64,000 nucleotides of DNA from Cyanobacteria bacterium FACHB-DQ100 (GTDB lineage: Bacteria > Cyanobacteriota > Cyanobacteriia > Leptolyngbyales > Leptolyngbyaceae). The notes under the pieces were generated by a model that saw only the letters and a program-made list of their open reading frames with translations, was not told the origin of the DNA and did no database searches. Shown here piece after piece: positions 1 through 64,000 of the stretch. The stretch covers positions 1 through 64,000 of the forward strand of contig JACJNW010000006.1 of NCBI GenBank assembly GCA_014695195.1, given 5' to 3'. A program made the position numbers and the translations under genes. How positions within the stretch are numbered: the first letter of the stretch is position 1; every line of letters starts with the position of its first letter.

Positions 1-103
1 TGCCAGACCAGCCGACGAAGACGAATCTGTCGCGTTTGAGCCAGTCGTCGAGGGCATCAAAGATGCCGCGTTGCGCTGGCGCGCGACCTACTGCGATGGT
101 CAT
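1..103 (-). CDS. psbD: Photosystem II D2 protein, N-terminal part (cut by window edge)
   Basis: The first 34 codons read on the minus strand from an ATG at 103-101. They begin MTIAVGRAP and continue through [16 protein letters not shown], the characteristic D2 N-terminus just before the first membrane helix. D2 pairs with D1 in the photosystem II reaction centre in the thylakoid and binds chlorophyll, pheophytin and plastoquinone QA. The rest of the gene lies left of position 1, so no cofactor ligands can be checked. A GGAG lies 11 bases before the ATG. Identification rests on the highly conserved N-terminus. Confidence 0.95.
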
Positions 104-194
104 TTGAAAAATCTCCAGATAAGTGCGGAATCTAAAGGCAAACTCTGTGACTCAAAAATGAATTATGAACAAAGTTTACTTTTCGTTACCTATG

Positions 195-230
195 CCTCTG
201 ATTATATGGAGAGTTCTTGGAAAATTTCCA
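195..230 (-). promoter_or_regulatory. Probable psbD promoter
   Basis: On the minus strand a TATAAT hexamer (plus 201-206) lies about 98 bases upstream of the psbD ATG. No good -35 TTGACA is seen at the expected spacing (around 224-229). This would give an untranslated leader of roughly 90 nt. It is a sequence match only. Confidence 0.45.
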
Positions 231-357
231 GTGTTTTTGTAACTAATCTTAAAATTCAGAGATTTTGCCTTTAGCTCATCACCGGCAGAATCGGGAAGCA
301 AGCCGTTTCTGCGGATATTTGCGATACTGAGAACTGGCAGTTTGTACGATCGACACT

Positions 358-624
358 ATGTTTATTTTGGAATTAACGCTGAAAGGAAATCCTCTAAGCC
401 TTTCAATCCAGCGCAAATCGGCTGAAGAAGCAGAAGCGACCTATCAAGAAATTCTGGGGGCGATGAAGTCGGGGAATAATCCTTTACTGGAATTGACCTG
501 CGATCGACAACCCGACAAAAAGATTGCGGTGTTTGCTGATAATCTGGCAGCCGTGCAGGTTTATGAGAAATCGAGCGCAAATGCGTCTGGCAGACCCGCA
601 GGTTTCTCGTTTGTGGCGGAATAG
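358..624 (+). CDS. UPF0367 family conserved cyanobacterial protein
   Basis: An 88-residue soluble protein with no signal peptide or membrane segment. Its pattern (SIQRKSAEEAEATYQEIL, then LTCDRQPDKKIAV, AAVQVYEKS and a GRPAGF tail) matches, from memory, the small UPF0367 family found across cyanobacteria. Function is unknown. It ends two bases before the next gene, an ABC ATPase, so the two are probably co-transcribed. The gene is divergent from psbD across a 250-base intergenic region. The family assignment is fairly sure; no role can be inferred. Confidence 0.8.
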   Translation: MFILELTLKGNPLSLSIQRKSAEEAEATYQEILGAMKSGNNPLLELTCDRQPDKKIAVFADNLAAVQVYEKSSANASGRPAGFSFVAE

Positions 625-626
625 AT

Positions 627-1325
627 ATGACTTTAGACGCGCCCATTTCTCAAGATGCTGCAATTCGAGCGATCGACCTCAGTTTTGGCTGGTCGGATGA
701 CAAAGCGATTTTGCAGTCTTGTGCGCTGGAAGTGCCCAAAGGTGAGTTTTGGATGCTGTTGGGCGCGAATGGGAGCGGAAAGTCTACGCTGCTAAGACTT
801 TTAGCAGGGTTGTTGCAGCCGACTGGGGGAGAAGTTCAAATCTCGCCTCCAGTCGGTTTTGTGTTTCAAAATCCAGACCATCAGTTAGTGATGCCCACAG
901 TGGGAGCAGATGTGGCGTTTGGATTGGTGCAGGAAAAATTGTCAACGGCGGAAATTCGACAACGAGTGGAAGAGTCGCTAACGGCTGTGAGTTTAGCGGC
1001 GTTTCAGCGTCGTCCGATTTATGCGCTGAGTGGGGGACAGAAACAGCGAGTTGCGATCGCGGGTGCGATCGCTCGTCATTGCGATGTCCTTTTATTAGAT
1101 GAGCCGACGGCTTTGCTTGATCCGGATAGCCAGTTGGAGCTAGTGGCTCAGGTTCAGACGTTGGTGAAAAAGCGGGGCATTACGGCGCTTTGGGTGACGC
1201 ATCGGCTGGAAGAATTGGAATATTGTGACGGAGCGTTTTTGTTAGAAGCGGGGAAGGTGGTCGATCGAGGCGATCCCGATCGCTTAAAACGAAGATTAAT
1301 GCAGACCGAAGACGTTGAAGATTAG
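627..1325 (+). CDS. ABC transporter ATP-binding protein (CbiO/ECF-like)
   Basis: A 232-residue ATPase subunit that would power a membrane transporter from the cytoplasmic side. Visible motifs are Walker A GANGSGKST (residues 46-54), a Q-loop at VFQNPDHQ, the signature LSGGQKQR (about 134-141), Walker B VLLLDEP (about 154) and the switch histidine in WVTHRLEE. The NPDHQ Q-loop and overall length resemble the CbiO/EcfA class used for cobalt, nickel or vitamins. No permease or substrate-binding component lies beside it, so the substrate is unknown. It follows the UPF0367 gene by two bases. Confidence 0.85.
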   Translation: MTLDAPISQDAAIRAIDLSFGWSDDKAILQSCALEVPKGEFWMLLGANGSGKSTLLRLLAGLLQPTGGEVQISPPVGFVFQNPDHQLVMPTVGADVAFGLVQEKLSTAEIRQRVEESLTAVSLAAFQRRPIYALSGGQKQRVAIAGAIARHCDVLLLDEPTALLDPDSQLELVAQVQTLVKKRGITALWVTHRLEELEYCDGAFLLEAGKVVDRGDPDRLKRRLMQTEDVED

Positions 1326-1383
1326 AAAACTTCTGCAATGTTCCCGTTATCATCAAGCCATCCTGTCACTATAAATCACGAAT

Positions 1384-1608
1384 ATGGACAATCTAAAAAT
1401 TGAAAAAGTAGGTGACTCGCTGGGAGTAGCATTACCAGAGGAAATAGTGCAGAAACTTCAGGTGAAGGAGGGCGATACTGTTGACATTTCAGAAACACCT
1501 GATGGAGTTGAAATTACTAATCGTGCTCCCAACTTAGAAAAAGCAATGCAGGCTTATCAAAAGATAAACGAGAAATATAAAAATGCCTTGCGTGAGCTAT
1601 CGAAATGA
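1384..1608 (+). CDS. AbrB/MazE-type antitoxin
   Basis: A 74-residue protein with an N-terminal SpoVT/AbrB-like swapped-hairpin domain (IEKVGDSLGVALPEEIV, then VKEGDTVDI). A charged C-terminal tail follows, of the kind that wraps around a toxin. Its stop overlaps the start of the next gene by four bases (ATGA, 1605-1608), the usual arrangement of translationally coupled antitoxin-toxin pairs. By analogy it should neutralise the Doc toxin and bind its own promoter. AbrB-fold antitoxins are often paired with Doc-type toxins. Confidence 0.85.
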   Translation: MDNLKIEKVGDSLGVALPEEIVQKLQVKEGDTVDISETPDGVEITNRAPNLEKAMQAYQKINEKYKNALRELSK

Positions 1609-1994
1609 GTCAAGAACCGATTTGGATGTCAGAATCGTTTGTCAGAAGAATTCAGCTTGATCAACTCGATCGATACGGAGGTCGGCCTGGTATGCGTGAC
1701 GAGAGTTTGCTATCTGCAAGTTTGGCAAGACCTCGGAATCTATTTATCTATGGTGAATCTCCTACAATCTTTGACTTGGCGGCATACGCTTATGGACTTG
1801 CTAAGAATCATCCCTTCGTCGATGGCAATAAAAGAGTTGCTTTTGTCGTGATGGCGGTCTTTCTTGAGCTAAATGGTTATTCTTTGGACGTGCCAGAAGC
1901 GGAAGTTGTACAAGTCATGCTGAGGCTGGCATCCGGGGAAGAAACTCAAGAATCGATCGCACAATGGCTCGAAAGTAGGTCTGTCCAAAATTAA
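1605..1994 (+). CDS. doc: Doc-family toxin (death on curing, Fic fold)
   Basis: A 129-residue Fic/Doc-fold protein. The motif HPFVDGNKRVAF (residues 69-80) is the Doc variant of the Fic signature HxFx(D/N)xNKR, and the size is right for Doc rather than for long Fic AMP-transferases. Phage P1 Doc phosphorylates EF-Tu and halts translation; the same activity here is an inference. Together with the overlapping AbrB-like gene it forms a type II toxin-antitoxin module. All motif residues look intact. Confidence 0.87.
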   Translation: MSQEPIWMSESFVRRIQLDQLDRYGGRPGMRDESLLSASLARPRNLFIYGESPTIFDLAAYAYGLAKNHPFVDGNKRVAFVVMAVFLELNGYSLDVPEAEVVQVMLRLASGEETQESIAQWLESRSVQN

Positions 1995-2040
1995 GTTCTT
2001 TCGCGCGATCGCAAATCCACTTCAATAAACAACAGCAATC

Positions 2041-2069
2041 GATACCAAATCAAATTTAAGAAATGCAAT
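2041..2069. repeat. Possible MITE arm relic
   Basis: The segment starting ATACCAAATCAAATTT and ending GAAATGCAAT resembles the terminal arm of the small element at 5181-5282 (ATACCGAATTAAG, then GAATGCGAC). It is a single imperfect arm without a partner, upstream of the YacP gene. Chance similarity is possible. Confidence 0.25.
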
Positions 2070-2126
2070 ATTATGGAAGGGTGAAGCAGATTAACTTTTG
2101 CAAAATTGTCCTTTCCGCGTTGAGTG

Positions 2127-2684
2127 ATGCCACGTTCCGCACCACAAGCACTTCTATTGGTGGACGGCTATAACATAGTCGGAGCTTGGCATGAGCTAAA
2201 AGTAATTCGCGATCGAGACGGTTTAGAAGAATCGCGCCGAAAATTAGTCGAAACGCTGATTGGATTTAGCGCATATCAGAATTTTGAAACTCATGTTGTA
2301 TTTGACGCGCAATATCGGGATTCACCGACGAATCGTGAGGAAGTGACTCGTCATTTATATATCTGCTACACCGATTTTGGACAAACTGCTGATACTTATA
2401 TTGAGAAAACTTGTGCTGATTTTCGGCATGACATTCGCAAGTTTAAACAGCGATTGATCGTGGCGACGAGCGATCGTGCCCAGCAATTAACCGTTGTTGG
2501 ATACGGAGCGGAGTGGATGTCAGCGGAAAAATTAGCGAATGAAGTTGAATTTGCGGCGCGGCGAGTTCAGAGCAAATCAAAACCAAAGAAAAAATCGGCG
2601 GGACGACTGTTGATGCACTCGCTTGATCCCGATGCCCAAAAGCGATTAGAAGATTTGAGATTTGGCAAAGACAAGTCGCGCTGA
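2127..2684 (+). CDS. YacP-like NYN domain endoribonuclease
   Basis: A 185-residue protein of the NYN/PIN-like YacP (DUF901) family. The signature [13 protein letters not shown] near the N-terminus supplies the first conserved Asp and Asn. Further conserved positions are VVFDAQY, DTYIEK and VATSDRAQQ, which with the first Asp would form the acidic metal site. The Bacillus homologue Rae1/YacP is a ribosome-associated endoribonuclease; a similar role here is an inference. GTG at 2124 is immediately followed by ATG at 2127, and I chose ATG. The C-terminus is rich in Lys and Arg ([12 protein letters not shown]). Confidence 0.82.
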
Positions 2685-2743
2685 ATTTCTGTCCCCGTCG
2701 CCCTGTAAGATTTTCGATACGAAACTATTGTCGGGCAAACGAT

Positions 2744-3844
2744 ATGAAACGCAGAGCCTTGGTTGGAGCCGCGATCGCAGCAGGCAGCACTCTCACCGCT
2801 TGTACCATTCGCAAACGTGGAGTCGCAACGGCGGGAACGGCTTTACCAACGGTACGCTGGCGTATGGCAACTAGTTGGCCCAAATCGCTGGAGACAATTT
2901 TTGGCGGAGCGGAAACGGTTTGTCGGCGTATTGCTGAGATGACCGATGGACGATTTGTAATTCAGCCGTTTGCAGCAGGGGAAATTGTGCCGGGGCTGCA
3001 AGTGTTAGATGCGGTGCAAAATGGCACGGTTGAGTGTGGACATACTGCAAGCTATTACTACACTGGGAAAAATCCGGCGTTTGCGTTTGGAACGGCGGTT
3101 CCGTTTGGGCTGAATGCTCAGCAGCAAAATGCGTGGCTGTATCACGGTGGCGGTTTGGCAGCAATGCAAAAGCTGTACTCGGATTTTGGAATCATCAACT
3201 TTCCATCGGGAAACACTGGCGCACAAATGGGCGGATGGTTTAAGCGTAAGGTGAGTACGATCGCGGATCTTAAAGGCTTGAAAATGCGAATTCCGGGGCT
3301 GGGTGGAGAAGTAATGTCGCGGCTGGGGGTGAATGTGCAGGTGCTTCCGGGTGGTGAGATTTATTTGGCGCTGGATCGAGGCGCGATCGATGCGGCAGAA
3401 TGGGTCGGTCCTTACGATGATGAGAAACTGGGCTTACATAAAGCAGCAAAATTCTATTACTACCCTGGCTGGTGGGAACCGGGTCCAACTTTAGAAACGC
3501 AGGTGAATTTAACTGCATGGCGGAAGTTGCCGAAAGAGTATCAGGAGGTGCTTAAAACGGCGGCTTATGAGGCAAATATGAATATGCTGGCGCAGTATGA
3601 TGCGCTGAATCGAGAAGCGATCGCTCGTCTCATTGCAAGTGGGACGCAATTGACGGCTTACAGTAAAGAGATTTTGCAGGCGGCGCAGAAAGCTTCGTTT
3701 GACCTGTACGAAGCGAATGCAGCAAGAAATAATACGTTTAAGCAGGTGTATGGACAGTGGAAGCAGTTTCGCGATCAGGTTTATCAGTGGAATAAGATTA
3801 ACGAGTTGAGCTTTTCGGATTTCTCGCTGGGATCAGGCAGTTGA
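2744..3844 (+). CDS. TRAP transporter substrate-binding lipoprotein (DctP family)
   Basis: A 366-residue periplasmic binding protein. The N-terminus has KRR, a hydrophobic run and a lipobox LTAC (Cys20), so it is probably a lipoprotein. The body shows the DctP pattern: [46 protein letters not shown], and [16 protein letters not shown] with the acidic ligand region. This is the 2-oxoacid (TakP-like) branch. The membrane subunits DctQ and DctM are not next to it, so it must work with a transporter encoded elsewhere or serve as an orphan. It reads in the same direction as the YacP gene with a 59-base gap. Confidence 0.88.
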
Positions 3845-3956
3845 ATTAAGTTCGATCGCTGAGATCTCGATCGCTCTCGCAACCGCAAATATTCTCTCTA
3901 GATTGCCCCGCTGAAAAAGTTCGGCAGAGCAGTGCGAGTGCGCTCAGGCAAACGTC

Positions 3957-4057
3957 CTAACAGGCACAACAATATTGCTGCTGAATTGAGCAGTCAGGCA
4001 GCATAAAATACTAGCTTCGATACATTTCCAAAATTCGCAGCTTGCAATTATTTCATT
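3957..4057 (-). other. Degenerate attC-like end of the cassette array
   Basis: Downstream of the DUF4188 stop, the minus strand has TTGCAAGCTGC and, about 70 bases later, GCAGCAATATTG followed by a GTTAGGA core-like box (plus TCCTAAC, 3956-3962). The inner arms can pair. The 5' core box expected at the gene end is missing. It is a weak site, supported mainly by its position at the end of the array. Confidence 0.3.
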
Positions 4058-4544
4058 CCAACGTAGTAGCCGGATTTGAACTTTCTACCAATCGACTCCG
4101 CGCTGAATCTCTACGACCGGATATGGGTACAAGTTTACCTACTTCGCCTAAACCAAAAGGTGGCATACCGCTATATATTGCTTCGTACTCCCCGGCTCGA
4201 ACTTTATAGGTTTCGTGCCAAATTCCTACATCACCTCGGCTATTGCTAAGGCGCTTATTGAAATTTACCCATGCTGGCCAATGCTCCTTATCCCTACTTC
4301 GTGCATATGCCTCTAAAGCTTCAAATGAACGCCAATATTGCACTATCACAGGTATTCCCGCGATATGGCCGAGAAAACCACTGTTTGGATCGGCTTGCAA
4401 TTCTTTGATCATTCGAGGCATTGCCAGAAAAACTGGTAGCCACTTATGAACTTTCCAGATCTTGTTAATACGCATACCAATTAGGAAGATGACAAACTCA
4501 CCTTCAACTTCGGCTGTCATTCTTTCTGGAATTACCTTTGCCAT
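4053..4544 (-). CDS. DUF4188 domain protein
   Basis: A 163-residue protein of unknown function. The start is set at the ATG ending at 4544, because GGGAGG lies eight bases upstream and the protein then begins [20 protein letters not shown], as in DUF4188 proteins. Conserved features include [17 protein letters not shown], a [13 protein letters not shown] segment, [10 protein letters not shown] and a Tyr-rich ending near [13 protein letters not shown]. The fold is thought to be a dimeric alpha-beta barrel related to haem-binding monooxygenase-like proteins; that is family-level inference. It is the last cassette gene of the attC-bounded array, and its R' core box lies 50 bases upstream of the ATG. 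Confidence 0.78.
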
Positions 4545-4593
4545 AATTGCCTCCCTATGAGAATTACACCAAAATGTGAGGATTGGATTAAGT

Positions 4594-4694
4594 CCATAAC
4601 GATTCGCTTGAGCGGCTAGAAATAACCTTGAACTCAGCATCAGCAATTTTTGGCAGTCTGCTCTAAGCGAATTGTTAGAAGCGAATTGTTAGAT
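4594..4694 (-). other. Integron attC site after the haemoglobin cassette
   Basis: Read on the minus strand, the site runs from ATCTAAC (plus 4688-4694) to GTTATGG (plus 4594-4600). The arm CTAACAATTCGCTTAGAGC pairs almost perfectly with GCTCAAGCGAATCGTTATG at the other end, with the small mismatches typical of attC. The 5' core and arm are tandemly duplicated (TCTAACAATTCGCT twice, 14 bp). Counted from the inner core the site is 87 bp. The outer core ATCTAAC is exactly complementary to the GTTAGAT box that begins the haemoglobin cassette (plus 5135-5141). Confidence 0.8.
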
Positions 4695-4727
4695 GTCGTT
4701 TAAGAGATGTTGTTTAAGCACCTTGAC

Positions 4728-5102
4728 TTAGCGATTTAGAACATCATCGCGATGAGATTTAGAGCCTACAATTTGCACGACTTCATCAATTAGAACTTGA
4801 GGAACCTCCAACTCAACTAGAGTTGCGACTAAATTTTCCGCGATCGCATTGAAGTGGCTGTCGGTCAAACCCATTTCAGCCACTAATTGTTTATGTGCGT
4901 CCCTCATAGGACGACCGTTCCAGTGTTGAGCACCACCAAAAGCGTAGGTCATAAATTCTTTTTGGTGGTGCTTCTGTTGCTGCATATCTGTATGAGCGAA
5001 AAAGTGCTGAACCCGCTCATCCGCCAAGACTTTTTCATAAAACTTTTCTACAGCTAGATCAACAGCCGTTGCACCACCAAGCTTTTCGTACAGTGTACTC
5101 AT
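4728..5102 (-). CDS. glbN: Group I truncated haemoglobin
   Basis: A 124-residue 2-on-2 haemoglobin very like cyanobacterial GlbN. The start is the ATG ending at 5102, with GGAGG about eight bases upstream, giving MSTLYEKLGGATAVD. The proximal haem ligand is His70 in RDAH, the distal His46 is in KHHQKEF, and the conserved YAFGG follows. His117 in SKSHRDD matches the residue that in the Synechocystis protein forms a covalent bond to haem. Such proteins bind O2 or NO and protect against reactive nitrogen. Unusually, this copy sits in an attC-bounded cassette: a GTTAGAT core box lies 33 bases before its start and a clear attC lies after its stop. Confidence 0.93.
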   Translation of the reverse strand: MSTLYEKLGGATAVDLAVEKFYEKVLADERVQHFFAHTDMQQQKHHQKEFMTYAFGGAQHWNGRPMRDAHKQLVAEMGLTDSHFNAIAENLVATLVELEVPQVLIDEVVQIVGSKSHRDDVLNR

Positions 5103-5134
5103 GGAAGATTCCTCCAACCGGGTTTTGAATCTAG

Positions 5135-5141
5135 ATCTAAC
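5135..5141 (-). other. attC R' core box before the haemoglobin gene
   Basis: GTTAGAT on the minus strand marks the junction where the haemoglobin cassette begins. The rest of the attC of the preceding cassette is not intact: the MITE at 5181-5282 lies where its 5' half would be, and removing the MITE places a normal-sized (about 85-95 bp) site between here and the GNAT stop. The box is complementary to the haemoglobin cassette's own core (plus 4688-4694). Confidence 0.5.
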
Positions 5142-5180
5142 ACGAGGTAGACGAGAGTGCGCAAAGTTTTTAATTGTCTG

Positions 5181-5282
5181 ATACCAGATTGATTTGTGGA
5201 TGCGACAGATTCTCGCCCCCTAAATCCCCCAGAATGGGGGACTTTGAGTATGATCTGTCGCATTCTATACTTAATTCGGTAT
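5181..5282. mobile_element. MITE-like element, 102 bp
   Basis: The ends form imperfect 30-base terminal inverted repeats. The left arm starts ATACCAGATT and ends ATGCGACAGAT; the right arm is ATCTGTCGCAT through to AATTCGGTAT. The centre holds the G/C-run core CCCCCTAAATCCCCC followed by GGGGGACTTTGA. There is no coding capacity, so it would need a transposase in trans. It lies inside the cassette array, between the truncated GNAT and haemoglobin genes. The same core occurs in the element at 10273-10455, which has different ends. Confidence 0.7.
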
Positions 5283-5336
5283 GAGAATTTTAAAGCGAAT
5301 ACTCGAAATTCATTTGTCTTAATAGTTGACTGATGC

Positions 5337-5657
5337 TCAGTCAATGTCGGCAAAGTGACGTGTACGGAGATATGAACCTGATTCAGCGCGAATCATTCCG
5401 ACAATTCCACCATCAACTTCTGCAACTAGACAAAGATTGCCTGGGCACACTTGGTCTCTATTGATTGCAGCTTGTTCATCTTCAACAGTCGTAATCAGCT
5501 CTGTGGGTTTCGCTAATGGATAGAATTCCTCTTCGACAATTGAGCGAAACAGGCTCAATGTAGCAGTTGCATCTTCTAGCGCAGCACTCCGAATGGTAAC
5601 TTCTGTCTCATCCGCTAAAAACTGTGTCGAGGCTTGTAAGATCGCCTGCAGCACCAC
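5337..5657 (-). pseudogene. Shortened GNAT acetyltransferase
   Basis: A reading frame of 106 codons that matches only the N-terminal half of a GNAT acetyltransferase: VTIRSAALEDATATL at the front, then CLVAEVDGGIVGMI. It stops at HFADID, where family members normally continue (typically SLWV and the acetyl-CoA binding loop). The acetyl-CoA loop (Q/R-x-x-G-x-G/A) is therefore missing, so activity is unlikely. The start is also uncertain, since only GTG codons precede the conserved part and they overlap a degenerate attC. Both ends appear to have been lost through cassette or MITE rearrangement. Confidence 0.6.
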
Positions 5658-5700
5658 AAACGGCTTCGGTCAATCCGCTGCAACAGAGTTGTGATGCCGC
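5650..5700 (-). other. Degenerate attC-like sequence
   Basis: Downstream of the 237-residue gene the minus strand reads GCATCACAAC, TTGCAGCGGA, CCGAAGCCG and GTTTGTGG. The TTGCAGCGGA arm resembles TCAAGCGGAC of the good attC at 8626-8707. The spacing (about 50 bp) is shorter than the 82-87 bp of the good sites. It is probably a decayed attC. Confidence 0.3.
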
Positions 5701-5734
5701 ATACCTACTCTTATATAGAAACTTTGCACATCTA

Positions 5735-6448
5735 CTAATATCTGAGCGAAAATCGTTGTACTTCATCAGCAACTTCTTTGCGTAAATTCATCAGTTTAAG
5801 CCCATCTAGCTCTTGCCACACTATATTGACAGGCATTAGCACACCTTTATTTACGCTAATAATGGGGTACTCACAGCCTGGATAGTCCTTTCTGATAACC
5901 CAGTGACCTTCTACTCTACGCCGTATAACCTCTCCCACATATGCGACTAGATTGTCATATAGTTCGGCTTGAACTTTTTCAAGTTCATAATCCTCAGCTT
6001 TGCTAGATAAAAGGTCTAAACTTTTGTATGAGAAGTCTAGCTGATTAGGCGAAATATCCAAACATCTTACTAGCTCGTCAATTAATTCACAAATTTTGTT
6101 AACGAGTTGTACTCGGTGTTTTGAATAATACATCCAATGACTTACAGAGCTATCGCGACCATTGGCATAGTCTTCTCTAACCTTCTGTGTCCATCGAATC
6201 ATTCGCAAAAAATGTTCTTTGGAATAAACATTACCTCTGCCAGGAATTACAATTCCTTTGGGGTCAAAAACAAATAGAAATCTATCATTCGATAGCTCAT
6301 AGACTTGAGGCTGATTCTTATGTCCAGTTCCATAAGTTTCCTCAAAGAAATCTGTAAATTCTTCATGCAGTCTCCCCTCAGATTCTATTAGTTCTTGAAC
6401 CTGCTTTTTTGTGAGTCGTTTTGAATTGAGAGATTTTCTCTTTCCCAT
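5735..6448 (-). CDS. Hypothetical protein in cassette array
   Basis: A 237-residue soluble protein I do not recognise. The N-terminus is very basic (MGKRKSLNSKRLTKKQ). The middle is aromatic and charged (FVFDPKGIVIPGRGNVYSK), followed by helical segments that contain SHWMYYSKHRVQLVNKICEL. No membrane segment, zinc motif or nucleotide-binding loop is visible. The start is the only ATG near the conserved-looking N-terminus; the ribosome binding site is weak. It lies between a good attC (6629-6713) upstream and a decayed one downstream, so it is probably the gene of its own cassette, as usual for cassettes of unknown function. Confidence 0.7.
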   Translation of the reverse strand: MGKRKSLNSKRLTKKQVQELIESEGRLHEEFTDFFEETYGTGHKNQPQVYELSNDRFLFVFDPKGIVIPGRGNVYSKEHFLRMIRWTQKVREDYANGRDSSVSHWMYYSKHRVQLVNKICELIDELVRCLDISPNQLDFSYKSLDLLSSKAEDYELEKVQAELYDNLVAYVGEVIRRRVEGHWVIRKDYPGCEYPIISVNKGVLMPVNIVWQELDGLKLMNLRKEVADEVQRFSLRY

Positions 6449-6628
6449 CTTCAGAGCAAAACAGATTTAAGTAATAGCTTCAGTCAAGAACAGAGAGGTA
6501 AAACATCATACAAGAAGCAATCGCTTCATTGCCACGCTCGTAGCATATCCTTACCGACGACCTACTATTAACTTAACCTTAAATATCGGTGTGTAAGCTT
6601 TCGCTTGCATTCCCACCGGAGCTAAGCG

Positions 6629-6713
6629 GCATAACGGACTCGTTCACCCGCCGCTAAAGCCTCTCAGACTCAACAAGACTCAATACAGGCGGTGTGCAAT
6701 GAGCTTGTTAGAC
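6629..6713 (-). other. Integron attC site after the histidine kinase cassette
   Basis: Read on the minus strand it runs from GTCTAAC (plus 6707-6713) to GTTATGC (plus 6629-6635), 85 bp. GTCTAAC fits the RYYYAAC core exactly and contains the kinase stop codon TAA. The arm GCTCATTGCACACCGCC pairs with GGCGGGTGAACGAGTCC, leaving bulged bases as in attC folding. GTCTAAC is also the exact complement of GTTAGAC, the box at the start of this same cassette (plus 8626-8632). That is the expected relation when a cassette is excised as a circle. Confidence 0.82.
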
Positions 6714-8564
6714 ATCATCATAGATTTTCTGCTGGACAGGGATTTGAATGATAAACTCTGTTCCTTCGCCAGGTGTAGAAAAGCAATCTAACTTACCTCC
6801 ATGTTTCTCAGTGACAATCTGATAGCTAATCGGCATCCCCATACCCGTGCCCTTACCGATCGTTTTCGTGGTAAAAAATGGATCAAAAATTCGCTTGCGA
6901 ACCGATTCAGGCATCCCTGTTCCGTTATCGGATATGGCAATTTTTACCCACTTTGAATCAATTCTGGAAGTCCGAATCGTAATTTGGCTGGGCTTTTCCT
7001 TAATTTCCAGATAAGTTCGTTTAACGTTAGCTTCTTCCAGCGCATCAATGGCATTTGCCAAGATATTCATAAATGCCTGATTGATTTGACCCGGATAGCA
7101 CTCCACAAGCGGCAAACTGTCATAGTCACGAATGACTTGAATCGCTGGGCAATCCGATCGATCTTTTAAGCGATGCTGCAAAATCAACAAGGTACTGTCA
7201 ATCCCTTCATGAAGATCAACCGCTTTAAAGTCGGCTTCATCAATGCGTGAGAAGTTGCGGAGCGACAAGACAATCTTGCGAATGCGATCGGTACCCAACT
7301 TCATAGAATTCAGGATTTTGGGTAGATCGGTTTGGACAAACTCTATGTCCAGCTCGTCTGATGCGGCTTGAATTTCGGATGCTGGGTCGGGATAGTGCTT
7401 TTGATAGAGCTGCACAAAAGCTAATAAATTGTGGGCGTATTCCTGCACAGGGGTCAAGTTGCCGTAGATGAAGTTGACTGGATTGTTGATTTCGTGGGCT
7501 ATCCCTGCCACCATTTGTCCCAAAGCAGACATCTTTTCGCTTTGCACCATCTGCACTTGAGTGTGTTGCAGTTCTTTTAGAAGTTGTTGCAACTGCGTAT
7601 TTTTATCGTTGAGTTCTTGGGTTCTTGCCTCAACTTGAGATTCCAGCGTTTGGCTATAGGCTTCTAGCTGTTCGTTAGCTGTTTGCTGCTGCTGTAAAAG
7701 TTGTTGAACAGTGCGAATTAATTGGTTAAAGGCATCGGCAAGGGTACCAATTTCATCATTTTGCTCGACAGTCGCTTGTAGCTCAAAGTTAGACTCTTCA
7801 GTGGATTGTCGGGCAATGCTGGTAAGAGCTTGAATCGGTTGAGCGATCGCTCGGCTGGTAAACATTGCCAAAAGAATGGCGATCGCAGCAGATAATCCAA
7901 CACCCGCAACCACTACTTTCTGGGCAATTTCACCTGCTTGCTGTTGTAACAGAGCTGCTTCTTCAAATTCTTCGTAGGCTTGGTCAAGTAAGCCTACCAA
8001 ACTATCTGAGATGCCATCGAATTCAAGCGCCAAATCGCTGTTGGTAAATGCCAACATTATCCTTTGCGCTTGCTCAACATCATCGGGGAATGCAAGATTC
8101 AGCTGACGAATTCGTTCAACTTGAAGCGCTAATTCCTGGGAGTAGCGCTGGGTCACACCGTCATAGGTTTGCAAGAAAGCTGGAATTGTGGCTTGATGCT
8201 TATCCGTTTGTGGAGCCTTTGCAACAAATGTCTTAAGTTCAGCCCAAATGTCCCGAATTTCAGCTTCGTGCTTCAGCAAATGAGTATACTCATCCTGAAA
8301 CTTGTCTGGGTATTTTGCTAAAGGGATGAGTTGCTGTTGGTGGGTTCGGGCTTGAAGCACACGAGATTGTAGACGCTGTAGAAGCTCCACTTCGTTTCGG
8401 GAGTGTTCTTCTTGCTTTGCAGCCTGGAATTGATAATTATGCCCAATTCCAAAACCAGCAATTGTGCCAGACACAGCAATGCCTAGAGCTAAGGTGTATC
8501 CCAGAGCGATCTTTTGTCCAACTCTGAGGCTGGACAACCTCTGGCTCAGGCTTTGCAACATCAT
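6708..8564 (-). CDS. Membrane sensor histidine kinase in an integron-type cassette
   Basis: A 618-residue kinase: membrane helix at about 18-42, a periplasmic helical sensor of about 170 residues, second helix near 215-237, HAMP domain, and a long Gln-rich coiled coil (about 290-345). A dimerisation/phosphoacceptor domain follows with AHEINNPVNF (His about residue 355), then an ATPase domain with N-box NILANAIDAL, DNGTGMP, FDPFFTTK and GKGTGMGM. It should sense an external signal and phosphorylate a response regulator; none is adjacent. Its stop lies inside the attC core box at 6707-6713, and a second attC lies about 60 bases before its start. A 1.9-kb kinase gene is unusually large cargo for a cassette. 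Confidence 0.88.
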   Translation of the reverse strand: MMLQSLSQRLSSLRVGQKIALGYTLALGIAVSGTIAGFGIGHNYQFQAAKQEEHSRNEVELLQRLQSRVLQARTHQQQLIPLAKYPDKFQDEYTHLLKHEAEIRDIWAELKTFVAKAPQTDKHQATIPAFLQTYDGVTQRYSQELALQVERIRQLNLAFPDDVEQAQRIMLAFTNSDLALEFDGISDSLVGLLDQAYEEFEEAALLQQQAGEIAQKVVVAGVGLSAAIAILLAMFTSRAIAQPIQALTSIARQSTEESNFELQATVEQNDEIGTLADAFNQLIRTVQQLLQQQQTANEQLEAYSQTLESQVEARTQELNDKNTQLQQLLKELQHTQVQMVQSEKMSALGQMVAGIAHEINNPVNFIYGNLTPVQEYAHNLLAFVQLYQKHYPDPASEIQAASDELDIEFVQTDLPKILNSMKLGTDRIRKIVLSLRNFSRIDEADFKAVDLHEGIDSTLLILQHRLKDRSDCPAIQVIRDYDSLPLVECYPGQINQAFMNILANAIDALEEANVKRTYLEIKEKPSQITIRTSRIDSKWVKIAISDNGTGMPESVRKRIFDPFFTTKTIGKGTGMGMPISYQIVTEKHGGKLDCFSTPGEGTEFIIQIPVQQKIYDDV

Positions 8565-8625
8565 AGAGCTTTCCCAAGCTATACAAAGAATCTTTATAAA
8601 TTTAAGATTCCCACCTTTCTTACCG

Positions 8626-8707
8626 GTCTAACGACTTGAATCGGGGGCGGCACATAGTCCCAAGTTCAGTACCAGCGACTTGCAATCGTCCGCTTGATTT
8701 GTTATGG
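8626..8707 (-). other. Integron attC site after the RibD/DHFR-like cassette
   Basis: Read on the minus strand the 82-bp site runs from CCATAAC (plus 8701-8707) to GTTAGAC (plus 8626-8632). The left arm AAATCAAGCGGACG is very close to the usual attC L box; the right arm is CGCCCCCGATTCAAGTC just before the GTTAGAC core. The stop codon TAA of the upstream gene is inside CCATAAC. Length and layout match the sites at 4594-4694 and 6629-6713. Confidence 0.82.
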
Positions 8708-9247
8708 GGCATTCCCAATTACCTCATATTTACTTTGCACCAAGCCGTTTTCAAACTGTCGCGTTTCGAGATGATGCAATTTGACATCGTGAGGAAGCGA
8801 ACTAAAAAGTGGAATCCCTGTACCTATAAGAATTGGCACTTTAGTAATGATTAATTGCTGGATCAAGCCTTCACGAAGAAACCCTTGGATCGTCTTTCCC
8901 CCATCAATGTATAAATGCTTGAATCCACGCTCTGATAAACGGTGAACTACTTCTTGTGGAGGCGCGCAGAGGGCCTCGACTGTTCTTGCAATGTCACTAG
9001 GGATGTCTACTTTCCGACTACTTAGAACAAATACAGCCTTTGCACCATAAGGCCATGAATCAAAGGACAATGCTAACTCGTAAGTATTCCGACCCATGAC
9101 AAGCGCATCTACTGAATCTATGAATTCCTGATACCCGTAGTCTTCTTCGCCCTCTACATCTTCCCCACTGGGCAACCAATCAATATCACCGTTCTTCCGT
9201 GCGATGAAGCCATCAATACTTGTTGCGATGTATACAGTAGTTTTCAT
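8702..9247 (-). CDS. RibD C-terminal/dihydrofolate reductase-like protein
   Basis: A 181-residue NADPH-dependent reductase-fold protein (RibD_C, distantly related to dihydrofolate reductase). Visible features are VYIATSIDGFIAR at the N-terminus, DALVMGRNTYE, KAVFVLSSR, the nucleotide-binding stretch YIDGGKTIQGFL and PILIGTGIPLF. The substrate is unknown; family members reduce pterin- or pyrimidine-like compounds. The gene ends inside an attC core (8701-8707). A GTTATAC core-like box lies 25 bases before its start (plus 9272-9278), which makes it a complete one-gene cassette. Proteins of this family are frequent integron cargo. Confidence 0.87.
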   Translation of the reverse strand: MKTTVYIATSIDGFIARKNGDIDWLPSGEDVEGEEDYGYQEFIDSVDALVMGRNTYELALSFDSWPYGAKAVFVLSSRKVDIPSDIARTVEALCAPPQEVVHRLSERGFKHLYIDGGKTIQGFLREGLIQQLIITKVPILIGTGIPLFSSLPHDVKLHHLETRQFENGLVQSKYEVIGNAP

Positions 9248-9882
9248 GCCTTCCTCAACAATGCGATCGCCGTATAACTATTTATTACACGGAAATTTTC
9301 GGCACATTATCCCAGGTTGGCTGACCATATAGAGTTTTCTCTGTACAGCCCACCGTTTTGTGGTGACATGCAGAATTCTTTCCGTATAGTATGCTCCTAC
9401 AGACGAACACACAGAAAATTTCAGCCATATTCCATACATACTCGAAACACTTTCTCATTTGTATCCTTCGTCAAGGTAAAAGAATTCTAAAAACGATCGC
9501 CACCCCATTTTCTAAATTGCCGTTACTACAACGCTGCTCGATCGTCGTCTCCAAACGTGACTTCATTAGTTGGCAATTTCCCCATTCAAGATTTCAACTT
9601 TCTCATTTCGATTCGCCATATCCAAAATCAAGTTGAGCAATTACATGATTTAGTTTTGGAATTGCTCGATCGAGTTAAGAAATTACTGAATCAAATTGAT
9701 AAGTTTCGCTTTTGAGTTCTAAAACTTCTCAACTCGATTAAGCATCAAAACGCTTAATGGGAAGTTTATATTTCTGCTTTGTAGATTAAGACTTGATAGA
9801 GACACAAGCACGATCAAACAATTTCTCTTCCTCCAAGGAATGTTGAATCTATTCAACTTAACTTTGTGGAGGGTCATCTACA
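9248..9882. other. Gene-poor stretch at the head of the cassette array
   Basis: It begins with the GTTATAC core-like box (minus strand, 9272-9278) that would mark the 5' end of the first cassette. I see no integron integrase on either strand; open frames here are short and unlike any known family. One 52-codon frame (see 9557-9715) is possible. The rest is A/T-rich, and a GGAGG at 9867-9871 serves the gene starting at 9883. Confidence 0.5.
9557..9715 (+). CDS. Possible small helical protein
   Basis: A 52-codon frame beginning at GTG, with an amphipathic helical second half (QVEQLHDLVLELLDRVKKLL). No clear ribosome binding site precedes it, and the frame stays open upstream without an ATG. 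It may be a remnant of a larger gene. Confidence 0.25.
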   Translation: MTSLVGNFPIQDFNFLISIRHIQNQVEQLHDLVLELLDRVKKLLNQIDKFRF

Positions 9883-10248
9883 ATGCCGCTTGCAAAACAA
9901 TATTCAGCGCACCTAGAAAAAGCGCAAAGGCGTTTGTCTGCAATCAAAAGCATCAACTCCAATTTGGATTTGGGCAAAGGTCTATCCATCCAAGCGTATT
10001 CAAGCTTGATTGAGAGAACGCGCAATCGGATTGATGCTTACAATGCAACCTTATCGCTGCTGAGTGCCGATCGCGTTGCCGTGGAAGAAGCCGAAAAAGA
10101 ACTGAAAGAACTCAACGAGAGAATGCTGCTGGCGATCGCATTGGAATTTGGCAAAGATAGCCCTGAATATGAAATTGCAGGCGGAATTCGTAAGAGTAAG
10201 CGCAAACGTCCCGCTCGGAAAAAGGAGGAGCAGGCGGAACTCAACTAA
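9883..10248 (+). CDS. Conserved-looking coiled-coil protein
   Basis: A 121-residue, all-helical, highly charged protein with no signal peptide. Two long helices can be drawn (residues 5-30 and 40-90, the second rich in Glu and Lys around VEEAEKELKELNERM). A basic tail follows (SKRKRPARKKEEQ). GGAGG 11 bases before the ATG supports the start. I do not recognise a family. It lies alone between the cassette region and a MITE. Confidence 0.65.
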   Translation: MPLAKQYSAHLEKAQRRLSAIKSINSNLDLGKGLSIQAYSSLIERTRNRIDAYNATLSLLSADRVAVEEAEKELKELNERMLLAIALEFGKDSPEYEIAGGIRKSKRKRPARKKEEQAELN

Positions 10249-10272
10249 ATTAGTGCAAACCCTGGCAGTTTT

Positions 10273-10455
10273 GCCTACCCTATACCCACATCTCTTTCCC
10301 GCTTCGTTGTCATCAGCTTCAGCCCCCTAAATCCCCCAAATTGGGGGACTTTGAACCCAGAGTTTTGGATCGAAGTCCCCCATTCATGGGGGATTTAGGG
10401 GGCGAAAGATCTCAGCAATCACAGACCAATCAACTTGTGTGTATAGGGTAGGGCA
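10273..10455. mobile_element. MITE-like element, about 183 bp, with long internal hairpin
   Basis: Ends are inverted repeats: GCCTACCCTATACCCACA at the left and TGTGTATAGGGTAGGGC at the right. Inside is a near-perfect palindrome of about 40 bases per arm, CCCCCTAAATCCCCC... pairing with ...GGGGGATTTAGGGGG. Each arm itself contains the CCCCC/GGGGG core shared with the 102-bp element at 5181-5282. No coding capacity is visible. It lies between a helical-protein gene and the 3' end of the M48 protease gene, where the hairpin could also act on transcript ends. Confidence 0.7.
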
Positions 10456-10495
10456 GGTTTATTGGGGTTTGTTGTTTAGTTAATCTTGTGTGGCT

Positions 10496-12010
10496 TTATT
10501 GAGTACGATCGCGCTTCTTATCCTGTTTGTAGGCTTTCAACAATTGATTCACTTTGCTTTGAATCGCTTTGTGCTGCTCAACACCCTCGTAGGCGTAGCG
10601 ATTGTATCCCGTTGTGGTAATCAATTCTGCAAGATAGTTCACGCGATCTTGCGGTAACGGGTGCGAAGCTAACCAAGTTGGGGGATTACCTCGCCGCTCT
10701 TCTTCCTGTTGTTTTCGCAGCGTCACCATCAGATTGTGCAAGCCATCCGCAGCATAGTTCGTTGATGCCAATAACCGAGTGCCTAAAACATCCGCTTGGC
10801 GCTCCATTTCACGGCTGTAGCTCAAAACGGTAATATCTGTGAGCAATCCGCCGACATAAGGAATGAACTGCGTTAAGTTTGCCGTGAGCGTGCCTTCGGT
10901 GATCAACTGGAAACTATGAGACAGCACCGCATGAGCAATCTCATGTCCAAGCAGTCCCGCAAGTTCGGCTTCGGAATTCGCTTTCTCGATCGCTCCCGCA
11001 TTCACAAACACTTTCCCACCCGGAAGCGCAAACGCATTTAACTTATCATCCAGAACCACCTGAAATTCATACTTGAAATCATCGCGCCCAGTCGCCGCCG
11101 CCAGTTTTTGTCCTAATGCAGTGACATAATCATTCACCTCTTTGTCTTTCACGAGAGCAAGCTGTCGTTTCGCTTGACCTGAAATACGATCGCCCACGCT
11201 CGATTCTCCCCGCAGGAGCAAAGCTGTACTTTGTACCGCATTCAAAGGGCCAAATAAACTGCCAGTTAGCGCATAACTCAATGCACCCGTGAGAATTCCG
11301 CCGATTAGATTTCCTCGCAATCGGGCGCGGAGTTCTGCTTGATAGCGTTTCTGATAATCATCGGCAAGCTTAGTAAATTCGGTCTTTTGCGGATGATCAG
11401 GATTCAGGATCGTGAACTGTCGAGCCGCGATCGAGGCCTCAATCCATTTCTCATTGTTCGCATATGCTGCAACTTTCGCTTTAATCAGATCGGGCTGATT
11501 TGGAAATTGAGTCGCCGCTTTTTCTAAAACAGTAAGCGCTTGCTCCTTTTTGCCGTACTTTTCGAGGGCTTCTGCATAGCGCAACTGTCCTGGAATAAAT
11601 TGCGGGTAATTCTTCACCAACAATTCCAAAGGCACGAAAATGCGAGTCTCTAAATTTTGCGCGAGTCCCGCTTCTGCTTCACGCCAATAAACTTTGCCAG
11701 CGGGGGAAAGCTGTTCGGGATCAGTAATAACTTCCTGGTTTTTGGCTTCTGTGACTTCTGTAAAAGCAGGCTTCACTTCCCGATAGAGTCTCTCTGCTTG
11801 GGCGTTGTCGCCTGCTTTATACAATCGATCAGCTTCAATTAACTTTTTCTCGCGCTCCGAAAGCTCAATCGAGTTCGCTCCGGGTGGAGCCGTTGCCGTA
11901 GCAGAGAGAGCAAAGACGATCGGGCGAGCCAGAAACAAAATCGCACAACAAAGGATGACGAACCTTGGAAAAGCAGAGCGAAACAGTTTTCGCAAACCTT
12001 GCTTCTTCAT
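10496..12010 (-). CDS. M48 family metallopeptidase with TPR-like N-terminal region
   Basis: A 504-residue exported or membrane-anchored zinc protease. The start is the ATG ending at 12010: GGAG lies six bases upstream, and the protein begins MKKQGLRKLFRS with a hydrophobic segment (about 15-35). Residues 55-220 are helical and TPR-like (YKAGDNAQAERLYREV, YGKKEQALTVLEKA). The catalytic motif HEIAHAVLSH is near residue 355, and the third zinc ligand is the Glu in SREMERQAD. M48 enzymes such as BepA act in envelope protein quality control; the same role is inferred. The gene follows the hisA cluster in the same direction. Confidence 0.9.
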   Translation of the reverse strand: MKKQGLRKLFRSAFPRFVILCCAILFLARPIVFALSATATAPPGANSIELSEREKKLIEADRLYKAGDNAQAERLYREVKPAFTEVTEAKNQEVITDPEQLSPAGKVYWREAEAGLAQNLETRIFVPLELLVKNYPQFIPGQLRYAEALEKYGKKEQALTVLEKAATQFPNQPDLIKAKVAAYANNEKWIEASIAARQFTILNPDHPQKTEFTKLADDYQKRYQAELRARLRGNLIGGILTGALSYALTGSLFGPLNAVQSTALLLRGESSVGDRISGQAKRQLALVKDKEVNDYVTALGQKLAAATGRDDFKYEFQVVLDDKLNAFALPGGKVFVNAGAIEKANSEAELAGLLGHEIAHAVLSHSFQLITEGTLTANLTQFIPYVGGLLTDITVLSYSREMERQADVLGTRLLASTNYAADGLHNLMVTLRKQQEEERRGNPPTWLASHPLPQDRVNYLAELITTTGYNRYAYEGVEQHKAIQSKVNQLLKAYKQDKKRDRTQ

Positions 12011-12057
12011 CAGAAACTCCAAGCTATTTAGAGCGACACCCTTAAAATCTCATGAAA

Positions 12058-12201
12058 TCAGCGCTCTAAAGCAACATCAATTTGATGTCTTACAGAGTTT
12101 TTGACCCATTGTTTAGCAATCTTTTTCGGAAGTTTTTTCGTCAACTTATGAACCACCTTCTTGGCAATTTTCTTCGCCAATTTCTTCTTGTGTTTTCCCA
12201 T
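12058..12201 (-). CDS. Tiny very basic protein (47 aa)
   Basis: A 47-codon frame starting ATG GGA AAA CAC, with GGAGCAGCA just upstream as a ribosome binding site. It begins MGKHKKKLAKKIAKKVV and continues with HKLTKKLPKKIAKQWVK. About one residue in three is Lys, and the KKIAK motif repeats, giving amphipathic helices. It starts nine bases after the hisA stop, so it is probably co-transcribed with hisA. No family is recognised; nucleic-acid or membrane binding would fit the charge. Confidence 0.6.
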   Translation of the reverse strand: MGKHKKKLAKKIAKKVVHKLTKKLPKKIAKQWVKNSVRHQIDVALER

Positions 12202-12209
12202 TGCTGCTC

Positions 12210-12983
12210 CTATGCAAATGCAGACGAACCAAAATCAGGCGGAATATCTTGCCAGCGTCCTTGACCCACCGCACGAACTGCTTCTGTTAGCGAAACATCT
12301 CCGGTGTACAACGCTTTACCGACGATCGCACCCGTGACTCCTTGTGGCTCTAATGCTAACAAACTCAGCAAATCCGTCAACGAACTAACTCCACCCGACG
12401 CAATCACCGGAATAGCAGAGATCGAGGCTAAATCCCGTAGCGATGCCAAATTTGGCCCCTGCATCGTTCCATCCCGCTGAATATCAGTGTAAATAATCGC
12501 GGCGGCTCCCAATTGCGCCATGCGTTCTGCTAAATCAGTCGCTAGCACTTCCGAAGTCTCAAGCCATCCTTTCGTTGCAACTTTGCCATTGCGAGCATCG
12601 ATCCCCACAATAATTTGCTCTGGAAATTCGCCGCACAACTGCGCTACCAGTTCTGGCTTCTCAACGGCAACCGTTCCTAAAATCGCCCATCTCACACCCG
12701 TTGAAAGCAAAGCAGCAACCGCATCTCGATCGCGCAATCCCCCACCGACTTCAACCGGAATATCGACCGCTTCGACAATCGATCGAATCGCCGCTAAATT
12801 CACCGGATGTCCGACTTTTGCCCCGTCTAAATCCACTAAATGCAATCGCGTTGCGCCCTGATCCGCCCACTGGCGCGCCACTGCAACCGGATCATCATTA
12901 AAGACTTGCGACTGATTGTAGTCCCCCTGATACAGCCGAACGCATTTCCCATCGAGTAAATCGATCGCGGGAATCACTTCCAT
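12210..12983 (-). CDS. hisA: HisA, ProFAR isomerase (EC 5.3.1.16)
   Basis: A 257-residue TIM-barrel enzyme of histidine biosynthesis, converting N'-[(5'-phosphoribosyl)formimino]-AICAR-ribonucleotide to the phosphoribulosyl isomer. Evidence: [20 protein letters not shown] at the N-terminus with catalytic Asp8, the second catalytic Asp in VGIDARNG (about 128), and the phosphate-binding loops VEVGGGLRD and VIASGGVSS. Length is slightly above the usual 240-250, with a short extension at the C-terminus. No other his genes are adjacent, as is common in cyanobacteria. The small basic gene and the M48 protease gene follow in the same direction. Confidence 0.97.
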
Positions 12984-13104
12984 TTCCTAGTCTCCCCAAA
13001 GACAGAGCATCCCAAATCCTACGCATAGATCTGTCTTCAGATCAACAGACAGCCTCAAATAAAGACGTTATCTTCTGACTAAAATTATAAGTTGGGGATA
13101 AACT

Positions 13105-13818
13105 GTGTTTCCGGTCAGCGACGACAATCCAACCCGCATCACTCCTTATGTCACTTTAGGAATTATTGCGGCAAACATCCTGGTGTTTCTCTATCAGTTA
13201 AGTCTCACGCCAGTTCAACTAGAAAACTTCTTCTACACTTGGGCCGTCGTGCCGCGTGAGTTAACGGCAAGTCTACTCGGCGAAACACTCCGATATCAAC
13301 CGTTTCCAGAGTGGATCACCCTAGTTACGTCTCAGTTTCTTCATGGAGGATTTGCTCACATTGCCGGAAATATGCTGTTTCTGTGGATCTTTGGCAACAA
13401 CGTTGAAGAGCGCTTAGGTCACATTCGCTTTTTGATCTTCTACATCGGTTGTGGTGTGTTGGCAGTATTGGCGCAATGGTTTTTCTCATCAGACTCTAAT
13501 ATTCCATCGCTCGGAGCCAGTGGCGCGATCGCAGGCGTAATGGGAGCCTATATTCTTCGCTTTCCCGGCGTGCCGATTACAACGATTATTCCGCCATTTA
13601 TTTTCTTTCCGTTTCGCATTCCAGCTTGGGCATATCTCGGTATTTGGTTTATTCAGCAAGCATTTTATGGCGTTGCCAGCTTGAGCGTTCCCACTAACAT
13701 TGGCATGGAGCGCGGTGGTGTGGCGTATTGGGCGCACGCAGGCGGATTTGTATTTGGTGCAATTTTAGGGCCGCTGTTGGGCTTATTTTCGCGACCCGAA
13801 AAGCGATACTCACCCTAA
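13105..13818 (+). CDS. Rhomboid family intramembrane serine protease
   Basis: A 237-residue membrane protease with about six helices. The catalytic Ser is in GASGAIAG (near residue 139) and the catalytic His in HAGGFVFG (near 211). The L1-loop motif around SQFLHGGFAHIAGNM is also clear. It would cleave membrane proteins within the bilayer; substrates are unknown. The start is GTG at 13105, giving MFPVSDDNPTR just before the first helix. It is divergent from hisA. A second rhomboid-type gene lies at 28866-29474. Confidence 0.92.
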   Translation: MFPVSDDNPTRITPYVTLGIIAANILVFLYQLSLTPVQLENFFYTWAVVPRELTASLLGETLRYQPFPEWITLVTSQFLHGGFAHIAGNMLFLWIFGNNVEERLGHIRFLIFYIGCGVLAVLAQWFFSSDSNIPSLGASGAIAGVMGAYILRFPGVPITTIIPPFIFFPFRIPAWAYLGIWFIQQAFYGVASLSVPTNIGMERGGVAYWAHAGGFVFGAILGPLLGLFSRPEKRYSP

Positions 13819-13846
13819 GACTTCTGAGTTAAAAATCTAAACTGAG

Positions 13847-13926
13847 GGTTGCATCTGGTCGCATCGCAAGCGGATAATCGTTAAAGCGACTACTTTATCA
13901 TGCGCTTATCCGTCTGATAAGCAACC
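13847..13926 (+). promoter_or_regulatory. Structured leader upstream of the 175-residue gene
   Basis: Nested inverted repeats: GGTTGC (13847-13852) with GCAACC (13921-13926), and inside them CGGATAA (13871-13877) with TTATCCG (13906-13912). They lie just before the AGGAG that serves the ATG at 13969. The structure could be an mRNA leader or the terminator-like end of the rhomboid transcript; no T-run follows. Confidence 0.35.
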
Positions 13927-13968
13927 ATCAGCATAACGATTCAGCAGCAACCCCAGGAGTATTGTTCA

Positions 13969-14496
13969 ATGGGCGGTGTCATTAAGTTAATTAAAAATCT
14001 CTTTAGCGGTATTCTCTCCTTTATTGGAGGTATCTTTGGTTCAAAGAAATCGGGTTACTTTATGGAACTCGATGAGGCGGAAGCAGCAAAACCAGCAGCA
14101 ACCCCGAAACTTGAAGATGCAAAATCTGCTGTTGCGACGGTAGAAGCGACCGCAAAATCGACCGCGAATGCTGTTGCTGAAGGTGTAAAAGAAACCACAG
14201 CAGCAACTGCCGCACCTAAGTCGGTGAAAGCAAATCCTGCCAAGGTTGAACCTGCTAAGGTTAAACCCGCCAAGGTTGAACCTGCCGAGGCTGAACCTGT
14301 CGCGATCGCTGAGACGAATGGTTCAACCAATGGGGCAAAGCCAGTTCCAGCAAACCCGCTGAATTTGCCACAACCGACTGTAAGCTTTGCAACAGAGCAT
14401 CTAGTACCCAAGCCGACGAATTCTCGTCGTCGTCCGGGCGCAAATATGGGTTCGTTTCTTGAAATGGCAAAAACCGTCAAGACTCCAAATAACTAA
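13969..14496 (+). CDS. Low-complexity Ala/Lys/Pro-rich protein
   Basis: A 175-residue protein with a hydrophobic Gly-rich N-terminus (MGGVIKLIKNLFSGILSFIGGIFG, about 24 residues), a KSGYFMELDE motif and then a long A/K/V/P-rich region. That region contains tandem PAKVEPAKVKPAKVEP units. The C-terminus is basic (NSRRRPGANMGSF). Cyanobacterial genomes often carry such proteins next to membranes; I know no function. AGGAG about eight bases before the ATG supports the start. A strong terminator follows. Confidence 0.7.
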   Translation: MGGVIKLIKNLFSGILSFIGGIFGSKKSGYFMELDEAEAAKPAATPKLEDAKSAVATVEATAKSTANAVAEGVKETTAATAAPKSVKANPAKVEPAKVKPAKVEPAEAEPVAIAETNGSTNGAKPVPANPLNLPQPTVSFATEHLVPKPTNSRRRPGANMGSFLEMAKTVKTPNN

Positions 14497-14515
14497 ATTT
14501 CACCGGACTGCATTA

Positions 14516-14558
14516 AAAAAGACGTTCGATCACACCATGCGATCGAACGTCTTTTTTT
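14516..14558. terminator. Bidirectional terminator
   Basis: A perfect 11-bp stem GACGTTCGATC (14521-14531) / GATCGAACGTC (14541-14551) is flanked by A-run and T-run, so it can stop transcripts from the 175-residue gene and from the convergent Pmp3 gene. Confidence 0.88.
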
Positions 14559-14586
14559 CTACACAATCTATTTTCTACACAACCTA

Positions 14587-14766
14587 TTAGTATGCGCCAC
14601 GACGCTCATCAGTTTTTTGGAGGTACCAAACCGCATGGATCACGCCCGGAACCCAACCAATCAAAGTCAGCAAAATATTAATGAATAAAGCAGAGCTAAC
14701 GCCAGAAGTCATAAAAACTGCAACAGGCGGGAGTACGATTGCAAACACTAAACGCAAAAAGTTCAT
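14587..14766 (-). CDS. YqaE/Pmp3 family small membrane protein
   Basis: A 59-residue, two-helix hydrophobic protein. It begins MNFLRLVFAIVLPPVAVFM, and the second helix includes LLTLIGWVPGVIHAVWYL, the Pmp3/YqaE signature. It ends with the polar tail QKTDERRGAY. Family members sit in the cytoplasmic membrane and are often induced by cold or salt stress, affecting membrane potential. It is convergent with the 175-residue gene and divergent from the sulfurtransferase. No strong ribosome binding site is seen. Confidence 0.9.
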   Translation of the reverse strand: MNFLRLVFAIVLPPVAVFMTSGVSSALFINILLTLIGWVPGVIHAVWYLQKTDERRGAY

Positions 14767-14873
14767 AGGAATTCTCTAATTTCATTTTTAACTGTTCCTC
14801 TTTATTCTCTTGAACTCCAGCACGATCGCCGTCCTTCAAAGGTAGGATCTGAAAACCCTCAGAAGTTAAACTC

Positions 14874-15680
14874 ATGTCTGACGTGACAATTGCGGCAAAC
14901 TGGTTATTCCAGCATCTAGACGATCCTGACATTGCGATCGCGGATTGCCGATTTGCGCTGATGCAACCCGAACTCGGACGGCAACAGTACGAATCGGGGC
15001 ATATTCCAGGTGCCTACTACTTTGATCTCAATCAGGATTTGTCCAGTCCAGTTCAAAGACATGGAGGACGGCATCCGCTTCCTGATGTTGATCAATTTTC
15101 CGCCAAGCTCTCAGCGATGGGGATCACGCCTTCGACCTTAGTGATTGCCTACGATGATTCGCGATTTGGGTTTGCAGCGCGGTTTTGGTGGTTGTTGCGC
15201 TACCTGGGACACGATCGCGTTGTCGTTTTGGATGGCGGATTCTCGAATTGGAAAAACTCAGGCTATCCGAGTACCACGATCGAACCTGCCGTCAAACCTG
15301 GTCAATTCACGCCTCAAATTCGGACAGATTGGATCGTCGATATCGAAGCAGTAAAAGCCAAGAAAGACTCACCTAATGTGGCGCTAATCGACTCACGCGA
15401 ACCCGAACGATATCGCGGAGAGCGAGAGCCGATCGATCCGATTGCAGGTCACATTCCCGGCGCAGTGAATTATCCGTGGCAATTCGCCACTGACGATCGC
15501 GGCTTCTTAAAAACTTCCGACGATCGCTGGTCAGCCTTTGAATCAAAAGACGAAATTTTGGTGTATTGCGGTTCGGGTGTCACCGCTTGCGTCAATTTAT
15601 TGGCGCTTACAGCAGCGGGATGCGATCGCGCCAAACTTTATCCTGGAAGTTGGAGTGATTGGTGCTCGTATCAGGTCTAG
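14874..15680 (+). CDS. Sulfurtransferase (thiosulfate/3-mercaptopyruvate type)
   Basis: A 268-residue protein with two rhodanese domains. The first is inactive and contains HIPGAYYFDLN and the linker RHGGRHPLPD. The second carries the active cysteine in YCGSGVTAC (about residue 235-243). It transfers sulfane sulfur from thiosulfate or mercaptopyruvate to a thiophilic acceptor. The CGSGVTAC loop is shared by both substrate types, so the donor cannot be fixed. No signal peptide, so it is cytoplasmic. Its last four bases overlap the end of the convergent beta-barrel gene (15677-15680). Confidence 0.92.
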   Translation: MSDVTIAANWLFQHLDDPDIAIADCRFALMQPELGRQQYESGHIPGAYYFDLNQDLSSPVQRHGGRHPLPDVDQFSAKLSAMGITPSTLVIAYDDSRFGFAARFWWLLRYLGHDRVVVLDGGFSNWKNSGYPSTTIEPAVKPGQFTPQIRTDWIVDIEAVKAKKDSPNVALIDSREPERYRGEREPIDPIAGHIPGAVNYPWQFATDDRGFLKTSDDRWSAFESKDEILVYCGSGVTACVNLLALTAAGCDRAKLYPGSWSDWCSYQV

Positions 15681-17173
15681 AACAGCGGCAAACTAAAGAC
15701 AATTCCAGCACCAAACAGAAAGCCATTGAAATCAATCCGTCGATCAGAGGAGTGCCCAAAGCTAAACCCACTAAACAAATTAACTTGAGTCCGTGGAGTC
15801 AGATTGTAGGTGACGCGCCCCAGGAGTTGATGATATAAATCGTCCCGCGCTTGCTGAGTAAAATGCGACCAAGTGAACTGATAATCGATCGCCATCTGGA
15901 GCTTTTGTGAAACACTGTAGCCCAGCGTTGTAATCAAAGAATTTAGAATGCGGCTGCGATCGTCGGGATTGGCAAAGCTCCAACGAAACTGATAATACGT
16001 ATTCAGTGAAAGCCGGGCTGATAACGTATCTTGACGGCTCAATTCAACCCGAAGAGAATTGTCTCCAAAAAACTCCCGTCCGCTAAAAAATTGTTGTAGT
16101 CCTCGTGCAGATGTAAAGAGCTTCTGATTGCTCCAACCGATCTCACCAGACAACCGTGGCGTAATCCGATGAAAGATTCCCGCCCGCAACCGCAATTCAT
16201 CATAATTTAATGACTCTATGCTTCCATTGATACTGCGGTACTGTCCAAGTCTGCCATAGCGAATCAAATTGGCATCAAAAGAGGTAATGAGGAAGGTTTT
16301 AGAACCGATCGGAGGCGCATAAAAAAAGGTCAGTCCAGTCCGCAGCAAGCCATCATTGATCGGCTCCACGTCTGAAAACACATTTGACGAGTTGAAATAA
16401 TCTGTACGTAAGAGCAGATAAGCAGAAGGTAGACGAGGACGGTTTGGCAGGGCGATCGGTATCTCTGGTATTGTGCGCTCTTGAATTCGTAGCGTTCCCA
16501 ATTCTGGATCACTGGCTCCAACAGGCGGGTCAGCGGCGATCGGTTGAACTTTTAAGTCTCCCAATTCTGGATCTGGAACCGGAGTGATTCGTAAATCTCC
16601 AAGCTCAGCGTCGGGGCTGCTTGGTTCAGCTTGTGCGACTTCTTCAACCTGTGCCGGAGGTTGTGAAGTTGCACCAATGCGAATCCTGCTTGTCGTGTAG
16701 GTGCAATTCGCGGAGAGCGATCGCCAGCAGCGATTTGCTACGATCCCCGGCGACTCTGGCAGCGCCTTTTGGCTAGTGTGATTTAGTACAACTTCTGATC
16801 GGAAAGCGGTTTGAACTGGAGCTGTCGCGCTTTGCTCAGAGGGTGCTAAATCTTTTGCTTGATGAGAAACACTTGAGACAGCCGATCGTTCCATTGGCAA
16901 CTTTTCCAAGGGCGGCGGAGTCAGCGATCTCGATGCAGTTAACTCAGAATTCGCTGCTGACTGTCCTGAAACCAGAGATTTATTTGGTATAAAACTACAC
17001 AGCCCCTTGCTTGCAGAGCTTAGAATTAGCCAAAAGCAGATCTGACCGATCAAGTAGGAATGAGAGTTGCACGATCGCTGATTCCTGCAGGAATTCTCTA
17101 GAGCCGCACTTGGGATCGTCAAAATTCTAAAATGTCTCAATATCAATCGTTTCACAGTTGCCCCGTCCACCAA
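15677..17173 (-). CDS. Putative outer-membrane beta-barrel protein with ELG repeats
   Basis: A frame of 498 codons whose C-terminal 300 residues are rich in alternating aromatic strands (LLRTDYFNSSNVF, NLFSGFSFGHS) and end in Phe, as outer-membrane barrels do. Before the barrel come three related units, DAELGDLRI, DPELGDLKV and DPELGTLRI, spaced about 20-30 residues apart. The true start is uncertain: the first codon is TTG and no clean signal peptide is seen, although a hydrophobic stretch lies near residues 40-60. I do not recognise a named family. It is divergent from the FecR gene, which also encodes an envelope protein. Confidence 0.65.
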   Translation of the reverse strand: MVDGATVKRLILRHFRILTIPSAALENSCRNQRSCNSHSYLIGQICFWLILSSASKGLCSFIPNKSLVSGQSAANSELTASRSLTPPPLEKLPMERSAVSSVSHQAKDLAPSEQSATAPVQTAFRSEVVLNHTSQKALPESPGIVANRCWRSLSANCTYTTSRIRIGATSQPPAQVEEVAQAEPSSPDAELGDLRITPVPDPELGDLKVQPIAADPPVGASDPELGTLRIQERTIPEIPIALPNRPRLPSAYLLLRTDYFNSSNVFSDVEPINDGLLRTGLTFFYAPPIGSKTFLITSFDANLIRYGRLGQYRSINGSIESLNYDELRLRAGIFHRITPRLSGEIGWSNQKLFTSARGLQQFFSGREFFGDNSLRVELSRQDTLSARLSLNTYYQFRWSFANPDDRSRILNSLITTLGYSVSQKLQMAIDYQFTWSHFTQQARDDLYHQLLGRVTYNLTPRTQVNLFSGFSFGHSSDRRIDFNGFLFGAGIVFSLPLF

Positions 17174-17471
17174 TCTGCATCCCTACTCAGGCTGATTTCA
17201 ACTTGCTATTCTAGAAATTCGGTCAATTCTCTTACACTGTTGCCCATACGATAGATGCTAGTATCTTTACTGAATTTTTTATGAAGTCTCTTTAAAGCTT
17301 GAGCAGAAACTTTCTAAAGTTTCCCGCCAATGTGTAAAGTATCTGTGAAGAGGTAAATCTGTATTTTCACTTAATCATCTCATACGAGTAGAACTGGGTT
17401 GAACTTGTTCTAGGCTGACCCGCCTCTGATCGCGCTGATGCGCTTTCTGTCCTCTTGTTCTTGGAGCGTCT

Positions 17472-19484
17472 ATGTCTCGCAAATTGTTCCTCGCAATCAC
17501 GTCACTCTTACTCGGAATGGGTGCTGCATCCTGCGGTACTGCCTATGCCCTAACTCCGCTTACCTCTGCTGAAATCCGGGAAATTGTGAGGCGAGTTCAA
17601 TTTGTTCCCAAGGGGCAGCCTGCTCGCGCTGCTGTGCTGTCAGAAATGATGCGTCCAGAGGATGCGCTTCATACGATGAGGTCTTCGCGGGTCGGGTTGC
17701 GCTTCAACGACGGTTCTTGGGCACGAGTCGGAGAAATGGCAATCTTCCGCTTTGTGCCTGGAACCCGGAACTTTCGCTTGACAAACGGCACCGTGTTATT
17801 GCTGATCAAGCCAGGACAGGGACGAACCACGATCGACACTCCCAACGCTTCAGCCGGAGTCCGTGGCTCAGCCCTATTTGTCCGATACGATGAGCAGACA
17901 GAAACGACGGTAGTGGGTGCCTTGACCAACAACCCTGCTGGCCCAATGGAAATCCTGGACAATACGACCGGACGCAAACTACCGCTAGAAGCGGGACAAA
18001 TGGCGATCGTCGATCCGCTCGGCATTCGCCTGTTCAATTTTGATATGCACCGTTTCTACGAAACGAGTGATATTGTGCGCGGCTTAGATTTGCAGCGTCG
18101 AGACGCTCAGCCTAGCCCAGACCCAGGCATTGCAGCCGTACAAGCTGAGACTGCTCAAGCCCTAAAGGAACAACAGCCACTAAGTGGGCCAGTGATTGAG
18201 AACCCCAGAATGGTGCAGCTATCCCCTCCAGTAGCAACGCCTGTCACGACTCCGGCTCAGCCTTCTACTCCGGCTCAAAATTCTGATGAGCGCCAACCTT
18301 CTCAGCCTTCTACGCCAGCGGCAACTCCTGCTAATCCGCCCAGTGATGTTACAAGCTCCAGCGCCACCCCAGCAACGCCAGCAACACCAGCCTCAACCCC
18401 TGGTTCATCCAAACCCACCACTGCACCTCAGACGAACTCTGGTAGTACCTCGCAAGGCTCACCTGCTGGACAACCAACGGGGGGAACTTCAACGGGCAAT
18501 CCAACCACGACAGGTACGCAGCCCCGTGGAAGACAAGTCATTGAGCAGTCGATCCCAGATCGCGGAATAAAGGCTCCTGAAACCTCCACTGTTCCAAATG
18601 CCCCTAGCGGAACTACCCCTTCGACCAATTCCAACCCGCCCTCTGGATCGACTTCTGCTCCTAATAGTTCCAATGGCTTAGGCACTTCTAATCCGTCCAA
18701 TCCATCTGGTACGACTCCTACAACCCCTCCTTCCCCAACCACGAACTCTGGTTCCTCAACTTCAACAAACGGTACAGCTCCCCCAATTCTCCCAGGCGGT
18801 AGCACTGCTGGCGGTTCAAATCCGTCTCCCAGCACTCCAGTTACTCCTGCCGCAACTCCCAGCAATTCAGCTAATCCTCCTGCTGGAACGATCGTGAGTC
18901 CGCCTCCCAACACCCCAGTCACTCCTGCCGCAACTCCCAGCAACTCAGCTAATCCTCCTGCTGGAACGATCGTGAGTCCGGCTCCTAGCACTCCAGTCAC
19001 TCCTTCCCCAAGCTCGGTCGCTACTCCCAATCCGAACCCAAATCCAACAACCAATACACCGATCAATCCTGCATCCACACCCACTCCAGCCGTCATTAAT
19101 CCGACTTCTCCACCTAGTCCTCCCGCGCCCCCAGTCTCAACCCCCCCCCCTGCCCCAATAGTAGTCCCCCCCGCAACTCCCCCGATCGAAAACCCCACAC
19201 CTCCAGAACCCCTAAAAAATTCTGGACAGCCTAATCTCTCTCCGCAGCCTTTAGAGATTACGCCATCGCAAGGGGCAGTTGGAACGCCTCAACCCAATCC
19301 AGTAGACAATTCAACACCACCTCTGGTCAGCGATCCGCCCACCTCCCCTCCAGTCCTGCCAATTCAGCCGCCTGTAACTCCTACAACGCCGCCCGTACAA
19401 CCAGATCCCCCAACTCAGCCTCCAACGCCTGAATCATCAGCGCCTCCCACACCTGCTCCAGAGCCAGTCCAAAATTCTAGATAG
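17472..19484 (+). CDS. FecR-domain protein with long Pro/Thr/Ser-rich tail
   Basis: A 670-residue exported protein. GGAG lies nine bases before the ATG. Residues 1-27 form a signal peptide (AITSLLLGMGAASCGTAYA); a Cys is present but the lipobox is poor. Residues 40-200 are a FecR-like beta domain (SSRVGLRFNDGSWARVGEMAIFRF, then STIDTPNASAGVRGSAL-type pattern). From about 225 to the end the chain is almost only P, T, S, A, N and Q, including a perfect-looking 25-residue repeat. Such tails usually span the cell wall or surface. No sigma or TonB partner genes are nearby, so a FecR iron-signalling role is not implied. Confidence 0.8.
   Translation: MSRKLFLAITSLLLGMGAASCGTAYALTPLTSAEIREIVRRVQFVPKGQPARAAVLSEMMRPEDALHTMRSSRVGLRFNDGSWARVGEMAIFRFVPGTRNFRLTNGTVLLLIKPGQGRTTIDTPNASAGVRGSALFVRYDEQTETTVVGALTNNPAGPMEILDNTTGRKLPLEAGQMAIVDPLGIRLFNFDMHRFYETSDIVRGLDLQRRDAQPSPDPGIAAVQAETAQALKEQQPLSGPVIENPRMVQLSPPVATPVTTPAQPSTPAQNSDERQPSQPSTPAATPANPPSDVTSSSATPATPATPASTPGSSKPTTAPQTNSGSTSQGSPAGQPTGGTSTGNPTTTGTQPRGRQVIEQSIPDRGIKAPETSTVPNAPSGTTPSTNSNPPSGSTSAPNSSNGLGTSNPSNPSGTTPTTPPSPTTNSGSSTSTNGTAPPILPGGSTAGGSNPSPSTPVTPAATPSNSANPPAGTIVSPPPNTPVTPAATPSNSANPPAGTIVSPAPSTPVTPSPSSVATPNPNPNPTTNTPINPASTPTPAVINPTSPPSPPAPPVSTPPPAPIVVPPATPPIENPTPPEPLKNSGQPNLSPQPLEITPSQGAVGTPQPNPVDNSTPPLVSDPPTSPPVLPIQPPVTPTTPPVQPDPPTQPPTPESSAPPTPAPEPVQNSR
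18834..19008 (+). repeat. 75-bp tandem repeat within the FecR gene
   Basis: Two near-identical 75-bp units plus part of a third encode TPVTPAATPSNSANPPAG followed by TIVSPxP. The period is 25 codons, so copy number can change without a frameshift. Confidence 0.85.
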
Positions 19485-19493
19485 TGGAACCGA

Positions 19494-19545
19494 AAACAAG
19501 AAGAGGGCGATCGTAAGTAACGATCGCCCTCTTCTTGTTTTTCGA
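19494..19545. terminator. Bidirectional terminator
   Basis: A perfect stem of about 19 bp (AACAAGAAGAGGGCGATCG, 19495-19513, with its complement at 19521-19539) and a T-run on each side, between the convergent FecR and ycf37 genes. Confidence 0.9.
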
Positions 19546-19550
19546 TAACT

Positions 19551-20081
19551 TTATGCTGACGGGACAAGCCGCTTTCTCAAAGCATCGGCACGTCGTTTTG
19601 CAGTTTGGTTAGTCGGCTCAAGCTCTAACGCTTGCTCATATATTTCCAGCGCTGGAGCTGCCAGTTGTTTGCGCTCATAGGCATGACCGAGGTTATTCAG
19701 CGCCGTGACATACTCTGGCAAGAGCTTTAGCGCTTCTTTATACTGCCGAATCGCTAGGTCGTACTGTTCTTGAGCAAAGTAGGCAAATCCCATTGCGTTA
19801 TACACAGCAGCAAGGTCTTGACCTTCGAGCGTTTCAAGCTTAATCGCTTTCTGATATTGAGCGATCGCCTGAGTAAATAACCGCTTGTCGAGCAGAATGC
19901 TGCCAAGTTCGTAATACTCTTCGGCTGTGCCTTTCTCTTTGCTCAGCTTGTTTTGCAGGCGAGTAAAGGCACTCTCAACGCGACGAGTTTTGAGGACTTG
20001 CCGAGCGACAAAAAAGACGGCGCTACTAAGCAAAACCAGCAAAAGGGAAATGTAAAGAATTGGGGAGGCTATGCTGTCCAT
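19551..20081 (-). CDS. ycf37: Ycf37-like TPR protein, photosystem I assembly factor
   Basis: A 176-residue protein. The start is placed at the ATG ending at 20081, giving MDSIASPILYISLLLVLLSS, a membrane helix, followed by FVARQVLKTRRVESAFTRLQNKLSKEKGTAEEYYELG. That pattern matches cyanobacterial and algal Ycf37. Three TPR units follow (about residues 60-165). Ycf37 in Synechocystis affects photosystem I stability and trimerisation. It would be anchored in the thylakoid membrane with the TPRs in the cytosol. It is the last gene of the rpmI-rplT-SBP cluster. Confidence 0.82.
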   Translation of the reverse strand: MDSIASPILYISLLLVLLSSAVFFVARQVLKTRRVESAFTRLQNKLSKEKGTAEEYYELGSILLDKRLFTQAIAQYQKAIKLETLEGQDLAAVYNAMGFAYFAQEQYDLAIRQYKEALKLLPEYVTALNNLGHAYERKQLAAPALEIYEQALELEPTNQTAKRRADALRKRLVPSA

Positions 20082-20128
20082 AGGAGTTTTGTCGATCGCA
20101 AATTTTAAGGCTTCTGTTTCAGGGTATC

Positions 20129-20905
20129 TCAAGGGAGACCCCAATAGGTAGCACGCTGCTGTAACCAACCTTCGGATTTCCATTGGCGCAGGAGTTGATC
20201 CACACGGCGGCGCAGCTCGTCGGATTCGAGTCCTTTGGGAAATACGATCGCTAACGGCTCGGTTGAAGCCCGGAACGGTAGGATGCGGTATTCAGGAAAT
20301 TCCTGCACCCACCCTGCTAAAACGCTGACATCTGCCGCAAAGCCGATCGCTTGTCCTGATTCAATCAACTGTTTCCCGGCACTGTAGGACTCAGCACCGA
20401 TGAGCTTGACTTGGGGAAACTGATAGCGCAAAGCTGCGATCGTGCTGGCATTGTTCAGAACCGCGATCGTTTGACTAGTCAAATCCCGTTGAGCTTGAAT
20501 TGCCGCGCTTTTTGTAATGATCCCGGTTCCATCGAGATAGTACGGTTCACTGAAGGCAACAATTCGAGCGCGAGAAGCGTTGACGGTGACACGGGCGATC
20601 GCAAAATCAACGGTTTCGCCGGTGACAGCCGACAGCCGATCGCGATTGCTCACAGCCTTAAACTCGATCGCGGTCGGTCGTCCAAGTAATGCTTGTGCTA
20701 GACGCTGCGCGATCTCAATTTCAAAGCCTTGAAGCCTGCCTTGAGCATCACGAAATCCCAGCGGACAGACATTATCTTTTACCGCCACGATCAGACGATT
20801 GCGCTGAACGATCGTTTGTAAATCTGCCGCAAACAAAGATGGGGACACAAACCACTGCGCCCCCACCCATGACCAACTTAGAACTGCGACGAATCGCTTT
20901 CGCAT
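20129..20905 (-). CDS. Periplasmic solute-binding protein (family 3)
   Basis: A 258-residue protein with a signal peptide (MRKRFVAVLSWSWVGAQWFVSPSLFAA) and the family 3 fold: NRLIVAVKDNVCPLGFRDAQGRLQGFEIEIAQRLA near the N-terminus, FAIARVTVNASRARIVAFSEPYY in the middle. Family 3 proteins deliver amino acids or similar small polar solutes to ABC permeases. No permease genes are adjacent. It starts four bases after the rplT stop, which suggests co-transcription with the ribosomal genes, an odd but clear arrangement. The ligand is unknown. Confidence 0.88.
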   Translation of the reverse strand: MRKRFVAVLSWSWVGAQWFVSPSLFAADLQTIVQRNRLIVAVKDNVCPLGFRDAQGRLQGFEIEIAQRLAQALLGRPTAIEFKAVSNRDRLSAVTGETVDFAIARVTVNASRARIVAFSEPYYLDGTGIITKSAAIQAQRDLTSQTIAVLNNASTIAALRYQFPQVKLIGAESYSAGKQLIESGQAIGFAADVSVLAGWVQEFPEYRILPFRASTEPLAIVFPKGLESDELRRRVDQLLRQWKSEGWLQQRATYWGLP

Positions 20906-20908
20906 ACT

Positions 20909-21259
20909 TTAGGCTTGAACTGCCTTTTCGACGACTTTTGCAAATCCGGCTGGATCAAGAACCGCCAGTTGCGCCAGCATCTTGCGATTGATGAGAATGT
21001 CTGCTTTCTTCAGCTTACCAATGAGTTGGCTGTAGCTGATGCCTTGCTGACGTGCTGCCGCGTTGATCCGCGTGATCCACAAGCGACGAAAATCGCGTTT
21101 CTTCTTGCGACGATCGCGATACGCATTGCGGAGCGCTTTCATCACTTGCTGATTTGCGGTGCGGAACAACCGAGAGTGAGAGCCACGAAAGCCCTTTGCG
21201 AGTTTCAAAATCTTTTTGCGGCGTTTTCGAGCTACATTGCCGCGCTTCACCCGTGCCAT
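20909..21259 (-). CDS. rplT: 50S ribosomal protein L20
   Basis: A 116-residue basic protein beginning [19 protein letters not shown], with the conserved [17 protein letters not shown] and [17 protein letters not shown]20 binds 23S rRNA early in large subunit assembly. In other bacteria it represses its own operon. It lies 52 bases after rpmI, with no infC next to them in this window. Confidence 0.98.
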
Positions 21260-21311
21260 GTTTCAACTATTCCTTAACTAATTTTTTGTGAGATCGTGCC
21301 TGAGTCCACCC

Positions 21312-21509
21312 TTACAGATAAGGCATCATCAACCGAACGTTTGCTTCATCCCGCTCGTTAACTAAATCTCCGCCTGCAATCCGGCGGCGGCGGCTCATAC
21401 TCTTGTGAAACAAAAGGTGATTTCCATGAGTGCGACGGCGCTGGATCTTTCCGCCGCCTGTGGCTTTGAAACGCTTTTGTGCAGATTTACGGGTTTTCAG
21501 CTTCGGCAT
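21312..21509 (-). CDS. rpmI: 50S ribosomal protein L35
   Basis: A 65-residue protein starting [26 protein letters not shown], with the typical [14 protein letters not shown]. It is first in the rpmI-rplT-SBP-ycf37 run. An 11-bp inverted repeat flanks its probable promoter (see 21512-21570). Confidence 0.98.
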
Positions 21510-21511
21510 GG

Positions 21512-21570
21512 GTTTGCTCTAATTCGACACAGCTTTCAATCTTACTACAAATTTCAGATTTAGAGCAAAC
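21512..21570 (-). promoter_or_regulatory. rpmI promoter framed by an inverted repeat
   Basis: On the minus strand GTTTGCTCTAA (plus 21560-21570) and TTAGAGCAAAC (plus 21512-21522) are a perfect 11-bp inverted repeat. Between them lie TTGCTC and, 18 bases on, TAAGAT, a plausible -35/-10 pair. The second arm ends just before the rpmI ATG. It could be an operator or a leader hairpin. Confidence 0.45.
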
Positions 21571-21707
21571 TGATTGCAGCTCAATCAGTTGTATTAATTT
21601 GGCTCATTAGAAAATGCGTCAAATGCGTCTACATAACCTGAATGCTACGGAAGTCCCAGTCAATTCCGAAGTCACGCCTGTTCTGTTAAGGCAATGCAAG
21701 GGATTAG

Positions 21708-21896
21708 TGTCGCAGGTTCTTTGAGTTTAATCACGACCGGCGCAACAGCATCCTTCTGCTTGAAGGCTTCTTCAACTTCCGGGTTAACGATAATCTCAGC
21801 ATTACGCCGGGTGTATTCGCGATCTTCAATCCTGAAGGGATCAGCGCAAATGGAGCTGTAGTCGTGCCTGTAATTCGCTCGACCTTCACGTTCTAA
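21708..21896 (+). pseudogene. Remnant of an OprB-type porin C-terminus
   Basis: The frame ending at the TAA 21894-21896 reads LLLEGFFNFRVNDNLSITPG, then a short variable part and a final STFTF. This is the C-terminal strand pair of cyanobacterial SLH/OprB porins, including the terminal aromatic residue. The upstream portion is absent: the frame runs into a TAG at 21705, and no SLH or barrel sequence precedes it. It is therefore a gene fragment, left between rpmI and rimP. The terminator following it is still present. Confidence 0.7.
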
Positions 21897-21901
21897 GGCT
21901 A

Positions 21902-21942
21902 AGGTGGCTTGTGGAAAAAACGAGCCACCCTAGATTTTTTCG
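21902..21942 (+). terminator. Terminator after the porin remnant
   Basis: Stem GGTGGCT (21903-21909) / AGCCACC (21923-21929), extendable with G-T pairs, followed by TTTTTT. It probably belonged to the porin gene. Confidence 0.65.
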
Positions 21943-22011
21943 CTAAAATGGACAAGGAAGAACAGCAATTTTCTGTTTAACCGAACTCCATGAAATCAGT
22001 CGTTTCATGAG

Positions 22012-22036
22012 AAGTGGGCAGTTGTCCACTTTTTTT
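22012..22036 (+). promoter_or_regulatory. Terminator-like hairpin in the rimP leader (attenuator candidate)
   Basis: AAGTGG (22012-22017) pairs with CCACTT (22026-22031), followed by a run of T, only 19 bases before the rimP ATG and directly before its GGAG. A second hairpin, CATGAAA/TTTCATG (about 21989-22009), precedes it. An attenuator controlling the rimP-nusA operon is an inference. Confidence 0.5.
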
Positions 22037-22054
22037 ATTTGGAGAAGTGGTTCG

Positions 22055-22513
22055 ATGGCGCATCCTTTGATTCCTCAAATTTTGGAAGTGGCGGCTCCGG
22101 TGGCGGAGTCGATCGATCTTGAAGTGGTTCATGCTGTGTTTCAAACGAATCAAAGTCCGCCCGTGCTGCGGATCGACGTGAGAAACAAGCAGGACGATAC
22201 GGGACTGGATGACTGTGAACGCATGAGTCGGGCGCTGGAGCCACTTTTGGACGAATTGATCCCGGATCAGTATGTCCTCGAAGTGTCGAGTCCCGGTATC
22301 CCGAAAACCTTGACGAGCGATCGAGAATTTGTCTCGTTCCGGGGGTTTCCAGCGCTGGTCACAACGTCTGAACCGTTTCAAGGCCACATTTACTGGGAAG
22401 GCAATCTGATTCGACGTGACGAAACGAACGTCTATATCAGCAAAAAAGGACGCACGATCGCACTGCCAAGAGCGATCGTGTCAAGCGTTCAACTAACCGA
22501 AAGCGAAGAATAA
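22055..22513 (+). CDS. rimP: Ribosome maturation factor RimP
   Basis: A 152-residue protein. The ATG at 22055 is preferred because GGAG precedes it and the protein begins MAHPLIPQILEVAAPVAES. Characteristic parts are LEVVHAVFQTNQSPPVLRIDV, the DCERMSRALEPLLDE segment and YVLEVSSPGI. RimP assists 30S subunit maturation. It begins the rimP-nusA-ylxR-infB cluster, the same order as in many bacteria. The gene continues into nusA with a 41-base gap. Confidence 0.97.
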   Translation: MAHPLIPQILEVAAPVAESIDLEVVHAVFQTNQSPPVLRIDVRNKQDDTGLDDCERMSRALEPLLDELIPDQYVLEVSSPGIPKTLTSDREFVSFRGFPALVTTSEPFQGHIYWEGNLIRRDETNVYISKKGRTIALPRAIVSSVQLTESEE

Positions 22514-22554
22514 TTCGTTTTGCTCGACAACTCAATATTTACGGAGAATTTTCT

Positions 22555-23838
22555 ATGTCAATGGTCGCTTTGCCCGGACTCAAAGACATGATCGACGGCA
22601 TCAGCCGTGAACGCAACTTACCGAAGCTCTCGGTTCAAGCAGCGCTCAAAGAAGCCCTGATAAAAGGCTATGAGCGTTTCCGCCGCACTCAGCGCATCGA
22701 TGGCGATGGATTTGACGAAGAATATTTCGATAACTTCGAGGTCGAACTCGATGTCGAAGAAGAAGGTTTCCGTGTACTGGCAACCAAAACGATCGTCGAA
22801 GAAGTCACAAACCCGGATCATCAAATCTCTCTTACTGAGGTTCAAGAAGTCGCCGCTGAAGCGCAAACGGGTGATACAGTTGTTCTGGATGTCACGCCGG
22901 ATCAAGGTGATTTCGGTCGCATGGCAGCGATTCAAACCAAACAAGTCTTAGCGCAAAAGCTCCGAGACCAACAGCGCAAACTCATTCAAGAAGAATTCCA
23001 GGATTTAGAAGGCACAATTTTACAAGCGCGAGTGCTGCGGTTTGAGCGTCAATCGGTCATCATGGCAGTCGTCAGCGGATTTGGTCAGCCAGAAGTTGAA
23101 GCCGAATTACTAAAGCGAGACCAGCTACCCAACGATAACTACCGCGCTAATGCTACCTTCCGGGTGTATCTAAAGAAAGTCAGCGAAGGCTCTCATCGCG
23201 GCCCGCAATTGCTAGTTTCTAGAGCGGATGCAGGCTTAGTCGTCTACCTGTTTGAGAACGAAGTGCCTGAGATCCAAGATGATGTTGTGCGGATTGTGGC
23301 AGTTGCCCGTGAAGCAAATCCGCCCTCGCGCCATGTTGGTCCTCGCACTAAAATCGCCGTAGACACTTTGGAACGCGATGTTGATCCTGTAGGTGCTTGC
23401 ATTGGAGCGCGTGGCTCTCGCATCCAAGCGGTAGTCAACGAACTGCGAGGAGAAAAAATTGACGTGATTCGCTGGTCACCTGATCCCGCTACTTACATTG
23501 CCAACGCACTGAGTCCAGCCCGCGTCGATGAGGTTCGCCTCGTTGATCCCGAAGGTCGTCAGGCGCATGTTTTAGTGGGAGAAGATCAACTCAGCTTAGC
23601 GATCGGCAAAGAAGGTCAAAACGTCCGCCTCGCTGCTCGTCTCACTGGCTGGAAGATCGACATCAAAGATAGCCGCAAATACGATGCGGCGGCTGAAACC
23701 GAGAAAATTGCAGCCGTGATCGAAGCTCGTCGTCAATCCCAACCCCCGGTTGACGAATACGAGGACGAGGAATTCTACGACGAAGAAGAGGAAACTGCAC
23801 CAGCCTTGGAGACGGAACTCGAAGAACAGCAGGCTTAA
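22555..23838 (+). CDS. nusA: Transcription elongation/termination factor NusA
   Basis: A 427-residue protein with an N-terminal polymerase-binding domain (residues 1-130), an S1 domain (about 135-200, LEGTILQARVLRFERQSV) and two KH domains. The KH signatures are GACIGARGSRIQAVV (about 280-295) and LAIGKEGQNVRLAARL (about 345-360). The C-terminus is short and acidic (DEYEDEEFYDEEEE), as in cyanobacterial NusA, and lacks the extra acidic repeats of E. coli. It binds RNA polymerase and modulates pausing and termination. ATG is preceded by GGAG at 22543. Confidence 0.98.
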   Translation: MSMVALPGLKDMIDGISRERNLPKLSVQAALKEALIKGYERFRRTQRIDGDGFDEEYFDNFEVELDVEEEGFRVLATKTIVEEVTNPDHQISLTEVQEVAAEAQTGDTVVLDVTPDQGDFGRMAAIQTKQVLAQKLRDQQRKLIQEEFQDLEGTILQARVLRFERQSVIMAVVSGFGQPEVEAELLKRDQLPNDNYRANATFRVYLKKVSEGSHRGPQLLVSRADAGLVVYLFENEVPEIQDDVVRIVAVAREANPPSRHVGPRTKIAVDTLERDVDPVGACIGARGSRIQAVVNELRGEKIDVIRWSPDPATYIANALSPARVDEVRLVDPEGRQAHVLVGEDQLSLAIGKEGQNVRLAARLTGWKIDIKDSRKYDAAAETEKIAAVIEARRQSQPPVDEYEDEEFYDEEEETAPALETELEEQQA

Positions 23839-23906
23839 TGCGAGGCGGGAGTAGGCTTCTGCCAGCAAGAAAAGTTAACATAATCTTGCTCCCTAGCTTC
23901 TGCTTC

Positions 23907-24182
23907 ATGCCACTGAATTATCGTCGCTGTCTTAGTTGCCGTAAAGTCGCACCGAAAGAAGAGTTTCTTCGAGTGGTGCGACTTTACCCGTCTCACGAAA
24001 TCGCGATCAATACTGGGATGGGACGATCGGCTTATCTCTGTCCCAGTCCAAGCTGCATTCAGGCGGCACAAAAAAAAGGTCGCCTCAGTCGCGCCCTCAA
24101 AGCCACAGTTCCCACCGAACTTTATCAGCACTTGCAGCAAAAGCAAGTAGAAGTTCACGCGACGCAACCTGAGCTATATTAG
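23907..24182 (+). CDS. ylxR: YlxR family RNA-binding protein (DUF448)
   Basis: A 91-residue protein beginning MPLNYRRCLSCRKVAPKEEF. The two cysteines and the RxCxxCRK pattern are the YlxR hallmark, followed by GRSAYLCPSPSCIQAAQKKGRLSRAL. Firmicute YlxR/RnpM interacts with RNase P and RNA. The upstream GTG/ATG at 23838 overlaps the nusA stop, but the family begins at about MPLNYRRC, so 23907 is chosen. It lies between nusA and infB, its standard place. Confidence 0.9.
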   Translation: MPLNYRRCLSCRKVAPKEEFLRVVRLYPSHEIAINTGMGRSAYLCPSPSCIQAAQKKGRLSRALKATVPTELYQHLQQKQVEVHATQPELY

Positions 24183-24604
24183 ATCCAGTGGCTAACTTCG
24201 CTAATCAAAATCTTTCTAGAATCGATTAGCCTGCCTAATCCGTCCTATCGTAGGAGATTTGCTGTCCCTTGCTCTGAGATGTTATCTGTATCCTCTCTTC
24301 AGTTTTATTGCTTCAGAGCAACTCAGACATGACATTTAGGGAGGGTGGCTCATCACCAGCAACTCAGAACGATTAACACGACGCGATGGCTTCGCTTTAT
24401 GAAGGATTCGTGGCATTATTTTTTCGAGTAATCTGCCGATTGGCCTATCGGGGACTTCGTTTCTAAGCTACCATTCAACCAAGGGGGTAACATCTTCTTC
24501 AAGATTACCAGTGCAGGTGAACTGCAATAACCCAATAAACCTGTCGTTTTAGTCAAAACAGAAGGTCACTATGTAACACCAACGATCGTACGAGGGAAGA
24601 GTGG
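24183..24604 (+). other. Long leader before infB
   Basis: 422 bases without a convincing frame on either strand. A GAGGGAAGAGTG lies just before the infB ATG. No strong terminator or recognised riboswitch is seen. It may carry an infB promoter, but I cannot place one. Confidence 0.4.
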
Positions 24605-27600
24605 ATGAACAACGGCAAAGTCAGAATTTACGAACTATCCAAAGAATTGAATCTAGACAATCGAGACATTCTCGCAATCTGCGAACAATTAAATATCGCG
24701 GTCAAGAGCCACAGTAGTACTATCACAGAAACCGAAACGGAACAAATCCGTGCCGCTGCTGAGAAATATGCTGCCAGCCAGCCCTCTCCGGCCAAGACTG
24801 CCTCTAACCGCCCATCAAACTCCCAATCTGTTGAATCAAGAAAGAAAACGCCCTTGAATATTCAGAAGAAACAGCAAATCTTAGAAATTCGTCGCCCCAT
24901 TACGCGATCGACCGCCGCTTCGGAATCATCGGAACTCCGTACCCCTCCACAGCCGCCCCAATCTTCCCCAGCGGCACCGCCCGCTGTTAGATCTGCCGAG
25001 CCACCACGTCCGACGCGTCCTATGCCAGAGCGTCCGGTTGCTTCGGAACCAAAAGCTGATGAGCTGGCTCCGGCCCCGCAATCAATCGCGCCAAAATCAG
25101 TCGAACCGTCTGCGCCTCCGCAAGTGATCAAAGCGCCTGCACCTGCTCAAGCCCCAGAACCTCCGGCTCAAGCTCCTGTGCGTCCAGCTTCGCCCGCTCC
25201 AGCTCGTCCCGTTTCAACGACTAGTAAACCTGTGTTGAAGCGCGACAAGCCCACCCCTAGCGAGGGAACAGATAGCCGTTCGGAAAATCGCCCGCCTTCA
25301 CGCGATTCTAGAGGCGAAAAAGCGCAGCGTCCCGCAATTAATAAGCGACCCGGTGCACCCACTAAACCGGGAGAAGCAAAACCTCAGCAAATCGTTGAGC
25401 TTCGCCGACCCAAGCCTGTGTCTACGGAGGAGGGTGCAGCCCAAGACGCTCCGGTGCTGCGATCGCGCCCCGTCAAGCCAGTCGCTCCTGAGCCAGCGGC
25501 GGCAGGTGCGCCAGACCTAACGCTGAACAAACCGACCCCACCAAAACGTCGCGTTAAAGTTTGGGAGGATGAGGAAGAAGAAGTCCAAGAAATTCCTGAA
25601 AAAGCAGCCAAGCTCGCCAAAGGTAAGCGGCGGGGGCAGCCCAAAATTCAGGATGACGACGAAGATGACTTCGACTTGCTTAATGAAGACGAGGATGGAA
25701 CCGTTAGTTCTGCTCAAGTCAGCTTGTCGCTGGCTCGACCTGCGAAGCCTAAAGGTCTACCAGGGCAACAGCAAGTTAGACCTGCTGCCACTGCTGCTCC
25801 GACCCAGCGGAAACGGAATAACTTCCGCGATCGCCGCGATCGTCGCAATGAAACCGAAAAAGCCGAGCGTCCAGAGATTATCTCGCTTACAGGCGGGTTG
25901 ACGGTTCAAGAACTGGCAAACTTGCTGGTTGTTTCTCCGACTGAGATCATCACCAAGCTCTTCATGAAGGGCATCGCTGCCACCATTACACAAATGCTGG
26001 ATGCGGAAACCGCGACGATGGTTGCGGAAGAGTACGGCATCTTGGTTGAAGTGGGCGAAAAAGAAGCTGCCGCGAAGAAAGTGACCGAGATGATCGATGC
26101 TGATGACTTGGATCACCTCCATCGTCGTCCGCCTGTGGTCACAATCATGGGTCACGTTGACCACGGGAAAACAACGCTGCTTGACTCGATTCGGAAAACG
26201 AAGGTCGCAGCCGGAGAAGCAGGTGGCATTACCCAGCATATCGGGGCGTACCACGTTGATGTGCCACACAACGGCGAAATTCAGCAAGTTGTGTTCCTCG
26301 ATACGCCAGGCCACGAAGCGTTTACCGCGATGCGAGCACGTGGGACGCGAGTCACCGATGTTGCCATTCTTGTTGTTGCGGCAGATGACGGTGTGCAGCC
26401 TCAGACCGTCGAAGCGATTAGCCATGCGAAAGCGGCAGAAGTGCCAATCATCGTGGCAATTAACAAGGTAGATAAAGAAGGGGCACAGCCCGATCGCGTC
26501 AAACAAGAGCTAACCGAATACGCACTCGTCCCCGAAGAATGGGGTGGTGACACGATTATGGTTCCAGTAAGCGCTTTAACAGGTGATAACCTCGATACGC
26601 TGCTGGAGATGATTCTGCTGGTTTCGGAAGTGGAAGACCTTTCTGCGAACCCCGATCGACCTGCAAGAGGAACCGTGATCGAAGCGCATTTGGATAAGGC
26701 GAAAGGCCCTGTTGCCACCTTGCTGATCCAAAACGGAACGCTCAAAATTGGTGATGTCCTGGTTGCAGGCTCGGCATTGGGTAAAGTTCGAGCAATGGTG
26801 GACGATCGCGGTCATCGTGTTCAGATTGCAAGTCCCTCGTTTGCAGTGGAAGTCCTCGGTTTGAGCGATGTTCCAGCAGCGGGCGATGAGTTCCAGGTGT
26901 TTACAGACGAAAAAGAAGCACGTGCAACGGCTTCTGATCGTGCGGATGAACAACGGACTTCTCGACTGTTGGCGGCAATGTCTTCGCGCCGAGTCAGCTT
27001 GAATACCCTGTCAGCGAAGGCGCAAGAGGGCGAACTCAAGGAACTCAATCTGGTGCTGAAAGCCGATGTGCAAGGTTCGATCGAAGCAATTTTAGGTGCA
27101 TTAAGCCAATTGCCTCAGAACGAAGTGCAGGTACGGGTTCTATTCTCGGCTCCAGGTGAGATTTCTGAAACAGACGTTGACCTAGCCGCTGCCAGTGATG
27201 CCGTGATTATCGGATTCAACACCACGTTGGCTCCGGGAGCGCGTCAAGCTGCCGATCGAGCAGGCGTAGATGTGCGCGACTACAACATCATTTACAAATT
27301 GCTGGATGATGTTCAGGGCGCAATGGAAGGTCTGCTGGAACCGGAACTGGTGGAAGAAGCATTGGGTCAGGCGGAAGTTCGAGCCGTGTTCCCGGTGGGT
27401 CGTGGGGCTGTGGCAGGTTGTTATGTGCAGTCTGGTAAGCTCGTGCGGAACTGCAAAATTCGGATTCATCGCGGCGGTAAGTTGATCTACTCTGGCAACT
27501 TGGATTCGCTGAAGCGGATGAAGGAAGATGCGCGAGAAGTGAATTCGGGTTACGAGTGTGGTATCGGTCTTGATGACTTTAAGGATTGGGCTGAAGGCGA

Positions 27601-27652
27601 TATTCTTGAAGCTTACAAGATGGTCACGAAGCGCCGAACGCTTGCTCGATAA
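24605..27652 (+). CDS. infB: Translation initiation factor IF-2
   Basis: A 1015-residue GTPase that delivers initiator tRNA. Residues 1-50 are the IF2-N helical domain ([21 protein letters not shown]). Residues 55-430 are a long Pro/Ala/Arg-rich, low-complexity linker with acidic clusters. The G domain has [11 protein letters not shown] (about 516), DTPGHEAF and NKVDKEG; domains II to IV follow, ending with the fMet-tRNA binding part ([20 protein letters not shown]). The size matches other cyanobacterial IF-2 proteins with extended N-termini. A terminator follows. Confidence 0.98.
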
Positions 27653-27670
27653 CTATCTGTAGTTTGATTG

Positions 27671-27700
27671 ACTCCCGAATCTACGATTCGGGAGTTTTTT
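27671..27700 (+). terminator. infB terminator
   Basis: Perfect stem ACTCCCGAATC (27671-27681) / GATTCGGGAGT (27685-27695) with a 3-base loop and a TTTTTT run. It ends the rimP-infB operon. Confidence 0.92.
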
Positions 27701-27711
27701 GTTAATTGACT

Positions 27712-28818
27712 CTACCGATGGCGGCGTGAGGTTGCAGAGATGCGATCGAGCGTCCCTTCCAATACCGCGGTTGTCTGACCTGCCACCGAGAATACGAGCG
27801 CTTCTCGATACACTCGCTGCGCGGGATGCTGCTTAGAATTTGCCGCACCGCTTGACACGACTACTGCTGCATGAGCACATCGCATCGCTAGATCGATCGC
27901 CCAAACTCGCAATTTCAATCGCTCCTCAAAACTCTGCTCCTGAGCTGAATAAATAAAATCACGACAGAGTTTTAATTCTTCTAGAAGCGTTTCATAGGCA
28001 GGCGCGATCGACAAATAAGGCTTCGTTTCTTGAGCGTGGCTGACAATATCGAGACCAGCCTGAGCGCAACCGAGCGCAAAGAAGCTGTGATTGAGAACAT
28101 TGATGCGATCGTTCTTAAAAATTGATCCTGCATCAGCCACAAACGCCACTTCTGAAGCCTCTAAATTCCATTCAGTCACTTCTGCGGTGACGGTATTCGT
28201 AGCACTCATGGCGGCAAGCTGCATCGGCTTACTAAAGCGAATTGAACCACCGGAATTTTGCGCCGCATCGGTAAAGGGAATCATGCCGTAGACCGCTTGA
28301 CCGTTGGGAAGCAGTGCTGCAACTAGAACGGTTTCAAAAAAGCCGAATCCAGTAATCCAGGGAATGTGACCGTGGAGTTGATAGCCGCTGTTGGTTTCGT
28401 TGGCGCTTGCGCCTGCCAAAGGTACCGCCTTTAAAGGTGGATTGTCATGTCGTCGCAGATGCGAAAATCCAATTCCCACTAATGCTTCACCCGTCGCCAG
28501 GTAAGGTAGATAAGCCTGTTTCAGGTCTTCATTGTTGCTTTTGGATAAAATCGCGCCCGCACTCTGATGCTGAGTTTGCAGAAATGCTAATGCTCCTGAA
28601 AATCGCGCAACTTGCTCTTGAAACGAGTGGAACAAGTGATTCTCCAATTCTGCACCGTTGTAGATTTTAGGAACTCGGAGCGCGAGAAGATGCCGATCTC
28701 CTAATCCTCGTAGCGCCGATCGTAGAAGCTCCACATCTTCATCAAGCTGATTAGCAATGGGGGCGATCGTATTCCACAAATAGATATCTGCGGTTTCCAG
28801 AAGAGTTGGCGTTTCCAT
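27712..28818 (-). CDS. Acyl-CoA dehydrogenase-like flavoprotein
   Basis: A 368-residue protein with the acyl-CoA dehydrogenase architecture: helical N-terminal domain, middle beta domain (GYQLHGHIPWITGFGFFETVLVAA) and C-terminal helical bundle (LDLAMRCAHAAVVVSSG-type). The usual catalytic Glu cannot be confidently located. Cyanobacteria mostly lack beta-oxidation, so a role in a specialised pathway (for example desulfurisation or N-hydroxylation type chemistry) is possible but unproven. It is convergent with infB and divergent from the second rhomboid gene. Confidence 0.78.
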   Translation of the reverse strand: METPTLLETADIYLWNTIAPIANQLDEDVELLRSALRGLGDRHLLALRVPKIYNGAELENHLFHSFQEQVARFSGALAFLQTQHQSAGAILSKSNNEDLKQAYLPYLATGEALVGIGFSHLRRHDNPPLKAVPLAGASANETNSGYQLHGHIPWITGFGFFETVLVAALLPNGQAVYGMIPFTDAAQNSGGSIRFSKPMQLAAMSATNTVTAEVTEWNLEASEVAFVADAGSIFKNDRINVLNHSFFALGCAQAGLDIVSHAQETKPYLSIAPAYETLLEELKLCRDFIYSAQEQSFEERLKLRVWAIDLAMRCAHAAVVVSSGAANSKQHPAQRVYREALVFSVAGQTTAVLEGTLDRISATSRRHR

Positions 28819-28865
28819 GTAGAAAATGTGAGAGATTAAGTTTCTGAATTCCGAATTTTTTATTT

Positions 28866-29474
28866 ATGAACGATCTTAGCCAAACTGCGCTGATGAATGG
28901 GTTGAGTCAAGCCAAAATTCTAGGATATCTGCTGCTGTTGGCTTGGGTTGTGTCGATCGTCAATCTTCTAATTTTACGTAGGTCGCTAAATCGGTTTGGG
29001 GTACGTCCGCGTGAATGGATGGGATTGTGGGGTGTAGCGTTTGCACCATTTTTGCATGGAGGCTGGGGGCATCTGTACAGCAATTCGTTCGCATTTCTTA
29101 CCTATGGCGGACTAATTGTGCTGCAAAATCCTGAAAACTTTGGTGCAATCACGGCAACCGTTGCATTAACGAGCGGACTAGGGACATGGTTGTTGGGGCG
29201 CGATCGTACCGTTCATATTGGTGCAAGCGGCGTGACGTTTGGGTATTTGGGATTTTTGATGTCTTTGGCATTTTTCGATCGTAATGCTCTCAATGTTCTG
29301 CTACTAGTTTTTACTGCATTTTTTCACGGTAAATTTCTTTGGGGTTTGTTACCGATTCATCGACGGATCTCCTGGGAAGAACATTTATTTGGATTTCTAG
29401 GCGGAATCTTTGCGGCTCGATATTTACCACAACTTCGAGAGGCTTTTACTCATGTCTTGAGTTCTCTGAAATAG
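28866..29474 (+). CDS. Rhomboid-like intramembrane serine protease (second copy)
   Basis: A 202-residue membrane protein. The motif HIGASGVTFGYLGFL carries the candidate catalytic Ser; EEHLFGFLGGIFAA carries the candidate His. LHGGWGHLYSNS provides the loop preceding the active-site helices. It is only distantly similar to the rhomboid at 13105-13818. It uses ATG at 28866. The downstream DUF4340 gene follows by about 80 bases. Confidence 0.87.
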   Translation: MNDLSQTALMNGLSQAKILGYLLLLAWVVSIVNLLILRRSLNRFGVRPREWMGLWGVAFAPFLHGGWGHLYSNSFAFLTYGGLIVLQNPENFGAITATVALTSGLGTWLLGRDRTVHIGASGVTFGYLGFLMSLAFFDRNALNVLLLVFTAFFHGKFLWGLLPIHRRISWEEHLFGFLGGIFAARYLPQLREAFTHVLSSLK

Positions 29475-29551
29475 CTTGGGCTGTTTTCCTCCTAATTGAG
29501 CCATCGGACAGCGAAATCTTCTAAAATAGCTGCGGTGATTTGATATCGCTT

Positions 29552-30142
29552 ATGAAATTTCAGCGCACTTCGTTAGCTCTTGTACTTGCGGCTTTGGCGC
29601 TTGGTGGTTTTGTTTACTACACCGAGTCAAAAAAACCGGCTCAAATTGATGAAGCAAAGGCAGACGAGAAACCGCTTTTCAATTTTAAAGAACAAGAGAT
29701 TCAAGCCTTCACCGTGAAAACTCCAAAACAAACATTGGAATTTGAAAAAGCACCGATCTGGACATTGAGAAAGCCAGAAGTTGCGCCCGCAAATGAAAGC
29801 TCGATCGCTTTTCTCCTCAATCTCCTCACGGCGGGGAAAAGCGATCGTACCTTTAACGTTCCTGCTGCCAGAAAATCTGAATTTGGTTTAGATCAGCCAT
29901 CGGCGACGGTTGATGTTAAACTCAGCAATCAGAAAAATCATCGTTTAGTAATTGGCAAGCCAAATTTTAATCGCAATTTTCTTTATGCTTTAGTTGATCC
30001 ACCTGCGGATATAAATCAAGATCTTTCGGTATTGCTAGTTCCAATTAATTTTCAAAATGCGGTTGATCGACCTTTAAGTGAATGGAAACGCGACCAACCA
30101 AAACCTTCTCCTTCAGTGACTCCAACTGCTTCTCCTCAATGA
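29552..30142 (+). CDS. DUF4340 domain protein
   Basis: A 196-residue protein with one N-terminal membrane anchor (LALVLAALALGGFVYYTE) and a soluble domain outside the membrane. The segments FNFKEQEIQAFTVKTPKQTLEFEK and ESSIAFLLNLLTAGKSDRTF match DUF4340. A short Pro/Ser tail follows. Function is unknown. Start: ATG 29552, giving MKFQRTSLALV. Its stop overlaps the purU start (ATGA, 30139-30142), so the two are coupled. Confidence 0.82.
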   Translation: MKFQRTSLALVLAALALGGFVYYTESKKPAQIDEAKADEKPLFNFKEQEIQAFTVKTPKQTLEFEKAPIWTLRKPEVAPANESSIAFLLNLLTAGKSDRTFNVPAARKSEFGLDQPSATVDVKLSNQKNHRLVIGKPNFNRNFLYALVDPPADINQDLSVLLVPINFQNAVDRPLSEWKRDQPKPSPSVTPTASPQ

Positions 30143-30993
30143 ATACTCCAACTGCAACACTCTTAATTTCTTGCCCCGACCAAAAAGGTTTGGTCGCAAA
30201 GATTGCAAACTTCATTTACTCAAACGGTGGAAACATTATTCACGCAGATCAACACACTGATTTTTCTGCGGGTTTATTTCTTAATCGCATTGAATGGCAG
30301 CTTGAAGGATTTCATTTACCTCGCGAAGTGATTGAGCCAGCGTTTAGAGCCATTGCAACACCGCTGAATGCTCGCTGGCAATTACACTTCTCAGATACGG
30401 TGCCTCGAATTGCGGTTTGGGTGAGTAAACAAGACCATTGTTTATATGACTTGATTTGGCGACAGCGATCGGGAGAATTCAAAGCAGAGATTCCCGTCAT
30501 TATCAGCAATCATGCAGAGCTAGGAGCGATCGCGCAGCAGTTTGATATTGACTTCCACCACATTCCCATTACAAAAGAAACAAAGCTACAGCAAGAAGCA
30601 AATCAGTTAGAGATTTTGAAGAAATATCAAATTGATTTGGTGATATTAGCGAAATATATGCAGGTTCTAAGCGCGAATTTCATCGCTAAATTTCCAAACG
30701 TGATCAATATTCACCACTCGTTTTTGCCTGCATTTGCGGGTGCAAATCCTTATCAAAGAGCCTTTGAACGCGGGGTCAAAATCATTGGTGCAACCGCGCA
30801 TTACGTTACAGAAGATTTAGATGAAGGCCCAATCATCGAACAAGATGTGGTACGAGTCAGCCATCGAGATGATGTAAAAGATTTGATTCGCAAGGGCAAA
30901 GACTTAGAGCGAATTGTACTTGCAAGAGCGGTAAGATTACATCTACAAAATCGTGTTTTAGTGTATGGAAATCGAACGGTTGTTTTTGGATAG
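30139..30993 (+). CDS. purU: Formyltetrahydrofolate deformylase
   Basis: A 284-residue enzyme that hydrolyses 10-formyl-THF to formate and THF, balancing one-carbon pools. The N-terminal ACT domain (TATLLISCPDQKGLVAKIANF) is followed by a formyltransferase-like catalytic domain. Catalytic residues are visible in NIHHSFLPAF (Asn and His) and in the GATAHYVTEDLDEGPII loop with its Asp. The start is set at 30139, where the conserved ACT domain begins. The end overlaps the convergent kinase gene by 36 bases (30958-30993). Confidence 0.95.
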   Translation: MNTPTATLLISCPDQKGLVAKIANFIYSNGGNIIHADQHTDFSAGLFLNRIEWQLEGFHLPREVIEPAFRAIATPLNARWQLHFSDTVPRIAVWVSKQDHCLYDLIWRQRSGEFKAEIPVIISNHAELGAIAQQFDIDFHHIPITKETKLQQEANQLEILKKYQIDLVILAKYMQVLSANFIAKFPNVINIHHSFLPAFAGANPYQRAFERGVKIIGATAHYVTEDLDEGPIIEQDVVRVSHRDDVKDLIRKGKDLERIVLARAVRLHLQNRVLVYGNRTVVFG

Positions 30994-32373
30994 CGATCGC
31001 TCAAATCCACACCGCATAAATTCAACTGTTACAACCGTTCCCCGTTCTTTCTGGCTTTGAATGGAGATCAAACCATTTTGCAAATCAACGCATTTTTTAA
31101 CTACAGATAGTCCTAATCCTGTACCTGCTGCATAATTTGAATTTTGTCCCCGATAGAACGGTTCAAATAACTTGGGTTGATCGTCCACTGGAATTCCAAT
31201 TCCTTCATCTTGTACCTGAAATCGAGTGTATTCGGTTGTGCTATCTAATCTCAATAAGACTTTGCTTCCTGAATCAGAATACTTGATTGCGTTTGAGAGC
31301 AAATTGCTTAATGTTAGATAAAGCAATCTCTCATCTAAATTTGCATGAGTCACTTTCTGTTCTGTTTGAAATTCAATAATGTGACTTCCCGCAGTAGAAA
31401 TCTCAAAATCTTCAACTAAATTCAGGCAAAAAGACTCTAAATCGATCGCTTCTGGATTGCATTCTAGCTTTCCACTTTCAGCCCTAGTCAGCGTTAACAC
31501 ATCTGTAAAAAGCTGCTTCATCGTTTGTGCAGCCATTTGAATACGATCAAGATTTTTCAGTCTACGTTCTTCTCCCCACTTTGAATTACCCTCAATTAAC
31601 AGTTGAACCGAACCTAGAATGACGCTTAACGGAGTCCGAAACTCATGCGAAACCATTGAGAAAAACCGCAATTTAAGCTCACTGACTTCTTTTTGTTGGG
31701 CAAGTTTATGCTGAAGTGTTTCTGCTTGCTGCCTTTGTATGATTTGGCTATAAAGTGCGATAAAACAGGTGAATATTGCAATAAAGCCAGAAAACGTAAT
31801 CCAAAGCTCAATGAATTTCCGGTCATGAATACTTCTTCTTGTTGTTTCGACTGATTGATTGAGTTCCGCTTGCTGTTGCTGCTCTAGACCTGCGATCGCG
31901 GTTACAATTTGTGCCCGTAATCCAATACTTTGATTAGTTATCATTCTTTGGTAAAGCACCGCCTCAGTATTTCTTTGGTAAAGCGCGATCGACTCCTGCA
32001 ATAGCTTAATTCTTTGTGATACTAGCTCGTAGATTTTTCCTAGCTTTTGCGATTCCTGAGAACTCGGATCAAACTGTTTCTGTAGTTGAACGAATTTATG
32101 AGGAATTTTCTGAATTGCTGATTGATACTGAATTAGCTCATCTTGATTTCCCAAATAGACATATCCGCGTCTTGCAGACTCTGCGATCGTAACTTCCACG
32201 AGAACATCGTCTAAACCCTTAATCGTTTCATAAATCTGCTGGGATTTATAACTACTCTGTGTTATCTGATAGGTATTTTGATAGGAAATGACGCTACTAA
32301 AGCAGAGTATTGCAATCAAAAATCCAAATCCTGCAATCAACCAATTTCGTTCTGGAGTGTTTAAGAAAGCCAT
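30958..32373 (-). CDS. CHASE3-type sensor histidine kinase
   Basis: A 471-residue membrane kinase, starting at ATG ending at 32373 (MAFLNTPERNWLIAGFG). Helix 1 lies at about 12-32, a CHASE3-like helical sensor at about 40-180, helix 2 at about 190-212. Next come the dimerisation domain with SHEFRTPLS (phosphoacceptor His) and the ATPase domain with NLLSNAIKYS, DEGIGIP, FEPFYRG and GTGLGLSVVKK. It is transcribed away from the OmpR-type regulator at 32480, across a 106-base gap, and the two very probably form a two-component system. Confidence 0.93.
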   Translation of the reverse strand: MAFLNTPERNWLIAGFGFLIAILCFSSVISYQNTYQITQSSYKSQQIYETIKGLDDVLVEVTIAESARRGYVYLGNQDELIQYQSAIQKIPHKFVQLQKQFDPSSQESQKLGKIYELVSQRIKLLQESIALYQRNTEAVLYQRMITNQSIGLRAQIVTAIAGLEQQQQAELNQSVETTRRSIHDRKFIELWITFSGFIAIFTCFIALYSQIIQRQQAETLQHKLAQQKEVSELKLRFFSMVSHEFRTPLSVILGSVQLLIEGNSKWGEERRLKNLDRIQMAAQTMKQLFTDVLTLTRAESGKLECNPEAIDLESFCLNLVEDFEISTAGSHIIEFQTEQKVTHANLDERLLYLTLSNLLSNAIKYSDSGSKVLLRLDSTTEYTRFQVQDEGIGIPVDDQPKLFEPFYRGQNSNYAAGTGLGLSVVKKCVDLQNGLISIQSQKERGTVVTVEFMRCGFERSLSKNNRSISIH

Positions 32374-32479
32374 TCTTTTATTGTCAAAAACCAAGAAAAA
32401 AATAAAGAGTTTAGAAGCAAAAAATAACTGCCTCTTGCATTCGTATTAAAGTATCGATCGATTTAGCCTTTATCCTGAT

Positions 32480-33163
32480 ATGCGAGTTCTAGTTGTTGAA
32501 GATGATCTGCATTTGGCAGAAATTCTGACGGAAGCTTTAAGCGATCGCGCCTATTCAGTGGATGTTGTTAAAGATGGCGAGTCTGCCTGGAATTGGATTT
32601 CATCGCTGTCTTACGATCTCATCGTGCTAGATGTGACGCTGCCGAAACTCGATGGAATTAGCTTATGTAAGCGCCTCCGAACTGCGGCAAACAATTCGAC
32701 TACACCCGTTCTAATGCTAACTGCGCGAGATACGATCGCCGACAAAATTCTCGGACTCGATGCGGGTGCAGATGACTACATGGTAAAGCCTTTCGATCTA
32801 GAAGAACTAATGGCGCGAATCCGTGCTCTACTGCGACGAGGCACGCTAAACACTCCAACCTTGATCACTTGGGGCGAATTGCAGATTGATCCCGGAACCC
32901 ATGAAGTCACTTATGCGGGTGAGTTCGTGCAGCTCACTCCGAAAGAATACGCATTATTAGAGTTATTAGCAACAAGCGGACGACGAATCTTGAGTCGATC
33001 AAACATTATCGATCGGCTCTGGTCGCTGCAAGATCCGCCGACGGAAGAAACGGTTAAGTCGCACGTCAAGGGCTTGCGGCAGAAATTAAAGATCGCAGGT
33101 GCTCCAGAAGATTTCATTGAAACCGTACACGGAGTCGGATATCGCCTCAAGCAAGCAAAATAA
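32480..33163 (+). CDS. OmpR/PhoB family response regulator
   Basis: A 227-residue DNA-binding regulator. Receiver domain residues are VVEDDLHLAE (acidic pair), Asp in LIVLDVTLP, Thr in MLTARD and Lys in DDYMVKPFDLEELMARIRALLRR. The C-terminal winged-helix domain ends with VHGVGYRLKQAK. It most likely receives phosphate from the divergent CHASE3 kinase. Start ATG at 32480, receiver beginning MRVLVVEDD. Targets are unknown. Confidence 0.95.
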   Translation: MRVLVVEDDLHLAEILTEALSDRAYSVDVVKDGESAWNWISSLSYDLIVLDVTLPKLDGISLCKRLRTAANNSTTPVLMLTARDTIADKILGLDAGADDYMVKPFDLEELMARIRALLRRGTLNTPTLITWGELQIDPGTHEVTYAGEFVQLTPKEYALLELLATSGRRILSRSNIIDRLWSLQDPPTEETVKSHVKGLRQKLKIAGAPEDFIETVHGVGYRLKQAK

Positions 33164-33204
33164 ACTACCCGATTTCTACCCGATTTCTACCCAAAATTTC
33201 CACT

Positions 33205-33397
33205 CTAAGCCGTTACTCTAAGATCTAGAGAAATCTGGGAAATCTCTTTGCGTTCAAACGACGCATGGGACTTCGGTCGCTGGGAAAGGGAAACACAAGC
33301 GATTCAAACGAAAGATCGAATCGTAGTGAAGAACTAAGCCGAAGTTTCTGATCTGCTCATAGTGAGTTCTTGCGAATTCGCTATGAGCAATTTTTTT
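33205..33397 (+). ncRNA. Candidate small RNA with terminator (Yfr2-like motif)
   Basis: A TACTCT -10-like box (about 33213) is followed by about 175 bases without a gene. These contain the hairpin AGAGAAATCTGGGAAATCTCT and the single-stranded motif GGAAACA. The stretch ends in a terminator (TGCTCATAG 33354-33362 / CTATGAGCA 33381-33389 plus T-run). GGAAACA is typical of the cyanobacterial Yfr2 RNA family, but Yfr2 RNAs are usually shorter. The alternative is an mRNA tail of the regulator gene. Confidence 0.4.
33354..33397 (+). terminator. Terminator
   Basis: Inverted repeat TGCTCATAG (33354-33362) / CTATGAGCA (33381-33389), partly extendable, followed by seven T. It can end the response regulator transcript or the small RNA candidate. 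Confidence 0.8.
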
Positions 33398-33474
33398 ATG
33401 CGATCGTCTAGCCTTGTTAGCCGATTTCAGGTTCTTTCTTAATTTCTAGGGCATACAGAGAGCCGACTTGCAAC

Positions 33475-33549
33475 AAGCCAGTTTCGTAGGTTCTTGTGCA
33501 GCGTTGAGTTTTGTTTGCAACGCTGCAATCCATTGACTTTAACTGGCTT
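33475..33549. other. Nested inverted repeats, structured RNA or element
   Basis: AAGCCAGTT (33475-33483) is complementary to AACTGGCTT (33541-33549). Inside it TGCAGCGTTG (33497-33506) is perfectly complementary to CAACGCTGCA (33518-33527) with an 11-base loop. GTAG (33486) and CTAC (33564) might add a further pair. No frame or known family is seen. Confidence 0.5.
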
Positions 33550-33606
33550 TTGAAGCGTATTTGCTACGTCTTTCTGTGATCACAACCTGAACTACAACTG
33601 GGGGTT

Positions 33607-33843
33607 CTAGGGCGCGATCGAAGTCATCGTAATCCCCATTACGCCCCAAGCACGGAAAAACTGGCGGTAGAGTTCCTGTGCAGCTTCAGTGAGATCACCC
33701 TCTAGAGAAATTTCGCCGCCTTCGATGAAAGTGCCGCGATCGCTTTCAAAACACAATCGCTGCACTCCTGACTCATCCGTTTGAATAATTAATCTACCGT
33801 TTGCCAACACTTGTCCCGATCCACTCGACACCGAAAATCGCAT
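33607..33843 (-). CDS. Small hypothetical protein
   Basis: A 78-residue protein beginning MRFSVSSGSGQVLANGRLII at the ATG ending at 33843, preceded by GAGAGAAA. It is beta-rich in the first half and helical in the second (DLTEAAQELYRQFFRAWGV). It looks like a conserved cyanobacterial small protein; I do not know its role. The upstream neighbour in the same direction is the EamA transporter, 43 bases away. Confidence 0.6.
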   Translation of the reverse strand: MRFSVSSGSGQVLANGRLIIQTDESGVQRLCFESDRGTFIEGGEISLEGDLTEAAQELYRQFFRAWGVMGITMTSIAP

Positions 33844-33886
33844 CGTTTCTCTCAATCAACGCCGTTCTCATTCTACCGAGTCAGGA

Positions 33887-35047
33887 TCAAGCGGATTTTG
33901 TCGTTTTTCTCATGCGCTCAAAACTTAATGCAGTCACCCCGATCGTCACCAGCAAAATACCGAGAATCTGCACTCCTTCCAGCGTTGCTCCAATCATCAG
34001 CGCGGCTAAAAGTGCGGTCATCACCGGCCCACTAGAGGCGACGATCGATGCCTGTGCCGCTCCCATATATCGCACCCCAAAGTTATTCGCCAAGTAACCC
34101 ACCAGCGTAAACGCTCCCAAAATCAAGCCGCCTCCGAAGAAGCCCATTCTGGCATCCGGCAGCACCGAAACTCCCAGCGAGATCGGCAGCGATAAACTCA
34201 CGCTCGACAATACGAGAACCGTCAGAAATTGCACCACGCTCACAGGGATGGGATGCGCTTTCCGAAAGCCAAGCTGCATCAAAATCAGATACAGCGCGAA
34301 TGCAATCCCGGACAGCACCGCCACAATGATGCCCCCGCCAATTTTCGCGGCAATTAGTCTGGGAGCCGCCGCAAGAATCACGCCCATCAGGATCAGAACC
34401 ATGACGGCAATCCGCAGGCGCGTTGGTCGATCGTGGAACAACCACCAAGCTAAAGGAACCGTGAACAAGGGGTACATAAATAAAATCGTCACTGCCACGC
34501 TGGGCCCGATCTGAGCGATCGCAATGTAGATCAGCACTTGTGACAGAAATAAAAACGTGCCACTGGCGACGATGTGCCACAAAGGGCGACGATCGCGGCT
34601 CAAAATCAATCGCTGTAAATCTTGCCATGCAGGAGGATAAAGCCATGCTGCAATGCCCATCATTAATGGCACTACGATCAGCATCCGCATCCAGAGAATT
34701 AAGAGCGAGTTTCCGATCGTCGGTTGGATGAATCCGCCTGCCGAGAACAAACCGAGGACATTCACACGCTGCCCGATCGTAATTCGCACAATCACGTTAT
34801 GAATCGAAAGCGCAAGGGTCGAGACTAAGATTAACCAGAGTCCTAATTTTGCTTTCGATAGTTTGGGTTTGCCAACGGTTTGCAGGGACTCGCGCTGCGA
34901 TCGTAACTCCGCCACATCTTTTTGCAGTTGCGCTTTTGTGGCTTGCAAGTCTTCGATTTCCTGCAAATCCAGATTTTGCTGAGATGGAGCGAGTTTTCCA
35001 TTCAGTTGGCTTGATTGGGGGGCATGATCCAGTTGCTCTCGATCCAT
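33887..35047 (-). CDS. EamA/DMT-family transporter with coiled-coil N-terminus
   Basis: A 386-residue membrane protein with ten helices in two EamA repeats (AKLGLWLILVSTLALSIHNV starts the first; GIAFALYLILMQ the second). Such proteins export or import metabolites such as amino acids. Unusually, the first 60 residues are a hydrophilic coiled coil (LQEIEDLQATKAQLQKDVAEL), an extension not required for transport. Substrate unknown. The small 78-residue gene follows. Confidence 0.87.
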   Translation of the reverse strand: MDREQLDHAPQSSQLNGKLAPSQQNLDLQEIEDLQATKAQLQKDVAELRSQRESLQTVGKPKLSKAKLGLWLILVSTLALSIHNVIVRITIGQRVNVLGLFSAGGFIQPTIGNSLLILWMRMLIVVPLMMGIAAWLYPPAWQDLQRLILSRDRRPLWHIVASGTFLFLSQVLIYIAIAQIGPSVAVTILFMYPLFTVPLAWWLFHDRPTRLRIAVMVLILMGVILAAAPRLIAAKIGGGIIVAVLSGIAFALYLILMQLGFRKAHPIPVSVVQFLTVLVLSSVSLSLPISLGVSVLPDARMGFFGGGLILGAFTLVGYLANNFGVRYMGAAQASIVASSGPVMTALLAALMIGATLEGVQILGILLVTIGVTALSFERMRKTTKSA

Positions 35048-35242
35048 CAGACTTCACCCTTTGTTCGTCGGCAGTTGCAAACTTTTTGATTAGTGTTCCC
35101 AATGCGTCCGCATAAATCTATCTTTCCTACTTGCAAATCCCGCCCAACGAACCCTTCCTGACTGAGATTCCTTCTTTTGGAAGAGATAAAACTAATTAAC
35201 ATTTTCGATACTGGAGCGCGGTTTCCTTATGCAATCATCCTC

Positions 35243-37720
35243 ATGACAGTCGCAAATTCCGCCCCAATTTCTACACCACTAAGTCCAGACGAACTACAGA
35301 AAATAAATGCTTACTGGTGTGCTGCGAACTATCTTTCGGTTGGACAAATTTATCTTAGAGACAATCCTCTACTCAAGCAGCCCTTAAAAGTTGAACATAT
35401 CAAACCCCGTCTGCTGGGACATTGGGGAACGACACCAGGCTTGAATTTTATCTACGTCCATTTCAATCGGTTGATCCGCCGCTACGATCTGAATGTGATT
35501 TACATTGCTGGGCCTGGACATGGTGGGCCTGGGATGGTTGCGAATACTTATCTAGAAGGGACGTACACTGAGCTTTATCCGCACATCACCCAAGATGAAG
35601 CGGGATTAGACAACCTGTTTACGCAATTTTCTTATCCGGGTGGAATTCCGAGCCACGCTGCACCGGAAACTCCGGGATCAATCCATGAAGGGGGCGAGTT
35701 GGGTTACTCGATCGCTCATGCCTACGGAGCCGCGTTTGATAATCCAGATTTGTTCGTCTGCTGCGTGGTGGGTGATGGAGAGGCAGAAACCGGAGCCTTG
35801 GCGACCAGTTGGCACTCAAATAAGTTCATTAATCCAGCGCGGGATGGAGCAGTGCTACCAATCCTGCATCTCAATGGATATAAGATTGCGAATCCAACCG
35901 TTTTGGCGCGATTGAGCGATCGAGAACTAGAACATCTCTTTGTGGGTTACGGATATAAGCCTTACTTTGTGGAAGGGGATGATCCGGCAACCATGCACCA
36001 ATTGATGGCAGGAACGCTGGATAAGATTGTTCAGGAAATTCAGGGCATTCAGCGAGAGGCGAGGACTCACGGATTTAAAGAACGTCCGCAGTTTCCCATG
36101 CTGATCCTGAGAACACCGAAAGGATGGACAGGCCCCAAAATCGTTGACGGCATTCAGATCGAAAATACGTTCCGCGCTCACCAAGTTCCGCTGTCTGAAA
36201 TGGCAAGCAAGCCGGATCACCTGCGAATGCTCGAAGAATGGATGCGGAGCTACAAACCAGAAGAATTGTTTGATCAAACCGGAAGGCTGATTCCTGAATT
36301 AGCGGAACTCGCACCCAAGGGCGATCGCAGAATGGGAGCAAATCCTCACGCCAACGGTGGTGCTTTACTCAAAGCGCTCAAACTACCGGAATTCGAGAGC
36401 TTTGCGGTTCCGGTTGAATCTCCGGGGCAAGTCGAAACCGAGTCTACGCGGGTATTGGGTAAATATCTACGCGATGTGATGCGGCTCAACGAGGACACTC
36501 AAAATTTCCGCGTGATGTCCCCGGATGAGAACAATTCCAACCGCTTAAACGCGGTTTTAGAAGCTACCGATCGCATTTTCACAGGCGAAATTCTTCCAGG
36601 CGACGATCACATCTCACTCGATGGGCGCGTGATGGAAGTGCTGAGTGAACACCTTTGTCAAGGCTGGCTAGAGGGCTATTTGCTTACCGGACGGCATGGA
36701 TTCTTCTCTTGTTATGAAGCTTTTATCCACATTGTTGATTCAATGTTCAATCAACACGCTAAATGGTTAGAAGCCTGTCGTCACATTCCCTGGAGACGAC
36801 CGATCGCATCGCTCAACTATCTATTGACCTCTCATGTTTGGCGACAAGACCATAACGGATTCACGCACCAAGATCCCGGCTTCATTGATGTGGTGCTGAA
36901 CAAAAAACCGAGTGTAACTCGTGTATATTTGCCACCGGATGCAAACACTTTGTTATCTGTTGCAGATCACTGTTTGCGGAGCCGTCACTATGTTAATGTG
37001 ATCATTGCTGGAAAGCAGCCCCAATTGCAGTGGCTGGATATGAACAGTGCCATTAATCATTGCACCGCAGGGATTGGAATCTGGGACTGGGCAAGCAACG
37101 ATCGAGGATCTGAACCAGATGTCGTAATGGCTTGTGCAGGGGATGTTCCCACTTTAGAAACGTTGGCTGCTGTTGATTTTCTGCGGCATTACTTCCCGGA
37201 TCTGAAAATTCGCGTCGTCAATGTGGTGGACTTGATGACGCTACAACCGCAATCAGAACATCCACATGGATTGTCCGATCGTGACTTTGACTCAATCTTC
37301 ACGACCAATAAGCCTGTAATCTTCGCGTTTCATGGCTATCCGTGGCTAATTCACCGTCTCACTTACCGCCGCACCAATCACCCTAATCTGCATGTGCGCG
37401 GTTACAAGGAAGAAGGCACAACGACAACTCCGTTTGATATGGTTGTGCTGAATGATTTGGATCGCTTTCATCTGGTGCAGGATGTGATCGATCGAGTTCC
37501 GAAGTTGCTCACTGTTGGCGCATATGTCAAACAAATCGCACGGGATAAACTAACGGAACACAATCGCTACATCGTGCAGCACGGGAAAGATATGCCGGAA
37601 GTAGAGGATTGGAAATGGCAATACTATAGCGGCAACAATGCTGGGAAAACTGTGATTTCTCAGACTGAAACCGGTTCAACGACTCAGGGAGACGACGACA
37701 CAACGAAAGCAGGACACTAA
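35243..37720 (+). CDS. xfp: Phosphoketolase (xylulose-5-P/fructose-6-P)
   Basis: An 825-residue thiamine-diphosphate enzyme that splits xylulose 5-phosphate (or fructose 6-phosphate) to acetyl phosphate plus glyceraldehyde 3-phosphate (or erythrose 4-phosphate). ATG 35243 gives [14 protein letters not shown]. Evidence: [18 protein letters not shown], the cofactor motif [23 protein letters not shown] and TPKGWTGP. In cyanobacteria it feeds acetyl-CoA supply, especially in the dark or in high CO2. No acetate kinase or phosphotransacetylase is adjacent. Confidence 0.96.
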
Positions 37721-37730
37721 GGATAAACAC

Positions 37731-37767
37731 AGGGATCTCCGTTTCTTTCAAGCAGTCGGAGATCCCT
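37731..37767 (+). other. Stem-loop after xfp
   Basis: AGGGATCTCCG (37731-37741) and CGGAGATCCCT (37757-37767) form a perfect 11-bp stem with a 15-base loop. There is no T-run, so it may stabilise the mRNA 3' end rather than terminate. Confidence 0.5.
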
Positions 37768-38018
37768 AACTGCGTGTAAAAAACTTATCTCTAAATTCTT
37801 AAACTTAAGCACGACCTAACTATTTTTCAGCAAGTTTGCTCGATGCTCTGCTTGCGATCGCAAAGTCAACTGAGATATCTTAAAGAATATTCATACTTTC
37901 TCTTAATCTAAAGATCATCTTTATCACTTAGGATAGAGGTGCTTTTCACGTTTATGCGTTCCTTTACTCCGAAATCTTGTCTGCGTCTTCTCGGAAGTTT
38001 CACCCCGGCAGAGCGATC

Positions 38019-39575
38019 ATGGAGCAGCACTGTACTATTTTGATTGTCGATCGCTCCCCCGACGATCGACAAGCCTACGAGCGGTATTTATCTCAGAGCG
38101 ATGAGATCAATTACCAAGTTCTTCAGGCTGATTCTAGCTGCTCTGCGCTGAAAATTTTGCAGCACACAATTCCTCAAGTAATCTTATTCAACTCAGAGCT
38201 TGCTGACCTGACAGAGTTTGAACAATACGAGGCAGTCTTGCCGATCGTAGTGATTGTTTCTTCAACTGCAATTGCCTACGAGTTTCTGCAAGCAGGCGCA
38301 AAAGACTATATTCTCGATCGCAGTCTTACGCCGGAAGTGCTACGACATACGCTACAAAGCGCCATCCTGCGTCACCGAACTGCATTCGACAACGAGCAGC
38401 ACCTAAGACAACAACTGCACTACAGCCAAATCGCGCTAAAACAAAGGGAAGATCGCCTACGCTTAGCGCTCGAATCGGCACAAATGGGGGCTTGGGAATG
38501 GGATTTAGTGACGGATCGGTTGTCCTGGTCGCCGAATTATATCGAGCTAGTTGGACTTGACTCCAATAACTGCCCGACCATGCTTCAAGACTGGGAAACG
38601 ATGGTTCATCCTAGCGATCGTGCCGCAGCACAAGCAAGGTTGTCTCATGCCTTGCAGTCTGCAACAGAACTACAGAATGAATATCGCATCATCAAGCCAA
38701 CTGGAGAAATTCGCTGGTTAAGCTGCAAAGGACAAATTTACCGGAACGAACAAGGTAAACCTGTGCGAATGCTAGGAATTACACAAGATATCACGCAGAT
38801 AAAGCATCAAGAGTTACATCGTTCTCAATTGTTAACGCTGGAAAAAGCAGCGCGGGTCAAAGCAGAAACCGCAAACCAAGATAAAGATGAATTTCTTGCG
38901 ATCGTGACGCACGAACTGAAAACCCCGCTCAACGCAATCTTAGGTTGGGCGAAAATTCTCCGTACCCGCAGGCTCGATCCCGATTCAATTGAGCGTGCTT
39001 TAGAAACGATCGAGCGCAACGCCGAAGTTCAATCTCAACTGATCGAAGATCTGCTGGATATGTCTCGAATGGTGCATGGGCGACTGACGCTCAAACTCAT
39101 GGCGGTTAGTTTATATAGTGTAATTTCAGCAGCAATTGAGGGTGTGAGGCTTGCAGCAGAAGCAAAGCAGCTTTACATTGACTTTAATGCAGTGGATCTC
39201 GATGCAACAATTTCTGGCGATCCCAAACGTTTGCAGCAAATCGTGCTGAATCTGCTGACCAACTCGATTAAGTTCACGCCTGAAGGTGGAAATATCACCG
39301 TGCAACTGACTAGCAATCAATCCACGGCTCAAATCAAAGTGATTGATACTGGAATCGGGATTCACTCGGAGTTTCTGCCTTATGTATTTGATCGTTTTCG
39401 TCAGGATGCAGCCAATGCAGCTTCTGAGAAAGGATTAGGTTTGGGCTTAGCGATCGTGCGTCAACTGGTGGAACTGCACCAAGGATCAGTCACGGTAGAA
39501 AGTGCAGGTGAGAATCAAGGAACAACGTTTACCGTTTGCTTTCCGCTATGTCAGTCAATAGCAGCGATCAAGTAA
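38019..39575 (+). CDS. PAS sensor histidine kinase with pseudo-receiver domain
   Basis: A 518-residue soluble kinase. Residues 1-125 form a receiver-like domain with the acidic pair in VDRSPDD, but the position of the phosphoaccepting Asp holds Asn58 (ILFNSEL). So it is a pseudo-receiver. A PAS/PAC domain follows (about 140-275, GAWEWDLVTDRLSWSPNY), then the dimerisation domain with THELKTPLN and an ATPase domain with NLLTNSIKFT, DTGIGI and GLGLGLAIVR. There is no membrane segment. Start: ATG 38019, beginning MEQHCTILIVD. The partner regulator is not adjacent. Confidence 0.9.
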   Translation: MEQHCTILIVDRSPDDRQAYERYLSQSDEINYQVLQADSSCSALKILQHTIPQVILFNSELADLTEFEQYEAVLPIVVIVSSTAIAYEFLQAGAKDYILDRSLTPEVLRHTLQSAILRHRTAFDNEQHLRQQLHYSQIALKQREDRLRLALESAQMGAWEWDLVTDRLSWSPNYIELVGLDSNNCPTMLQDWETMVHPSDRAAAQARLSHALQSATELQNEYRIIKPTGEIRWLSCKGQIYRNEQGKPVRMLGITQDITQIKHQELHRSQLLTLEKAARVKAETANQDKDEFLAIVTHELKTPLNAILGWAKILRTRRLDPDSIERALETIERNAEVQSQLIEDLLDMSRMVHGRLTLKLMAVSLYSVISAAIEGVRLAAEAKQLYIDFNAVDLDATISGDPKRLQQIVLNLLTNSIKFTPEGGNITVQLTSNQSTAQIKVIDTGIGIHSEFLPYVFDRFRQDAANAASEKGLGLGLAIVRQLVELHQGSVTVESAGENQGTTFTVCFPLCQSIAAIK

Positions 39576-39659
39576 GTGCTACTCCTAAACTCATCCAGTG
39601 CTTTAACGATAATAAAATAATGTTGCGGACTTCTTTGCTCTAAAGCTTGCTCTAAAGCT

Positions 39660-39914
39660 ATGGATAATTTGCTGGCATCTGTCGATTCACAAACTGTGTT
39701 AGTTATCTCAGCGATCGTTGTAGCATTTCTACTGCTCCGACTCCTATTAAGAATTTTAAGCGGGGCTGGAGGATTACTCCTAACAATCATTGCGATCGTT
39801 CTTGGGTTGCAGTATTTGTTTGGAATTAGTCCCGCTCAGTTGTGGCAGGAAATGCTTCACTTGCCGCAAGAGTTGCTCCGCTTGGTCGAGAGTGTTCAAC
39901 TACCAGGAAGCTGA
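39660..39914 (+). CDS. Small membrane protein (84 aa)
   Basis: Two hydrophobic stretches (TVLVISAIVVAFLLLRLLLRIL and GGLLLTIIAIVLGLQYLFG) followed by a helical tail. No family is recognised. ATG at 39660; no strong ribosome binding site. The reading frame and hydrophobic composition support a real gene. Confidence 0.55.
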   Translation: MDNLLASVDSQTVLVISAIVVAFLLLRLLLRILSGAGGLLLTIIAIVLGLQYLFGISPAQLWQEMLHLPQELLRLVESVQLPGS

Positions 39915-40145
39915 ATATTATCAATAACTAACCACTTTCAATGAACTTGCACTGCAATGGGCTTGTACTGCAATCCGCTAATCGCTCCTGGAACCGGATA
40001 TTGCAGACAACAATTTTTAGAGTTCCACACAACTATTCGGGCTAAGTTCTGTGGTAGCGCTTCAGGAAATTGTATGTCACATCTTGTAGAGCCTCTTCGT
40101 ATCAAGCTGCAAAAGTCCAATTACATCATCCATCGGTGATCTCTA

Positions 40146-40337
40146 ATGCTTACTCGACTGTTGTCGCTGCTCGATGGTGGGCAGAAACAATCCTGGTTAA
40201 AGCTGCTGAAGTCAGACTTAGAAACGATCGCGGTTCTGTTTCTCTTGGCGCTTGGTTTCGCCACCGTAGTCGCTGTTTTTACTCCAGAACCATCTATTAA
40301 CCTAGATGCTACGCGATCTGAGCAAGTTGATTCTTAG
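40146..40337 (+). CDS. Possible small membrane protein (63 aa)
   Basis: One hydrophobic helix (ETIAVLFLLALGFATVVAVF) between a polar N-terminus and a polar tail. It ends five bases from the convergent Crp-type gene. No ribosome binding site is clear. It resembles other short cyanobacterial single-pass proteins but has no recognised homologue. Confidence 0.45.
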   Translation: MLTRLLSLLDGGQKQSWLKLLKSDLETIAVLFLLALGFATVVAVFTPEPSINLDATRSEQVDS

Positions 40338-40341
40338 TGCT

Positions 40342-40929
40342 TTAAATCTCATAGTGCCAAGTTGCTTCCGGTTGTAGTAATGTCACCTGATTGGGTAGTC
40401 GTTGAACAATACCTTGTTGCTCGAATTGTTTAAGGACACGAGTAATCGTGACGCGAGTTGTTCCTAACATTTCTGCTAGGTCTTGATGGGTCAGGCGCAA
40501 CTCAATCAGATGACCGTGTTGCACTTCGCGCCCAAATTTCTTTGATAGCCAAGTGAGCAGCTTTAATAGCATTTCTTCAACTCGACGATGGCTGCGAATC
40601 AGCATAAACTCTTCAGCCTGTTGGACTCGCGCTAAAAGAAAAGCAGGATCAGGACACCACTCATTGGGAGAAAGGGGTGTTACCTCTACTTCGGTTAAAC
40701 ACTCGATTTGATAGGGGTCGATCGCGCAGAGCAATTTCCCCACAACATCACCTGCTCCACACAATCCCAGGGTGATTGTTGAGCCATCTTCTAGCCAACT
40801 GAGTGTTCGGACGACTCCCGATTTAATTCGCCAAAGCGCCACTGGTTGAAGCGGAATAATCGATCGCCGCTTAAACGTTCGCGTTGCAGATTGGGATCGC
40901 GAAACGACAGACGGAAGAATGGACTGCAT
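40342..40929 (-). CDS. Crp/Fnr family transcription regulator
   Basis: A 195-residue regulator with an N-terminal cyclic-nucleotide-binding-like fold (ALWRIKSGVVRTLSWLEDGSTITLGLCGAGDVVG). The C-terminal helix-turn-helix is LTHQDLAEMLGTTRVTITRVLKQFEQQG. Start is ATG ending at 40929, with GAGG about eight bases upstream. The effector-pocket residues of true cAMP receptors (FGE and RTAS) are not obvious, so cAMP binding is doubtful. It is not NtcA. It lies divergent from a 373-base intergenic region. Confidence 0.9.
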   Translation of the reverse strand: MQSILPSVVSRSQSATRTFKRRSIIPLQPVALWRIKSGVVRTLSWLEDGSTITLGLCGAGDVVGKLLCAIDPYQIECLTEVEVTPLSPNEWCPDPAFLLARVQQAEEFMLIRSHRRVEEMLLKLLTWLSKKFGREVQHGHLIELRLTHQDLAEMLGTTRVTITRVLKQFEQQGIVQRLPNQVTLLQPEATWHYEI

Positions 40930-41302
40930 GAGCAAACCTCGTAATTTAACGGAAGTTCTGCATCGCTAAATAAAGCGGTCTACAGAGATGGCTTCAATTA
41001 AAATACAATAATCCGATTGATTTACCGTATTTAATACGCTTGATAGTAGCACGATCGAACTTTTTGTAAACCGACTCGTTACGTTATCCGCTTGGAATTC
41101 CCGCATTTTCAAATCGACGAGTAGTTGGCGGTTTAATCAGCATTGCGTTGTTTGTCAGTTTGCTTTATCTTTGTTTGACGCTTGGTGAAAAGCTACTGGC
41201 TGCGCTGGAGGGCATTAGATTTGGGGCGCTGCATCGCCGCTTCGGATTTTTTAGTTTGGCGATCGCAGTTCAATAAATTTGTTCAAATAACCGAGGAGCG
41301 TT
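40930..41302. other. Intergenic region with possible gene remnant
   Basis: It contains A/T-rich upstream DNA of the Crp-type gene. It also has an open stretch (41070-41276, plus) with no ATG that encodes a hydrophobic segment (GGLISIALFVSLLYLCL) and a basic end, which could be the last part of a decayed membrane protein. I cannot assign it. Confidence 0.3.
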
Positions 41303-42331
41303 GTGTTAGCTGCATTACTCTACGGACAGGAAGATCTGCGATTAGAAACGGTAGAAGATCCCACGCCCGCAGCCGGAGAAGTCGTGATCAAGGTCGGAGC
41401 CGCGACAACTTGCGGCACAGATTTGAAAGTCTGGCGACGCGGCGGACACGCCAAAATGCTGAACTTGCCGACGTTGTTTGGACACGAAGCCGCTGGAGAA
41501 ATTGTTGCGATCGGCAACTCTGTAACAAACTGGAAAATTGGCGATCGCGTCGTTGCCAACAATTCCGCGCCTTGCCTGACCTGTTTTTTCTGCAACCGCC
41601 AAGAATTCTCACTCTGTACCGATCTCAGCTTCAACAACGGTACATTCGCCCAGTATTTGAAAATTCCAAGCGCGATCGTTCAACGCAATCTTTTATCCAT
41701 TCCCGATCATCTTCCAGATGCGATCGCCGCGATGACAGAACCTCTAGCTTGTGTGCTGCATGGCGTTTCGAGATCAAACTATAAATCCGGCGATCGCGTT
41801 GTTTTACTGGGTGATGGTGCGATCGGCTTAATGTTCGTTGCGGCTATGGCTTCAAACACAGAATTTTATGTGTTTGGAGGCAACCAGCAACGATTAGAAA
41901 TTGCGAAAAAATTCGGTGCGGTAGAAGCCTTTAACTACCGGCAAATTCCGGATTTGCCGCAATTGGTAAAAGAACTAACAGACGGATGGGGCGCAGATAT
42001 TGTAATCGAAGCCACCGGAATTCCGAGCGTCTGGGAAACCGCGATCGCCTGCGCTCGTCCGGGCGCGACCGTCAACCTATTCGGAGGCTGTCCACGTGAT
42101 ACAACAATTTCCGTCAATACTGACCAACTCCACTACAATGAACTGACGCTCAAAGGAGTGTTTCATAACACGCCGGAGTTTGTCTGCTCAGCGCTCGATC
42201 TGCTTGCAAGTGAAACAATTCCGTTTGAGCTATTGATCAGCGATCGCCAACCCTTGCAAAACCTAGAGCAAGTCTTTCAGGACATGAAACAACGAAAAGT
42301 AATCAAAGTTGCAATTGAGCCAAACGGGTGA
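41303..42331 (+). CDS. Zinc-dependent MDR alcohol/polyol dehydrogenase
   Basis: A 342-residue medium-chain dehydrogenase. The catalytic zinc site uses Cys in TTCGTDLK and the His-Glu of GHEAAGEI. The structural zinc cysteines follow in CLTCFFCNRQEFSLC. The nucleotide-binding fold starts at VVLLGDGAIGLM. It resembles sorbitol or threonine dehydrogenases; substrate not fixed. Start GTG at 41303. Its stop region overlaps the extension of the next frame, and the 192-residue secreted gene follows at 42364. Confidence 0.9.
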   Translation: MLAALLYGQEDLRLETVEDPTPAAGEVVIKVGAATTCGTDLKVWRRGGHAKMLNLPTLFGHEAAGEIVAIGNSVTNWKIGDRVVANNSAPCLTCFFCNRQEFSLCTDLSFNNGTFAQYLKIPSAIVQRNLLSIPDHLPDAIAAMTEPLACVLHGVSRSNYKSGDRVVLLGDGAIGLMFVAAMASNTEFYVFGGNQQRLEIAKKFGAVEAFNYRQIPDLPQLVKELTDGWGADIVIEATGIPSVWETAIACARPGATVNLFGGCPRDTTISVNTDQLHYNELTLKGVFHNTPEFVCSALDLLASETIPFELLISDRQPLQNLEQVFQDMKQRKVIKVAIEPNG

Positions 42332-42363
42332 ATCATAAGCCTGTCTTGTTTGGAGTAGGAGCA

Positions 42364-42942
42364 ATGAAAAAGATTGGCTTAATCATGGGTGGACTGATGC
42401 TGATGGCGACCCCGGCACAAGCGATCCCCGGACAAACGATCGACGAAGCTGCTGTGTGGATGCAGTCGAATTCCACCATTCGCCCCAGTCAAAACGAAAA
42501 GTTTTTAGTTCGCCGCGTCAATACCGCCGCACAACAGCTAACATTTGATGCGTCGTTGTATCCACCTGGTAAAATAACTCGATTTGCACCCGGAGGGCGA
42601 ATTATTCGCAGTGAGACGCTGTCGCTATTCGATATGCGAAACGGCGTGACTTTGAATCGGCTCCGGGACTCGGTGCGATTGATTTACGGATTGGAGATTG
42701 CTCAAGATTTTGCGGCAAGCACGATCGTCAAATCTTACCCAACCGAGGCACGCATCCAAGAAGCAGTGACTCAGCAAAATTCCCAAATCGCGGCGCTGCA
42801 AGGAGAGTTAAGACAGGGAGAACGCTTTGCCTACTGGCTTGAGATTGCTCAAACCGAGAACGGCAGAGCCTACTCAGGACAATTGACGGTGTTTCTGCTG
42901 GATGATCTAGAAAAATTGCGATCGGAGTTAACAAATCGATGA
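42364..42942 (+). CDS. Secreted protein of unknown function
   Basis: A 192-residue protein with a signal peptide (MKKIGLIMGGLMLMATPAQA). GGAGTAGGAG precedes the ATG at 42364. The mature part is a soluble alpha-beta chain without recognised motifs. Its TGA overlaps the ATG of ftsW (42939), so it is coupled to ftsW. Cyanobacterial ftsW genes often have such a neighbour, but I do not know its function. Confidence 0.7.
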   Translation: MKKIGLIMGGLMLMATPAQAIPGQTIDEAAVWMQSNSTIRPSQNEKFLVRRVNTAAQQLTFDASLYPPGKITRFAPGGRIIRSETLSLFDMRNGVTLNRLRDSVRLIYGLEIAQDFAASTIVKSYPTEARIQEAVTQQNSQIAALQGELRQGERFAYWLEIAQTENGRAYSGQLTVFLLDDLEKLRSELTNR

Positions 42943-44144
42943 ACTGGCGGCACTACATTCCGTTTTTTGACACAACCGCGATGGATTGGGCAGTGACTCC
43001 CCGATTGTTGCGCTGGCTCACGTTCGTCTGGTTGTTTGTCGGGCTTGCGGTGATGTATAGTGCCTCATTTCCTGTCGGAGATGCGATCGGTGATGGGTTG
43101 CACTACTTTAAGCGGCAACTGGTCGCGATCGCGATCGGTATGATTTTGTTCAATATCCTGATTCATTCCCCACTTCGGTATATCCAGGGCATTTCGAGTT
43201 TCGCGTTTATTGGATTACTCGGCGGAATTCTGCTGACTACGATAATTGGGCGAGAAGTGAATGGCGGTCAGCGCTGGTTTGAGGTCGGCACGTTTTTGTT
43301 TCAGCCGTCAGAGTGGATTAAACCATTTCTGGTGTTACAGAGTGCGCGGATTTTTGGACAATGGGAGCGGCTGACTTGGCGAGTGCGGCTGACTTGGATC
43401 GGGCTATTTTGTTTGCTGCTAGTCGGAATTTTGCTTCAGCCGAACTTAAGCACCACCGCGCTTTGCGGCATGACGCTATGGTTGGTCGCACTTGCGGCAG
43501 GATTGCCTTACCTTTATCTGGGGGGAACCGCAGCAGCAGGTCTGACTCTGGCAGTGCTTAGTATTAGTATCCGAGAGTACCAGCGACGGCGGGTGATGTC
43601 CTTTCTCAATCCTTGGGCTGATCCACTGCAAGATGGCTATCAATTGATTCAAAGTTTGTTAGCGGTTGGATCGGGGGGAATTACCGGATCGGGCTTTGGT
43701 TCATCGCAGCAAAAACTGTTTTACTTGCCGATTCAGTACACCGATTTTATCTTTGCGGTGTTTGCGGAGGAGTTTGGTTTAATCGGCGGTCTGTTATTGA
43801 TGCTGATGTTGGCTGCCTATGCAACGCTGGCATTAATTGTGGCGCGGGGCGCGAAGAATGCAATTCATCGGCTAGTGGCGATCGGGGTGATGGTGATGCT
43901 GGTGGGTCAGTCGCTCTTAAACATCGGGGTTGCGACGGGGGTACTGCCAACCACGGGATTACCGTTACCGTTCTTCAGCTATGGGATGAATTCGATGATT
44001 TCGAGTTTAGTGTGTGCAGCGTTGCTCATTCGGGTGGCGCGTGAAAGTAGCGAAGCGAGTGTGATGTCGATCGGCGAAAATTCTAAGGTGGTTTCGTTTG
44101 CTGAAGCGCGAACCCGACGAACCAAGCCCAGACCGTCTCGTTAA
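42939..44144 (+). CDS. ftsW: FtsW/RodA/SpoVE family septal peptidoglycan polymerase
   Basis: A 401-residue protein with about ten membrane helices. The conserved cytoplasmic and periplasmic loops are visible: NGGQRWF, GGITGSGFGSSQQKLFYLPIQYTDFIFAVFAEEFGLIG and GLPLPFFSYGMNSM. The SxQQKLFYLPIQYTDFIFAV stretch is typical of cyanobacterial FtsW. It polymerises peptidoglycan glycan strands at the division site with a class b PBP. A basic tail (RRTKPRPSR) ends it. Confidence 0.93.
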   Translation: MNWRHYIPFFDTTAMDWAVTPRLLRWLTFVWLFVGLAVMYSASFPVGDAIGDGLHYFKRQLVAIAIGMILFNILIHSPLRYIQGISSFAFIGLLGGILLTTIIGREVNGGQRWFEVGTFLFQPSEWIKPFLVLQSARIFGQWERLTWRVRLTWIGLFCLLLVGILLQPNLSTTALCGMTLWLVALAAGLPYLYLGGTAAAGLTLAVLSISIREYQRRRVMSFLNPWADPLQDGYQLIQSLLAVGSGGITGSGFGSSQQKLFYLPIQYTDFIFAVFAEEFGLIGGLLLMLMLAAYATLALIVARGAKNAIHRLVAIGVMVMLVGQSLLNIGVATGVLPTTGLPLPFFSYGMNSMISSLVCAALLIRVARESSEASVMSIGENSKVVSFAEARTRRTKPRPSR

Positions 44145-44197
44145 ATCCTAGAATATTAGAAGCGCTTCAAATCGCTTCATATTCTTAGATTTGCCCT

Positions 44198-44929
44198 ATG
44201 TTCGAGACGCTCCAAACTCAACTCTACGAACTGTCGCAGTTCGCCGATCGCTTGGTTTCAACCCAGCTTGCACATCTGACTCCCGTGAGCATTGGTGTGA
44301 TTTTTGCGGCAGGATTGCTGACCAGTTTGACTCCCTGCACGTTGTCGATGCTACCGATTACGATTGGCTATATCGGCGGGTATGAGGCAAAGTCTCGCTG
44401 GCAAGCGGCAGCGCAATCCACCTGGTTTTCGTTGGGATTGGCGACCACCTTAGCAGCATTGGGAATCGGAGCGACGCTGCTCGGCAAAGTTTACGGGCAG
44501 GTGGGCGTGGGATTGCCGATCGTGGTCAGTATCGTCGCGATCTTGATGGGCTTGAATTTGCTTGAAGCGTTACCCTTTGCGATGCCGTCGATTGGAGGTA
44601 CGGAATGGATTTCTCAGGAACTGCCTGCGGGGGTGCGATCGTATCTTTTAGGCGTGACCTTTGGGTTAGTGGCTTCGCCTTGTAGCACTCCGGTTTTAGC
44701 GACGATTTTGACCTGGATTGCCACGACGAAAGATCCCGTGTTGGGGGGTTCACTTCTGTTGTGTTACACGGCTGGATATGTTGCACCGCTAATCTTAGCG
44801 GGAACGTTCACGGCAGCGATTAAAAAACTGTTAGAGTTGCGGCGCTGGTCGGGTTGGATTACGCCTGTGAGCGGTGCTTTATTGGTTGGATTTGGTGTGT
44901 TTTCGTTAATGTCGCGGTTTGCGCTTTAG
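44198..44929 (+). CDS. ccdA: Cytochrome c biogenesis protein CcdA
   Basis: A 243-residue, six-helix thiol reductant carrier. The two redox cysteines are in LTPCTLSMLP and VASPCSTPVL. CcdA passes electrons from cytosolic thioredoxin to the lumen, keeping apocytochrome c cysteines reduced. It stops three bases before ccs1, and together they form the system II cytochrome c maturation module. Confidence 0.96.
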   Translation: MFETLQTQLYELSQFADRLVSTQLAHLTPVSIGVIFAAGLLTSLTPCTLSMLPITIGYIGGYEAKSRWQAAAQSTWFSLGLATTLAALGIGATLLGKVYGQVGVGLPIVVSIVAILMGLNLLEALPFAMPSIGGTEWISQELPAGVRSYLLGVTFGLVASPCSTPVLATILTWIATTKDPVLGGSLLLCYTAGYVAPLILAGTFTAAIKKLLELRRWSGWITPVSGALLVGFGVFSLMSRFAL

Positions 44930-44932
44930 ATT

Positions 44933-46306
44933 ATGACTCTTGCAGAATTTGTGAACGTTCCAAAACGGTATTTCAAAAAAGAATTACTTCCGGTTTTAGC
45001 AGATTTAAAGTTGGCGATCGTACTGCTATTGGCGATCGCCGTGTTCAGCATTACTGGAACTGTGATCGAACAAGGGCAGTCGATCGCGTATTACCAATCT
45101 AATTATCCTGAACATCCTGCGCTGTTTGGCTTTCTAACTTGGAAAGTGTTATTAACCGCAGGGTTGGATCATGTCTATCGAACGTGGTGGTATTTAGCTT
45201 TACTGATTCTGTTTGGCGCAAGCTTAACGGCTTGTACCTTTACGCGCCAACTACCTGCGCTGCGCTGGTTTTCCCGCACTTGGAACTTCTACAGCGAGTC
45301 GCGGCAATTTCGTAAATTTGCCTTGAGCGCAGAGTTCCCCAAGGGTGACTTAGATCAAGTTTCAAAACTGCTAGCACAACGCAACTATAAGGTTTTCCGG
45401 GACGGCGAAAAGCTGTATGCGCACAAAGGACTAATCGGGCGAGTCGGGCCGATCGTCGTTCACGCTGCCATGATTCTGGTTTTGGTGGGTGGCGTAATCG
45501 GGGCAACCACGGGCTTTATGGCTCAAGAAATGGTTCCCAGTGGCGGCACGTTCAAAATCAATCACGTAGTCGATGCGGGAGTTTGGGCGGCTCCGCAAAT
45601 TCCCCAGGATTGGTCAGTAAAAGTGAATCGATTTTGGATTGACTATCTGCCCACGGGTGAGATTGATCAGTTCTATTCGGATCTGTCTGTGCTGGACAAA
45701 GATGGAAAGGAAATCGATCGCAAAACCATTCACGTCAATGAGCCGATGAAGCATAACGGTGTAACGATGTATCAGGCGGACTGGTCGATCGCAGCGATTC
45801 AAGTCCGACTGAATAACAGTCCGGTGCTGCAATCTCCAATGGCAAAACTGAATGCTGTTGGTGGTCGAGTTTGGGGGACTTGGCTCCCGTTAAAACCAGA
45901 CATGAGCGATGGTGTTTCTCTAGTGGCAAAAGACTTACAAGGCTTGCTGTTAATTTACGACATGGACGGTAAGCTGATTGCTACGGTGCGTAAAGGAATG
46001 GCAGTCGAGGTGAAAGGAGTACGCTTAGCGATCGTGGATCTCATCGGTAGCACTGGATTACAAATCAAAGCCGATCCGGGTATTCCGATCGTCTATCTCG
46101 GCTTCGGGCTACTGATGCTAGGCGTAATTATGAGCTATATTTCCCACTCGCAAGTTTGGGGCTTAGAGAAAGATGGCGCGATTTACATTGGCGGCAGAAC
46201 CAACCGCGCCCAAGTCACGTTTGAACGGGAATTTCTGGGAATCCTGGACGCGATCGACCAAAATCAAACAGAATCGACTCCAACTAGCCAACTTGCACAA
46301 ACTTAA
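44933..46306 (+). CDS. ccs1: Cytochrome c biogenesis protein Ccs1/ResB
   Basis: A 457-residue ResB-family protein. Three N-terminal helices ([24 protein letters not shown], then [14 protein letters not shown]) and one further helix at about 180 flank a large lumenal domain. A last helix lies near 390 ([15 protein letters not shown]). In the CcsA-Ccs1 complex it holds haem and delivers it to apocytochromes. CcsA is not in the window. It follows ccdA directly. Confidence 0.96.
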
Positions 46307-46319
46307 GGAGTAAATCGCT

Positions 46320-46556
46320 GTGATACAAGATAGGCCTCGACTTGATCGGCTTGAAGCTGAGATCGGAAGCCAACATACTCTCAACGCTTCGCTAAGAACT
46401 TCGATCGAACTTCTCAACAATACGGTCGAATCCCAGCGTCAAGAAATCGCTGAATTGAGAGCAGCGACTGAAGCACTTTTGCAAACTGCCCAGCTTCATC
46501 AATCCAATATCAAGCTTCTTTCAACAGAATTTTGTCGCGATGGACATGGAGTATAG
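46320..46556 (+). CDS. Short coiled-coil protein
   Basis: A 78-residue protein starting GTG at 46320 with AAGGAG about 12 bases upstream. It is a single long heptad-patterned helix (LDRLEAEIGSQHTLNASLRTSIELLNNTV). It ends at the base before the DUF2809 gene, so it is co-transcribed with it. No function is known. Confidence 0.55.
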   Translation: MIQDRPRLDRLEAEIGSQHTLNASLRTSIELLNNTVESQRQEIAELRAATEALLQTAQLHQSNIKLLSTEFCRDGHGV

Positions 46557-46940
46557 ATGCCTTATCGCGTCTCTTTGCTGCTGACGATCGCACTCATCAT
46601 TCCACTCGGTTACTTCGTGCGATTCCCGCCGCTATTTCCAGATTGGTTTAGCGATGTGTTCGGAAGTATTGCTTATCAAATCTTCTTTGCTTCACTGGTT
46701 CAATTCTGTTTTCCGAAAATATCGATCGCTAAAACCGCGATCGGCGTTTTTATCTTTGCGTGCGCGATCGAATTCTTGCAACTCTGGCAGCCTCCTTTTC
46801 TCCAAGCCATCCGCGCTACACTTCCAGGACGATTGATTCTCGGAAATACCTTTTTGTGGTCAGACTTTCCGCCCTATGCGATCGGCAGCACAGTCGGATG
46901 GCTCGGAATGCGCCAGCTTAAACGGGCTTCGTATGGCTAA
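46557..46940 (+). CDS. DUF2809 membrane protein
   Basis: A 127-residue protein with four helices. The conserved LILGNTFLWSDFPPYAIGSTVGW and CAIEFLQLWQPPFLQAIR segments match DUF2809. Function is unknown. ATG directly follows the previous stop. It overlaps the end of the convergent queF by 23 bases. Confidence 0.85.
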   Translation: MPYRVSLLLTIALIIPLGYFVRFPPLFPDWFSDVFGSIAYQIFFASLVQFCFPKISIAKTAIGVFIFACAIEFLQLWQPPFLQAIRATLPGRLILGNTFLWSDFPPYAIGSTVGWLGMRQLKRASYG

Positions 46941-47316
46941 CTTCGACCACCGTATGCACATTCCCGCGAGGGGTGTAATCTGCTTTGACAGAGATCTCTA
47001 GCGGATCGCAGGCAGCGACGATATCATCGAGAATTTGATTCGCGGCTTCTTCGTGAGAAATGTAGCGATCGCGGTAGCTATTGATATACAGCTTGATCGC
47101 TTTGAGTTCAACCACGCGCTGATCCGGCACATAGTTCACATAAATTGTGCCGAAATCGGGATAGCCCGAAAACGGACATTTACAGGTAAATTCCGGCAGC
47201 GTAATCGAAACCGTGTAGCGTCGCCCCGGTCGTGGATTTGGAAAAGTAATCAGCTTGCCTTCTTCGATCAGGCGTTCCCCATACTTCACTTCTGGGCGTT
47301 CTTGCGCTTGTGTCAT
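46918..47316 (-). CDS. queF: NADPH-dependent 7-cyano-7-deazaguanine reductase
   Basis: A 132-residue QueF of the short type. The nitrile-binding Cys47 and Asp54 lie in KCPFSGYPDFG; the following VNYVPDQRVVELKAIKLYINSYRDRYISHEEAAN is the family signature. It reduces preQ0 to preQ1 for queuosine in tRNA. Other queuosine genes are not nearby. It starts ATG ending at 47316. Confidence 0.97.
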   Translation of the reverse strand: MTQAQERPEVKYGERLIEEGKLITFPNPRPGRRYTVSITLPEFTCKCPFSGYPDFGTIYVNYVPDQRVVELKAIKLYINSYRDRYISHEEAANQILDDIVAACDPLEISVKADYTPRGNVHTVVEVSHTKPV

Positions 47317-47526
47317 GTTGAATCTGAAAAAATAACCTGACTGATCTTAGCAATCGGATTTACACGACGATCGCCATCCGCTTGAGGAACTTCTCCGTAC
47401 AATCCCTGAAATTGATCCCAAATCGAAATTTTTCTAGAAGAATCTTGACGAAAATCGCTTTGATTGCTTTAATTGCGGCTATTCTCAGGGCATTCCATTA
47501 CGCTTCGACCGAAATACCTTATTGCT

Positions 47527-48111
47527 ATGAATCCAATGCCGCAAAAAACGCCTCCCCGATCGGTGAACTTGCCCCCGCAGCCCCCGTCGGTTGGTTATTC
47601 CCCCTCCGTGCCCATCTCTGTCTATCGAGAAGTGGTTGCCGAACTCCAGGCAGCTAAAACGGAAATGGAGTCGATCAAAACTCAAAACCAGCAGTTAACC
47701 AAGCAAAATCAGCAACTGCGTCAGGAAATTGAAAAAGCCGTTCAATCGGCACTCAACCTGCGCCAGTTCTCTAACTCGATCGCACCGGTCAAGCCTGTGG
47801 CACCGCCCCGGATCGATTTGACCCTCGACAGCGAACCCGTTTCATTTCAAATCCCGGTGATGCCGCCGAGAATGCTCGTAGAGCCGGAAGCTGAAGTGAT
47901 CCCGCCGCACCTTGAGCTAAAACCACTGGACGACGACAAGCTGGTCATCGAGCAAGACAGCCAACCCCGGCGCAAACTCAAACTCGAAAAAGAATCAGGC
48001 ATCGAGCTAAACGGCTGGATGCTTGGCGCTGTGATTTTGCTCATCGTTGTGAGTGCTTTTGGTGCAGGCTTCCTGCTGGTGCGTCCCTTACTCAATCCTT
48101 CGGCGAAGTAA
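47527..48111 (+). CDS. Coiled-coil protein with C-terminal membrane anchor
   Basis: A 194-residue protein beginning MNPMPQKTPPRSVNLPPQPP. Residues 35-85 are a Gln-rich coiled coil (AAKTEMESIKTQNQQLTKQNQQL). After a Pro/acidic linker the C-terminus has one helix (GWMLGAVILLIVVSAFGAGFLLV). This tail-anchored layout fits a cytoplasmic coiled coil held at a membrane. The start is chosen because it begins the low-complexity segment; the start at 47473 has no supporting site. Confidence 0.65.
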   Translation: MNPMPQKTPPRSVNLPPQPPSVGYSPSVPISVYREVVAELQAAKTEMESIKTQNQQLTKQNQQLRQEIEKAVQSALNLRQFSNSIAPVKPVAPPRIDLTLDSEPVSFQIPVMPPRMLVEPEAEVIPPHLELKPLDDDKLVIEQDSQPRRKLKLEKESGIELNGWMLGAVILLIVVSAFGAGFLLVRPLLNPSAK

Positions 48112-48229
48112 TTTCTTGATTCGTAACGCATTGCGATTCTGAAATTACGAATTGCAACCAGGGAATTCCGATTTTTATCGCTCCGTGCGAAACTCGGAAA
48201 CAGCACTACGATCGGGCAGACTCAGTTAT

Positions 48230-48283
48230 GAATCTGTATCAAATGTTGCAAAATCTACTTTGTGAACAATGATAGATAGTGTC
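48230..48283 (+). promoter_or_regulatory. Possible NtcA-type promoter of glnB
   Basis: GTA (48236-48238), eight bases, then TGC (48247-48249) differs from the NtcA consensus GTA-N8-TAC by one base. A TAGATA-like -10 box lies at 48273-48278, about 24 bases after the site, the spacing expected of NtcA-activated promoters. It is weak but well placed. Confidence 0.4.
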
Positions 48284-48320
48284 ATGCCCGAACGATAGAA
48301 ATTAGGATTAAGGAGTGTAA

Positions 48321-48662
<342 letters not shown>

Positions 48663-48685
48663 CGACAACCATTTTTTCTTCAGCT

Positions 48686-48724
48686 AAACAAAAGAGGCAA
48701 CTGATATCGGTTGCCTCTTTTGTT
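48686..48724. terminator. Bidirectional terminator
   Basis: Stem AACAAAAGAGGCAAC (48687-48701) / GTTGCCTCTTTTGTT (48710-48724), with A- and T-runs, between convergent glnB and the PPC-like gene. Confidence 0.9.
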
Positions 48725-49179
48725 TAGGGGGTAGGTCTTAATCGGGTCAGTTTCAGCTTAAACGGGCCTCCTGCTGTCTCTCCAAACGCTTTCACGCGCA
48801 CAATGTAGTTTCCTGCCCGCGCAATCCGCGTAAACAGCAGCGAATTGGTCGTGCCATCAGAACCATCGTCGTTTTCTGCGATCGTCGCTCCTCGCGTAGA
48901 CATCAGCGCCACGATCGTATCGAAGTTATCCGAAGACAAATCGATCGCAATCTGATCCCCTGCCTGCAATTGCACAAGGTAATCCCGCGCAAAGTTGCCG
49001 TCTCCGGTTGGAATATCCGTATCGGCTAAGCGATCGTTGACTTCCCGCCCCGGAGTCAGCGGAATCGGGGCATACGTGCGACTGGGCGTTTGTGCCATGG
49101 CACGAGTTGAAAGTACGCTGCCTGCGGCACACGCGAGCGTGACCGGCATCGCACAAACCCAAACCATCCATCGTTTCAT
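48724..49179 (-). CDS. Secreted PPC-domain-like protein
   Basis: A 151-residue protein with a signal peptide (MKRWMVWVCAMPVTLACAAGSVLSTRAMA) and a single beta-sandwich of the pre-peptidase C-terminal type: YLVQLQAGDQIAIDLSSDNFDTIVALM, then NDDGSDGTTNS and GNYIVRVKAFG. GAGGAG precedes the ATG. PPC domains are usually parts of secreted enzymes; here it stands alone. The role is unknown. The DsbA-like gene lies upstream in the same direction. Confidence 0.75.
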   Translation of the reverse strand: MKRWMVWVCAMPVTLACAAGSVLSTRAMAQTPSRTYAPIPLTPGREVNDRLADTDIPTGDGNFARDYLVQLQAGDQIAIDLSSDNFDTIVALMSTRGATIAENDDGSDGTTNSLLFTRIARAGNYIVRVKAFGETAGGPFKLKLTRLRPTP

Positions 49180-49198
49180 CTTCACTCCTCACCTTGCT

Positions 49199-49939
49199 TT
49201 ACTGCGCTTGACTTAAAACCTGCTCTAGGGCAGCGATTTCAACATCCCCTGAAAACACGCGACCATTCATCACAAAGAATGGTGTGCCATTAATGCCTAG
49301 CTTTTCTGCGAGTTGTACATCCGCTGTGATCGCCGCCTCGGCAGCTTGAGAGTTGCGATCGCGATCAAAGCGCGTCACGTCTAACCCTAAGCTTTTCGCC
49401 AAGTTCGCATACAGCGGCTCACCTAACTGTTGCTGCTGTGCGAACAAGCCATCGTGAAACTCCCAGAATTTCCCCTGCTGTCCGGCAGCCCAAGCGGCTT
49501 TTGCGGCTGGGAGTGCCTGAGCATGAATGCTAGTTAACGGTAAATGCTTATAAACTAGTGTGACGCGATCGCGGTTCTTTGTCACAAACTCGCGCACTGT
49601 TCCGGCTGCCGCCTGACAATAGGGGCACTGAAAATCAGAAAACTCAACAAGAACGGTTTTTCCGGCTCCTTTAGTCGGTGATTGGGCGATCACCGCTTTT
49701 GGCTTTTGCTGCAATTCCTGAATAAAGGACTGCTGTGCTTTGCGCTGAGTTTCTTGTTGCTCACGCTGGTAAGCTTGCACCGAGTCTAAAATCGCCTGTG
49801 GATTTTTCTGAAGGACTTGTAAAACTTGGGCTTCAAAATTTGGATCAATTTTGGTGGAATCTGCCTGCACCGGAGCAGAACAGCCAAATAAAATCAAGCT
49901 GACCAATAACCAGCTTGCGAAGTGTTTTAGCCTTCTCAT
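49199..49939 (-). CDS. DsbA-family thioredoxin-fold lipoprotein
   Basis: A 246-residue envelope protein. Its signal peptide ends in the lipobox LFGC (Cys about 20), so it is probably lipid-anchored. After a Gln-rich helical segment comes a DsbA/Thioredoxin_4 domain with the active site SDFQCPYCQAAAGTV. The cis-Pro loop is NGTPFFV. It would oxidise or isomerise disulfides in periplasmic proteins. It lies next to the PPC-like secreted gene, a plausible client. Confidence 0.9.
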   Translation of the reverse strand: MRRLKHFASWLLVSLILFGCSAPVQADSTKIDPNFEAQVLQVLQKNPQAILDSVQAYQREQQETQRKAQQSFIQELQQKPKAVIAQSPTKGAGKTVLVEFSDFQCPYCQAAAGTVREFVTKNRDRVTLVYKHLPLTSIHAQALPAAKAAWAAGQQGKFWEFHDGLFAQQQQLGEPLYANLAKSLGLDVTRFDRDRNSQAAEAAITADVQLAEKLGINGTPFFVMNGRVFSGDVEIAALEQVLSQAQ

Positions 49940-50152
49940 TGCGTCTTAGCTCTAAAATCTGCCCTCGCACTATAGCTTATGTTAGCGATCGAGGGTAAAG
50001 AAGCGGGGAGCGAGGGACAAGCGTTGAAGGAACTACCCGATCGCTCTTGTGCAAAAGCAATGCTTTCCCCACTCTCCACCCACCTTCTACATTTCTCGCA
50101 GAATCGATGTGTCATCGCGCCCAACCTGAGTAAGAATAGAAAGGGGATCGCT

Positions 50153-50386
50153 TTACTGGGTGACGTAAGACTGTCGAGCAGTCGCGCAAAAGTTCGCTAC
50201 TCCATCCGGATTGCAGGGATGAACAGCAACTTTACAGGATTCAGCAGTCCCAGCAGTGTGTTTTGAGTTGGAAACAGAACTTCCGCAACCGTTGATTTTG
50301 GTCAACTTCGGAGCTTCAACCCGCTTCCGATCGATCACCTGCACACCGTTCGCAGCCTTCCCACCTGCTAAAACTGGGAAGCTCAT
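50153..50386 (-). CDS. Possible small Cys-containing protein
   Basis: A 77-codon frame with four Cys, one in NGCGSSVSNSK and the rest in the C-terminal half (ESCKVAVHPCNPDGVANFCATARQSYVTQ-type composition). No ribosome binding site is clear and no family is recognised. The frame lies between the DsbA-like gene and rnr and is long for random sequence of this composition. Confidence 0.3.
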   Translation of the reverse strand: MSFPVLAGGKAANGVQVIDRKRVEAPKLTKINGCGSSVSNSKHTAGTAESCKVAVHPCNPDGVANFCATARQSYVTQ

Positions 50387-50525
50387 CGGCTTGTTGATTT
50401 ACCCAGATGCGATCGCTTGATGCCAGTACGAGAACTGCTTTAAACGATCGCATCTTGTGATAAGTGACGAATTCAAAGCCGCTGAGCCTGACCACCCCGT
50501 TGAACACACGAGGACATATCGCTTC

Positions 50526-52889
50526 ATGGAATTCTCGATCGCTGAGTTACTTGCTAACTTCACAGATGATAAATTGGTTGCGCCCAAAGCTTTAGAGAAA
50601 AAGCTAGAGTGCAACGACGAAGCCAGTTTGCGCCGCTTACAGATTGCACTTGATGCACTGGAAAAAATCGGGGTTCTGGTCAAAGAACGCGGCAAGTACC
50701 GCCGAGTGACCGAAGACGGTGTGGTTGAAGGCAAATTGCGCTGTTCGAGTAAAGGCTTCTGTTTTGCGATTCAAGATGTCGAAGGTTCGGAGGATATCTA
50801 CATTCGCGAAAGCCAACTGAATCACGCTTGGAATGGCGATCGGGTGTTAGTCCGCGTCACCAAAGAAGGCAGTCGTCGCCGCAGTCCTGAAGGCGAAGTT
50901 CGCCTGATTTTAGAACGGTCAAATCCATCGGTGTTAGCCCGAATTAAAAAGACCGAGGCGGGTGAATTTCGGGCAGTTCCTCTCGACGATCGCTTGTTGT
51001 TTGAGTTGCAGGTGAATGAAAACGGACTGGCGCTGGATGAAGCGATCGATCATTTAGCGCACGTTCAGGTGAAACGCTATCCGATCGGGCAGCACGCGCC
51101 ACTCGGTAAAGTGGCGAAAGTTTTGGGTGCAGATGATGATGCGGCAGATATTGACATTGTGTGCTGCAAGCATGACTTACCGCGAGAGTTTTCGGAAACG
51201 GTTTTAGCTGCCGCGAGGGAGTTACCGAACAAGGTGACAAAGCCAGAAATTGACTTACGGGTTGATTTACGGGGATTGACGACCCTCACGATCAAAGCGA
51301 AAAGCGAAGACAGCGCGGATGATGCGATTACGTTAGAGCGAACCAAAGCGGGGAACTGGCGCTTAGGCATTCACATTGCGGATGTAGCGCGGTATGTGGA
51401 AGCGGGATCATCGCTCGATCGCGAAGCCCAACGACGCGGAACTTCTGCTTATCTCGGTGAATTGGTAATCCCAATGCTGCCGGAGCAACTCACCGACAAT
51501 CTCTGTTCGCTGCAACCTGGAAAAGATCGCCTTGCCATTTCAGTGTTGATCACGTTGGATGAATCCGGGCAAGTGATGGAATTCGAGATTCAGCCGACGG
51601 TGATTCAGGTGGATTACAAACTGAGCTATGAGCAAGCTGAAGCAATTTTGGCGGATCAGCACACCGAAGAGCTGAGAGAATTCGAGCCAATTTTTGAACT
51701 GTTGGCGCAGCTCGATCGCCTTAGCCACGCGATTAAAGATCAGCGACGCAAGCGAGGCGCGTTTGAACTAAACCTGCCTGAGAAAATCTACGCTCGTCCC
51801 GATGGCTCAGAATCGCCTGAAGAAGCGGGTAAATTTACCTTCAGCAAGTTCCACTACGATGATGAAGGCGTTCTCGGTGCGGTTGTCGTTTCTTCCTTGC
51901 TGCCGATTCACTCAATGATCGTCGAGTTGATGTTACTTGCAAATCAAACCGTTGCATCTCATCTACAGGCGTTAGGAATTCCGGGAGTGTATCGAGTTCA
52001 TCCCACACCCGATCTCGAAGAGGTGCAAGAACTGGTTAAACTTGCCGTCAGCATGGGCATCGAACTGAAGCTTGAGCAGGAAGAGGAAGTTCGTCCACAG
52101 GATTATCAGAACTTTACCCATGCGTTTGCAGAATCGAACGCTGAGCGCGTTTTGACTTACCTGCTGCTTTCGACCATGAAGCCTGCCTTTTACAGCACTC
52201 AACCGAAACCGCATTTCGGCTTGGCGTTAGAGCAAGGCTATACGCATTTCACCTCTCCGGTGCGTCGTTATCCTGACTTGCTGGTGCATCGAGCGCTTCA
52301 TGCGGTGTTTGAAGAAGGACGCGATCGACGTTCTTCTCGCGTCAAGGACAGCGTAGATTTGCGCCATAGTTCCTGTCACGGTCAAATCAACTGGAATGTT
52401 CTTCCAACCGATCTGCATCAAGAACTCGAAGGTCATTTCGGCGCGATCGTCGTTCATCTCACCGAACGCGAGAAAATCGCTCAAGATGCCGAAAACGATC
52501 TTGAAGGCTTGAAAAAAGCCGAATTAATGAAAGAGCGCACGGGTGAAGTATTCCACGGCTTGATCACCGGAGTCCAGTCTTACGGCTTATTCGTGGAGCT
52601 TGAAGAACTCTTGGTGGAAGGTTTGGTTCACGTCAGTTCACTCAAAGACGACTGGTACGAATTCCGATCGCGCCAGCAAACCCTCGTCGGTCGGAAAAAT
52701 CGCAAACAGTATCGATTGGGCGATCGCATCGAAGTTCAAGTCAAGAGCGTCGATTACTACCGTCAGCAGATTGACTTAATCGCAGTTGGCGGCGGCAGTG
52801 AAGCCACCGATGAAATCTTTGATACCGAAGACCCATCAGAATTCCAGTCTGACACGGCTCTCTCCGATGACGAATTTGGTGAGGAATAA
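50526..52889 (+). CDS. rnr: Ribonuclease R/RNase II family exoribonuclease
   Basis: A 787-residue 3'-to-5' exonuclease. Order: winged helix (about 1-60), cold-shock-type domains, RNB catalytic domain, S1 domain. The RNB motif is LERTKAGNWRLGIHIADVARYV with Asp residues; HFTSPVRRYPDLLVHRALH is also typical. The S1 domain is at GEVFHGLITGVQSYGLFVELEEL. The start ATG 50526 begins MEFSIAELL. It ends in an acidic tail. In cyanobacteria this enzyme processes and degrades rRNA and mRNA. Confidence 0.95.
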   Translation: MEFSIAELLANFTDDKLVAPKALEKKLECNDEASLRRLQIALDALEKIGVLVKERGKYRRVTEDGVVEGKLRCSSKGFCFAIQDVEGSEDIYIRESQLNHAWNGDRVLVRVTKEGSRRRSPEGEVRLILERSNPSVLARIKKTEAGEFRAVPLDDRLLFELQVNENGLALDEAIDHLAHVQVKRYPIGQHAPLGKVAKVLGADDDAADIDIVCCKHDLPREFSETVLAAARELPNKVTKPEIDLRVDLRGLTTLTIKAKSEDSADDAITLERTKAGNWRLGIHIADVARYVEAGSSLDREAQRRGTSAYLGELVIPMLPEQLTDNLCSLQPGKDRLAISVLITLDESGQVMEFEIQPTVIQVDYKLSYEQAEAILADQHTEELREFEPIFELLAQLDRLSHAIKDQRRKRGAFELNLPEKIYARPDGSESPEEAGKFTFSKFHYDDEGVLGAVVVSSLLPIHSMIVELMLLANQTVASHLQALGIPGVYRVHPTPDLEEVQELVKLAVSMGIELKLEQEEEVRPQDYQNFTHAFAESNAERVLTYLLLSTMKPAFYSTQPKPHFGLALEQGYTHFTSPVRRYPDLLVHRALHAVFEEGRDRRSSRVKDSVDLRHSSCHGQINWNVLPTDLHQELEGHFGAIVVHLTEREKIAQDAENDLEGLKKAELMKERTGEVFHGLITGVQSYGLFVELEELLVEGLVHVSSLKDDWYEFRSRQQTLVGRKNRKQYRLGDRIEVQVKSVDYYRQQIDLIAVGGGSEATDEIFDTEDPSEFQSDTALSDDEFGEE

Positions 52890-52896
52890 TAGAAAG

Positions 52897-52922
52897 TGCG
52901 GGAAAATACACCCGCATTTTTT
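52897..52922 (+). terminator. rnr terminator
   Basis: Stem TGCGGG (52897-52902) / CCCGCA (52911-52916) with an 8-base loop, then a run of six T. It lies before the ubiX start, so ubiX probably has its own promoter or reads through. Confidence 0.8.
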
Positions 52923-52937
52923 ATTCGGGATTGCGCT

Positions 52938-53552
52938 GTGATTAAACGTCCTTTGATTATTGGGGTTTCTGGGGCTTCGGGCTTGATTTATGCAGTTCGG
53001 GCGTTGAAGCATCTTTTATCAGCAGATTACGCGATCGAGCTTGTGGCATCCAAAGCAACCTATATGGTTTGGCAAGCAGAACTCGGTATCCGAATGCCCC
53101 CAGAACCCGTGCAACAAGAGCAATTCTGGCGCACTCAAGCTGGAGTCGAATTTAGCGGTAAGCTCACCTGTCATCCCTGGGGTGATGTCGGCGCGAACAT
53201 CGCAAGCGGCTCCTTCCGCACTTTGGGAATGTTGGTAATCCCTTGCAGCATGAGTACCGTCGGCAAACTTGCAGCAGGATTAAGCTCAGATTTGCTGGAA
53301 CGATCGGCAGATGTGCAGCTTAAAGAAGGTCGTAAATTGGTGATTGTGCCGCGTGAGACTCCGTTTAGTTTAATTCACCTCCGCAATTTGACGACTTTAG
53401 CAGAAGCAGGAGCGCGGATTGTTCCGGCAATTCCGGCTTGGTATCACAATCCGCAGACGATCGAAGACCTGGTTGATTTTGTCGTAGCGCGGGCGTTAGA
53501 TCAGTTTGAGATTGATTGTGTAGGGATCGATCGCTGGAAAGAAACGGACTAA
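52938..53552 (+). CDS. ubiX: Flavin prenyltransferase UbiX
   Basis: A 204-residue enzyme that builds the prenylated FMN cofactor of the UbiD decarboxylases. MIKRPLIIGVSGASGLIYAV opens the flavin-binding fold; SMSTVGKLAAGLSSDLLERSADVQLKEGRKLV contains the phosphate/flavin region, and PRETPFSLIHLRNL follows. Start GTG 52938 is preferred because the other GTG (52896) lies in the terminator stem of rnr. Its last four bases overlap the convergent EEP gene. Confidence 0.95.
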   Translation: MIKRPLIIGVSGASGLIYAVRALKHLLSADYAIELVASKATYMVWQAELGIRMPPEPVQQEQFWRTQAGVEFSGKLTCHPWGDVGANIASGSFRTLGMLVIPCSMSTVGKLAAGLSSDLLERSADVQLKEGRKLVIVPRETPFSLIHLRNLTTLAEAGARIVPAIPAWYHNPQTIEDLVDFVVARALDQFEIDCVGIDRWKETD

Positions 53553-54292
53553 CAAACTTCTTGTCGCAAGTCAACGAACACACCGTTATGATCGCTCATC
53601 CTGCCGCGCTCTGGTGTTTCGCCCTCCCATGCGTTCACTGACATCTTGTAAGGAACTAGACATTCAGATAAGCAGATATGGTCAATGGTCGATCGTGAAA
53701 GTCCTTGAAACTTTTGCTCGGTCACACAAACCAGTGAAAGATCATGCAAAGCAGCACTCAACATCTCAACTGACTGCTTCTCTTCGTACCAGCCCGACTT
53801 ATCGCGACTTTGATTAAAATCACCTGCGATACACATGAGATGTGACGGATATTGTTTCTGAATCCGTAGCCAATCTTCGTGATGCTGTTGAATCGATCGA
53901 CGATGTTCTTCCCATCGCTTTGAAGTTCCATGTATCCCTTTATCATTCGCCCAAGTAATCACAGTTCCATAGATAATCACTAGTCCGAAAGGTGACTCTA
54001 TCTCAGCACAAACCGCACAAGTCGAATTGAAAGTGGGAATAGAGCGAAGAATCTTCCATCGTGACCAAAGCGTTGTGAGGTTTTCTCCGGGTTTGTGACC
54101 TTCGTAAGATTCAGATGCAATACACTTGTAATCGGGATTGAGATCGATCGCTGCATTAGTCTCGGTCAGCACCCAAATATCTGCATCAATTTCACGAATT
54201 CGATCGAGCCGACGCTGATTTTTAATCCAACCGTTTTGCCTGGGACGTTCTAGGTTCCAAGTTGCAATCCGAAAACGAATAGATGAAGTCAC
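53549..54292 (-). CDS. Endonuclease/exonuclease/phosphatase-family hydrolase
   Basis: A 247-residue EEP-fold protein. RFRIATWNLERPRQNGW gives the metal-binding Asn, DADIWVLTETN the Glu, CIAGDFNQSRD the Asp-Asn pair and SDHNGVFVDL the Asp-His pair. There is no signal peptide. Members cleave phosphodiester or phosphomonoester bonds in DNA, RNA or lipids; this one cannot be narrowed down. It is probably not ExoIII/XthA (too short and without its conserved spacing). Confidence 0.88.
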   Translation of the reverse strand: MTSSIRFRIATWNLERPRQNGWIKNQRRLDRIREIDADIWVLTETNAAIDLNPDYKCIASESYEGHKPGENLTTLWSRWKILRSIPTFNSTCAVCAEIESPFGLVIIYGTVITWANDKGIHGTSKRWEEHRRSIQQHHEDWLRIQKQYPSHLMCIAGDFNQSRDKSGWYEEKQSVEMLSAALHDLSLVCVTEQKFQGLSRSTIDHICLSECLVPYKMSVNAWEGETPERGRMSDHNGVFVDLRQEVC

Positions 54293-54319
54293 AGCGATAT
54301 CTCACCAGCTATTGCAAGT

Positions 54320-54835
54320 CTATTTAGCCCATCCGCTAAGTGAAGCGATCGCATCTTTCACCCGAATCATCAGCGTCATTGCATCGATCGCTGAAGCAGC
54401 AAACCCACATTTCTCATAAAACTGCTTCGCCTCATCTGAAATGACATGAACCAAAATCGCTCGAATTCCAGCAATCTCAGCCGCCTGGAGCGTTCGTAAG
54501 ATTGCATCCCGAAGCAATGCTCGTCCGATCCCTTGACCTTGCCATTGGCGATCAACTGCCAATCGTCCAATCACCATTACCGGAATTGGATCAGGCATAT
54601 TCCGTCGAATTCGCCCTGTTGCCTCCGTCTGCGCTACGGCTCCATTTGCAAGGCAGTAATATCCAATGACCTGATCGCCTTCACACAAGACGTAAGTTCG
54701 AGACGCTCCTTCTGCTGCGTTTTTTAAAGCGCGGCGTTTGAGCCAATCGTCTAGTTGAGTATTTCCTGAATCGAAGCCTTCAAGCTGATGAGATGAACTA
54801 ATCCTTTCAGGCGGACGAAGCTGATCTATTCCCAC
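54320..54835 (-). CDS. GNAT-type toxin (TacT/AtaT-like)
   Basis: A 171-residue GNAT acetyltransferase. The acetyl-CoA loop is RQWQGQGIGRALL; VMVIGRLAVDRQ precedes it. The paired gene 54826-55095 encodes a DUF1778 antitoxin overlapping by ten bases, the standard layout of TacAT, AtaRT and KacAT modules. Those toxins acetylate the amino group of aminoacyl-tRNAs and stop translation. The motif is complete, so activity is plausible. Confidence 0.88.
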   Translation of the reverse strand: MGIDQLRPPERISSSHQLEGFDSGNTQLDDWLKRRALKNAAEGASRTYVLCEGDQVIGYYCLANGAVAQTEATGRIRRNMPDPIPVMVIGRLAVDRQWQGQGIGRALLRDAILRTLQAAEIAGIRAILVHVISDEAKQFYEKCGFAASAIDAMTLMIRVKDAIASLSGWAK

Positions 54836-55095
54836 GGCGCTTTTGTGGTTAGAAGAGCACGAAGTCGATCGTTTAATGCAGGTGGCGCATCTAGAAGAGC
54901 TTCAAATTGATCGAATTTCTGTTTATCTAACGCGAAAAAACTGCGATCGAGCAATACATCCTGCGCCTTCTGATACGCCGATTCCAGCATAAATTCCGAT
55001 CGACTTTTGCCTTGCACCTCAGCCGCATAATCAATCAGATCGCGCTGGCTCTGTGTGGCGCGAATATTAATCGTGACATCACGCGCTTGATCCAT
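54826..55095 (-). CDS. DUF1778 (TacA-type) antitoxin
   Basis: An 89-residue ribbon-helix-helix protein. DVTINIRATQSQRDLIDYAAEVQGKSRSEFMLES is the DNA-binding part, and the C-terminal half would cap the GNAT toxin. It starts 27 bases from a perfect 14-bp palindrome (55123-55136) that overlaps its likely -10 box, a natural operator for RHH antitoxins. Confidence 0.9.
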   Translation of the reverse strand: MDQARDVTINIRATQSQRDLIDYAAEVQGKSRSEFMLESAYQKAQDVLLDRSFFALDKQKFDQFEALLDAPPALNDRLRALLTTKAPWE

Positions 55096-55122
55096 GACTC
55101 ATTGCCAAACCTGTATAAGACA

Positions 55123-55136
55123 ATTGTATATACAAT
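55123..55136 (-). promoter_or_regulatory. Palindromic operator of the DUF1778/GNAT module
   Basis: ATTGTATATACAAT is a perfect 14-bp palindrome 27 bases upstream of the antitoxin ATG. On the minus strand it contains TATACA, a good -10 box. Autorepression by the antitoxin is inferred. Confidence 0.6.
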
Positions 55137-55319
55137 GCCCCTACAAGGTTCACTGGTCGCTTGAATTCTGTCAGGCTTCACACCGGAGCCGCTAAAATAT
55201 AGGATGTTCGTCGTTTTGCGGTGCGATTTTGTGCTGTCAGAACGCTTAAAACCAACTTTATTTCAATCGGATTTGTGCCGACGCGCAAGTCCGTATTGCT
55301 GTCACGAGGAATTCCTTAT

Positions 55320-56624
55320 ATGGTCGAGAGTCGAGATAGAACGCCCACCGCTCAGGAAACCTTTGTCCAAATGGCACAGGCGGCTGGACTGCGGGGACGC
55401 TTACTTTTAACGATCGGGCTTTTGATCTTCGTTCGATTAGGGATTTTTATCCCGATTCCGGGCATCGATCGAGCCGCATTTTCACAAGCGATTCAAGGCA
55501 ATAGCGCCTTGAGCTTTGTGGACTTATTCGCAGGTGGCGGTTTGAGAACGCTGGGTCTATTCGCCCTCGGAATTCTGCCCTTTATTAACGCTTCGATCAT
55601 TATTCAATTGCTCACTGCGGCGATTCCCTCGCTCGAAGATTTGCAGAAGAATGAAGGCGAAGCGGGAAGACGCAAGATTTCACAGATTACCCGCTATGTT
55701 TCGGCAGGTTGGGCAGTTGTTCAAAGTACCTTGCTCACGGTTGGATTATTGCGTCCGTTTGCCGAATCTTGGAGTCCGGTGTTTGTCGTCGAAACGGTTC
55801 TCGCGCTGACGGCTGGATCGATGTTCGTCATGTGGGCAGGAGAACTGATCACAGAGCGTGGCGTGGGTAACGGCGCATCGCTATTGATTTTTCTTAATAT
55901 CGTGGCAACGCTGCCGCAGACCTTAGGAAAAGCGTTCGACTTGGCGCAAACCGGCGATCGAGCCGTGGTCAGCAGCGTCGTCATTCTGCTGCTGGTCTTC
56001 CTGGCAATGGTGGTCGGAATTGTGTTCGTACAAGAAGGAACGCGGCGGATTCCGATTATTTCCGCTCGTCGGCAAGTGGGACGACGGATGATGCTGGAGC
56101 GCAGCAGCTATCTCCCGCTGCGCCTAAATCAAGGCGGCGTGATGCCGATTATTTTTGCTTCCACTGTGTTAACGATTCCGGTAATTGTGGCACAATCGTT
56201 TAATAATGCAGCATTGGCAAACTTTGTCAGCACTTATCTTGGCCCTGCTTCGATTTGGCACAACCTTCTCTATTTTGTGTTGATTCTATTCTTTAGTTTC
56301 TTCTACGCTTCGCTGATTATGCAGCCCGATGATATGTCGAAGAACTTGAAGAAAATGGGATCAAGCATTCCCGGTATTCGTCCTGGAAAGGCGACCACCG
56401 AGTATGTTGAGCGCGTTTTGAATCGATTGACCTTCTTAGGTGCTATCTTCTTAGGGATCGTCGCGATCGTACCTTCGATTATCGAAAATGCAACTCCAGT
56501 GAAAGTCTTCCAAGGCTTTGGGGCGACCTCTATCCTAATTCTGGTAGGTGTGGCGATCGACACGGCGAAACAGATTCAAACGTATGTAATTTCTCAACGT
56601 TACGAAGGAATGGTGAAACAATAG
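55320..56624 (+). CDS. secY: Protein translocase subunit SecY
   Basis: A 434-residue, ten-helix channel protein. Start ATG 55320 with GAGG upstream, giving MVESRDRTPTAQETFVQMAQAAGLRGR, as in cyanobacterial SecY. Further signatures are GIFIPIPGID, FINASIIIQLL and the cytosolic loop ARRQVGRR. It exports proteins across both plasma and thylakoid membranes. It overlaps adk by one base. The rest of the usual spc ribosomal operon is not next to it. Confidence 0.97.
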   Translation: MVESRDRTPTAQETFVQMAQAAGLRGRLLLTIGLLIFVRLGIFIPIPGIDRAAFSQAIQGNSALSFVDLFAGGGLRTLGLFALGILPFINASIIIQLLTAAIPSLEDLQKNEGEAGRRKISQITRYVSAGWAVVQSTLLTVGLLRPFAESWSPVFVVETVLALTAGSMFVMWAGELITERGVGNGASLLIFLNIVATLPQTLGKAFDLAQTGDRAVVSSVVILLLVFLAMVVGIVFVQEGTRRIPIISARRQVGRRMMLERSSYLPLRLNQGGVMPIIFASTVLTIPVIVAQSFNNAALANFVSTYLGPASIWHNLLYFVLILFFSFFYASLIMQPDDMSKNLKKMGSSIPGIRPGKATTEYVERVLNRLTFLGAIFLGIVAIVPSIIENATPVKVFQGFGATSILILVGVAIDTAKQIQTYVISQRYEGMVKQ

Positions 56625-57175
56625 TGGCGCGACTGATTTTTGTCGGACCTCCCGGAGCCGGGAAAGGGACTCAATCGAAATTTTTGGCTGACTCCCACCA
56701 AATTCCGCACATTTCGACCGGGGATATTCTCCGGGAGGCGGTGGCTGAGAAAACGTCGCTGGGGGTGAAGGCTCAAGGATACATGGATCGGGGTGAACTG
56801 GTGCCCGATCAACTGGTGATTGATTTGATTCGCGAACGATTGGGAAAACCGGATGCCCAATCGGGCTGGATTCTCGATGGGTTTCCGCGCAATGTGGCAC
56901 AGGCAGAATTCCTCGATGTGCTGCTGGATGAGTTGAGTCAGGGGTGCGATCGTGTGATCAATTTCGATGTGCCGGACGAAGTGCTGGTGACTCGAATGCT
57001 CAGTCGGGGACGAAAGGACGATAACGAGGAAACGATTCGCCGTCGTCTGGAAGTCTATCGAGAGCAGACTGCACCGTTGATCAACTACTACGAATCACGA
57101 GAAAAGCTAGTGACTATCAACGGCGATCAAACGATGGAAGAAGTCGCAACAGCATTAAATCAAGTTTGCGCTTAA
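56624..57175 (+). CDS. adk: Adenylate kinase
   Basis: A 183-residue short-type adenylate kinase. P-loop GPPGAGKGTQ (residues 8-17), AMP-binding HISTGDILREAV, catalytic DGFPRN and the lid RRKDDNEETIRRRLEVYR-type region. It interconverts ATP plus AMP with two ADP. Start GTG overlaps the secY stop, so translation is coupled. A terminator follows. Confidence 0.97.
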   Translation: MARLIFVGPPGAGKGTQSKFLADSHQIPHISTGDILREAVAEKTSLGVKAQGYMDRGELVPDQLVIDLIRERLGKPDAQSGWILDGFPRNVAQAEFLDVLLDELSQGCDRVINFDVPDEVLVTRMLSRGRKDDNEETIRRRLEVYREQTAPLINYYESREKLVTINGDQTMEEVATALNQVCA

Positions 57176-57188
57176 CTTTCAATCTTCA

Positions 57189-57237
57189 ACTGACCCGACT
57201 TGGGGCTGAGCGCCTTGAGTTGGGTCAGTTTTTTTAT
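57189..57237 (+). terminator. adk terminator
   Basis: CTGACCCGACT (57190-57200) pairs with AGTTGGGTCAG (57218-57228), followed by a run of eight T. It ends the secY-adk transcript, where other cyanobacteria would continue with infA and ribosomal genes. Confidence 0.85.
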
Positions 57238-57305
57238 TCGGAATGAGTTGAATTACATTCTGAGTAAGATTGAGAGTTTTAGCAGTGCTCCGTTAAGGAC
57301 GAAAG

Positions 57306-58643
57306 ATGAGTAGGACAAAGCAGTTGAAGCTGGGCGCTTTTATGCGTCCCGTCAGCATTCATACAGCAGCTTGGCGTTATCCTGGCGCAATTCCAGATGC
57401 CAACTTTAATTTCTCAGCATTAAAACAATTTATTCAGAAACTAGAGCAAAGTAAATTTGATGCCTTTTTTATGGCAGATCATTTAGCTGTTCTGAATATG
57501 CCGATCGATGCCCTAAAGCGCAGTCACACAGTTACATCATTCGAGCCGTTGACGCTTCTTTCTGCGCTCGCTGCGGTGACTGAACATATCGGATTAATTG
57601 CGACCGCTTCAACAACTTACGATCAGCCCTATCACATTGCTCGCCGCTTCGCCTCTCTCGACCATATCAGTGAAGGTCGCGCGGGCTGGAACATTGTGAC
57701 GACCTATAACCCAGATGCAGCGCTTAACTTTGGACTGGAGCAAGAGATCGAACATGACGAACGCTACAGGCGTGCCCGCGAATTCTACGAGGTAGTGATT
57801 GGGCTGTGGGATTCTTTCGCGGATGATGCTTTTATTCGCAATGTAGAAGCAGGAGTGTATCTCGATCCCGAAAAAATGCACACGCTGAATTACAAGGGAA
57901 AGTATTTCTCAGTGCGGGGGCCTTTGAACATTGCTAGACCTGTTCAGGGTTATCCGGTGATTGTGCAGGCGGGAGCTTCTGAAGCGGGACGACAATTGGC
58001 TGCGGAAACTGCCGAGGTTGTGTTTTCAGGGGTCAATACGCTAGAAGCAGGAAAGGCATTGTTTGCAGATATCAAGCGTCGATCTCAGGCGATCGGACGC
58101 ACTCCCGATAGCATTAAAATCTTGCCCGGTGCGCTGGTGATTGTTGGCGAAACGGTTGAGGCGGCAAAAGCTAAACAGGCACATCTTGATAGTCTGATTC
58201 ATTATGATAGCGGCATTAGTAGCTTGAATCTGGCGCTGGGCTACGATGTGTCAGGCTTTGATCCAGATAGTCTATTACCGGAGATTCCAGAGTCAAATGG
58301 GAGCCATACCGGACGCGATCGCATCGTCGCGCTTGCCCGACGTGAAAACTTAACCATTCGTCAGTTAGCACAACGGGCGGCTAGCTATGGTGGGTTAATC
58401 TTTGTCGGTACACCTCAGACGATCGCAGATGAAATGGAACAATGGCTCTTCGAGGAAGCCGCAGATGGCTTTAACATCATGTTTCCTTTTCTGCCTGAAG
58501 GCTTAAATGATTTTGTGGATCAAGTGGTTCCAGAACTTCAACGGCGTGGAATTTTTCGCACAGAATACGAGGGCAAAACGCTGCGCGAGAATCTGGGTTT
58601 GGCGCGTCCTGAGAATCAATTCTTTCAACCTACATCGGTGTAA
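57306..58643 (+). CDS. Flavin-dependent monooxygenase, NtaA/SnaA/DszA type
   Basis: A 445-residue LLM-class flavoprotein (bacterial luciferase fold). AWRYPGAIPDANFNFSALKQF, KFDAFFMADHLAVLN, TTYDQPYHIARRFASLDHISEGRAGWNIVTTYN and AGASEAGRQLAAETAEVVFSG are the family signatures. It would need reduced FMN from a separate reductase, which is not adjacent. Relatives oxidise sulfur compounds, aminopolycarboxylates or cyclic metabolites. Substrate is unknown. It starts ATG 57306. Confidence 0.9.
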   Translation: MSRTKQLKLGAFMRPVSIHTAAWRYPGAIPDANFNFSALKQFIQKLEQSKFDAFFMADHLAVLNMPIDALKRSHTVTSFEPLTLLSALAAVTEHIGLIATASTTYDQPYHIARRFASLDHISEGRAGWNIVTTYNPDAALNFGLEQEIEHDERYRRAREFYEVVIGLWDSFADDAFIRNVEAGVYLDPEKMHTLNYKGKYFSVRGPLNIARPVQGYPVIVQAGASEAGRQLAAETAEVVFSGVNTLEAGKALFADIKRRSQAIGRTPDSIKILPGALVIVGETVEAAKAKQAHLDSLIHYDSGISSLNLALGYDVSGFDPDSLLPEIPESNGSHTGRDRIVALARRENLTIRQLAQRAASYGGLIFVGTPQTIADEMEQWLFEEAADGFNIMFPFLPEGLNDFVDQVVPELQRRGIFRTEYEGKTLRENLGLARPENQFFQPTSV

Positions 58644-58718
58644 GTTTAACCAACAATAGACTTGTTGATTTGGGGGGAGCGACTTATCCTGTGAGCAGTT
58701 GAAGCTGAGATCGATCGA

Positions 58719-60239
58719 ATGAACCAAACTCAAGAGCATCCTAAAGTTGTCGTGGTTGGAGCAGGGTGGGCAGGCTTAGGCGCAGCTTACCATCTTGCTC
58801 AGCAAGGATATGCAGTCACACTGCTCGAAGCCGGGGGCTATCCGGGCGGACTGGTAGCAGGCTGGAAAACCGCGCAGGGACGATCGGTGGAAGCTGGAAT
58901 TCATGGATTTTGGTATCCCTACAGCAATATTTTCTCCTTAGTTAAAAAATTGGGCATCTCGCCCTTCACCGATTGGACGCGCTCTTCTCAGTATTCTCCA
59001 GCAGGACTGGAAGTCGAGTCGCCAATCTTTCAGCAAGAACCCCGCTTGCCTACCCCGCTTGGAACATTCTTATACACGCGATTTAAGCGATTGCCGCTCA
59101 GCGATCGACTGTCTGCGCTACCGTTACTCTATGCAGTGGTTGATTTTGACAATTCAGATGAAGCCTGGAAGCGATACGATCCGGTGACTGCTCGCGAATT
59201 GTTTAAGCAGTTTGGAGTTTCTGCGCGGCTCTACAAAGAGTCATTTGAGCCGATGTTACTGGTGGGATTGTTTGCACCGGGCGAACAATGTTCAGCCGCA
59301 GCAGCACTGGGAATGCTGTATTACTTCATCTTGGCGCATCAACCGGATTTTGATGTGGTGTGGTGTCGCGGCACGGTGGGAGAGTACATTTTTCGTCCTT
59401 GGGTTGAGCAAATCGAGCAGGCAGGGGGACGGGTGCTGACTCAGCGGCGTGTGAGTGATGTGAGGGTTCAGGCTTCGGGGGGAGTTCCCGCAGTAAGTGG
59501 GGTTGTGTGCGGTGAGGAAGTCTTTGAAGCAGATGCCGTGATTTTTGCGGTAGGTGTGGCTGGAATGCAGAAAATTGTCAGTAGCAGTTCGACATTGCGC
59601 CAGTTTCCTGCATTCTGTAATTTGATGAATTTGAATGCGATCGATGCGATGGCGACGCGGTTGTGGTTCGATCGTAAAGTTCCCGTGCCGTTGCCGTCGA
59701 ATGCTTGCTTTGGGTTTGATGCCACAACCGGTTGGACATTCTTTGATCTGAATGCACTGCATGATGAATGGAAAGATGAACCTGGCAGCGTGATTGAGGC
59801 AGATTTTTATCATGCGAATCAATTGCTACCGCTAGATGATGCACAGGTCATTGCGAAAGTTCAGCGCGATCTTGCGGTTTGTGTGCCTGAATTTCGGAAT
59901 GCCAAAGTAATTGATAGCAGTGTGGTGCGATTGCCAAGAGCCGTGACGCACTTCTCTCCTGGAAGCTATCAGTCGATGCTTTCTGGAACAACGAGCATCG
60001 GTAATCTCTTTATGAGTGGGGATTGGATTATTACTCGTCATGGTTCTTGGTCGCAGGAAAAGGCTTATGTGACTGGACTTGAAGCGGCTAACCAAGTGAT
60101 TAATCAGTTGGGTGTGGGTAAGCCTGCTGAAATTATTCCGATCGAGCCGGATGAGCCACATATCGCAGCGCTTCGTAGTGCTAATCGCACCTTAAGAGAC
60201 TTAACAAGCAGCTTTGTACCGCCGCTTTGGTTGCCTTAA
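58719..60239 (+). CDS. Carotenoid-desaturase-like FAD oxidoreductase
   Basis: A 506-residue flavoprotein. The N-terminal dinucleotide fold is VVVVGAGWAGLGAAYHLAQQGY, followed by EAGGYPGGLVAGW. The C-terminus has FMSGDWI and a motif for FAD binding. It belongs to the amine-oxidase/phytoene-desaturase family (Pds/Zds-like), but it is not close enough to call crtP or crtQ. It may act on carotenoids, terpenoids or another hydrophobic substrate. It reads in the same direction as the LLM gene, 75 bases downstream. Confidence 0.85.
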   Translation: MNQTQEHPKVVVVGAGWAGLGAAYHLAQQGYAVTLLEAGGYPGGLVAGWKTAQGRSVEAGIHGFWYPYSNIFSLVKKLGISPFTDWTRSSQYSPAGLEVESPIFQQEPRLPTPLGTFLYTRFKRLPLSDRLSALPLLYAVVDFDNSDEAWKRYDPVTARELFKQFGVSARLYKESFEPMLLVGLFAPGEQCSAAAALGMLYYFILAHQPDFDVVWCRGTVGEYIFRPWVEQIEQAGGRVLTQRRVSDVRVQASGGVPAVSGVVCGEEVFEADAVIFAVGVAGMQKIVSSSSTLRQFPAFCNLMNLNAIDAMATRLWFDRKVPVPLPSNACFGFDATTGWTFFDLNALHDEWKDEPGSVIEADFYHANQLLPLDDAQVIAKVQRDLAVCVPEFRNAKVIDSSVVRLPRAVTHFSPGSYQSMLSGTTSIGNLFMSGDWIITRHGSWSQEKAYVTGLEAANQVINQLGVGKPAEIIPIEPDEPHIAALRSANRTLRDLTSSFVPPLWLP

Positions 60240-60245
60240 ATACAA

Positions 60246-60275
60246 TGCCAGTCTTGCTTGGATGGAAGACTGGCA
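60246..60275. other. Stem-loop between convergent genes
   Basis: TGCCAGTCTT (60246-60255) and AAGACTGGCA (60266-60275) form a perfect 10-bp stem with a 10-base loop between the FAD gene and the KTSC gene. No T-run follows, so terminator function is doubtful. Confidence 0.5.
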
Positions 60276-60283
60276 AGAACAAA

Positions 60284-60715
60284 CTAAGAATTCAGGCGAC
60301 GAGAGCGATAGCTTCCTTTGATTTCACGGTTAAAGAATCGACCGGGGGAATCTGTGTCTTGAAGTTCGTGCCAGGTTTCGACATCAACACCTTCGTATTG
60401 ATACACAGCACCATTCTTGAACTGAACTTGCAAAAGATGTTGATCTGGATCATATCCAACTGCATTTGCCATTGATGATTGCACAGGTAACATCGGTAAG
60501 GCTTGATTCACACCCGGAAGTTGATTGAAATCAGCAGCAGGGGCGGCATCTGAGGAAACAATCGCATCCAGCAGCCTCAATCCTTCGTAGGCAGCTAACG
60601 GTGCGGGAACTTCAACAAATTCCAAATCAGCACCACGATCGATCACTAATCCTAAGCAGTCATCATCATGGCTAATGGCTACAATGCTGCTCAGATCGAC
60701 TTTAGAAAGCTTCAT
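60284..60715 (-). CDS. KTSC-domain protein
   Basis: A 143-residue protein. The last 65 residues form a KTSC domain: SSMANAVGYDPDQHLLQVQF, then GAVYQYEGVD, and FFNREIKGSY at the end. The N-terminal part has a beta-alpha pattern around VAISHDDDCLGLVIDRGADLEF. KTSC domains are small, of unclear role, and often found with nucleic-acid processing or defence proteins. The gene starts 12 bases after the second coiled-coil gene, so the three form one operon. Confidence 0.85.
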   Translation of the reverse strand: MKLSKVDLSSIVAISHDDDCLGLVIDRGADLEFVEVPAPLAAYEGLRLLDAIVSSDAAPAADFNQLPGVNQALPMLPVQSSMANAVGYDPDQHLLQVQFKNGAVYQYEGVDVETWHELQDTDSPGRFFNREIKGSYRSRRLNS

Positions 60716-60727
60716 GCACTATCTCCT

Positions 60728-61822
60728 TTATTTCACTTTGTTTTGGTTTTTAGCTTGTTCTAGTGCAATTTCCTTAACAGCATTGAATGAACTCACGCTG
60801 GCTGAACCTTCGATCGCTTTCACTGCTAAGTCTTGGACTTGCTTCAGCGCTCCATCTAACTGATTTGAGAGGGCTTGAATTCGGGTTTCTTGGGCTTGGA
60901 TTGTTTCCAGTAGAGATTGAATTCGCAACTCGTAGGTGCGTTTTTGCCCTTCAATCTCTTTTGCCATCAGATCGGCTTTGACTTTTGCTTGCTGGTTTGC
61001 AATGCCTTTGCCTTCTTCTTTGGCGCGTTTAACCGCAGCTTCAAGCTCCTTTGGTATGGCTTCGACTTTGGCTTTCAACTCGGCAAACTGAGTTTCACGA
61101 TCGCGAACCGTTTTTTCTCGTTCTGCCCACTGCTTTTGCTGCGTCTGCTGCAACTCTTCTAATTCACGGTACAAGCGAGTTTTTTCCTGCTCATACTCAT
61201 CATTTGAGAGTTTGCGTTCTAAGTTGAGCGTGTAGGTGTACTCTTCTCCATCTCGCCGTTGAGTCTTGGTGAGAGTTTCATTGCGTTCCTTGATGCTGCG
61301 GCGGTGTTCCTCTTGTTCTTTTGCCCAGGCTTTTCTGGCTTGAGTGATCTCCTGGTTGAGTGTTTCTTGTCGCTGTCGCCGTTCTTCGCTGAATGTCTTG
61401 GAACTGTCTTCGTACTGTTGAATTAATGCCTCTACAGTACAATCTTCTGCCTGTAGATTGTGCAATGTTTCTAGCTGTTGAGCTTCTTCTACAACTGCCT
61501 GCCGTAGTTCTTGCAGCTTCAGCACTTCCAAAGTTAGCTTTTCAGATAGGTCACTGATTGCGCCACCAAAACCAAGTTGTAGCTGATTTAGTCCGGTGAT
61601 GATGGTTTCCATCTTTTGTTGAGGCGCGATCGTTAGTTCTGGTGTAGCTTTACCGTTTGTTTTACCATTCGATGTTTTAGCATTCGATTGTGATGCAGGT
61701 TCAACAGGTTTCGCAAGCAGTTGTTCTTCTAAAGCTTTCTTCTGTTTGAGTAGTTCATCAAATGCAGATAGAATCTCAACCTTCGTGCTTTTTTCAGTGG
61801 GACGTTTAGTTACCATTGCCAA
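60728..61822 (-). CDS. Coiled-coil protein B
   Basis: A 364-residue protein that is almost entirely coiled coil, except for a low-complexity part near residues 40-65 (SNAKTSNGKTNGK). It has no membrane segment. The C-terminal half aligns with protein A: NDEYEQEKTRLYRELEE against TDEYEETKRQIEREIRE, and ELEAAVKRAKEEG against ELEEAVKKAREEG. The two are tandem paralogues and may form a heteromeric filament or scaffold. The N-terminus VEILSAFDELL corresponds to RILDAFQTIL in protein A. No known function. Confidence 0.75.
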   Translation of the reverse strand: MAMVTKRPTEKSTKVEILSAFDELLKQKKALEEQLLAKPVEPASQSNAKTSNGKTNGKATPELTIAPQQKMETIITGLNQLQLGFGGAISDLSEKLTLEVLKLQELRQAVVEEAQQLETLHNLQAEDCTVEALIQQYEDSSKTFSEERRQRQETLNQEITQARKAWAKEQEEHRRSIKERNETLTKTQRRDGEEYTYTLNLERKLSNDEYEQEKTRLYRELEELQQTQQKQWAEREKTVRDRETQFAELKAKVEAIPKELEAAVKRAKEEGKGIANQQAKVKADLMAKEIEGQKRTYELRIQSLLETIQAQETRIQALSNQLDGALKQVQDLAVKAIEGSASVSSFNAVKEIALEQAKNQNKVK

Positions 61823-61858
61823 TCCTCAAGCTCACAGTAAACAGTTCAAGTGGTGCAA

Positions 61859-62857
61859 TTATTCGCTTCTTGTAGCGAGACGGTTAGATGAACTATCAAA
61901 GGCTCGCATTGCAAGTTCTTGAGCTTGACGCAAGGCTGTTTGTAGTTGGGTGGAAATCTCGCTGATTTGCTCGGTCTGTTTCTGAATCTTGGCTTCTAGC
62001 GATCGGATCTGCAATTCATAGCCTTGCTGGGTGGATTCCCATTCTTTTTCCAGCAGATCTGCCTTGATTTTGGCATCCTGATGAGCATCGCGAATTCCTT
62101 CTTCCCGTGCTTTTTTGACCGCTTCTTCCAGTTCGCCTGGGAAAGCCGTGACCTTTTGCTGATACTCCTCATATAGTCTCTGATCGGCTGCCAGAATGCG
62201 TTCTCGCTCCGTCCAGTCTTTCTCTTTGGCTTCGAGCGTTTCCCTAATTTCTCGCTCGATTTGCCGTTTCGTTTCTTCATACTCATCGGTTGCAATGCGG
62301 CGCGATCGCGCACTGTCGTACTGGTAATCTTCTTCCTGACGCTGCCGTTGCTGGTTCAGAAGTTCGCTGCTCTCGTTGATCTGAGCGTCAAACTCTTCTT
62401 GCTCTTGCTGCCAAGTTTTGCGAGTTTCGGTAGTATCGCGATCGAGGGTTTCACGATCGCGCGTTGCTTGTTGTTCAAGTTGGCGCAGAGCTTCTTGATG
62501 TTCTTGTGTGATCAAGTAGAGGGCATCAGCAACGATGCGGGTCTGCTGAAGATCTTTGAGATTCTTACTTTCAACTGCAAGCGCTCGTTTAAGGTCATCG
62601 AGCTTCTTGGTTTCAGTGGTTAGGCGATTGGCAAGAGCGGTGATCGTCGTGCCAAAATCCAATTGCAAATCAGCCAGCCCGCGCACAATTCCGTCTGCTG
62701 TGTATTGCGACACTGTTTCCAGCACTGTTCTGTCTTGCTCTTTGGCGGCTTCTTCGCTGCGGGTGGCAACTCGTGACGAGACCGATCGCTGCTCGGTAAG
62801 GATGGTTTGAAAGGCATCGAGAATCCTGGTTTTGCTGTCGTTTGCAACTTGTGTCAT
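61859..62857 (-). CDS. Coiled-coil protein A
   Basis: A 332-residue, highly charged coiled-coil protein beginning MTQVANDSKTRILDAFQTIL. Regular Gln/Glu/Lys heptads run through residues 90-310. It is the promoter-proximal gene of an operon with paralogue B and the KTSC gene. It starts 186 bases from the divergent XRE regulator, with the dyad at 62946-62963 between them. Codon use looks like the neighbours. A role as a phage-sensing or structural scaffold is speculation. Confidence 0.75.
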   Translation of the reverse strand: MTQVANDSKTRILDAFQTILTEQRSVSSRVATRSEEAAKEQDRTVLETVSQYTADGIVRGLADLQLDFGTTITALANRLTTETKKLDDLKRALAVESKNLKDLQQTRIVADALYLITQEHQEALRQLEQQATRDRETLDRDTTETRKTWQQEQEEFDAQINESSELLNQQRQRQEEDYQYDSARSRRIATDEYEETKRQIEREIRETLEAKEKDWTERERILAADQRLYEEYQQKVTAFPGELEEAVKKAREEGIRDAHQDAKIKADLLEKEWESTQQGYELQIRSLEAKIQKQTEQISEISTQLQTALRQAQELAMRAFDSSSNRLATRSE

Positions 62858-62901
62858 AGCGGAGGTGGGAAAAGAGTGAATTTCTGCTGCTCAGAAGCAG
62901 G

Positions 62902-62933
62902 ACTGCTATACGATCGGGGGCAGTACTGCTATA
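62902..62933. repeat. Short direct repeat in divergent promoter region
   Basis: ACTGCTATA occurs at 62902-62910 and 62925-62933, 23 bases apart, roughly two turns of DNA. On the minus strand the second copy yields TACTAT, usable as a -10 box for coiled-coil gene A. Confidence 0.4.
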
Positions 62934-62945
62934 GTAGGAGTAGAA

Positions 62946-62963
62946 TGCAAACCACAGTTTGCA
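62946..62963. promoter_or_regulatory. Operator-like dyad O1
   Basis: TGCAAAC, four bases (CACA), GTTTGCA: a perfect dyad in the intergenic region of the divergent genes. It lies where the -35 region of the coiled-coil operon promoter would be. A related half-perfect site, O2, is at 63024-63039. Binding by the adjacent XRE protein is inferred. Confidence 0.6.
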
Positions 62964-63023
62964 ATTCATGTGTACTACTTTATCACTTTTCCTCCGCCTA
63001 TGCAACATCCAACGACAAAAATC

Positions 63024-63039
63024 GCAAACTGTAGTTGTC
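63024..63039. promoter_or_regulatory. Operator-like dyad O2
   Basis: GCAAAC, four bases (TGTA), GTTGTC: same spacing as O1, with the second half imperfect. It ends three bases before the XRE start codon at 63043, so a bound repressor would block XRE expression. Confidence 0.55.
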
Positions 63040-63042
63040 AAA

Positions 63043-63420
63043 ATGAGAATGGATGAATTTGCAAAACGAGTCCGCGATCGTCGGATTCAAGAAGGGTTAA
63101 GCCAGCAAGAATTAGCTGAGCAGATTGGAATTTCCCGTAATTACCTATCTCAAATTGAGCGGGGGCAGGCAACGAATCTCTCTTGGCAGGTGCGGGAGCG
63201 ATTGTCTGCGGTGTTAGGGCTAAAGGCGGAACCTGCACCAAGTTCCGCATTAGAGTCAGTCGATCTGCCTCCAAGTTTGGTGGAGTTCGCTCAAAACGCG
63301 AATCTACCGCCCGATGATGTGTTGATGCTGTCGCGATTGAAGTATCGAGGACAGCAGCCGACCTCGCCGGAGAAATGGGAGCTACTGTATAACGTCATTA
63401 AGATGACAGTAGGAAAATAG
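63043..63420 (+). CDS. XRE-family regulator
   Basis: A 125-residue protein with an N-terminal helix-turn-helix (RVRDRRIQEGLSQQELAEQIGISRNYLSQIERGQATNLSWQVRERLSAVLGL), giving recognition helix SRNYLSQIERG. The C-terminal part is helical (PPDDVLMLSRLKYRGQQPTSPEKWELLYNVI-type). ATG 63043 starts MRMDEFAKRVRD; no ribosome binding site is obvious, as in leaderless genes. It sits next to dyads O1 and O2 and 102 bases before an ImmA-like gene, a typical repressor/anti-repressor pairing. Confidence 0.87.
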   Translation: MRMDEFAKRVRDRRIQEGLSQQELAEQIGISRNYLSQIERGQATNLSWQVRERLSAVLGLKAEPAPSSALESVDLPPSLVEFAQNANLPPDDVLMLSRLKYRGQQPTSPEKWELLYNVIKMTVGK

Positions 63421-63522
63421 AAATAGGAAAATAGAAAGTTCACCGTTTGTTGAGTGAACTGCTAATCGATCGACCAATCTTTTAAGTTTGGGCACTCTAG
63501 CGCGAAAAATGTGAGGAACCCT

Positions 63523-64000
63523 GTGAGCCTGCCACAGCCCTATCGACATCCCGGACGAGCCTTCCTGTCTCAACATGGAAGGCTTCAATGTGAAGATGAT
63601 GTCTTTCGCTATGTCAATTTCCTGCGGCAAGAATCCGGGTTAGGTGATGAACCTCCGATCGCTCTGACTTGCATTTATCAACACTTTGGAATGCCTGAGC
63701 CGCTACGCGCCCCGCTTGAGGAGCAACAAGGCATTTTAGTAGACAGCAACACCGGGATTATTCTGATTAAAGAAGATGATCCGATCGTGCGGCAGCGCTT
63801 CACTGAGGGACACGAACTGATGGAATTGCTGTTTGATGCTCAACAAGAAGCGAGGTTTGAGAGCGCTTTGCCAAACTGGAGCGAACAGCGTAAAGAGCGA
63901 CTCTGCGATCAAGGAGCCGCCGATTTGTTGATGCCGCAATCCTCATTTGTGCCAAAGTTGAATCGGTTAGGCATTTCTTTCAAGACGGGACGATCGCTTG
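63523..64000 (+). CDS. ImmA/IrrE-like metallopeptidase, partial
   Basis: A frame open to the end of the window (159 codons), starting GTG with GAGG seven bases upstream. The order QRFTEGHELMELLFD then LCDQGAADLLMPQSSF matches the ImmA/IrrE (DUF955) fold, where the usual motif is HExxH and a later Glu/Ala-rich helix ends in LLMP. Here the motif is HELME, with Glu in place of the second His. ImmA-type proteases cleave XRE repressors, so it may regulate the neighbouring regulator, or be a non-catalytic sensor. The C-terminus is beyond the window. Confidence 0.82.
   Translation, partial: MSLPQPYRHPGRAFLSQHGRLQCEDDVFRYVNFLRQESGLGDEPPIALTCIYQHFGMPEPLRAPLEEQQGILVDSNTGIILIKEDDPIVRQRFTEGHELMELLFDAQQEARFESALPNWSEQRKERLCDQGAADLLMPQSSFVPKLNRLGISFKTGRSL

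Follow-up and report, generated by a model that had tools for sequence, protein, structure and literature searches.

Sedentary chromosomal integrons are located in the chromosome and carry varied cassettes, and the core motif of the non-classical attG sites is a GNT triplet. Clusters of attC sites lacking an integron-integrase are known as CALINs, with a minimum of two attCs, and 93% of the complete integrons in the survey concerned came from Gammaproteobacteria (PMC9024848). In Cyanobacteria, the integron-integrase gene intI is known (PMC2426708) and an attC covariance model has been reported (PMC8352920), while integration at attG sites is attributed to Loot 2024, as cited in PMC12444791 and PMC12901181. 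Among the literature matches listed, none dealt with CALINs or scattered attCs in the cyanobacterial family studied here, as judged by title and abstract opening.

The window, that is, the whole stretch of 64,000 nucleotides analyzed in this work, corresponds to C6:1-64000 of a draft genome that comprises 44 contigs and 5.5 Mb. An initial annotation had proposed a cassette array of the CALIN category in this DNA, and our results make it very probable that the array is indeed a CALIN, an integrase-less cassette array in the chromosome: it contains three clustered attCs (two or more being required), same-strand genes in the attC orientation that end just upstream of these sites, and no integron integrase was found in the draft genome. 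The intI gene that would define a complete integron was likewise not found in this draft; it is possible that it resides on a replicon missing from the 44 contigs.

Identification of the attC sites

The covariance model used (R2) was seeded with 14 attCs from the vicinity of intI in seven further cyanobacterial genomes, all outside the window's genus; these were obtained by a crude core-and-arm scan of the DNA around integrases and then picked by eye. The seeds share a common R''-L''-L'-R' anatomy, with compensatory changes in 9 of the 15 predicted pairs. When applied to the window, R2 detected three attCs within 4.1 kb, on the same (minus) strand as the genes, with E-values between 1.4e-13 and 1.4e-5, which are rough because the calibration was short. 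Beyond the four matches in the array, only 11814-11891 (E 1.1) appeared at E<=10. A model of our own thus returns attC hits where they had been proposed; an Rfam scan of the window matched nothing.

The site downstream of the globin gene, attC3 (4594-4680, minus strand; 64.3 bits, E 1.4e-13), has a nearly perfect outer stem and an R'' box that is duplicated up to 4694, so the span 4594-4694 initially assigned to it holds as an attC at 4594-4680 plus the second copy of the box. The site of the kinase cassette, attC2 (6629-6713, minus strand; 49.1 bits, E 7.7e-10), is largely sound. All three sites had been described as well formed and all three match R2, but attC1, belonging to the RibD_C cassette (8626-8707, minus strand; 31.8 bits, E 1.4e-5), is decayed, with five bases missing in L'' and several arm pairs broken. 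It aligns over its full length with an intI-near attC of G185 (L033 11301-11388). R'' and R' cores and covarying arms with extrahelical bases are present in the window sites, in attC1 partly, given its broken pairs, and the sites can be aligned with attCs found near intI in G185, G060 and other genomes. In agreement with the earlier mention of further decayed sites, a truncated attC consisting of the R''/L'' half was found at 5640-5697 (minus strand; 16.3 bits and E 0.099 for 5596-5697). In a comparison with 27 sites, this half-site matched the attC at C19:100834 of its own genome (82% identity over 44 bases, E 1e-7); it runs on into an acetyltransferase-like fragment. Its R'' core, GCATCAC, is one base off the complement of the start of the ORF237 cassette, GTTATGC, and it probably belongs to that cassette.

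In the crude core-plus-arm scan run before the model, the site at 4594 ranked first (score 14.0) and that at 6629 second (10.0), compared with maxima of 9.5-10.0 in three Markov-shuffled windows; as the best shuffled score equals that of 6629, only 4594 stands above chance by this measure. The site at 8626 was not among the matches listed. R2 separates both 4594 and 6629, and the crude scan was set aside as a detector, being good for collecting seeds and weak on decayed sites.

Unconstrained DNA folding of the attC bottom strand (here the plus strand) gave -14.3 kcal/mol for attC3, with an extrahelical base in the stem and a z of -2.5 relative to shuffles; the expectation of stable bottom-strand folds is therefore borne out clearly at 4594-4680 but not at 6629-6713 (z -0.31) or 8626-8707 (z 0.93). 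The four attCs of the sister genome G392 reached z -1.66, -0.73, -1.29, and -3.37, and two intI-near control sites gave -0.35 (L033:11301) and -1.84. Folding energy decides little in this context because the intI-near control L033:11301 is also no better than shuffles. The assignment of attC2 and attC1 as putative attCs rests on homology, anatomy, and position.

Genes of the array

The six minus-strand genes initially reported are present. A core GTTATAC at 9272-9278 (minus strand) is the probable start of the first cassette, as judged from the sequence, and the same core precedes the same gene in G392. This gene encodes a reductase with a RibD_C domain (8702-9247, minus strand; PF01872, E 2e-16) and is followed by a sensor histidine kinase of 618 aa (6708-8564, minus strand; PF02518, E 2e-23, and PF00672, E 1e-7). 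Both genes end inside a core box, as had been noted: the kinase stop (6708-6710) lies in GTCTAAC and the RibD_C stop (8702-8704) in CCATAAC, both R'' cores. The core at which the kinase cassette starts, GTTAGAC, complements the R'' core of that same cassette, as initially noted. Elsewhere in the same genome (L203, C34:243305-243389), an attC also follows another histidine kinase gene, whose product shares 56% identity with the window kinase over 286 residues.

The third gene, ORF237 (5735-6448, minus strand), is an orphan cassette gene with no relatives in Pfam, NCBIfam, PADLOC, plasmids or viral contigs, and it was found in 1 of the 58 genomes searched, namely its own. It is followed by the acetyltransferase-like gene fragment (5337-5657, minus strand), which was named by eye, matched no Pfam or NCBIfam family and is 76% identical over 89 residues to G392 L201. 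The bacterial-like globin gene (4728-5102, minus strand; PF01152, E 9e-18) comes next, and a monooxygenase af470-like gene (4053-4544, minus strand; PF13826, E 4e-41) is the last of the array; beyond it R2 detected no attC at E<=10. The haemoglobin (globin) cassette had been credited with the same core signature as the kinase cassette, a claim that is not sustained: there is no attC ahead of the GTTAGAT at 5135-5141, and the corresponding bases in G392 are GTCGCAT, with homology continuing upstream of them. This "core" is probably a chance occurrence, since no attC precedes it and it is not conserved in G392.

Upstream of the globin gene a repeat of ~109 bp is inserted (5177-5285, no strand assigned), which corresponds to a gap in the G392 alignment. 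The element is MITE-like, has at least 23 further copies in the genome and is absent from G392 at that place. A second repeat of ~178 bp (10274-10451), with copies in this and other genomes of the genus, is also missing from G392 at the corresponding position.

attC sites across the genome

When R2 was run on the whole genome, 30 places were detected at E<=10, 150 of the 1316 first-look candidates having been scored. At E<=0.01, 24 attCs remained, which fall into 17 places when sites within ~4 kb are joined, the window array being one of them. These sites are associated with genes: 19 of the 24 are preceded by an ORF of at least 80 aa on the same strand, versus 362 of 4000 positions drawn at random from these loci and 4 of 24 in the opposite-strand control, an ORF being counted when its end lies from 100 bases before the site to 12 bases into it; five attCs have no such upstream ORF. 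Judged by eye from their translations, the cassette genes include methyltransferases, a patatin-like protein, a short-chain dehydrogenase, HNH-like and PIN-like proteins, and another kinase. Over 26 attC matches of the genome, the pairs of the model form in 88.3% of the cells, against 27.9-41.8% with slid partners, a figure that leans toward the model because the alignment was fitted to it. The agreement seen at the kinase cassette reflects a general tendency: the comparison of cassette starts with the complement of their own R'' yielded 135 matching bases, with a shuffle mean of 116 and none of 10,000 shuffles as high, and the last four core bases are identical in 14 of 21 neighboring attC pairs, these pairs being drawn from nine arrays chosen by the author and not from all at hand.

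Comparison with the sister genome

Genome G392 is 90-94% identical to long segments of the window region and carries a related array (L184) in the order RibD_C, attC, kinase, attC, acetyltransferase (PF13302), attC, globin, attC, monooxygenase. This syntenic copy therefore has attCs between its genes, as expected for a cassette array, and its four attCs enclose a different cassette between kinase and globin than in the window. The homology breaks after a stretch of 170 bases that is 97% identical and ends with the GTTAT of the attC2 R' core; past this point the window has ORF237 and G392 its acetyltransferase, and homology resumes upstream of the globin gene. The break at the R' core indicates that the difference between the two species is one of cassettes at an attC core, and that it arose after their split. 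This difference could reflect a gain in the window genome, a gain in G392, a loss in one lineage or an exchange by homologous recombination with another array.

The array is flanked on one side by a gene for a TRAP solute-binding protein (DctP family) and on the other by a small gene and the gene of an M48 peptidase. Its borders are bracketed at ~3868 and between 9272 and 9579, and neither is an attI or an attC. In G392 (L184 10364-10513, C164) the DctP gene beside the array is a fragment of ~50 residues. In three other species of the genus (G388, G389, and G391), DctP and M48 share a contig and are separated by other sequence, and at E<=1 this interval gave no attC in G391 (L185), G389 (L186) or G388 (L187); in G386, where DctP and M48 fall on separate contigs, no attC was found in the 12 kb after DctP. 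The simplest reading is an insertion common to the window genome and G392, and absence in the three species could also represent loss there. A search of genome contigs with the DctP protein gave 570 loci; among 80 of these, many of them short, the closest named match was Myxacorys almedinensis (87%), and there was no match to M48 or to an array gene except for kinase-like matches in two (L154, L175).

The same interval holds other genes in two of these species. In G391 (L185 5605-8118) a transporter-kinase fusion of 837 aa lies between the flanks, its kinase part being 66% identical to the window kinase, a likeness that may be coincidental because this kinase matches many in the genus. In G389 (L186 5689-10110) other genes are present that appear restriction-modification-like by eye, so the place is variable in the genus.

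Integrases and attCs in the genus, family, and phylum

Integron integrases were searched with profile TIGR02249 in 386 genomes of the phylum, the window genome included. Matches at E<=1e-30 were obtained in 41 of them, 22 above the curated cut-off of the family. Even at E<=0.001, where 14 of 14 control genomes were positive, the window genome gave no match, and a same-genus IntI found one generic match in it (28%, E 0.009). The genome has ten PF00589 matches, and the eight that were compared with IntI are at best weakly similar to it (best 40% over 42 residues). The initial remark that no integrase is seen thus holds for the whole draft as searched.

The sister genome had no intI match at E<=1e-20 either, and same-genus IntI revealed two clear fragments in it, C96:34836-35000 (58%, E 1.6e-13, with two stops) and C177:1104-1193 (60%, E 6.5e-6), and two weak ones, in C81 (56%, E 0.04) and C80 (47%, E 1.0); its other IntI matches are of low identity and look like other recombinases. 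The C96 fragment is ~200 bases from a homolog of the acetyltransferase-like fragment of the window. In G389 some 650 kb separate the two flanks of the G391 intI; in the window genome both were found, on two contigs, and a deletion scar could not be defined because this neighborhood is rearranged between species.

At the family level, R2 detected attCs at E<=0.01 in 36 of 39 genomes (the window genome included), including every one of the 24 family genomes, at 3 to 90 sites per genome; a further family genome outside the 39 (G289) also has attCs. An IntI match at E<=1e-20 was present in 17 of the 24 family genomes, 15 of them above the cut-off, and in none of the following: the window genome, G392, G393, G395, G399, G401, and G406. 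Six of the seven other genomes of the genus have such a match. In G397 and G400 only IntI fragments are present and in G391 the frame is broken. G403, assembled as one contig, has 90 attCs, with large arrays at ~320-359 kb, 2.607-2.641 Mb, and 3.561-3.605 Mb, each adjoining an intI gene or fragment; the remaining 22 are elsewhere, in 17 places. On this contig (G403:C1, 5.3 Mb) many sites in the three arrays have identical scores and a spacing of ~308 bases, suggestive of copied cassettes of a single kind. Across the 386 genomes of the phylum, at least 89 contain attCs at E<=0.001; together with the IntI matches at E<=1e-30 this gives 32 genomes with both, 57 with attCs only and 9 with IntI only, the attC counts being lower bounds because only 11 candidates per genome were scored, under stricter filters.

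Origin of the array

That the palindromes are not attCs, and represent chance or terminator-like inverted repeats between ordinary genes, is very improbable. Such an explanation would account for the two of three sites that fold no better than shuffles and for the crude-scan score of 6629, which is not above the best shuffled one; it is opposed by the E-values of the model, the gene-order statistics, the circle signature of the cassette starts and the breakpoint in the core. The best reading is that the array is an ordinary CALIN in a genus that has integrons, with a cassette change since the split from G392. On the history proposed here, cassettes would have entered as circles through IntI-catalyzed recombination at attC sites, the array would have arrived with the common ancestor of the window genome and G392, and at least one further change of the kind that IntI makes would have occurred at attC2 after these genomes split. 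Both attC1 and the attC of ORF237 are decayed, and of the acetyltransferase-like gene a fragment is left. As no integron integrase was found here and only fragments in G392, the array would now be immobile unless an integrase acts in trans.

Two origins are compatible with a CALIN, and each may be entertained at somewhat below an even chance. The array may have started with the landing of a cassette at an attG site, carried out by an integrase located elsewhere in the cell or passing through, and then grown at its attCs, and the scattered single attCs may have arisen likewise. The distribution of 24 attCs over 17 separate places of the genome, the DctP-M48 interval without attC in three species of the genus and the sites found off the large arrays of G403 (22 of 90) are consistent with this scheme; the last gene, however, has no attC, and rearrangement can also scatter the pieces of one array. 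A comparable weight is given to the possibility that the array is a piece of a larger sedentary integron that was broken up by chromosome rearrangement and remained after the loss of intI. The intI fragments of G392, two clear and two weak, and the separation of the G391 intI flanks in G389 (~650 kb) and on two contigs in the window genome point in this direction, although the genes flanking the array are linked in G388, G389, and G391 with no attC between them, and the place is not a known intI locus.

Relation to known systems

The array is a real CALIN, known and ordinary in kind. What places it above routine is the cassette difference at an attC core of an integrase-less array, in a family in which scattered attCs are common. 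The presence of attCs in all 24 family genomes, and of a cassette difference between sister species in an array without integrase, makes it a testable question whether CALINs still exchange cassettes or are dead remains. It is conceivable, though rather unlikely, that the family has a genome-wide cassette system, not limited to a single array, in which many integrase-free attC places over the chromosome are not fossils and still gain and lose cassettes through short-lived integrases acting in trans.

Like the sedentary chromosomal integrons, the window array is chromosomal and has varied cassettes; unlike them, it is without intI, short, and one of 17 attC places. Its attCs are of the same type as those of cyanobacterial chromosomal integrons, the difference being that no integrase was found in the window genome. 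With the CALINs as defined in PMC9024848 the array shares co-oriented attCs (at least two), cassette genes and the lack of intI; it is no different in kind from them, and the comparison with G392 adds a cassette difference at one attC core.

Follow-up and report, generated by a model that had tools for sequence, protein, structure and literature searches.

The window, a stretch of 64,000 nucleotides, ends in a divergent locus of five genes, all of which were confirmed, together with the two dyads of the original prediction. Three genes are encoded on the minus strand. CC-B (61859–62857), the first gene of this operon, codes for a coiled-coil protein of 332 aa, and CC-A (60728–61816) for one of 362 aa; an alternative, TTG-initiated open reading frame of CC-A extends to 61822. 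The third gene (60284–60715) encodes a KTSC-domain protein of 143 aa (Pfam KTSC, 4.5e-24, residues 79–136). On the plus strand, the gene for an XRE protein of 125 aa (63043–63420) lies together with that for an IrrE/CapP-like protein with an M78 domain (289 aa, starting at 63511), which crosses the window edge at 64000 and ends at contig position 64380. The predicted divergent region shared by CC-B and XRE is present, with a length of 185 instead of 186 bases (62858–63042). A check for co-occurrence in cyanobacterial genomes showed that the identical five-gene set recurs as a unit in seven linked loci from several genera. The KTSC gene was seen only in loci of this DdrO-type (L033–L036, L038, L094 and L126). 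FACHB-63 and Kovacikia are among the strains with a window-type locus.

CC-A and CC-B are paralogues, as had been proposed, since a sequence search with CC-B retrieves CC-A (35% identity, E 1.7e-46). A content of 45% E/K/Q/R, a single core proline and z values of 2.0 and 3.4 for the heptad period are consistent with coiled coils. Profile matches to ZorA, JetC, SMC and guanylate kinase were weak and were taken as coiled-coil likeness only. The pair was found in 54 of 386 cyanobacterial genomes, the two genes being always adjacent and in a fixed order, and the architecture was confirmed in 20 additional genomes. In many genomes the pair occupies a stable chromosomal position.

Heterocystous copies of CC-B are 50–54% identical to that of the window. 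The heterocystous homologues are divergent from genes for a response regulator, a histidine kinase and PhoU (sphR-sphS-phoU), as in all4503–4501. By synteny, the window pair is alr4504/alr4505 of Anabaena, the locus tags of ZicK and ZacK; CC-B would be of the ZicK (Alr4504) type and CC-A of the ZacK (Alr4505) type. In Anabaena sp. PCC 7120 the two coiled-coil genes are likewise adjacent and in the identical order. Judging from layout and reported conservation, the pair is also very probably related to the radiation-induced arh genes of Spirulina. The f11 and f37 loci have the arh-type layout with CC-B and CC-A as the last genes, CC-B being of the type of an SMC-like Arh protein and CC-A of that of the final gene of the operon. 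The f11 and heterocystous copies resemble each other over their full length (50–60%). The earlier statement that no named system matches the locus thus has to be revised for the pair.

Both dyads in the divergent region are operator-like, as had been suggested, and conserved. O1 (62946–62963), an 18-base dyad of the sequence TGCAAAC-N4-GTTTGCA with the spacer CACA in the window, is located at the start of the coiled-coil operon and is the probable repressor operator. O2 (63024–63039), an imperfect dyad of the sequence GCAAAC-N4-GTTGTC with the spacer TGTA, lies immediately before the XRE start. Across the seven loci, 13 of the 18 columns of O1 show no variation (with a variable N4 spacer, as in the alignment, this amounts to 13 of 14 positions in the arms), compared with 7 of 16 in O2 and 33 of 90 in the flanking columns. 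The 16-base core of O1 has a single exact copy in the 5.5-Mb genome, and no wider damage regulon of XRE was found. O2 is conserved with variation and on its own unremarkable, being one of 331 places in the genome within two mismatches; it is exact in Pantanalinema, though the XRE and IrrE-like genes have moved elsewhere there.

A consensus promoter scan of the divergent region gave no match. From aligned promoters, a promoter of the coiled-coil operon is predicted on the minus strand at 62977–63005 (TTGCAT-N17-TAAAGT), with a weak match to the consensus. A putative remnant of a LexA box, AGTACACATGAATT, is found on the same strand (62963–62976). It has two mismatches and is weak when taken alone, with chance matches of this quality occurring about once per 400 bases, and it sits where Pantanalinema and Kovacikia carry AGTACGTATGAACT.

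XRE matches Pfam HTH_31 (2e-13) and, over its whole length (residues 7–123), the DdrO structures 6jq1 (2.1e-8) and 6rnx (9.3e-7). The five best matches of a Foldseek search were all DdrO, and VIA-align of the XRE model was dominated by the HTH domain and barely probed the C-terminal domain. One row from a plasmid record was left out of the input for the structure model. XRE is DdrO-like over its full length by sequence and fold, with an HTH domain and a probable DdrO-type C-terminal domain, which agrees with the repressor role assigned to it before. The cleavage region of DdrO (L-R-G) aligns with Y101-R102-G103 of XRE, and the RG motif is conserved.

The full IrrE-like protein matches Pfam Peptidase_M78 (1.1e-7; 32.1 bits at a cut-off of 22), and its closest solved relatives in the PDB are IrrE (4.5e-4) and CapP (1.5e-3). 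Its AlphaFold model was too poor for use (mean pLDDT 40). Full-length homologues were found almost only with loci of the window type. All eight homologues have HELME in place of HEXXH, and we therefore filed the protein as M78-like and not among the active peptidases. Inactivation of XRE by the ImmA/IrrE protein had been taken as established; with HELME in every homologue, proteolysis of XRE by this protein is not to be assumed. Given this motif, the protein might rely on an atypical metal site or work without cleaving the repressor. It could also be a dead peptidase, so that XRE is relieved in another way or bound by the protein as a non-cutting anti-repressor, an explanation to which we give a little less than an even chance. 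The ImmA of the ArhR-type loci retains HEIGH, which speaks for this explanation. Against it stand the strict conservation of the IrrE-like gene and its linkage to XRE, the retention of two Glu residues, that of HE and the third ligand in ERLCDQGAAD, and the aligned cleavage region in XRE. A dead peptidase would affect a single step and is consistent with a response to DNA damage.

Across cyanobacteria, the coiled-coil promoter is found under three unrelated damage-type switches in different lineages, and the operator type tracks the regulator type. The clade of the window has the DdrO-like XRE, the IrrE/CapP-like partner and the conserved O1. Microcoleaceae and others have a different XRE, often together with a canonical ImmA, and operators of the form TTGA-N8-TCAA; elsewhere in the genomes with ArhR-type loci, such sites fall within coding sequence or next to genes that have no obvious connection with repair. 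In heterocystous cyanobacteria, XRE is absent from the locus, and each of the 24 loci has a LexA box behind the -10 box, compared with a background of about one per 7 kb. The lexA gene was found in all 13 heterocystous genomes searched. The original prediction would have been called into question by coiled-coil genes usually lacking XRE/ImmA neighbours; this is literally the case in the heterocystous lineages, but the LexA box is present there instead. The CC-B tree requires just three switch changes. LexA-type and O-type sites co-occur in Pantanalinema and Kovacikia, which are apparent intermediates in the exchange.

The window locus differs from the ZicK/ZacK type of heterocystous genomes, with its LexA box in the promoter, in having the XRE, IrrE-like and KTSC genes. 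In arhR-arhA-E of Limnospira (Arthrospira) PCC 8005, an XRE gene is likewise divergent from an operon with a conserved gene pair; of the last two genes of this operon, both conserved in cyanobacteria, one is SMC-like (PMC8400943). The candidate counterparts of CC-B and CC-A in PCC 8005 are ARTHROv5_10470/10471. The arh type has three extra genes (arhA-C, absent from the window locus), a non-orthologous XRE, a canonical HEIGH ImmA, other operators and no KTSC gene. The switch itself resembles IrrE(PprI)-DdrO, which controls the radiation and desiccation response of Deinococcus, since XRE matches DdrO in full length and the partner matches IrrE; it differs in HELME instead of HEXXH, in the O1-type operator and in the one local target found here instead of a wide regulon. 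CapP-CapH of CBASS, which gave the best PADLOC models (capP 1.5e-22, capH 2.4e-11), likewise combines an M78 protein and an XRE beside a divergent operon, whereas the aligned CapP has HELGH.

We read the locus as encoding a damage-induced cell structure because a DdrO-like repressor is present here and other switches, including an SOS (LexA) box, are present in sister lineages. These comparisons argue strongly for a damage switch. In Limnospira, arhA-E were up-regulated 8–30-fold after gamma rays (PMC8400943), and the arh genes count among those most strongly induced by radiation (PMC4550399). This induction, the LexA boxes of the sister lineage and the likeness to DdrO together point to DNA damage. 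The locus is therefore rather likely to be a DNA-damage-inducible operon for a coiled-coil scaffold of the ZicK/ZacK type. Where a stress or phage signal had been proposed, DNA damage is now favoured and the phage signal is not, no defence gene having been recognised beside the locus.

In the resting state, XRE would occupy O1, a short way downstream of the promoter of the operon, as well as O2, before its own gene, which would keep both directions low. Upon DNA damage, the IrrE-like partner might remove or disable the repressor, by analogy with IrrE-DdrO and CapP-CapH; ssDNA is the signal for IrrE/CapP-type proteins (PMC10904395). Relief of repression would lead to the production of CC-B, CC-A and the KTSC protein in this strain. 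CC-B and CC-A may then co-assemble like ZicK and ZacK, for which a review reports heteropolymer filaments in Anabaena (PMC7766704). The resulting scaffold would support cell or trichome structure, or possibly the chromosome, during repair.

The pair could instead form a trichome-shape cytoskeleton that is constitutive or tuned by nutrients or stress, with switches that sense nitrogen, phosphate or redox and with damage as an incidental input. The same review reports ZicK and ZacK as a support of trichome shape (PMC7766704). This published role is that of a shape factor and not of a damage response, and it counts against the damage reading. alr4504/alr4505 are listed under NtcA control, and under BMAA stress the alr4505 protein was raised 20-fold and the alr4504 protein 4.35-fold (PMC8147232). 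The BMAA and NtcA data hint at additional inputs and count against a pure damage reading. The sphR-sphS-phoU genes adjoining the pair in heterocystous genomes would also fit a nutrient-tuned cytoskeleton. Nevertheless we regard it as improbable, since the pair is present also in lineages with XRE-ImmA switches, the LexA box is found in every heterocystous locus, even in one without sphRS neighbours (L055), and the arh genes of Arthrospira are not induced by nitrogen deprivation or light/dark transitions (PMC4550399).

An anti-phage or abortive infection system under CapH/CapP-type control, with the coiled coils as effector, is very unlikely: the PADLOC matches would fit, but reading the neighbouring open reading frames revealed neither a CD-NTase nor an effector or any other defence gene, the pair keeps its chromosomal place, and the coiled-coil matches to ZorA and JetC are weak. 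Chance neighbourhood of a common mobile XRE/ImmA pair, with the dyads as noise, is hardly credible, since XRE and M78 genes are indeed common and O2 alone is not rare, but the linkage of all five genes, the near confinement of the IrrE-like homologues to such loci, the conserved O1 and the match of operator and regulator types all stand against it.

With a damage-inducible scaffold as the preferred reading, the locus ties together the ZicK/ZacK filaments linked to trichome shape, the arh genes and the XRE/IrrE switches, a link that we did not find in the accessible literature. The exchange of switches on one operon is a readable example of regulatory rewiring, and the HELME protein raises the question whether an IrrE-type regulator can be functional without HEXXH. 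The prediction is that the DNA-damage response of cyanobacteria includes a cytoskeleton-like pair, and it is accessible in Anabaena PCC 7120, for which mutants of the pair are already described. The arh genes have been associated with the radiation resistance of Spirulina without an explained function since 2015. It is an evenly balanced proposition that cyanobacteria possess a dedicated, intermediate-filament-like scaffold of two proteins against DNA damage, with a switch exchanged among ArhR-ImmA, LexA and a DdrO-like repressor with an HExxE partner, and that this would explain the arh genes of Spirulina.

The CC-B (61859-62857), CC-A (60728-61816) and KTSC protein (60284-60715) open reading frames run leftward and face the rightward open reading frames for the XRE protein (63043-63420) and the M78-domain protein (63511-64380), the end of the last being read on the contig beyond the window. 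The window edge falls inside the locus and the contig extends to 151,690 b. The divergent region contains both predicted operators, O1 (62946-62963) and O2 (63024-63039), as originally described, and is 185 b long rather than 186 b. SecY- and adk-like ORFs lie upstream of the locus in the window and a ribokinase-like ORF lies past the M78 gene (names assigned by eye); the setting looks like ordinary chromosome and not like an island. In the KTSC protein, residues 1-78 have no Pfam family match.

CC-B is present in 33 of 194 and, in the enlarged set, in 54 of 386 cyanobacterial genomes, sampled as one genome per species with uneven coverage of families. At every intact locus inspected CC-A adjoins it as the second gene of the pair; L035, L039, L049, L133, L136 and L143 are cut at contig ends. 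Decayed copies of the pair with several stops are found in a heterocystous genome (G390:C1:2829851-2831967) and in an f13 genome (G151:C19:232-1068). In the heterocystous family f7, genes for a response regulator, a histidine kinase and PhoU (Pfam) are usually directly divergent from the pair. In Nostoc/Anabaena PCC 7120, sphR, sphS and phoU are all4503, all4502 and all4501 (PMC7564538). Since the f7 neighbours match these genes, the pair is, judged by synteny, alr4504/alr4505. These correspond to ZicK and ZacK. ZicK and ZacK are reported to form heteropolymers only when both are present, and to support trichome shape (PMC7766704).

In family f11 and in G234 (family f37), ImmA and XRE genes are divergent from a five-gene operon encoding proteins of about 88, 250 and 130 aa followed by CC-B and CC-A. 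Compared by layout alone, this is the arrangement of Limnospira PCC 8005, where the XRE gene arhR (ARTHROv5_10466) is divergent from arhA-E (10467-10471), whose induction under gamma irradiation is 8- to 30-fold (PMC8400943). Conservation was reported for the last two arhA-E genes, of which one has a chromosome-segregation (SMC-like) domain, with 47.84% to Nostoc 7120 (PMC4398503; PMC4550399). CC-B copies of f11 and f7 are 50-60% identical. The original prediction knew no named system; by synteny in f7 and layout in f11/f37, through which the tie to the published data runs, the pair is already known under two other names, ZicK/ZacK and, very probably, the last two arh genes. In L046 (4294-5562), a 422-aa opposite-strand ORF, transposase-like by eye, splits the arh-type operon between genes 1 and 2.

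The predicted co-occurrence of the five genes was borne out: the complete set recurs at seven loci, namely the window, L033, L034, L036, L038, L094 and L126 (validation genome G202). Among the loci inspected, the KTSC gene is restricted to this DdrO-type clade. The match of XRE to Deinococcus DdrO is full-length (6jq1, 2.1e-8; 6rnx, 9.3e-7), and the best five Foldseek matches of its model are all DdrO chains; a different placement of the two domains keeps the TM-scores low, near 0.4. By its likeness XRE is a repressor of a known damage-response kind. IrrE and CapP are the best solved relatives of the M78 partner; within the 194-genome sample a full-length relative was found in the window's own genome only, other matches being weak and partial. 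In the DdrO-type loci 13 of 18 O1 columns are invariant, against 33 of 90 surrounding columns; O2 is below O1 with 7 of 16. The entire Kovacikia minuta locus (L094; NZ_CP083583.1, 109472-122302) sits on a 1.2-Mb plasmid, so the five-gene locus may move between replicons.

The ArhR-type XRE differs from the DdrO type in its C-terminal part and is followed in 13 loci by a canonical HEIGH ImmA. Most ArhR-type loci have two or three TTGA-N8-TCAA dyads with repeated spacings, often overlapping the -35 box (background, 1 per 7.5 kb). The dyad was absent from all 13 loci of the first heterocystous sample, and the validation genomes agree, with one isolated match in L135 as sole exception. Three dyads precede the arh-type operon in L042, L046, L047, L134, L137, L139 and L141, from two families. 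The spacing in such arrays is nearly constant (24 and 37 b), which makes them clear predicted operator arrays for ArhR. L064 has the XRE and no dyad at the locus. In L059 (G008) two dyads are present and the XRE beside the pair is missing, so the regulator may act from elsewhere. At L061 (G143) none of the three switches was recognised.

The proposed XRE control of the pair would apply to DdrO- and ArhR-type loci; heterocystous loci have a LexA box instead (RGTACNNNDGTWCB, PMC3091678; within one mismatch; background about 1 per 7 kb). All 13 heterocystous promoters of the first sample read TTGACA-17/18-TAnnnT with the box directly past the -10 box. Eleven further heterocystous genomes have it within 450 b (nine) or at -617 and -502 (two), giving 24/24, and 1 of 27 other loci, Pantanalinema, has a match. 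LexA genes were found in all heterocystous genomes searched and in the window genome. The latter has three LexA-family matches above the curated cut-off (C31:3882-4487, C44:140203-140826 and C26:35171-35809), which is unusual against one in most relatives. No lexA (TIGR00498) was found in the f11 genomes G099, G129, G157 and G039 or in G008 and G131, all about 99% complete; in four of these six the XRE-ImmA of the arh-type operon might replace the SOS switch.

The CC-B tree unites the DdrO-type rows in a single clade (96/96) with Pantanalinema (L037) as its sister; the LexA-type clade is in turn sister to both together, and the ArhR type falls outside. The switch labels need three changes, the minimum possible (shuffled mean, 17.9). 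Because kinship alone clusters labels, this speaks for orderly switch replacement and not for independent support from each locus. In Pantanalinema the XRE and M78 genes are at a separate genomic locus (L111), and the CC promoter retains O2 exactly and carries a LexA-like box, AGTACGTATGAACT, past the -10 box. Kovacikia has the identical box at the same position with O1 directly after it; at this place the window keeps a remnant with two mismatches, which by itself is at chance level. From these sequences Pantanalinema looks like an intermediate between switch types. We read the order as ArhR to LexA to DdrO, on a tree whose root is not fixed.

The conserved predicted sites lie at the operon start (O1) and ahead of the XRE gene (O2). 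XRE would block the CC operon at O1 and its own gene at O2, until DNA damage activates the M78 partner and repression ends. The partner is the weak link of this mechanism, because HEXXH is replaced by HELME in all eight homologues, with both the catalytic Glu and that of the third ligand kept. Either Glu105 would be a metal ligand, or the partner would act without cutting. CC-B, CC-A and KTSC would then be produced and the coiled-coil pair would assemble. By analogy, one candidate task of such a scaffold is trichome and septum stability, as suggested by the ZicK/ZacK work; a second candidate, suggested by the SMC likeness and the induction by radiation, is chromosome protection.
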